This document shows, piece by piece, positions 1 through 16,373 of a stretch of 16,373 bases of DNA; position 1 is the first letter of the stretch, and each line of letters begins with the position of its first letter. Source of the stretch: Cohaesibacteraceae bacterium (lineage in GTDB: Bacteria > Pseudomonadota > Alphaproteobacteria > Rhizobiales > Cohaesibacteraceae); assembly GCA_016764535.1 (NCBI GenBank), contig JAESRR010000182.1, positions 1 to 16,373 of the forward strand. Direction: 5' to 3'. Under the pieces are notes generated by a model. That model searched no databases, was not told the DNA's origin, and was given only the letters and a program-made list of their open reading frames with translations. The translations under genes were made by a program, and so were the position numbers.

Positions 1-398
1 AGCGCGTTTTTCAGGCATGGACCAGCCCGCAAGAATTGAAACAATGGTGGGGGCCGCGAAATGTAGTGTGCAGCACCGCAGAAGTCGACCTGTGTGTCGG
101 TGGCAAATACCGCCTTGGAAATGAATTTCCCGATGGTAAAATTGTCTGGATATCGGGAATATTCGAAACAGTCGATCAACCTACAGAACTGATATACACC
201 TGGAATGTAGACATGGGCCAAAAAAACCCTCCATCAATTGGCTCCGAGAAGGTCAGTGTTCGTTTCGAAAAGCACGAAGTTGGTACAGAACTGGTGTTAA
301 AACATGAGCGCATTCCGGATGAAAATATCAAGTCCAGTCACCTCAAAGGCTGGTTTGGGTGTTTTGATGGTCTTTTGGAACATCTGGAAGACGCCTGA
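1..398 (+). CDS. AHSA1/SRPBCC-family protein, 3' part (5' end outside window)
   Basis: The open frame runs in from the window edge; the first full codon is at base 3. It reads RVFQAWTSPQELKQWWGP before continuing, which is the usual start of the AHSA1 (activator of Hsp90 ATPase homologue 1-like) branch of the SRPBCC/START-like fold: a helix leading into the WWGP turn. The C-terminal half carries the 'GW.GCFDGLLEHLE' helix that lines the hydrophobic cavity in this family. About 131 residues are visible, so only some 10-20 N-terminal residues are missing. A TTG at 36 would start after the conserved first helix and is not the true start. These proteins bind small hydrophobic ligands or act in stress response; no specific role can be assigned. 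The following SIS gene is 158 bp away and probably separately transcribed. Confidence 0.85.
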   Translation, partial: RVFQAWTSPQELKQWWGPRNVVCSTAEVDLCVGGKYRLGNEFPDGKIVWISGIFETVDQPTELIYTWNVDMGQKNPPSIGSEKVSVRFEKHEVGTELVLKHERIPDENIKSSHLKGWFGCFDGLLEHLEDA

Positions 399-465
399 CG
401 GTAATAATATTTGCCCATAAATTCGAGATGTTTGCATGCAGGATGTGGTCACCCGGCCTGGAATT

Positions 466-493
466 ACACAATAATCCATCGGATTTATTGTGT
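466..493. promoter_or_regulatory. Imperfect palindrome/hairpin upstream of the SIS gene
   Basis: The left arm at 466-477 (ACACAATAATCC) and right arm at 481-493 (GGATTTATTGTGT) are inverted repeats of 12 bp with one unpaired base and a 3-nt centre. It ends 63 bp before the SIS start codon and 67 bp after the AHSA1 stop. There is no T-run after either arm, so it is not a typical rho-independent terminator. An operator for the SIS gene is the likelier reading, but no promoter could be placed with confidence. The rest of 399-556 holds nothing else I recognise. Confidence 0.4.
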
Positions 494-556
494 TGATCCG
501 GTATGAAGATTACACTGGCATCTCTTTTAATTCATAATTTTCCAGGAGTATGATTC

Positions 557-1273
557 ATGCATTTTCTCACCGTAGCTTTGCCTTTGCTTGAGAAAACAAT
601 CAACTCCCAACTTGAAGTGATGGAGCTGGTGGTTGCAGAAATGGTTTCTGCGATAGAACATGATGAAATCATTTATACGTTTGGTACCGGCCACTCACAC
701 ATGCTTTCGATGGAGTTTTTTGCCCGTGCGGGCGGATTGGCAAATATTGCGCCGATCCTGGATCCGTCTTATCTAAATGGTTTTGGCGCAACCCGTTCCG
801 GTGCACTTGAACGTTTGACCGGCATCGCCGACATTGTTTGGGATGAATATGATTGTAGTTCAGCGGGACTGTTGTTCATTGCCTCCAATTCCGGATTGAA
901 TGCTTCATCAATTGAATTTGCCCTGCGTGCAAAAAAGGAAGATGTGACAACAGTGGCGATCACATCTGTTGCGCAATCAACCGCCAATGCTTCAAAGCAT
1001 CCATCGGGTGAAAAGCTCATGAATATTACTGATTTTGTGATTGATAACGGCGCGCCCAATGGAGACGGAATTCTGGATTACGGAAGTGGACTAACCGGCG
1101 GATTTTCATCCCTTTCCGGCATCGCGATTGTTCAGTCACTGATGAGTGAAACAATTCGCCTATGTGGCCTTGAAGAAATAGACGCGCCGTTTTATCAAAG
1201 CCAGAATACAGAGCGCAAAAACACAAATGCAGATTTGTACAAACGATTTAAATCGCGGATCAAACACTTGTGA
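557..1273 (+). CDS. SIS-domain protein (UPF0309-like sugar-phosphate-binding protein)
   Basis: A 238-residue cytoplasmic protein with one SIS (sugar isomerase) domain. The phosphosugar-binding signatures are visible: GTGHSH at residues 43-48, followed by the RAGG segment around 57-60, and SNSGLN at 110-115 with the run of Ser/Asn residues that holds the phosphate. The layout fits the UPF0309 group of stand-alone SIS proteins, and the length is normal for that group. The start is set by AGGAG at 544-548, 8 nt upstream. SIS proteins either isomerise or sense phosphosugars; the exact reaction of this group is not established to my knowledge. It lies convergent to the flavoprotein genes next door, so it is not in their operon, but a phosphosugar protein beside a GlpA/DeoR-type locus suggests a shared pathway (inference). 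Confidence 0.85.
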   Translation: MHFLTVALPLLEKTINSQLEVMELVVAEMVSAIEHDEIIYTFGTGHSHMLSMEFFARAGGLANIAPILDPSYLNGFGATRSGALERLTGIADIVWDEYDCSSAGLLFIASNSGLNASSIEFALRAKKEDVTTVAITSVAQSTANASKHPSGEKLMNITDFVIDNGAPNGDGILDYGSGLTGGFSSLSGIAIVQSLMSETIRLCGLEEIDAPFYQSQNTERKNTNADLYKRFKSRIKHL

Positions 1274-1503
1274 AGCTTCGATTTTCAAAGGCCAGCAAGA
1301 ATCTTTTCTTGTCGCAAGAGCATATCGCTTATAAGAAATCACTCTTCAAAATTGGCCAGGCAACCCCGATATCAGACGATTATTCTTCAAGTTTGAACTC
1401 CACCCTTTGAAGCGAATTGTAATGCCTGTGCGTGCGAACACAGATGGCTTCACCCGGGCTGCCAGCATGGGCGAGTATTGGATTGATACCGGATGCACAC
1501 TGA
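1274..1503. other. Convergent intergenic gap, no gene recognised
   Basis: This 230-bp gap separates the SIS gene (+) from the GlpB-like gene (-). It contains a perfect 6-bp-arm hairpin, CAAGAA at 1296-1301 and TTCTTG at 1306-1311, overlapping a CTTG/CAAG alternative. Neither is followed by a T-run, so a terminator cannot be claimed. An open frame on + begins with TTG at 1407 but has no Shine-Dalgarno site and runs into the coding region of the opposite gene. I see no supported coding or RNA feature. Confidence 0.5.
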
Positions 1504-2766
1504 TCAATGGCCAGGTAACTTATCCGAATGTTTCCTCGATCGAGATTTTAGAGAAATGTGAATTTCCGCTTGATCATTCAAATCTGAATTATTCAAGGAA
1601 ATGTTCTTTAGCCGAACTCGACGCGCAGGCATGCATCGATGTAATCTTCGGTACGCAATGTCATCGCCAAACCTGATTTCTATAATACCGGTGTAGGGCT
1701 TTGTTACATGCATGCACAAATCAAAATGGGTCCTGCCCAATTTGGGAATCCGCACGATACTGGGCGTTGTCAACCTGATCCCTTCGTCGTGCTGTACTTC
1801 AACTGTGTCTGTGATTGTTTGCCCCTGTTGCAGAATTGCAGCCACAGCAACTCCAGCAGATTTACCTTCAATATAACATTGGTCACCCATATCAGCTGGA
1901 TGTGTTGCATTACCGACAACCGAGATTTGAAGATCAGAACTGAGCCAGTTTTGATCAACCTTCGGGATCCGCGTTTTAGAATTTAACTTCAAATGCCCTT
2001 CATGTGCGAGGCTATTTTCTCCAACAAAGTTCCCCGAAAAAATAATACTGTCACAGGCAAGTGTTCTGCTCTCTGAATTAGCGTTCAAAATTTCGATTTT
2101 TCTCGTATCAAACATGTCACCAATATCTGCAACAATCGTGTTGTAATATATAGGTACGCCCAACAAACGAGCAAATAATGCAGCTGGACGATAGGCAGTG
2201 ATGCGTGAATTTTTTTCTATCATTGCAACCGGTTTTATCCCTGCGGCCCTGAGCGTCCAGATTGCTGAAAAACTTACCAATTCTGTCCCGACGATAACCG
2301 GCTTGAGAAAGGGATACAGTTTTATTGTATTCACGAACTGTTGCAGAGCACCCGTCGTTATTATTCCTCTGGGGCGAAGTCCTGATATCAACCTTCCATG
2401 ACGCGGTGTCTCGCGCGCGCCTGTGGCAATTATAATATGCCGCGCCCTTATCGTTTTAAGTCCATCGAGTGTTGCCAGATCAAGTTGACCATTCCTTTTC
2501 ACAGCCACTACAGTTGTGGTGGTTTCAAAGTGAACACCCGGACATTGTCGCAAAAGACATTTGATGAATTTAGGACCAGACATGGGGCGTTTAAAGACCA
2601 AAAGTCCAAAGCTGGGATGGTTCGTGTGGCGGGGTATGCCACCAATTCGGGTCTCTCGCTCAAAAACAACAATATTTTTGACACCCGCTTTTACGAGTGC
2701 GGTCGCAGCACCTATTCCGGACGGGCCAGACCCTATCACAACGACATCATAATCGAATTTATTCAT
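1504..2766 (-). CDS. GlpB-like FAD-dependent oxidoreductase subunit (pyridine nucleotide-disulphide oxidoreductase fold)
   Basis: This is a 420-residue flavoprotein. The N-terminus has the FAD Rossmann motif GSGPSG at 12-17 with the acidic residue at the end of strand 2 (E36), then GGIPRH at 42-47, and the second FAD motif ATGARETPR at 114-122. The place where NAD(P)H-using relatives have GxGxxG reads GTELVSFSA, so the nicotinamide site looks degenerate, and no CxxC redox disulphide is present. The C-terminal part ending in '..RRLHRCMPARRVRLK' matches the tail of GlpB-like partners of GlpA-type dehydrogenases. The ATG overlaps the stop of the upstream GlpA-like gene by four bases (ATGA), so translation is coupled and the two products probably form a complex. 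It most likely relays electrons from the partner's FAD rather than acting as a reductase. The exact substrate is unknown. Confidence 0.85.
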   Translation of the reverse strand: MNKFDYDVVVIGSGPSGIGAATALVKAGVKNIVVFERETRIGGIPRHTNHPSFGLLVFKRPMSGPKFIKCLLRQCPGVHFETTTTVVAVKRNGQLDLATLDGLKTIRARHIIIATGARETPRHGRLISGLRPRGIITTGALQQFVNTIKLYPFLKPVIVGTELVSFSAIWTLRAAGIKPVAMIEKNSRITAYRPAALFARLLGVPIYYNTIVADIGDMFDTRKIEILNANSESRTLACDSIIFSGNFVGENSLAHEGHLKLNSKTRIPKVDQNWLSSDLQISVVGNATHPADMGDQCYIEGKSAGVAVAAILQQGQTITDTVEVQHDEGIRLTTPSIVRIPKLGRTHFDLCMHVTKPYTGIIEIRFGDDIAYRRLHRCMPARRVRLKNISLNNSDLNDQAEIHISLKSRSRKHSDKLPGH

Positions 2767-4211
2767 GCTTCCGGAACCTGAGGGTCTTTATCCGATGTCT
2801 GACAGGCGAGCAATTGTGTAATTCGTGCGCTACAATAAAACCCGTTGCACCGGCCCATCATCGCGCGCGTTCGCCGACGTAAACCCTCCGTGTTTCTCGC
2901 GGGAATATCACTGGAAAGTGCACGCTCAATTTCTCCGCGCGTCACATTTTCGCAATGACAAACGATTTCTGTACCGTCGCCTTTTTGGAATGCACGGATT
3001 TTATCCTGGGCCAAATTCGGCATTTGTGGCCAGGAGGGCAATTCCGCCAGACTAAATTTGCAGATATCAGCAAAATTTTGGGTACACAGATGCTCCACGT
3101 ACATAGCTATACCCAGAGCCGAAGTTAAACCGGTAGAACGAATGCCGTTCACACCTATCCAGTTTTTGTTGCGGGTGGCGGTAATTTGATAGTCGGCGAA
3201 CTGTGTTGCTGGGCGTAGCCCGGCATAGGTTGCTGTAACGGGGTGGGCACGCAATCCCGGTAACATTCTGCTCCCGGTTTCGATGAGTTCCCGAAGTTTG
3301 TCATGATCAACCCTGGCTTCCCATCTATCTACCTGTTCTTCAGCCGTTGGCCCCAATAACAAATTTCCGAATATAGTTTTTGTCAGTACCACACCTTTGG
3401 TAATCGCTGTTGGAACCGGCAATATTATGGAATTGATCAAACCGGATGCACTTTTGTCGAATACCAAAAACTGCCCTTTGCGTGGGCGAATTTCAAAATC
3501 CGGTTTACGGCAAATTTCTTCAATATGATCCCCGTTGGTTCCGGTGCAGTTAATTATCAGCGATCCACAATATTCATTGGCATTAGTCGTTAAACGCCAA
3601 TAATTACCATCGAATGTGCCGCCGGAGACCTCTGCATTAAACCTGTATTCTGCACCTGCCCTGACTGCTTGCGTCAAATAGGCCAGAGGGGTGCTCCAGG
3701 GGTCAATCACAAATTCACGTGGAACTTCAACTGCACCAAGCGCAAGATTTGCCAGGCCAGGCTCTCGAATGAGAAGTGCATTTCGATCAACCAGCCTGAC
3801 GTCGTTAATGCGGTTGTTATGAGCTTTCTTTACAATCTGGCTCAAACCAGCTAGCTGCGTTTCATTCCACGCGACAATCAGGGCTCCTGTTTTCAATGTT
3901 GGCAGGTTCAACCTGGGAGCAAGGTCCAGATACGCGTCATAACCAGACTTTATACATGCAAGCTCCAGGCTGTCCGAAGGCGCATCAAATCCTGTGTGAA
4001 GAATTGCACTATTTGCCTTACTGGCTCCCGAGAGGATGTCTGCGCCTCGTTCCAACATCAGCACTCTCGCACCCGACAAAGCAAAATTCCGGGTTATCGC
4101 GCAGCCTACAACACCTCCACCAATTACGATCACATCAAAGGACAGCCCGGCAATATTGCCATTCCCATTGGTTCTTACAGGCTTTTTATTCATTGAAGTT
4201 GTCCTGACCAT
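2763..4211 (-). CDS. GlpA/LhgO-like FAD-dependent dehydrogenase with BFD-like [2Fe-2S] domain
   Basis: A 482-residue protein with two domains. Residues about 25-390 form a DAO-type FAD domain: GGGVVG at 31-36, E54 at the end of strand 2, and the 'GASKANSAILHTGFD' segment typical of glycerol-3-phosphate dehydrogenase and L-2-hydroxyglutarate oxidase relatives. Residues about 415-465 form a BFD-like [2Fe-2S] domain with ligand candidates C418, C420, C455 and C460 (CxC...Cx4C). It is the catalytic subunit expected to oxidise a hydroxy acid or polyol phosphate and pass electrons to the coupled GlpB-like subunit. No GlpC-type iron-sulphur anchor lies in the window. The start is well supported by GGAGGTGA (4219-4226 on the complement), 9 nt upstream of the ATG; an internal ATG at codon 7 is less likely. 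It is transcribed divergently from the ABC importer, so it is probably co-regulated from the shared control region. Confidence 0.88.
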   Translation of the reverse strand: MVRTTSMNKKPVRTNGNGNIAGLSFDVIVIGGGVVGCAITRNFALSGARVLMLERGADILSGASKANSAILHTGFDAPSDSLELACIKSGYDAYLDLAPRLNLPTLKTGALIVAWNETQLAGLSQIVKKAHNNRINDVRLVDRNALLIREPGLANLALGAVEVPREFVIDPWSTPLAYLTQAVRAGAEYRFNAEVSGGTFDGNYWRLTTNANEYCGSLIINCTGTNGDHIEEICRKPDFEIRPRKGQFLVFDKSASGLINSIILPVPTAITKGVVLTKTIFGNLLLGPTAEEQVDRWEARVDHDKLRELIETGSRMLPGLRAHPVTATYAGLRPATQFADYQITATRNKNWIGVNGIRSTGLTSALGIAMYVEHLCTQNFADICKFSLAELPSWPQMPNLAQDKIRAFQKGDGTEIVCHCENVTRGEIERALSSDIPARNTEGLRRRTRAMMGRCNGFYCSARITQLLACQTSDKDPQVPEA

Positions 4212-4499
4212 CTGTCAATCACCTCCTACCGTTGAAAGGCAACCAGCAATTGACAGCATCCATTTGTAAAACGTAATTGGCTCCATCCAGAACTTGAAAC
4301 CTAGCCTGAAGTTTTGGGTATAGCAACTCCACATATGTGATTTATATCCACATTAATTGCAAAAAACATTTACAAACCTTCATAAATTTGCATTTATGTG
4401 GTTATTGATCGTACAAATGTGACATATTAAATGAGCTGTACTCAACCTGAAAATTGGTTGAGAGTGCCAAAGCACCAGCTCGAATTGCAGGAGGAAAGA
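4212..4499. promoter_or_regulatory. Divergent control region between the GlpA-like gene and the ABC operon
   Basis: This AT-rich 288-bp region must hold the promoters of both operons. Five copies of the half-site ATGTGR or its complement YCACAT lie within 95 bp: 4329-4334, 4335-4340, 4348-4353, 4396-4401 and 4418-4423. The first two abut to give the palindrome CACATATGTG (4330-4339). A second palindrome is at 4381-4398. Near the GlpA-like side, CCAGAACTT (4287-4295) and AAGTTTTGG (4309-4317) can form a stem with one G-U pair, possibly in that gene's leader. TTATTG (4402-4407) and TATTAA (4425-4430), 17 bp apart, could be a weak sigma70-type promoter for the ABC operon. The DeoR-family regulator at the end of the operon is the obvious candidate to bind here (inference). 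Confidence 0.65.
4381..4398. promoter_or_regulatory. Palindromic operator candidate (7-bp arms)
   Basis: CATAAAT at 4381-4387 and ATTTATG at 4392-4398 are perfect inverted repeats separated by four bases. The site sits in the divergent control region about 100 bp before the binding-protein start codon and overlaps one ATGTGR half-site (4396-4401). Its position and symmetry suit a repressor or activator site; the DeoR-family protein encoded at 11794-12552 is a candidate ligand. No binding data are implied. Confidence 0.45.
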
Positions 4500-6509
4500 A
4501 TGGGGAAAATTCGAAATAAATTGACGCTTTACGTGCTTGCGGGTCTGCTATCCGCCGGTGTGACGGGAGCGCAGGCTGAAGGTCAATCGGCAACCGCCAA
4601 TGACACTTTGGGCATAAATGTGACACACGCGAACCAGATTGAACTTCGGGATTTTGAGGCCCAGACAGGAAGCAAACTGATTGTGCGAGGCAATCCATTG
4701 TTTGCGAAACGCGAAGCATCTGGAAGTTTGCCATCTGTCACGGAACGTCTTCCTGAAGATATTCTGGTTGTTCTTCCAATTGAACGAATTGGGACTTATG
4801 GCGGCACATTGCGCGGAGCAGCCGGCGCACTTGAATCCGGCACTTCGGAAATTCTGTCGTGGCGTCAGGTCAATCTGGTGCGACTTGATCCAACCGACAA
4901 CTCCATTGTTCCAGATGTTGCCAAATCATGGGCCTGGAATGATGATAAAACAGAAATTACCTTTACTCTGCGTAAAGGCCATAAATGGTCTGACGGCAAC
5001 GATTTCACTTCTGATGACGTGGTGTTCTGGGTTAACGACATCATGCGCAACAAGGAGCTTACACCCGCAGTCTGGGGAAACTGGTCACATGGCGAAGCAA
5101 CTGTCCAGGTAACCAAAATTGATGATCAGAATTTTACATTCAAATTTGCCAAACCAAATCCTGTATTTTTGCATTATATTGCAACCAGTGGTTCATATTT
5201 CACACCCTGGGCAGCTTCGCATGTCTTGAAACAATACCACGCAGATTATAGCGACGGTGCCAATGCTGCAGCGGTCAAAGCTGGTTACGAAGACTGGAAA
5301 GATCTATTCAAGCGCTATTATCATAAATGGAAAGACGCTGTAACTGCGACTGAAAAAGGACTGGATGTTCCGACACTTGAAAGCCATGTACTTGCTTCAG
5401 CCACTGATGGGCAAACACGAAATTTCATCGCAAATCCCTACTATTTTAAAGTAGACAGCTCTGGCCAGCAACTGCCATATATTGACAAACATAACGAGCG
5501 TTTCCTTGAGAACCAAATCTGGGCTCTTGAAGTTATTAGCGGTAACATTGATCAAAAATCCCAGAACGTAAATCTGGCTGATTATCCCTTATTTAAGGAA
5601 AATGAAGTTCGTGGCGACTACACTGTTAGCCTGGACAAGGGTCAAATTGGACCAGTACTGGTGTTCAATTACACCATTTCAGACGAGAGCAAGCAATTCG
5701 CCTATAACAGCGTAAAATTTCGCAATGCAATGTCAGTTGCGATCAACCGTCCCGAACTGGTTGAGGAACTATTCCTGGGATTGGCAAATACCGATCAGGC
5801 GATGCCTGCCGGGGTCAAATTTTCAACCGATGCGCAGCGGGCCCATATGACCGGGTTCAATCCGGATCTGGCCAATAGAATGCTGGACGAACTGGGAATG
5901 ACCCGGAGAGATGCTGATGGATTTCGGATGTCACCATCCGGTGATGACTTCAAAATATTTTGGGAATATTCCCTTCAGTTCACTCGTTCTCCCGAATTCC
6001 CTCTGTTAATCGCAGAATACTGGCGCGCTGTTGGTATCGATGTGCTTTTAAAAGAAGTCACAACCGAGCTTTTGCGCGAAAAAGAAAGCCTGAATACTCT
6101 GGAAATCTCGATGGAATGGGACCTGCCATTTGCGTGGAACCTGCTTGCTGAACCATCTATTTATTCCGCGCCATGGAGTGCGAGCGGTGTGGTCACCGGA
6201 GCACCCTGGGCAAACTACATGAACTCGAATGGTGCGGAAGGTGTTGAGCCCCCTGCATGGGTTGTCAAATTGCGGGAAGTTGCAATGGCATTCTCGGGAA
6301 GCCAGCCAGGTACCGATGAATACCTGGATCTGGGTTCAAAGTTGATTGGACTGAATCTTGATAACATGGTGATCATTGGAACCGCTGGAGCGGTCCCGCA
6401 GATCAATGTGATTTCCAATAAACTGGCTAATGTTCCGTCATGGCACCTAAACGCCTATCGGGCAGGAATGGCCAATTCGCAACAAGCGGACCAATGGTCT
6501 TTTAAATAA
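4500..6509 (+). CDS. ABC transporter periplasmic substrate-binding protein, family 5 (long form)
   Basis: The start is placed at the ATG at 4500, 5 nt after AGGAGG (4489-4494), not at the in-frame ATG at 4431; this gives 669 residues. Residues 1-26 are a Sec signal peptide (basic GKIRNK, hydrophobic core, cleavage after AQA), with no lipobox cysteine, so the mature protein is free in the periplasm. The YGGTLR element at 100-105 opens the SBP_bac_5 fold, and 'TFTLRKGHKWSDG' follows with the family signature region (W-S-D-G, then T-S-D-D-V). At 669 residues it is longer than the roughly 530 of OppA/DppA; this long 'LPxxxERLP...GTYGGTLR' type is known in alphaproteobacteria and resembles oligosaccharide-binding members as much as peptide-binding ones. 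It is the first gene of the importer operon and sets its substrate, which cannot be read from sequence. Confidence 0.9.
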   Translation: MGKIRNKLTLYVLAGLLSAGVTGAQAEGQSATANDTLGINVTHANQIELRDFEAQTGSKLIVRGNPLFAKREASGSLPSVTERLPEDILVVLPIERIGTYGGTLRGAAGALESGTSEILSWRQVNLVRLDPTDNSIVPDVAKSWAWNDDKTEITFTLRKGHKWSDGNDFTSDDVVFWVNDIMRNKELTPAVWGNWSHGEATVQVTKIDDQNFTFKFAKPNPVFLHYIATSGSYFTPWAASHVLKQYHADYSDGANAAAVKAGYEDWKDLFKRYYHKWKDAVTATEKGLDVPTLESHVLASATDGQTRNFIANPYYFKVDSSGQQLPYIDKHNERFLENQIWALEVISGNIDQKSQNVNLADYPLFKENEVRGDYTVSLDKGQIGPVLVFNYTISDESKQFAYNSVKFRNAMSVAINRPELVEELFLGLANTDQAMPAGVKFSTDAQRAHMTGFNPDLANRMLDELGMTRRDADGFRMSPSGDDFKIFWEYSLQFTRSPEFPLLIAEYWRAVGIDVLLKEVTTELLREKESLNTLEISMEWDLPFAWNLLAEPSIYSAPWSASGVVTGAPWANYMNSNGAEGVEPPAWVVKLREVAMAFSGSQPGTDEYLDLGSKLIGLNLDNMVIIGTAGAVPQINVISNKLANVPSWHLNAYRAGMANSQQADQWSFK

Positions 6510-6529
6510 GGAACTTTGGGCTTGAATAA

Positions 6530-6565
6530 TAGTTGCAGGAAGTGCCTTGTGCCTTTCTGCAACTA
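6530..6565 (+). promoter_or_regulatory. Intercistronic stem-loop after the binding-protein gene
   Basis: TAGTTGCAG at 6530-6538 and CTGCAACTA at 6557-6565 pair perfectly, and the stem continues inward with a G-U, two A-U and one G-C pair to about 13 bp around a 10-nt loop. It begins 21 nt after the binding-protein stop codon. The first T-run comes six bases after the stem, so it is a poor rho-independent terminator. It more likely protects the 3' end of a processed binding-protein mRNA, as seen with stem-loops after other periplasmic binding-protein genes. Confidence 0.6.
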
Positions 6566-6606
6566 CAAAATTTTTATAAACCTTTTGACATTTTGGGACA
6601 GCTAAC

Positions 6607-6631
6607 AAACCCTGTAACCAGGTTTTTGTTT
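6607..6631 (+). terminator. Terminator-like hairpin before the first permease (possible partial attenuator)
   Basis: AAACCCTG (6607-6614) pairs with CAGGTTT (6619-6625) with one bulged C and a 4-nt loop, and is followed directly by TTGTTT (6626-6631). The stem is short with few G-C pairs, so any termination would be leaky. It ends 24 nt before the proposed permease start codon. Together with the upstream stem-loop it would lower permease and ATPase expression relative to the binding protein. Confidence 0.4.
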
Positions 6632-6655
6632 CACCGAAACACGGGGGAATTGTGT

Positions 6656-7651
6656 GTGCTCTTACTGCAAAAAATTCTGACCCGACTGGGTGTATCAGCC
6701 TTGATGTTGGGAATGGTTTCAATCATCGCCTTCATAATTGTAAGTCTTCCCCCGGGGGATTTCGCAGATGCCTACGCTGCCGCCAAAATAAACAGCGGTG
6801 AAACAGTGACCAGAGCCGAACTTGAATCTATTCGAGTCCGTTTTGGTTTGGATCGTCCACTGTATGTTCAATACTTTCAATGGGTTGGAAAAATGTTCCA
6901 TGGTGATTTTGGTTTCTCATGGGGTTATAGCCGCCCGGTGGTGGAAGTGATTTCAGAGCGTTTGCCTATGACAATCGTTATCGCGGTCAGCACATTAATA
7001 TTTACCTATGCCACTGCGATCCCACTGGGCATTTATTCAGCTATTCGGCAATATTCCGTGGCTGACTATACATTTACAATTATTGGTTACATCGGGCTCG
7101 CTACTCCAAATTTTCTGTTCGCTTTGATTTTGCTGTTTTTTGCCAATCAGGTCTTTGGCGTCAGCGTCGGCGGATTATTTTCTCTTGAATATCAGGATGC
7201 TCCATGGACCTGGGCAAAAGTACTGGATTTGCTATCGCATCTCTGGGTACCGGTTTTGGTTCTCGGGACGGCGGGGACGGCCTTTCAACTAAGGATCATG
7301 CGCTCAACATTGCTTGAAGAGTTGAACAAAATGTATGTCACCGCTGCCCGCGCAACAGGCCTCAGTGAGTTCAAGCTTATCATGAAGTACCCTGTCCGGC
7401 TGGCACTCAACCCCATTGTATCGACATTGGGTTGGGAACTAACAACCGTAATCTCGGGAGCACCGATCATTGGACTTGTACTCTCCCTGCCCGATACCGG
7501 GCCAATGTTTGTGAATGCGTTACGGAGTCAGGACATGTACCTCGCCGGTGCAATGCTCCTGATCTATTGTGTACTGGTTATGATTGGGTCTTTCATTTCA
7601 GACGTTCTATTGATGCTTGTCGATCCCCGCGTAAAACTGGGAGAAGACTAA
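6656..7651 (+). CDS. ABC transporter permease, OppB/DppB type
   Basis: A 331-residue inner-membrane permease (BPD_transp_1). The start is set at GTG 6656: a GGGGGA element at 6643-6648 lies 7 nt upstream, and the protein then begins VLLLQKILTRLGVSALML, the normal OppB N-terminus running straight into the first membrane helix. The open frame extends back to 6533 but that stretch runs through the two intercistronic stem-loops and has no homologous character. The 'SLPPGDFADAY' after helix 1 and 'RFGLDRPLYVQYFQW' are family hallmarks. The EAA loop that contacts the ATPases reads TAARATGLSEFKLIMKYPV, about 60% along the chain. Its stop is followed by one base and then the second permease start, so the two are co-translated. 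Confidence 0.9.
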   Translation: MLLLQKILTRLGVSALMLGMVSIIAFIIVSLPPGDFADAYAAAKINSGETVTRAELESIRVRFGLDRPLYVQYFQWVGKMFHGDFGFSWGYSRPVVEVISERLPMTIVIAVSTLIFTYATAIPLGIYSAIRQYSVADYTFTIIGYIGLATPNFLFALILLFFANQVFGVSVGGLFSLEYQDAPWTWAKVLDLLSHLWVPVLVLGTAGTAFQLRIMRSTLLEELNKMYVTAARATGLSEFKLIMKYPVRLALNPIVSTLGWELTTVISGAPIIGLVLSLPDTGPMFVNALRSQDMYLAGAMLLIYCVLVMIGSFISDVLLMLVDPRVKLGED

Positions 7652-7652
7652 A

Positions 7653-8771
7653 ATGGTCAGTTCTCAAACGACAATTGGCATCAATCCGGTCAATAGACTG
7701 GATCTGGCGACTTCCCGCCAGTTAATGTGGTACAAATTTCGAAGACATCGTTTGGCGATGACTGGATCAATAATCATCCTGCTTTTTGCAATCATTTCAA
7801 TATTTCCTGAATTCTTGACACCCACTGGTCCGCAAATCCGCGACACAAAGTATACATCCGGTCCCCCTACTTTTGTTCATATCCTTGACGAGACCTACAC
7901 ACCGCATCTCCCATTCATTTATGGGAGAACAATCACGCGGCATCCTGTGACATTGCGCAAGATCTCCAGAGTTGACGTATCCGTTCGCATACCCGTTCGG
8001 TTCCTTGTACGAGGGCACAAATACAAATTTCTCGGATTCTTTTCTGCAGATCTTCATCTGTTTGGAACAGACAGCGCCCAGGTTCATCTGTTTGGAACAG
8101 ACAAGCTGGGAAGAGACATATTTACCCGAACAATCTATGCAACACGCGTATCTATTTCAATCGGTGTAATTGGTGTCCTGGCTGCATTTATTATTGGTCT
8201 GGCTGTCGGTGGTCTTGCCGGACTTAGGGGCGGAATTGTTGATAGTGTGATCATGCGTCTGATTGAGCTAATTCGGTCAATTCCCAGCCTTCCTCTCTGG
8301 CTGGGGCTTGCTGCAGCACTGCCGCGCGAATGGTCGGCACTACAAGTTTATGTTGTGGTGACACTCATACTTGCTGCGCTGGGCTGGACAACACTTGCAA
8401 GAAGAGTACGAAGCAAACTGCTCACCCTCAGGAACGAGGATTTCGTCCAGGCAGCTCGTCTTGCCGGCTGCTCGGACACACGGCTGGTTTACAAGCATAT
8501 GTTACCTGCATTCATGAGTTATCTGATTGTCGACCTAACTGTGGCATTTCCATATATTTTGTTGGCGGAAACAACGCTGAGTTTCCTGGGACTTGGAATG
8601 CGTGAGCCAATGGTGAGTTGGGGCGTATTGTTATTCTCGGCACAAAATGTCACGGCACTTGCCCATACGCCCTGGTTATTAATTCCTGGCGCGTTTATAA
8701 TTCTGATCGTTATTGCTTTCAATTTCTTCGGAGATGGACTTCGCGATGCGGCCGACCCATATTCAAATTAG
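7653..8771 (+). CDS. ABC transporter permease, OppC/DppC type, long-loop form
   Basis: A 372-residue inner-membrane permease. An OppC_N-type cytoplasmic N-terminus ('SRQLMWYKFRRHRLAM') leads into the first helix; a long periplasmic segment of roughly 100 residues follows before the FGTDKLGRDIF motif that marks the start of the core permease domain. The EAA loop reads QAARLAGCSDTRLVYKHMLP. Ordinary OppC proteins are near 300 residues; the long-loop form goes with long family-5 binding proteins and may help docking (inference). Within the loop, HLFGTD occurs twice, ten residues apart, and the underlying DNA repeats exactly over 21 bases (see separate entry). It starts one base after the OppB-type stop and ends seven bases before the first ATPase. 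Confidence 0.9.
   Translation: MVSSQTTIGINPVNRLDLATSRQLMWYKFRRHRLAMTGSIIILLFAIISIFPEFLTPTGPQIRDTKYTSGPPTFVHILDETYTPHLPFIYGRTITRHPVTLRKISRVDVSVRIPVRFLVRGHKYKFLGFFSADLHLFGTDSAQVHLFGTDKLGRDIFTRTIYATRVSISIGVIGVLAAFIIGLAVGGLAGLRGGIVDSVIMRLIELIRSIPSLPLWLGLAAALPREWSALQVYVVVTLILAALGWTTLARRVRSKLLTLRNEDFVQAARLAGCSDTRLVYKHMLPAFMSYLIVDLTVAFPYILLAETTLSFLGLGMREPMVSWGVLLFSAQNVTALAHTPWLLIPGAFIILIVIAFNFFGDGLRDAADPYSN
8053..8103 (+). repeat. In-frame 30-bp-period direct repeat in the OppC-type gene
   Basis: Bases 8053-8073 recur identically at 8083-8103, a 21-base match with 30-bp spacing, so the protein reads HLFGTDSAQVHLFGTDKLGR. The second copy is the conserved GTDxLGRD motif. The perfect match at third codon positions suggests recent local duplication or conversion rather than selection on protein alone. 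Long-loop relatives may have a diverged LFG-D stretch here, so it may not be a net insertion. Confidence 0.85.
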
Positions 8772-8778
8772 AGCCCGG

Positions 8779-9819
8779 ATGATGACACAAGAATACCTTC
8801 TCAAAGTTGAAAACCTGACTATCTCACTGGACCTTGCAGAAAATTCGCTCCCCATTGTTCAAAATATTAGTTTTTCAATAAATCCGGGTCGGGTTTTTGC
8901 ACTGGTCGGTGAAAGCGGGAGTGGCAAAACGGTCGTTTCCCTGTCTCTTTTGCAATTGCTGGGCAAAGGCGTAAAAATTTCAACCGGCAAAATCCTGTTT
9001 CGCAAACCGGGAGGAGAGCCCGTCGACATTGCGGCGATGCACCCAACAGGCAAAGAAATTCAAGGACTGCGGGGAGCTGAAATTGGAATGATCTTTCAGG
9101 AACCGATGAGCTCATTTTCACCTGTTCACACGATCGGCAATCAGGTTGAAGAAGTTATCCGGTTGCACATGGATCTGAACAAGAAGCAAATTCGTGTCCG
9201 CGCCATTGAGATGTTAAGGAAAGTTGGTATCACCGATCCCGAACGCGCTATCAAACAATATCCATTTGAATTTTCAGGTGGTATGCGGCAACGCGCCATG
9301 ATCGCACGTGCACTGGCATGTAACCCTGCTTTACTGATTGCAGATGAGCCTACAACTGCACTCGATGTGACCATTCAGGCACAAATTCTGAAACTGATGA
9401 AATCACTTCAGAGCGAATTAAATATGGCCAATCTGTTCATCTCACATAATATCGGTGTCATAGCCCAAATTGCTGATGACGTTGCTATTATGTATATGGG
9501 TAAAATTGTTGAGCAAGGCCCCGTTCGAGCTATTCTTGGAAACCCTCAACATCCATATACAAAAGGCTTGTTGCGCGCTATTCCACACCTTGAAGACATT
9601 GGACGGGGAAGAAAACTGGAGCCAATAGCAGGCACTGTTCCAAGCCTTTACGAGCGCCCGGGTGGATGCCCATTCGCAGCAAGATGTAGCTCTTTCATTG
9701 AAGGAGTTTGTAATAAATCCTTTCCAAACGGTCACAATGTCGATGAAGAGCATGTGGTGTTTTGTCACGATTTAATTCAAAACCATAGCGCCGACCAAAA
9801 CAACGAGGCCGTAGCATGA
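8779..9819 (+). CDS. ABC transporter ATPase, OppD/DppD type
   Basis: A 346-residue cytoplasmic ATPase. Visible motifs: Walker A GESGSGKT at 44-51, Q-loop MIFQEP around 104-109, signature FSGGMRQR from 165, Walker B LLIADE at 185-190 with D-loop ALD at 194-196, and switch H223. The C-terminal oligo_HPY extension carries four cysteines (C297, C303, C311, C329) in the pattern CPFAARC...C...C typical of OppD/DppD proteins; in some Opp systems this cluster binds iron-sulphur. ATG at 8779 (or 8782) is chosen because it follows the permease stop by seven bases and matches the family N-terminus; the frame is open back to 8713, inside the permease gene. The Shine-Dalgarno site is weak, so translational coupling is likely. 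It forms a heterodimer with the next gene's product. Confidence 0.92.
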   Translation: MMTQEYLLKVENLTISLDLAENSLPIVQNISFSINPGRVFALVGESGSGKTVVSLSLLQLLGKGVKISTGKILFRKPGGEPVDIAAMHPTGKEIQGLRGAEIGMIFQEPMSSFSPVHTIGNQVEEVIRLHMDLNKKQIRVRAIEMLRKVGITDPERAIKQYPFEFSGGMRQRAMIARALACNPALLIADEPTTALDVTIQAQILKLMKSLQSELNMANLFISHNIGVIAQIADDVAIMYMGKIVEQGPVRAILGNPQHPYTKGLLRAIPHLEDIGRGRKLEPIAGTVPSLYERPGGCPFAARCSSFIEGVCNKSFPNGHNVDEEHVVFCHDLIQNHSADQNNEAVA

Positions 9820-10832
9820 CCAATTTGATCGAAATAACAGATCTTTCGGTGGAATTCAGGGGGCCAAAAAATGGTTTTTTCCGCAAAAAAAGCTCCCCTG
9901 TTCATGCAGTAGATAACGTGTCACTCAACATTGTAAAAGGCGAAGCGCTTGGTTTGGTTGGAGAAAGTGGCTCCGGAAAAACCACATTGGGAAGAGCATT
10001 GCTAAGGTTGGTGGAGCCAACTACCGGGCAGGTTCATATGAACTCAACCGATGGTAAAAGGAACATAACTTCACTTGATGCCAAACAGCTGCGTAAAGCC
10101 TGGCAGAATATGCAGATGGTTTTCCAGGACCCACAGTCGTCTTTAAACCCGCGCATGACAGTGATGGATACCATCGCCGAATCCTTGCTGGTGAATGGCA
10201 TAGCAAAAAATATCAGAGATGCAAAAACCCGGGTCGTTGAAGTAGCAGAAAGTTGCGGTCTTTCATCAGATCAACTGAACCGATATCCGCACGCTTTTAG
10301 TGGCGGGCAAAGGCAACGCATTTCAATAGCACGCGCGTTGGTAACCAAGCCCGAGTTCATCATTTGCGACGAACCTGTGTCTGCGCTTGATGTATCTATT
10401 CAGGCTCAAATTCTAAATCTACTTTGTAAACTTCAGGAAGAAATGGATCTGACACTTCTATTTATTTCTCACGATCTAATTGTTGTTGCTTACATTTGCG
10501 ACCGCATCGCTGTGATGTATCTGGGAAATATTATAGAAATAGCACCCACCAAAACTCTGTTCAACAATCCAATGCACCCCTACACCGAAGCCTTGATTTC
10601 GGCGATCCCATCAAACAACCCGGATGATATAACAGGCGAAACATTGTTGGCCAGTGACGCCCCAGGCAGCGCAGGAGAACGCAAGGGATGTCTATTTAGT
10701 CCTCGTTGTCGCTATGCAGATGGCAAAAAATGTTCGACTATTAAACCCGCACTCACAGATACGGGAGATGGCCGAATGGTTGCCTGCCATTTTGCTGAAA
10801 AACTCTCTCTCACCGGATTTGGTAATCATTAG
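9816..10832 (+). CDS. ABC transporter ATPase, OppF/DppF type
   Basis: A 338-residue ATPase whose ATG overlaps the previous stop by four bases (ATGA). Motifs: Walker A GESGSGKT at 49-56, Q-loop VFQDPQSSLNPRM around 102-114, signature FSGGQRQR from 161, Walker B FIICDE at 181-186, and switch H219. The N-terminal 'KNGFFRKKSSPVHAVDNVS' insertion and the 'SSLNPRMTV' segment are typical of OppF rather than OppD. The C-terminal oligo_HPY region again has four cysteines (GCLFSPRC...C...C). With the preceding ATPase and the two permeases it completes the importer, giving the order SBP-B-C-D-F. Confidence 0.92.
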   Translation: MTNLIEITDLSVEFRGPKNGFFRKKSSPVHAVDNVSLNIVKGEALGLVGESGSGKTTLGRALLRLVEPTTGQVHMNSTDGKRNITSLDAKQLRKAWQNMQMVFQDPQSSLNPRMTVMDTIAESLLVNGIAKNIRDAKTRVVEVAESCGLSSDQLNRYPHAFSGGQRQRISIARALVTKPEFIICDEPVSALDVSIQAQILNLLCKLQEEMDLTLLFISHDLIVVAYICDRIAVMYLGNIIEIAPTKTLFNNPMHPYTEALISAIPSNNPDDITGETLLASDAPGSAGERKGCLFSPRCRYADGKKCSTIKPALTDTGDGRMVACHFAEKLSLTGFGNH

Positions 10833-10910
10833 AAATTACAGGCACGACGCTCCATTTGTCCCTGCAAATCGGCCAGCATACTATGCGGGTTCCAGAATAA
10901 AGATAATAGG

Positions 10911-11753
10911 ATGAAAATACTTCACATATCGGATATTCATTTTGGGCCATACCACTGGGCAGCCGACGATGCTCTGGTTCTGGACAAACTGAATGCCACG
11001 AATGCGGACATCATTCTAAATACAGGAGATTTAACTTCGGATTCCCTCGAAGATGAATTTCAGGCGGCACAAAAATTTCTATCCAAATTAGCCTGCCCAC
11101 ATTTGATCTCAATAATGGGAAACCATGACAAATACTCCAGGAGATCTCACGAAATGTTTCGAAAATACATTTATGACGGCGAGTTCATCCAGCCAAAAAA
11201 CACCGCCAAAATTCACAAGAACAAAGTCTATATTTGCCCAAAAACTGCGCGACTTGAAAATTATTTTACTGAAGTAAATTACATAAGATCATTCGAAATC
11301 GATAAACAGAAAATCTTGGTGATTTGCCTGGATACAAACCTGTTCCAATGTGATCAGGGGAAAGTGGACGAGCAGATATTAGCTGCACTGGAAGTTGAAA
11401 TCAGGGCTATCAAATTCGATCGCGCTTTATTAATGACCCATCATTCCCTGCTTTCAACGGATGACGATCCCCTAATCAATTCGAAACGCGTCACCGATTT
11501 TGTACTGAGAGCAGGAATTGAAGCAACTTTTTGTGGTCATACCCATGAACTGGATATGGTGGAAGTTTCTGACTTGATCCGCGGCAATAAATTTCGTCAA
11601 TTTATGTGTGGATCATTATCTTCAGTCAACATTCCACGTGAAGACAACATGTTTTGTACTTACGATAATTTTGGTACCCCGGAAGAAATAATTACAATTA
11701 CCCGAATGCATCAATTGGAACGTGGAATAGAGTTTGTTGAAACCGTCGTATAA
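10911..11753 (+). CDS. Class-III metallophosphoesterase (GpdQ/CpdA-like), cytoplasmic
   Basis: A 280-residue calcineurin-like phosphoesterase with the full set of di-metal ligands: DxH at D8/H10, GD at 39-40, GNHD at 70-73, a His at 177/178 in 'LLMTHHS', and GHTH at 209-212. The family hydrolyses phosphomonoesters or phosphodiesters, including cAMP (CpdA) and glycerophosphodiesters (GpdQ). There is no signal peptide, so it acts in the cytoplasm on imported or internal substrate. It lies 78 bp after the OppF-type gene on the same strand, with an AGG directly before the ATG and no good Shine-Dalgarno site; the start is fixed by the MKILHISDIHFG N-terminus. Its place between an importer and a GlpR-like regulator suggests it processes the transported compound (inference). 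No close family member is identified. Confidence 0.85.
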   Translation: MKILHISDIHFGPYHWAADDALVLDKLNATNADIILNTGDLTSDSLEDEFQAAQKFLSKLACPHLISIMGNHDKYSRRSHEMFRKYIYDGEFIQPKNTAKIHKNKVYICPKTARLENYFTEVNYIRSFEIDKQKILVICLDTNLFQCDQGKVDEQILAALEVEIRAIKFDRALLMTHHSLLSTDDDPLINSKRVTDFVLRAGIEATFCGHTHELDMVEVSDLIRGNKFRQFMCGSLSSVNIPREDNMFCTYDNFGTPEEIITITRMHQLERGIEFVETVV

Positions 11754-11793
11754 CGTCAGGAACGATCCTGGTGATTTCATTAAAGGAACTATT

Positions 11794-12552
11794 GTGAAAT
11801 CAGGCGAACGCATACAATCAATTAAATCATTACTCGACTTGTATGGTCGTGTGTCCGTTGTTGAGCTGGCTAAACAATTCGGAGTGGCCCAGGAGACTAT
11901 CCGACGCGATATCGTAAAGTTGGAAAAAGACGGTGTCGCGCGCAAAATTCACGGTGGTGCCGTCACCTCTCGCAACAAATATGAACAAACACTGGCGGCA
12001 AGATTCAAGCATCAAATACCACAAAAGCATGATGTTGCGCGACTGGCCGCAGGCTTAATCTTGCCCGGAAGCACTCTGTTTATTGATTTTGGTACAACAA
12101 CAAATGTCTTTGCTGAACAAATCAAACACCTGTCGGATTTGACGGTTTTCACGAATTCACATCTTATTGCAGCCACGATGTCGGAAAATCCGGAAAACGA
12201 GATTATTGTACTTGGTGGCAGATATGACGGTTCGGTTAAAGCTAATCTGGGGCCAATGGTTATCAACGGGGTCAGCCAGTTTCTGGCCGATTTTGCAGTG
12301 ATTGGAATTGGCGGAATTGACAGGAAATTCGGATTCTCCAATCAAAACATTGAAGAGGCGACGGTGGCACGCAGCATGATTGATCGCAGTGCTGAAACAA
12401 TTATCCTCGCAGACCCTGGCAAATTCAACCGTCATGGCATTGCGCACGTGGCGGATTTCCATCAGATCGACTATCTTGTAAGTTCGGAAATGCCCGACGA
12501 AGAACTTTGTGATGTACTATCCCGGGGAAATGTTTCGCTGGTTACTTCCTAA
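11794..12552 (+). CDS. DeoR/GlpR-family transcriptional regulator
   Basis: The start is GTG 11794, 6 nt after AAGGA (11783-11787), giving 252 residues, the usual DeoR length; an upstream TTG at 11734 would overlap the phosphoesterase gene and add non-family residues. Residues 5-57 form the winged-helix HTH_DeoR domain (GRVSVVELAKQFGVAQETIRRDI region, then KIHGGAV). Residues about 75-235 form the DeoRC sensor, related to phosphosugar isomerases, with GTTT at 100-103, FTNS, GGRY, the G-GGID block and LADPGKF. Effectors of this family are phosphorylated sugars or polyols. It is the last gene of the importer operon, 40 bp after the phosphoesterase, so it probably governs this locus through the divergent control region and feeds back on itself. 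Confidence 0.9.
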   Translation: MKSGERIQSIKSLLDLYGRVSVVELAKQFGVAQETIRRDIVKLEKDGVARKIHGGAVTSRNKYEQTLAARFKHQIPQKHDVARLAAGLILPGSTLFIDFGTTTNVFAEQIKHLSDLTVFTNSHLIAATMSENPENEIIVLGGRYDGSVKANLGPMVINGVSQFLADFAVIGIGGIDRKFGFSNQNIEEATVARSMIDRSAETIILADPGKFNRHGIAHVADFHQIDYLVSSEMPDEELCDVLSRGNVSLVTS

Positions 12553-12667
12553 AACCAAAAGAATCCACTGAAGTTTTCTGTAAACCCGTACGACCAGGAA
12601 CGGGATCTATCATTTGCACTTGCCATTTCAGACAAGAATAACTCGATTACCAATTTAGTAGAACTGA
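12553..12667. other. Convergent intergenic gap between the DeoR gene and the mutase
   Basis: A short 115-bp gap. The only symmetry seen is CCCGT (12585-12589) with ACGGG (12600-12604) around a 10-nt loop, with no T-run on either side. I see no gene and no convincing terminator. Confidence 0.45.
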
Positions 12668-14842
12668 CTATCCATTCCCTTGCCCATACCCAAGTTGCGT
12701 ATTCAAATCCTGGATGAGATCTTGAGCAGCCTCGGCAATTACTGTTCCAGGCGGAAATATAGCGGAAGCTCCCGCGGCATAGAGTTCTTCGAAGTCCTGA
12801 CGCGGAATTACGCCTCCCACCACAATCATGATATCTTCCCGGCCTTCCTCAACAAGTGCAGCGTGTAGTGCCGGGACGAGTGTCAGGTGCCCGGCTGCAA
12901 GTGAAGACGCCCCTATAATGTGAACATCATTTTCCACCGCCTGGCGTGCTGCTTCTGCCGGTGTTTGAAACAAGGGGCCGATATCAACATCAAATCCGAG
13001 ATCTGCAAATGCAGATGCGATAACTTTTTGACCGCGATCATGACCATCCTGCCCCATCTTGGCAACAAGTATGCGTGGCCGACGGCCGTCCTTGCGTTCA
13101 AATGTTTTAACCAGTGACAAAACTTTTTGCACTGCTTCGTTCATTTGTCCGATTTCCTGTCTGTAGACCCCCGAAATAGATCTTATTTCCGCACGATGGC
13201 GGCCAAAAACCTCTTCCAAAGCCAATGTTATTTCGCCGACAGTTGCCATCGCCCTGGCAGCAACAACAGAAAGGTCAAGCAAATTTCCTTCACCGGTTTT
13301 AGCACATTTTGTTAAAGCAGAAAGTGCCGCTTTTGTTTTGGCCCAATCGCGTTCTTCACGAAGGCGTTTGAGTTTTGCCAGTTGTTGAGCCCGGACCGCC
13401 GAATTGTCCACCTTCAGAACTTCAATTTGTTCTTCGTTTTCAATTTGATATTTGTTAACACCCACAACAGTCTGCTGACCGCTGTCAATGCGAGCCTGGG
13501 TTTTCGCCGCAGCTTCCTCAATCCGCAGTTTCGGAATTCCGGCTTCTATCGCTTTTGCCATACCGCCCAATTCTTCAATTTCGGCAATGTGTTTCAATGC
13601 TTTGATCGCAAGATCAGACGTCAATTTTTCAACGTAAAAAGAGCCGCCCCAGGGATCAATAACATTTGTAGTGCCACTTTCCTGCTGAAGAAATAGTTGT
13701 GTGTTTCGTGCAATTCGAGCCGAAAAATCAGTTGGCAACGCCAGCGCTTCATCAAGAGCGTTGGTGTGCAATGACTGGGTATGCCCCTGAGTTGCAGCCA
13801 TTGCCTCGATTGTTGTTCTTGGAACGTTGTTAAACACATCCTGTGCGGTTAAAGACCACCCGGATGTCTGACAGTGCGCACGTAAACTTAATGATTTTGA
13901 ATTTGTCGGTGAAAATTCTTCATCAACCAGTTTTGCCCAAATCAAACGGGCAGCACGCATTTTTGCAACTTCCATGAAGAAATTCATTCCCACAGCCCAG
14001 AAAAAACTAAGGCGCGGCGCAAAAACATCAATATCCAGCCCGCCTTTAACTCCGGCGCGGATGTATTCAATTCCATCTGCAATTGTGTAGGCCAGCTCCA
14101 AATCAGCTGTCGCACCCGCTTCCTGCATATGATAACCGGATATCGAAATCGAATTGAATTTGGGCATTTTTTCCGACGTATAGGCAAATATATCTGCGAT
14201 TATTCTCATCGACGGTTCGGGAGGAAATATGTAGGTATTCCGAACCATGAATTCCTTCAGAACGTCGTTTTGAATTGTACCGGAAAGTTGTTCCTTTGAG
14301 ACACCCTGTTCTTCCGCAGCAGCAATGTACAATGCCATAATCGGTAACACGGCACCGTTCATGGTCATGGAGACACTCATTTTATCGAGCGGTATGCCAT
14401 CAAACAACGTCCGCATATCGTATATACTGTCTATGGCAACACCGGCCATACCCACATCACCTGGCACTCTTTCATGGTCACTGTCATACCCACGATGGGT
14501 CGCCAGATCAAATGCGATTGAAAGGCCTTTTTGGCCCGCAGCGAGATTCCTGCGATAGAATGCGTTGGAATCTTCCGCCGTTGAAAAACCGGCATACTGC
14601 CTGACCGTCCAGGGCCGCTGGGTATACATAGTTGGATAGGGACCACGTAGATATGGCGCTACTCCCGGCCATGTATCAAGAAAATCCAGACCCGCAACAT
14701 CTGACGCATCATATGAAGTTTTAACCTCGATACCTTCGGGAGTCTGCCAACCTTCACACTCGTTTTTTGGCGAGAGATTTGATTTCTGTCCTTCTTTAAA
14801 AGCCACATTGGAAAAATCTGGAATACGGGATCTGATGCTCAT
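12668..14842 (-). CDS. Methylmalonyl-CoA mutase large (catalytic, B12-binding) subunit
   Basis: A 724-residue enzyme converting (R)-methylmalonyl-CoA to succinyl-CoA with adenosylcobalamin, in propionyl-CoA, odd-chain fatty acid and branched-chain amino acid breakdown. The N-terminal TIM barrel shows the long conserved runs of the catalytic subunit: [34 protein letters not shown], and [10 protein letters not shown]. The C-terminal cobalamin-binding domain has the base-off/His-on motif DGHDRG at 599-604 and the GG of VVGGVIP near 676-677. The start is the ATG at 14842, which overlaps the small-subunit stop (ATGA) and has GGGAG 7 nt upstream; the frame extends back to 14875 only within the small-subunit gene. 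Length is normal for the family. It is convergent with the DeoR gene. Confidence 0.95.
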
Positions 14843-16373
14843 GATTTCGCTCCCATATCCACTACATTGTGACATTCATTGAGGATGCTCAACAAATCGC
14901 AGCCATCATATAAAAATGTTTCAACACCCGCCGCTTTTAGATCATCGGTGAGCGCGCCTCCGCGTCCTGCAATAATTATTTTGGCTGCACCGGCCTGGTG
15001 TAACAATCTTGCTGCCTCAACCGCTATCTCATCGTAAACAGTATCGGAGGAACAAATACAAACAACACTGTTTCCACTTTGAACAAATACGTTTTGAAGG
15101 GATTTCAGGTCTTCAAATCCTGCTGATTGTAAAACTGCAAACCCACCGGCCTCAAAAGCAGTCTGACTCCATGCCGAGCGCCCGGCGTAATCTTTTCTCT
15201 GCCCAAGATTGGCAATGAATATGGAAGATCGCCGACCGCCTGGCAGAGTGAACTTAACTGCCCGCTCCCTCAAATTCTCCCATGGCTCAGCCAATCGAAC
15301 AGGCACAAATGAATTTATTTCGGCAACCGGGTCATTGATATCTGCTTGAGGATTGACCGGAACATTGAGAACATTCGCTTTTGCTTCATCCAGATTGGGA
15401 AATGCGGAAGTTCCCGTGATCTGGATTTTCCGGGTTGCCACCTTAAGGTCACGCCCTGTTCGGGTGTTTGTAATCTGATCGTGTAACAATCCGCTTTCAA
15501 GACAGGCGACCAACCCTCCGGATTGTTCCATTTTCTGAAACTCTGCCCAGGCAGCTTTCGCCAGTTCCAGCGTGAGACTTTCAATATAACCAGATCCAAA
15601 CCCCGGATCTTCAACTCTGTGAACATTACTTTCTTCGAGTAACAAGGTATGGGAATTTCGTGCAATCCTTCGGGCGTGGGAATTTGGCAACCCTTCTGCC
15701 AAAGTATATGGCAGAATGCAAAGTGACTGAACTCCGCCTGCACCCGCTGCAAATCCAGCAACAGTTGTTCGCAACATATTAACATTGGGATCCTGCCGGG
15801 TCATCATTCTCCAGCTGGTTTCAGCATGTAAACGCAGAGACTTAAATTCAACACCACACGCCCCGGCAACCTGGTTCCAAAGCAACCTTAACGCACGCAT
15901 TTTGGCGAGTGACAAAAATTGGCTGGCATCTGCTACCAGAGTGAACCCAACTGCATTTGCTGCATTTTCAAGCGTCCAGCCTCTAGCCTCAAGGCAGCGT
16001 AGATATGTGACAGCTGTTGCCAAGACTGCCGCCAGCTCCTGAACTTCTCCCGCACCCGCATCATGCCATATTCTTCCATCGGCTTCAAAAAACGGGCCTG
16101 AAAATCCCTGATCCTTCAATTTATCGACACAGTCCGCCGCAACTTCTATATCCAGTTCGTCTGGATTTCCATTTGCAGCATACCCGACGGGATCGAGGCC
16201 AAACGAACACTTCATCTCACCCGGCAGGACCGTTCTGTTTTTAAAAACACCGGCAACAGCTTCCGCAGTTTCAATACCTAACGTGCCACCTTCAATTCGA
16301 AATGCTACAGCATCCAGAACCACGCCTGACAATACTTTTTCAAGAGCATCAATCGGTATTCCAAAACCTCTGG
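14839..16373 (-). CDS. Methylmalonyl-CoA mutase small subunit, 5' part outside window
   Basis: An open frame of 510 visible residues runs off the right edge of the window with no stop upstream; a TTG at 16332 is internal because the frame reads on through [18 protein letters not shown]. Small subunits are usually about 620-680 residues, so roughly the first 110-170 are missing. The barrel domain shows MCM features ('[13 protein letters not shown]', '[24 protein letters not shown]', '[16 protein letters not shown]'). The C-terminal Rossmann-like domain lacks the DxHxxG cobalamin motif, as expected for the non-catalytic partner. It is translationally coupled to the large subunit by an ATGA overlap, giving an alpha-beta heterodimer. 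Confidence 0.93.

Follow-up and report, generated by a model that had tools for sequence, protein, structure and literature searches.

A recurring nine-gene locus predicted to import and catabolize a phosphodiester in Cohaesibacteraceae and related genomes

The window analyzed here, i.e., the whole 16,373-nucleotide stretch of a Cohaesibacteraceae contig (JAESRR010000182.1), includes nine genes that were all found present and open when its reading frames were checked. Domains were assigned through a Pfam and NCBIfam scan of ten window genes, and coordinates and domain matches confirmed the proposed layout, with an importer, a metallophosphoesterase (MPE), and a DeoR regulator encoded in one direction and a flavoprotein pair diverging from them. 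On the forward strand, a family-5 solute-binding protein (SBP_bac_5; 4500..6509, listed ORF 4431-6509) is followed by permease B (6656..7651, listed ORF 6533-7651) and permease C (7653-8771), both with a BPD_transp_1 domain and with best NCBIfam matches to Opp4B and Opp4C, respectively, below cut-off. Two ABC ATPases with oligo_HPY domains, D (8782-9819) and F (9816-10832), make this family-5 ABC importer complete, as had been suggested, and are followed by a calcineurin-like MPE (Metallophos; 10911-11753) and a DeoR/GlpR-family regulator (HTH_DeoR and DeoRC; 11794..12552, listed ORF 11734-12552). The reverse strand encodes a GlpA-like flavoprotein (2763-4211), with a FAD-dependent DAO domain and a C-terminal BFD-like [2Fe-2S] domain, and a second flavoprotein, FADB (1504-2766; Pyr_redox_2). 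For the binding protein, position 4500 is a likelier start than 4431, since it is preceded by GGAGG and yields a product of 669 aa, as in the protein-database copy; likelier starts were also assigned to the first permease (about 6656, not 6533) and to DeoR (11794, not 11734). One flank contains a SIS-domain gene (557-1273) and the other (12668-16371) genes that, read by eye, resemble methylmalonyl-CoA mutase; both were rejected as parts of the locus because they were not found in four related stretches (L127, L128, L129, and L131). An Rfam scan of the whole window returned no match.

The divergent promoter region between both operons (4212..4499) includes, at 4336..4352, the sole exact TGTG-N9-CACA match of the window. 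Of 7 chosen loci, 6 carry this candidate DeoR operator in the gap that separates the diverging operons.

The GlpA-like flavoprotein did not reach the cut-off of its best NCBIfam model, "type 2 glycerol-3-phosphate oxidase" (225 bits vs 460), nor that of the GlpA equivalog (127 bits vs 552.8). Its best solved relative is the glycerophosphate oxidase GlpO (4x9m, E 7e-37), with which residues H72, K272, R333, and S359, presumably the GlpO active-site His, Lys, Arg, and Ser, are aligned; all four are kept in five MPE-clade rows, while H72 and K272 are missing from the GlpA-like proteins of L118 and L124, and K272 also from that of L134. The preliminary description had called the two flavoproteins a GlpA/GlpB-like pair: the first half of this label stands as a GlpA-like [2Fe-2S] flavoprotein, but no GlpB model was among the family matches listed for FADB, for which the GlpB-like label derives from its position beside GlpA. 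No GlpC iron-sulphur subunit was detected among the ten window genes scanned. GxGxxG is a nucleotide-binding motif, and NAD binding by FADB appears doubtful, since VGTELVSFS stands where a second such motif is expected. The GlpA-FADB pair was identified in 22 of 385 genomes of the class, own genome included, and FADB adjoined GlpA in all 21 places examined. A gene for a glycerol-kinase-like FGGY or choline-kinase-like protein adjoined the pair in 17 of these 21 places (FGGY in 9 of the 21); in Paracoccus albus (L173), GlpA, FADB, and FGGY lie beside an ethanolamine set. Judged by this kinase neighbor and by the best solved relative being a glycerophosphate oxidase, the pair would fit phosphorylated glycerol-like compounds.

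The Metallophos domain of MPE was recovered at 2e-18, and its DxH, GD, GNHD, HH, and GHTH residues (D8, H10, D40, N71, H177, H178, H210, and H212), which we take to be those of the metal-ligand motifs, are invariant in 15 alignment rows; these motifs, along with a fold match, support a calcineurin-like fold. No obvious signal peptide was seen by eye, so that the earlier assignment of MPE to the cytoplasm seems fair. Among solved structures, a profile search placed the Enterobacter aerogenes glycerophosphodiesterase GpdQ first (E 3e-7), with a sequence alignment covering residues 1-74 only and an identity of 20–21% by fold, while fold comparison placed sphingomyelinase-like enzymes first, 2.4 Z ahead of GpdQ. 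At E ≤ 1e-3, 27 of 61 genomes (own genome and 60 relatives) included a match to MPE, the best of these outside the own genome reaching 1.1e-9 over 79 residues, and at E ≤ 1e-40 only the own genome was recovered among the 385 class genomes. Given that neither search gave a strong match beyond the own genome, the MPE-bearing form of the locus is rare among the relatives and class genomes searched. The plasmid collection yielded a single partial match to MPE, from Mesorhizobium, over 25% of the query.

The full set of nine genes, either intact or broken up at contig ends, recurs in four other metagenome-assembled genomes, so that this neighborhood is beyond chance. One of these (L131/L011) displayed all nine genes along with a GlpK-like FGGY, and in the other three the genes are spread over contig breaks (L127 with L013, L128 with L009, and L129 with L145 and L017, the latter with DeoR inverted). 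Past FADB, L127 also contains, as read by eye, a gene resembling those for beta-galactosidase and another family-5 importer. The parts are familiar, and no description of the nine-gene combination was found in the open-access literature searched.

With only three binding-protein candidates scored in each of the 385 class genomes, the binding protein was detected at E ≤ 1e-85 in 12 genomes (13 places). Six of these 12 genomes belong to a sister clade, whose relation to the window clade received a support of 100/99 in a tree including five of the six. In all six, a PehA-type hydrolase follows the importer and DeoR is divergent; GlpA-FADB is in place in five, and the sixth has the pair on another contig. 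The PehA-type hydrolase thus occupies the position of MPE, and has a sulfatase fold (PF00884) unrelated to it. The PehA-type genes of L135, L172, and L117 scored 333–493 bits, under the NCBIfam cut-off of 900, the L117 gene being cut by the stretch end. The window itself has no PehA match, and MPE instead. In a more distant importer clade (17 stretches), a PehA-type gene was detected in 8 stretches, PhnW or PhnX in 4, and ethanolamine-pathway-like genes in 4, and no GlpA was found. Ruegeria conchae carries a distant-clade importer along with a sulfatase-like gene. The own genome also includes an ethanolamine-type locus in the published gene order. Binding protein, MPE, and flavoproteins co-occur in the related loci, but neighborhoods of the kind named beforehand as speaking against the proposal were found in part: at 6 of 13 loci, MPE has neither importer nor DeoR nor GlpA beside it, and the 17 distant-clade stretches yielded no GlpA.

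The solved structures nearest to the binding protein are 5ipw (E 1e-69) and SPH1118 (E 9e-60), and those nearest with known ligands are SPH1118 and 6epy; the nearest ligand-bound relative contains a trisaccharide. Eleven of 13 queried SPH1118 ligand-contact residues could be aligned with the binding proteins, and the window and sister clades are alike at 9 of these 11 positions (two with one deviant row), while the distant clade departs from both at G404, F517, E562, and W563. The arginines that contact the ligand in SPH1118 are replaced, and this comparison of contact residues led us to reject galacturonate binding in the SPH1118 manner. Dipeptide import was rejected as well, the DppA match being just E 5e-6, although this is a weak argument. 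Among 497 plasmid-collection records, none reached ≥60% identity to the binding protein, the best being 35%.

Taken together, we propose with moderate confidence that the locus serves the inducible uptake and catabolism of a phosphodiester, the likeliest candidate being a glycerophosphodiester, e.g., deacylated phospholipid. The Opp-type transporter and its binding protein would bring in the intact diester, MPE would cut it in the cytoplasm, and the GlpA-like/FADB pair would convert a glycerol-phosphate-like product to a DHAP-like ketone via FAD and the [2Fe-2S] center; in some relatives, a glycerol-kinase-like enzyme may first phosphorylate the freed alcohol. DeoR would hold both operons repressed at TGTG-N9-CACA until a phosphorylated product builds up. 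Ligand, reactions, electron acceptor, and effector are predicted from sequence here, and gene content, recurrence, hydrolase replacement, and operator candidate were observed in it. A phosphodiester is favored because the phosphodiesterase is exchanged for one of an unrelated family while the other genes stay. Import, cleavage, and oxidation of such a compound, as first suggested, is thus supported in part, by recurrence, by the operator candidate, and by this exchange, the solitary MPE genes speaking against it. The host genome encodes GlpD and GlpK elsewhere, and the oxidized product may consequently differ from plain sn-glycerol-3-phosphate.

This own GlpD is also consistent with a less probable reading, in which the import is a sugar phosphodiester, a phosphonate ester, or a phosphoglycerol-substituted oligosaccharide, cleaved in the same way and only part glycerol-like. 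The large size of the binding protein, the trisaccharide in its relative, and the aminoethylphosphonate genes beside 4 of the 17 distant importers point in this direction, whereas the FGGY neighbors of the flavoprotein pair, and the lack of any recurring glycosidase-like or other sugar-processing gene seen by eye in related loci, argue against it. More speculatively, the locus and GlpA-FADB cassettes at large might act on a glycerol phosphate outside the range of GlpD, e.g., sn-glycerol-1-phosphate released from phosphatidylglycerol head groups, phosphoglycerol-substituted glucans, or archaeal lipids. This would account for the host keeping GlpD and GlpK too. GlpA-FADB would then supply an oxidase so far missing from the catabolism of glycerol-1-phosphate or a similar stereoisomer, together with a dedicated repressor and importer and, in relatives, a dedicated kinase. 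It is improbable that the importer takes plain oligosaccharides as SPH1118 does, with phosphoesterase and flavoproteins engaged in side reactions: the nearest ligand-bound structures and the additional genes of L127 would fit, but the replaced arginines, the absence by eye of any recurring glycosidase-like gene in related loci, and the two unrelated phosphodiester hydrolase families recurring beside the importer do not. Least probable of all is a cyclic-nucleotide or signalling phosphodiesterase standing in the importer operon by chance, which the CpdA annotation of certain MPE relatives, the solitary copies, and Rv0805 and sphingomyelinase-like folds fitting MPE as well as GpdQ does would allow, but which is at odds with PehA taking its position in an otherwise kept sister-clade locus and with a copy in L014 located ~2.8 kb after a GDPD gene (LacI-like and inositol-monophosphatase-like genes lie between).

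If the phosphodiester reading is right, one pathway step would be filled by two unrelated hydrolase families, and testable functions would be predicted for a recurring unnamed flavoprotein pair and for unnamed importers adjoining aminoethylphosphonate and ethanolamine genes.

Among known systems, AccR belongs to the DeoR family and AccA to family 5, and the acc locus proved to be a parallel in design and function rather than close kin. Both loci combine a family-5 importer, a DeoR-type regulator, and a phosphodiesterase, the latter predicted here from its gene family; it is calcineurin-like here, whereas AccF probably belongs to a different family, and we know of no flavoprotein pair in acc. 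Close kinship was rejected on the very distant AccA, whose chains match the binding protein just at E 2e-4 to 9e-4, vs 1e-69 for 5ipw. As described in PMC4526662, acc pairs an ABC importer and periplasmic binding protein with an intracellular phosphodiester-cleaving enzyme, and its repressor is relieved by a phosphorylated cleavage product. GpdQ has its fold in common with MPE and is its best sequence match among solved structures, but over the N-terminal alignment only and behind sphingomyelinase-like enzymes by fold. For the Gpx system, through which marine bacteria take up glycerol phosphates, PMC12718374 describes a PhnT-family binding protein (GpxB) with monoester ligands, and the sections consulted mention neither a family-5 importer nor a phosphodiesterase nor a GlpA-like pair; the same paper assigns UgpB to the CUT1 family. 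The Ugp/GlpQ/GlpD route and the GlpQ-GlpO route of Mycoplasma (PMC3178575) resemble the chemistry proposed here, from diester to glycerol phosphate to DHAP, and GlpO gave the GlpA-like protein its best match among solved structures, but importer, phosphodiesterase, and second flavoprotein all differ. If our reading is right, the locus would add a family-5 phosphodiester importer lineage to the known bacterial means of reusing phospholipid fragments, alongside Ugp, Gpx, and the ethanolamine system.

The nine genes that the preliminary description assigned to a family-5 ABC importer, a metallophosphoesterase (MPE), a DeoR-family regulator and a divergent GlpA/GlpB-like flavoprotein pair (here GlpA and FADB) were confirmed at the same positions in the window, one stretch of a 3.86 Mb, 302-contig, 87% complete assembly, and profile scans supported their families. 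Likelier, and probably correct, starts lie at 4500 (binding protein), ~6656 (first permease) and 11794 (DeoR). A SIS-domain sugar isomerase-like gene at 557–1273 (NCBIfam PRK02947, 203 bits, cut-off 135) was not found beside related loci.

A scan of one-per-species genomes for the MPE returned 13 loci, all from metagenome-assembled genomes (MAGs), at 44–67% identity. The importer ATPase gene lay directly upstream in five (L009, L011, L013, L017, L021) and DeoR adjoined the MPE in six (L009, L010, L011, L013, L017, L018; reversed in L017), while neither was adjacent in six (L012, L014, L015, L016, L019, L020); the L010 stretch starts only 251 bases before the MPE, with upstream genes outside it. 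When these 13 genomes and the source genome were searched for the rest of the locus, the remaining genes were recovered in G444, G446, G448 and G452 (binding protein 64–73% identical, GlpA 65–68%), whole in G446 only and spread over contig ends in the other three. In G453, a GlpA piece adjoins MPE-DeoR with no importer between; in G445 and G456, genome searches found the MPE and no orthologous binding protein. The proposed gene set thus recurs as a unit in four genomes, but the MPE also occurs apart from it. Tandem MPE genes lie behind an importer ATPase in a Spirochaetia MAG (L021:907-2627), and in a Nitrincolaceae locus (L014:5639-10843) the MPE is preceded by a GDPD gene, matched in two stretches, and by LacI-like and inositol-monophosphatase-like genes, the run following a family-1 type ABC importer.

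GlpA homologues were detected at 23 places in 22 of 385 class genomes, an even draw from a larger group, with at most four candidates scored per genome. At the 21 places inspected for context (including the window; those in G320 and G093 left out), FADB always adjoined GlpA, accompanied by a glycerol-kinase-like FGGY gene at nine, a choline-kinase-like gene at eight and neither at four (window, L120 at a contig start, L126, L072). The FGGY protein of L011 scored 427 bits against a GlpK cut-off of 590. Since GlpK itself exceeded the cut-off in 13 of 14 genomes (exception G444) and the source genome encodes GlpD (750 bits, adjoined by a DeoR-family gene), the GlpA-FADB pair is not the housekeeping glycerol route. 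The best solved relative of GlpA is glycerophosphate oxidase 4x9m (E 7e-37); the GlpO-like His and Lys are retained in aligned MPE-clade and FGGY-linked rows and not in two APH-linked rows (L118, L124). FADB (1504–2766) and its relatives align with an invariant G-x-E-x-x-x-F pattern (G160, E162, F166), at what we take to be the site of the second GxGxxG motif of pyridine-nucleotide enzymes. Beside FADB in single related loci lie a Na/Pi cotransporter-like gene (L131:7205-8893, just 3'), perhaps with a role in phosphate balance, and, in L127:8988-19148, a second family-5 importer (28% identical) together with a gene that by eye resembles a beta-galactosidase.

A candidate operator, TGTG-N9-CACA, was exact in six of seven divergent intergenic regions (window, L127–L132), picked for a close DeoR in the locus or MPE-clade membership, and carried one mismatch in L129. 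Its inner nine bases vary among loci; of spacers 0 to 20, only 7 was otherwise seen, in one region. Exact sites arose in 3 to 31 of 2000 dinucleotide shuffles per region; in the window alone the motif is not significant (expected 0.41, 66/200 shuffles). No site was found in L133, with a DeoR only 34% identical, or in sister-clade loci L117, L118, L119, L122 and L125. Isolated copies turn up in a few other places (L010, L017, L108, L129). The regulator tracks the flavoproteins, because L132 (Nitrincolaceae) encodes a 64% identical DeoR and GlpA-FADB-FGGY without an importer.

With three candidates scored per genome, the binding protein was matched (E<=1e-85) at 13 places in 12 of the 385 genomes. 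Six genomes form a sister clade, with a PehA-type hydrolase behind the importer (6/6; a 136-residue piece at a contig end in L118), a divergent DeoR (6/6; only a piece in L147), and a choline-kinase-like gene plus GlpA-FADB (5/6; GlpA-FADB on a separate contig in G260). The PehA name is loose, as scores are 333–493 bits against an NCBIfam cut-off of 900. Six other places were 35–38% identical in mixed context, one with PehA (L153). In a tree with five sister-clade genomes and seven of the source genome's 11 other family-5 binding proteins, window and sister clades unite (support 100/99), a distant clade joins next (100/100) and other family-5 proteins fall outside, on long outer branches flagged as unsure.

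Among solved structures, 5ipw and the trisaccharide-binding SPH1118 come closest to the binding protein. Of 13 SPH1118 ligand residues queried, 11 aligned. At nine of these the window clade matches the sister clade, apart from a single deviant row at 138 and another at 380; the two clades diverge at 576 and 585, and residues 404, 517, 562 and 563 set the distant clade apart from both. These pocket residues argue for a ligand that would be alike in the window and sister clades. Galacturonate is disfavoured: the four pocket arginines named in the SPH1118 account (PMC9314435) are replaced in 16/16 rows, with Lys at one position in two.

Among 17 distant-clade stretches (L135–L144, L149–L153, L169, L172), eight carry a PehA-type gene, four PhnW or PhnX (L137, L139, L142, L172), four ethanolamine-pathway-like genes (amidohydrolase, glutamine-synthetase-like, ALDH and Fe-ADH in L135 and L169, part of the set in L143 and L144), and seven none of these (L138, L140, L141, L149–L152). 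Members of this second family-5 clade with PehA-type, aminoethylphosphonate or ethanolamine-pathway-like neighbours (L135, L136, L137, L139, L142, L143, L169, L172) are candidate importers of phosphonate esters or phosphoethanolamine esters. In Paracoccus albus, GlpA-FADB-FGGY adjoins TRAP, glutamine-synthetase-like, ALDH and Fe-ADH genes, the order published for the Phaeobacter ethanolamine locus (PMC10132767). The source genome has a complete ethanolamine-type locus at C237 (L183:5291-14155: RpiR, amidohydrolase, TRAP, glutamine-synthetase-like, ALDH, Fe-ADH). These assignments are based on similarity and gene order; none of five scanned glutamine-synthetase-like, ALDH and Fe-ADH proteins reached a cut-off among the NCBIfam families listed. 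Taken together, these contexts favour ethanolamine- or glycerol-bearing phosphodiesters as the predicted window ligand.

On balance, we lean slightly towards phosphodiester uptake and oxidation as the function of the locus, with a glycerophosphodiester as its most likely predicted ligand. It functionally resembles both the Ti-plasmid agrocinopine (acc) locus and the Ugp-GlpQ-GlpD system, while being a member of neither.
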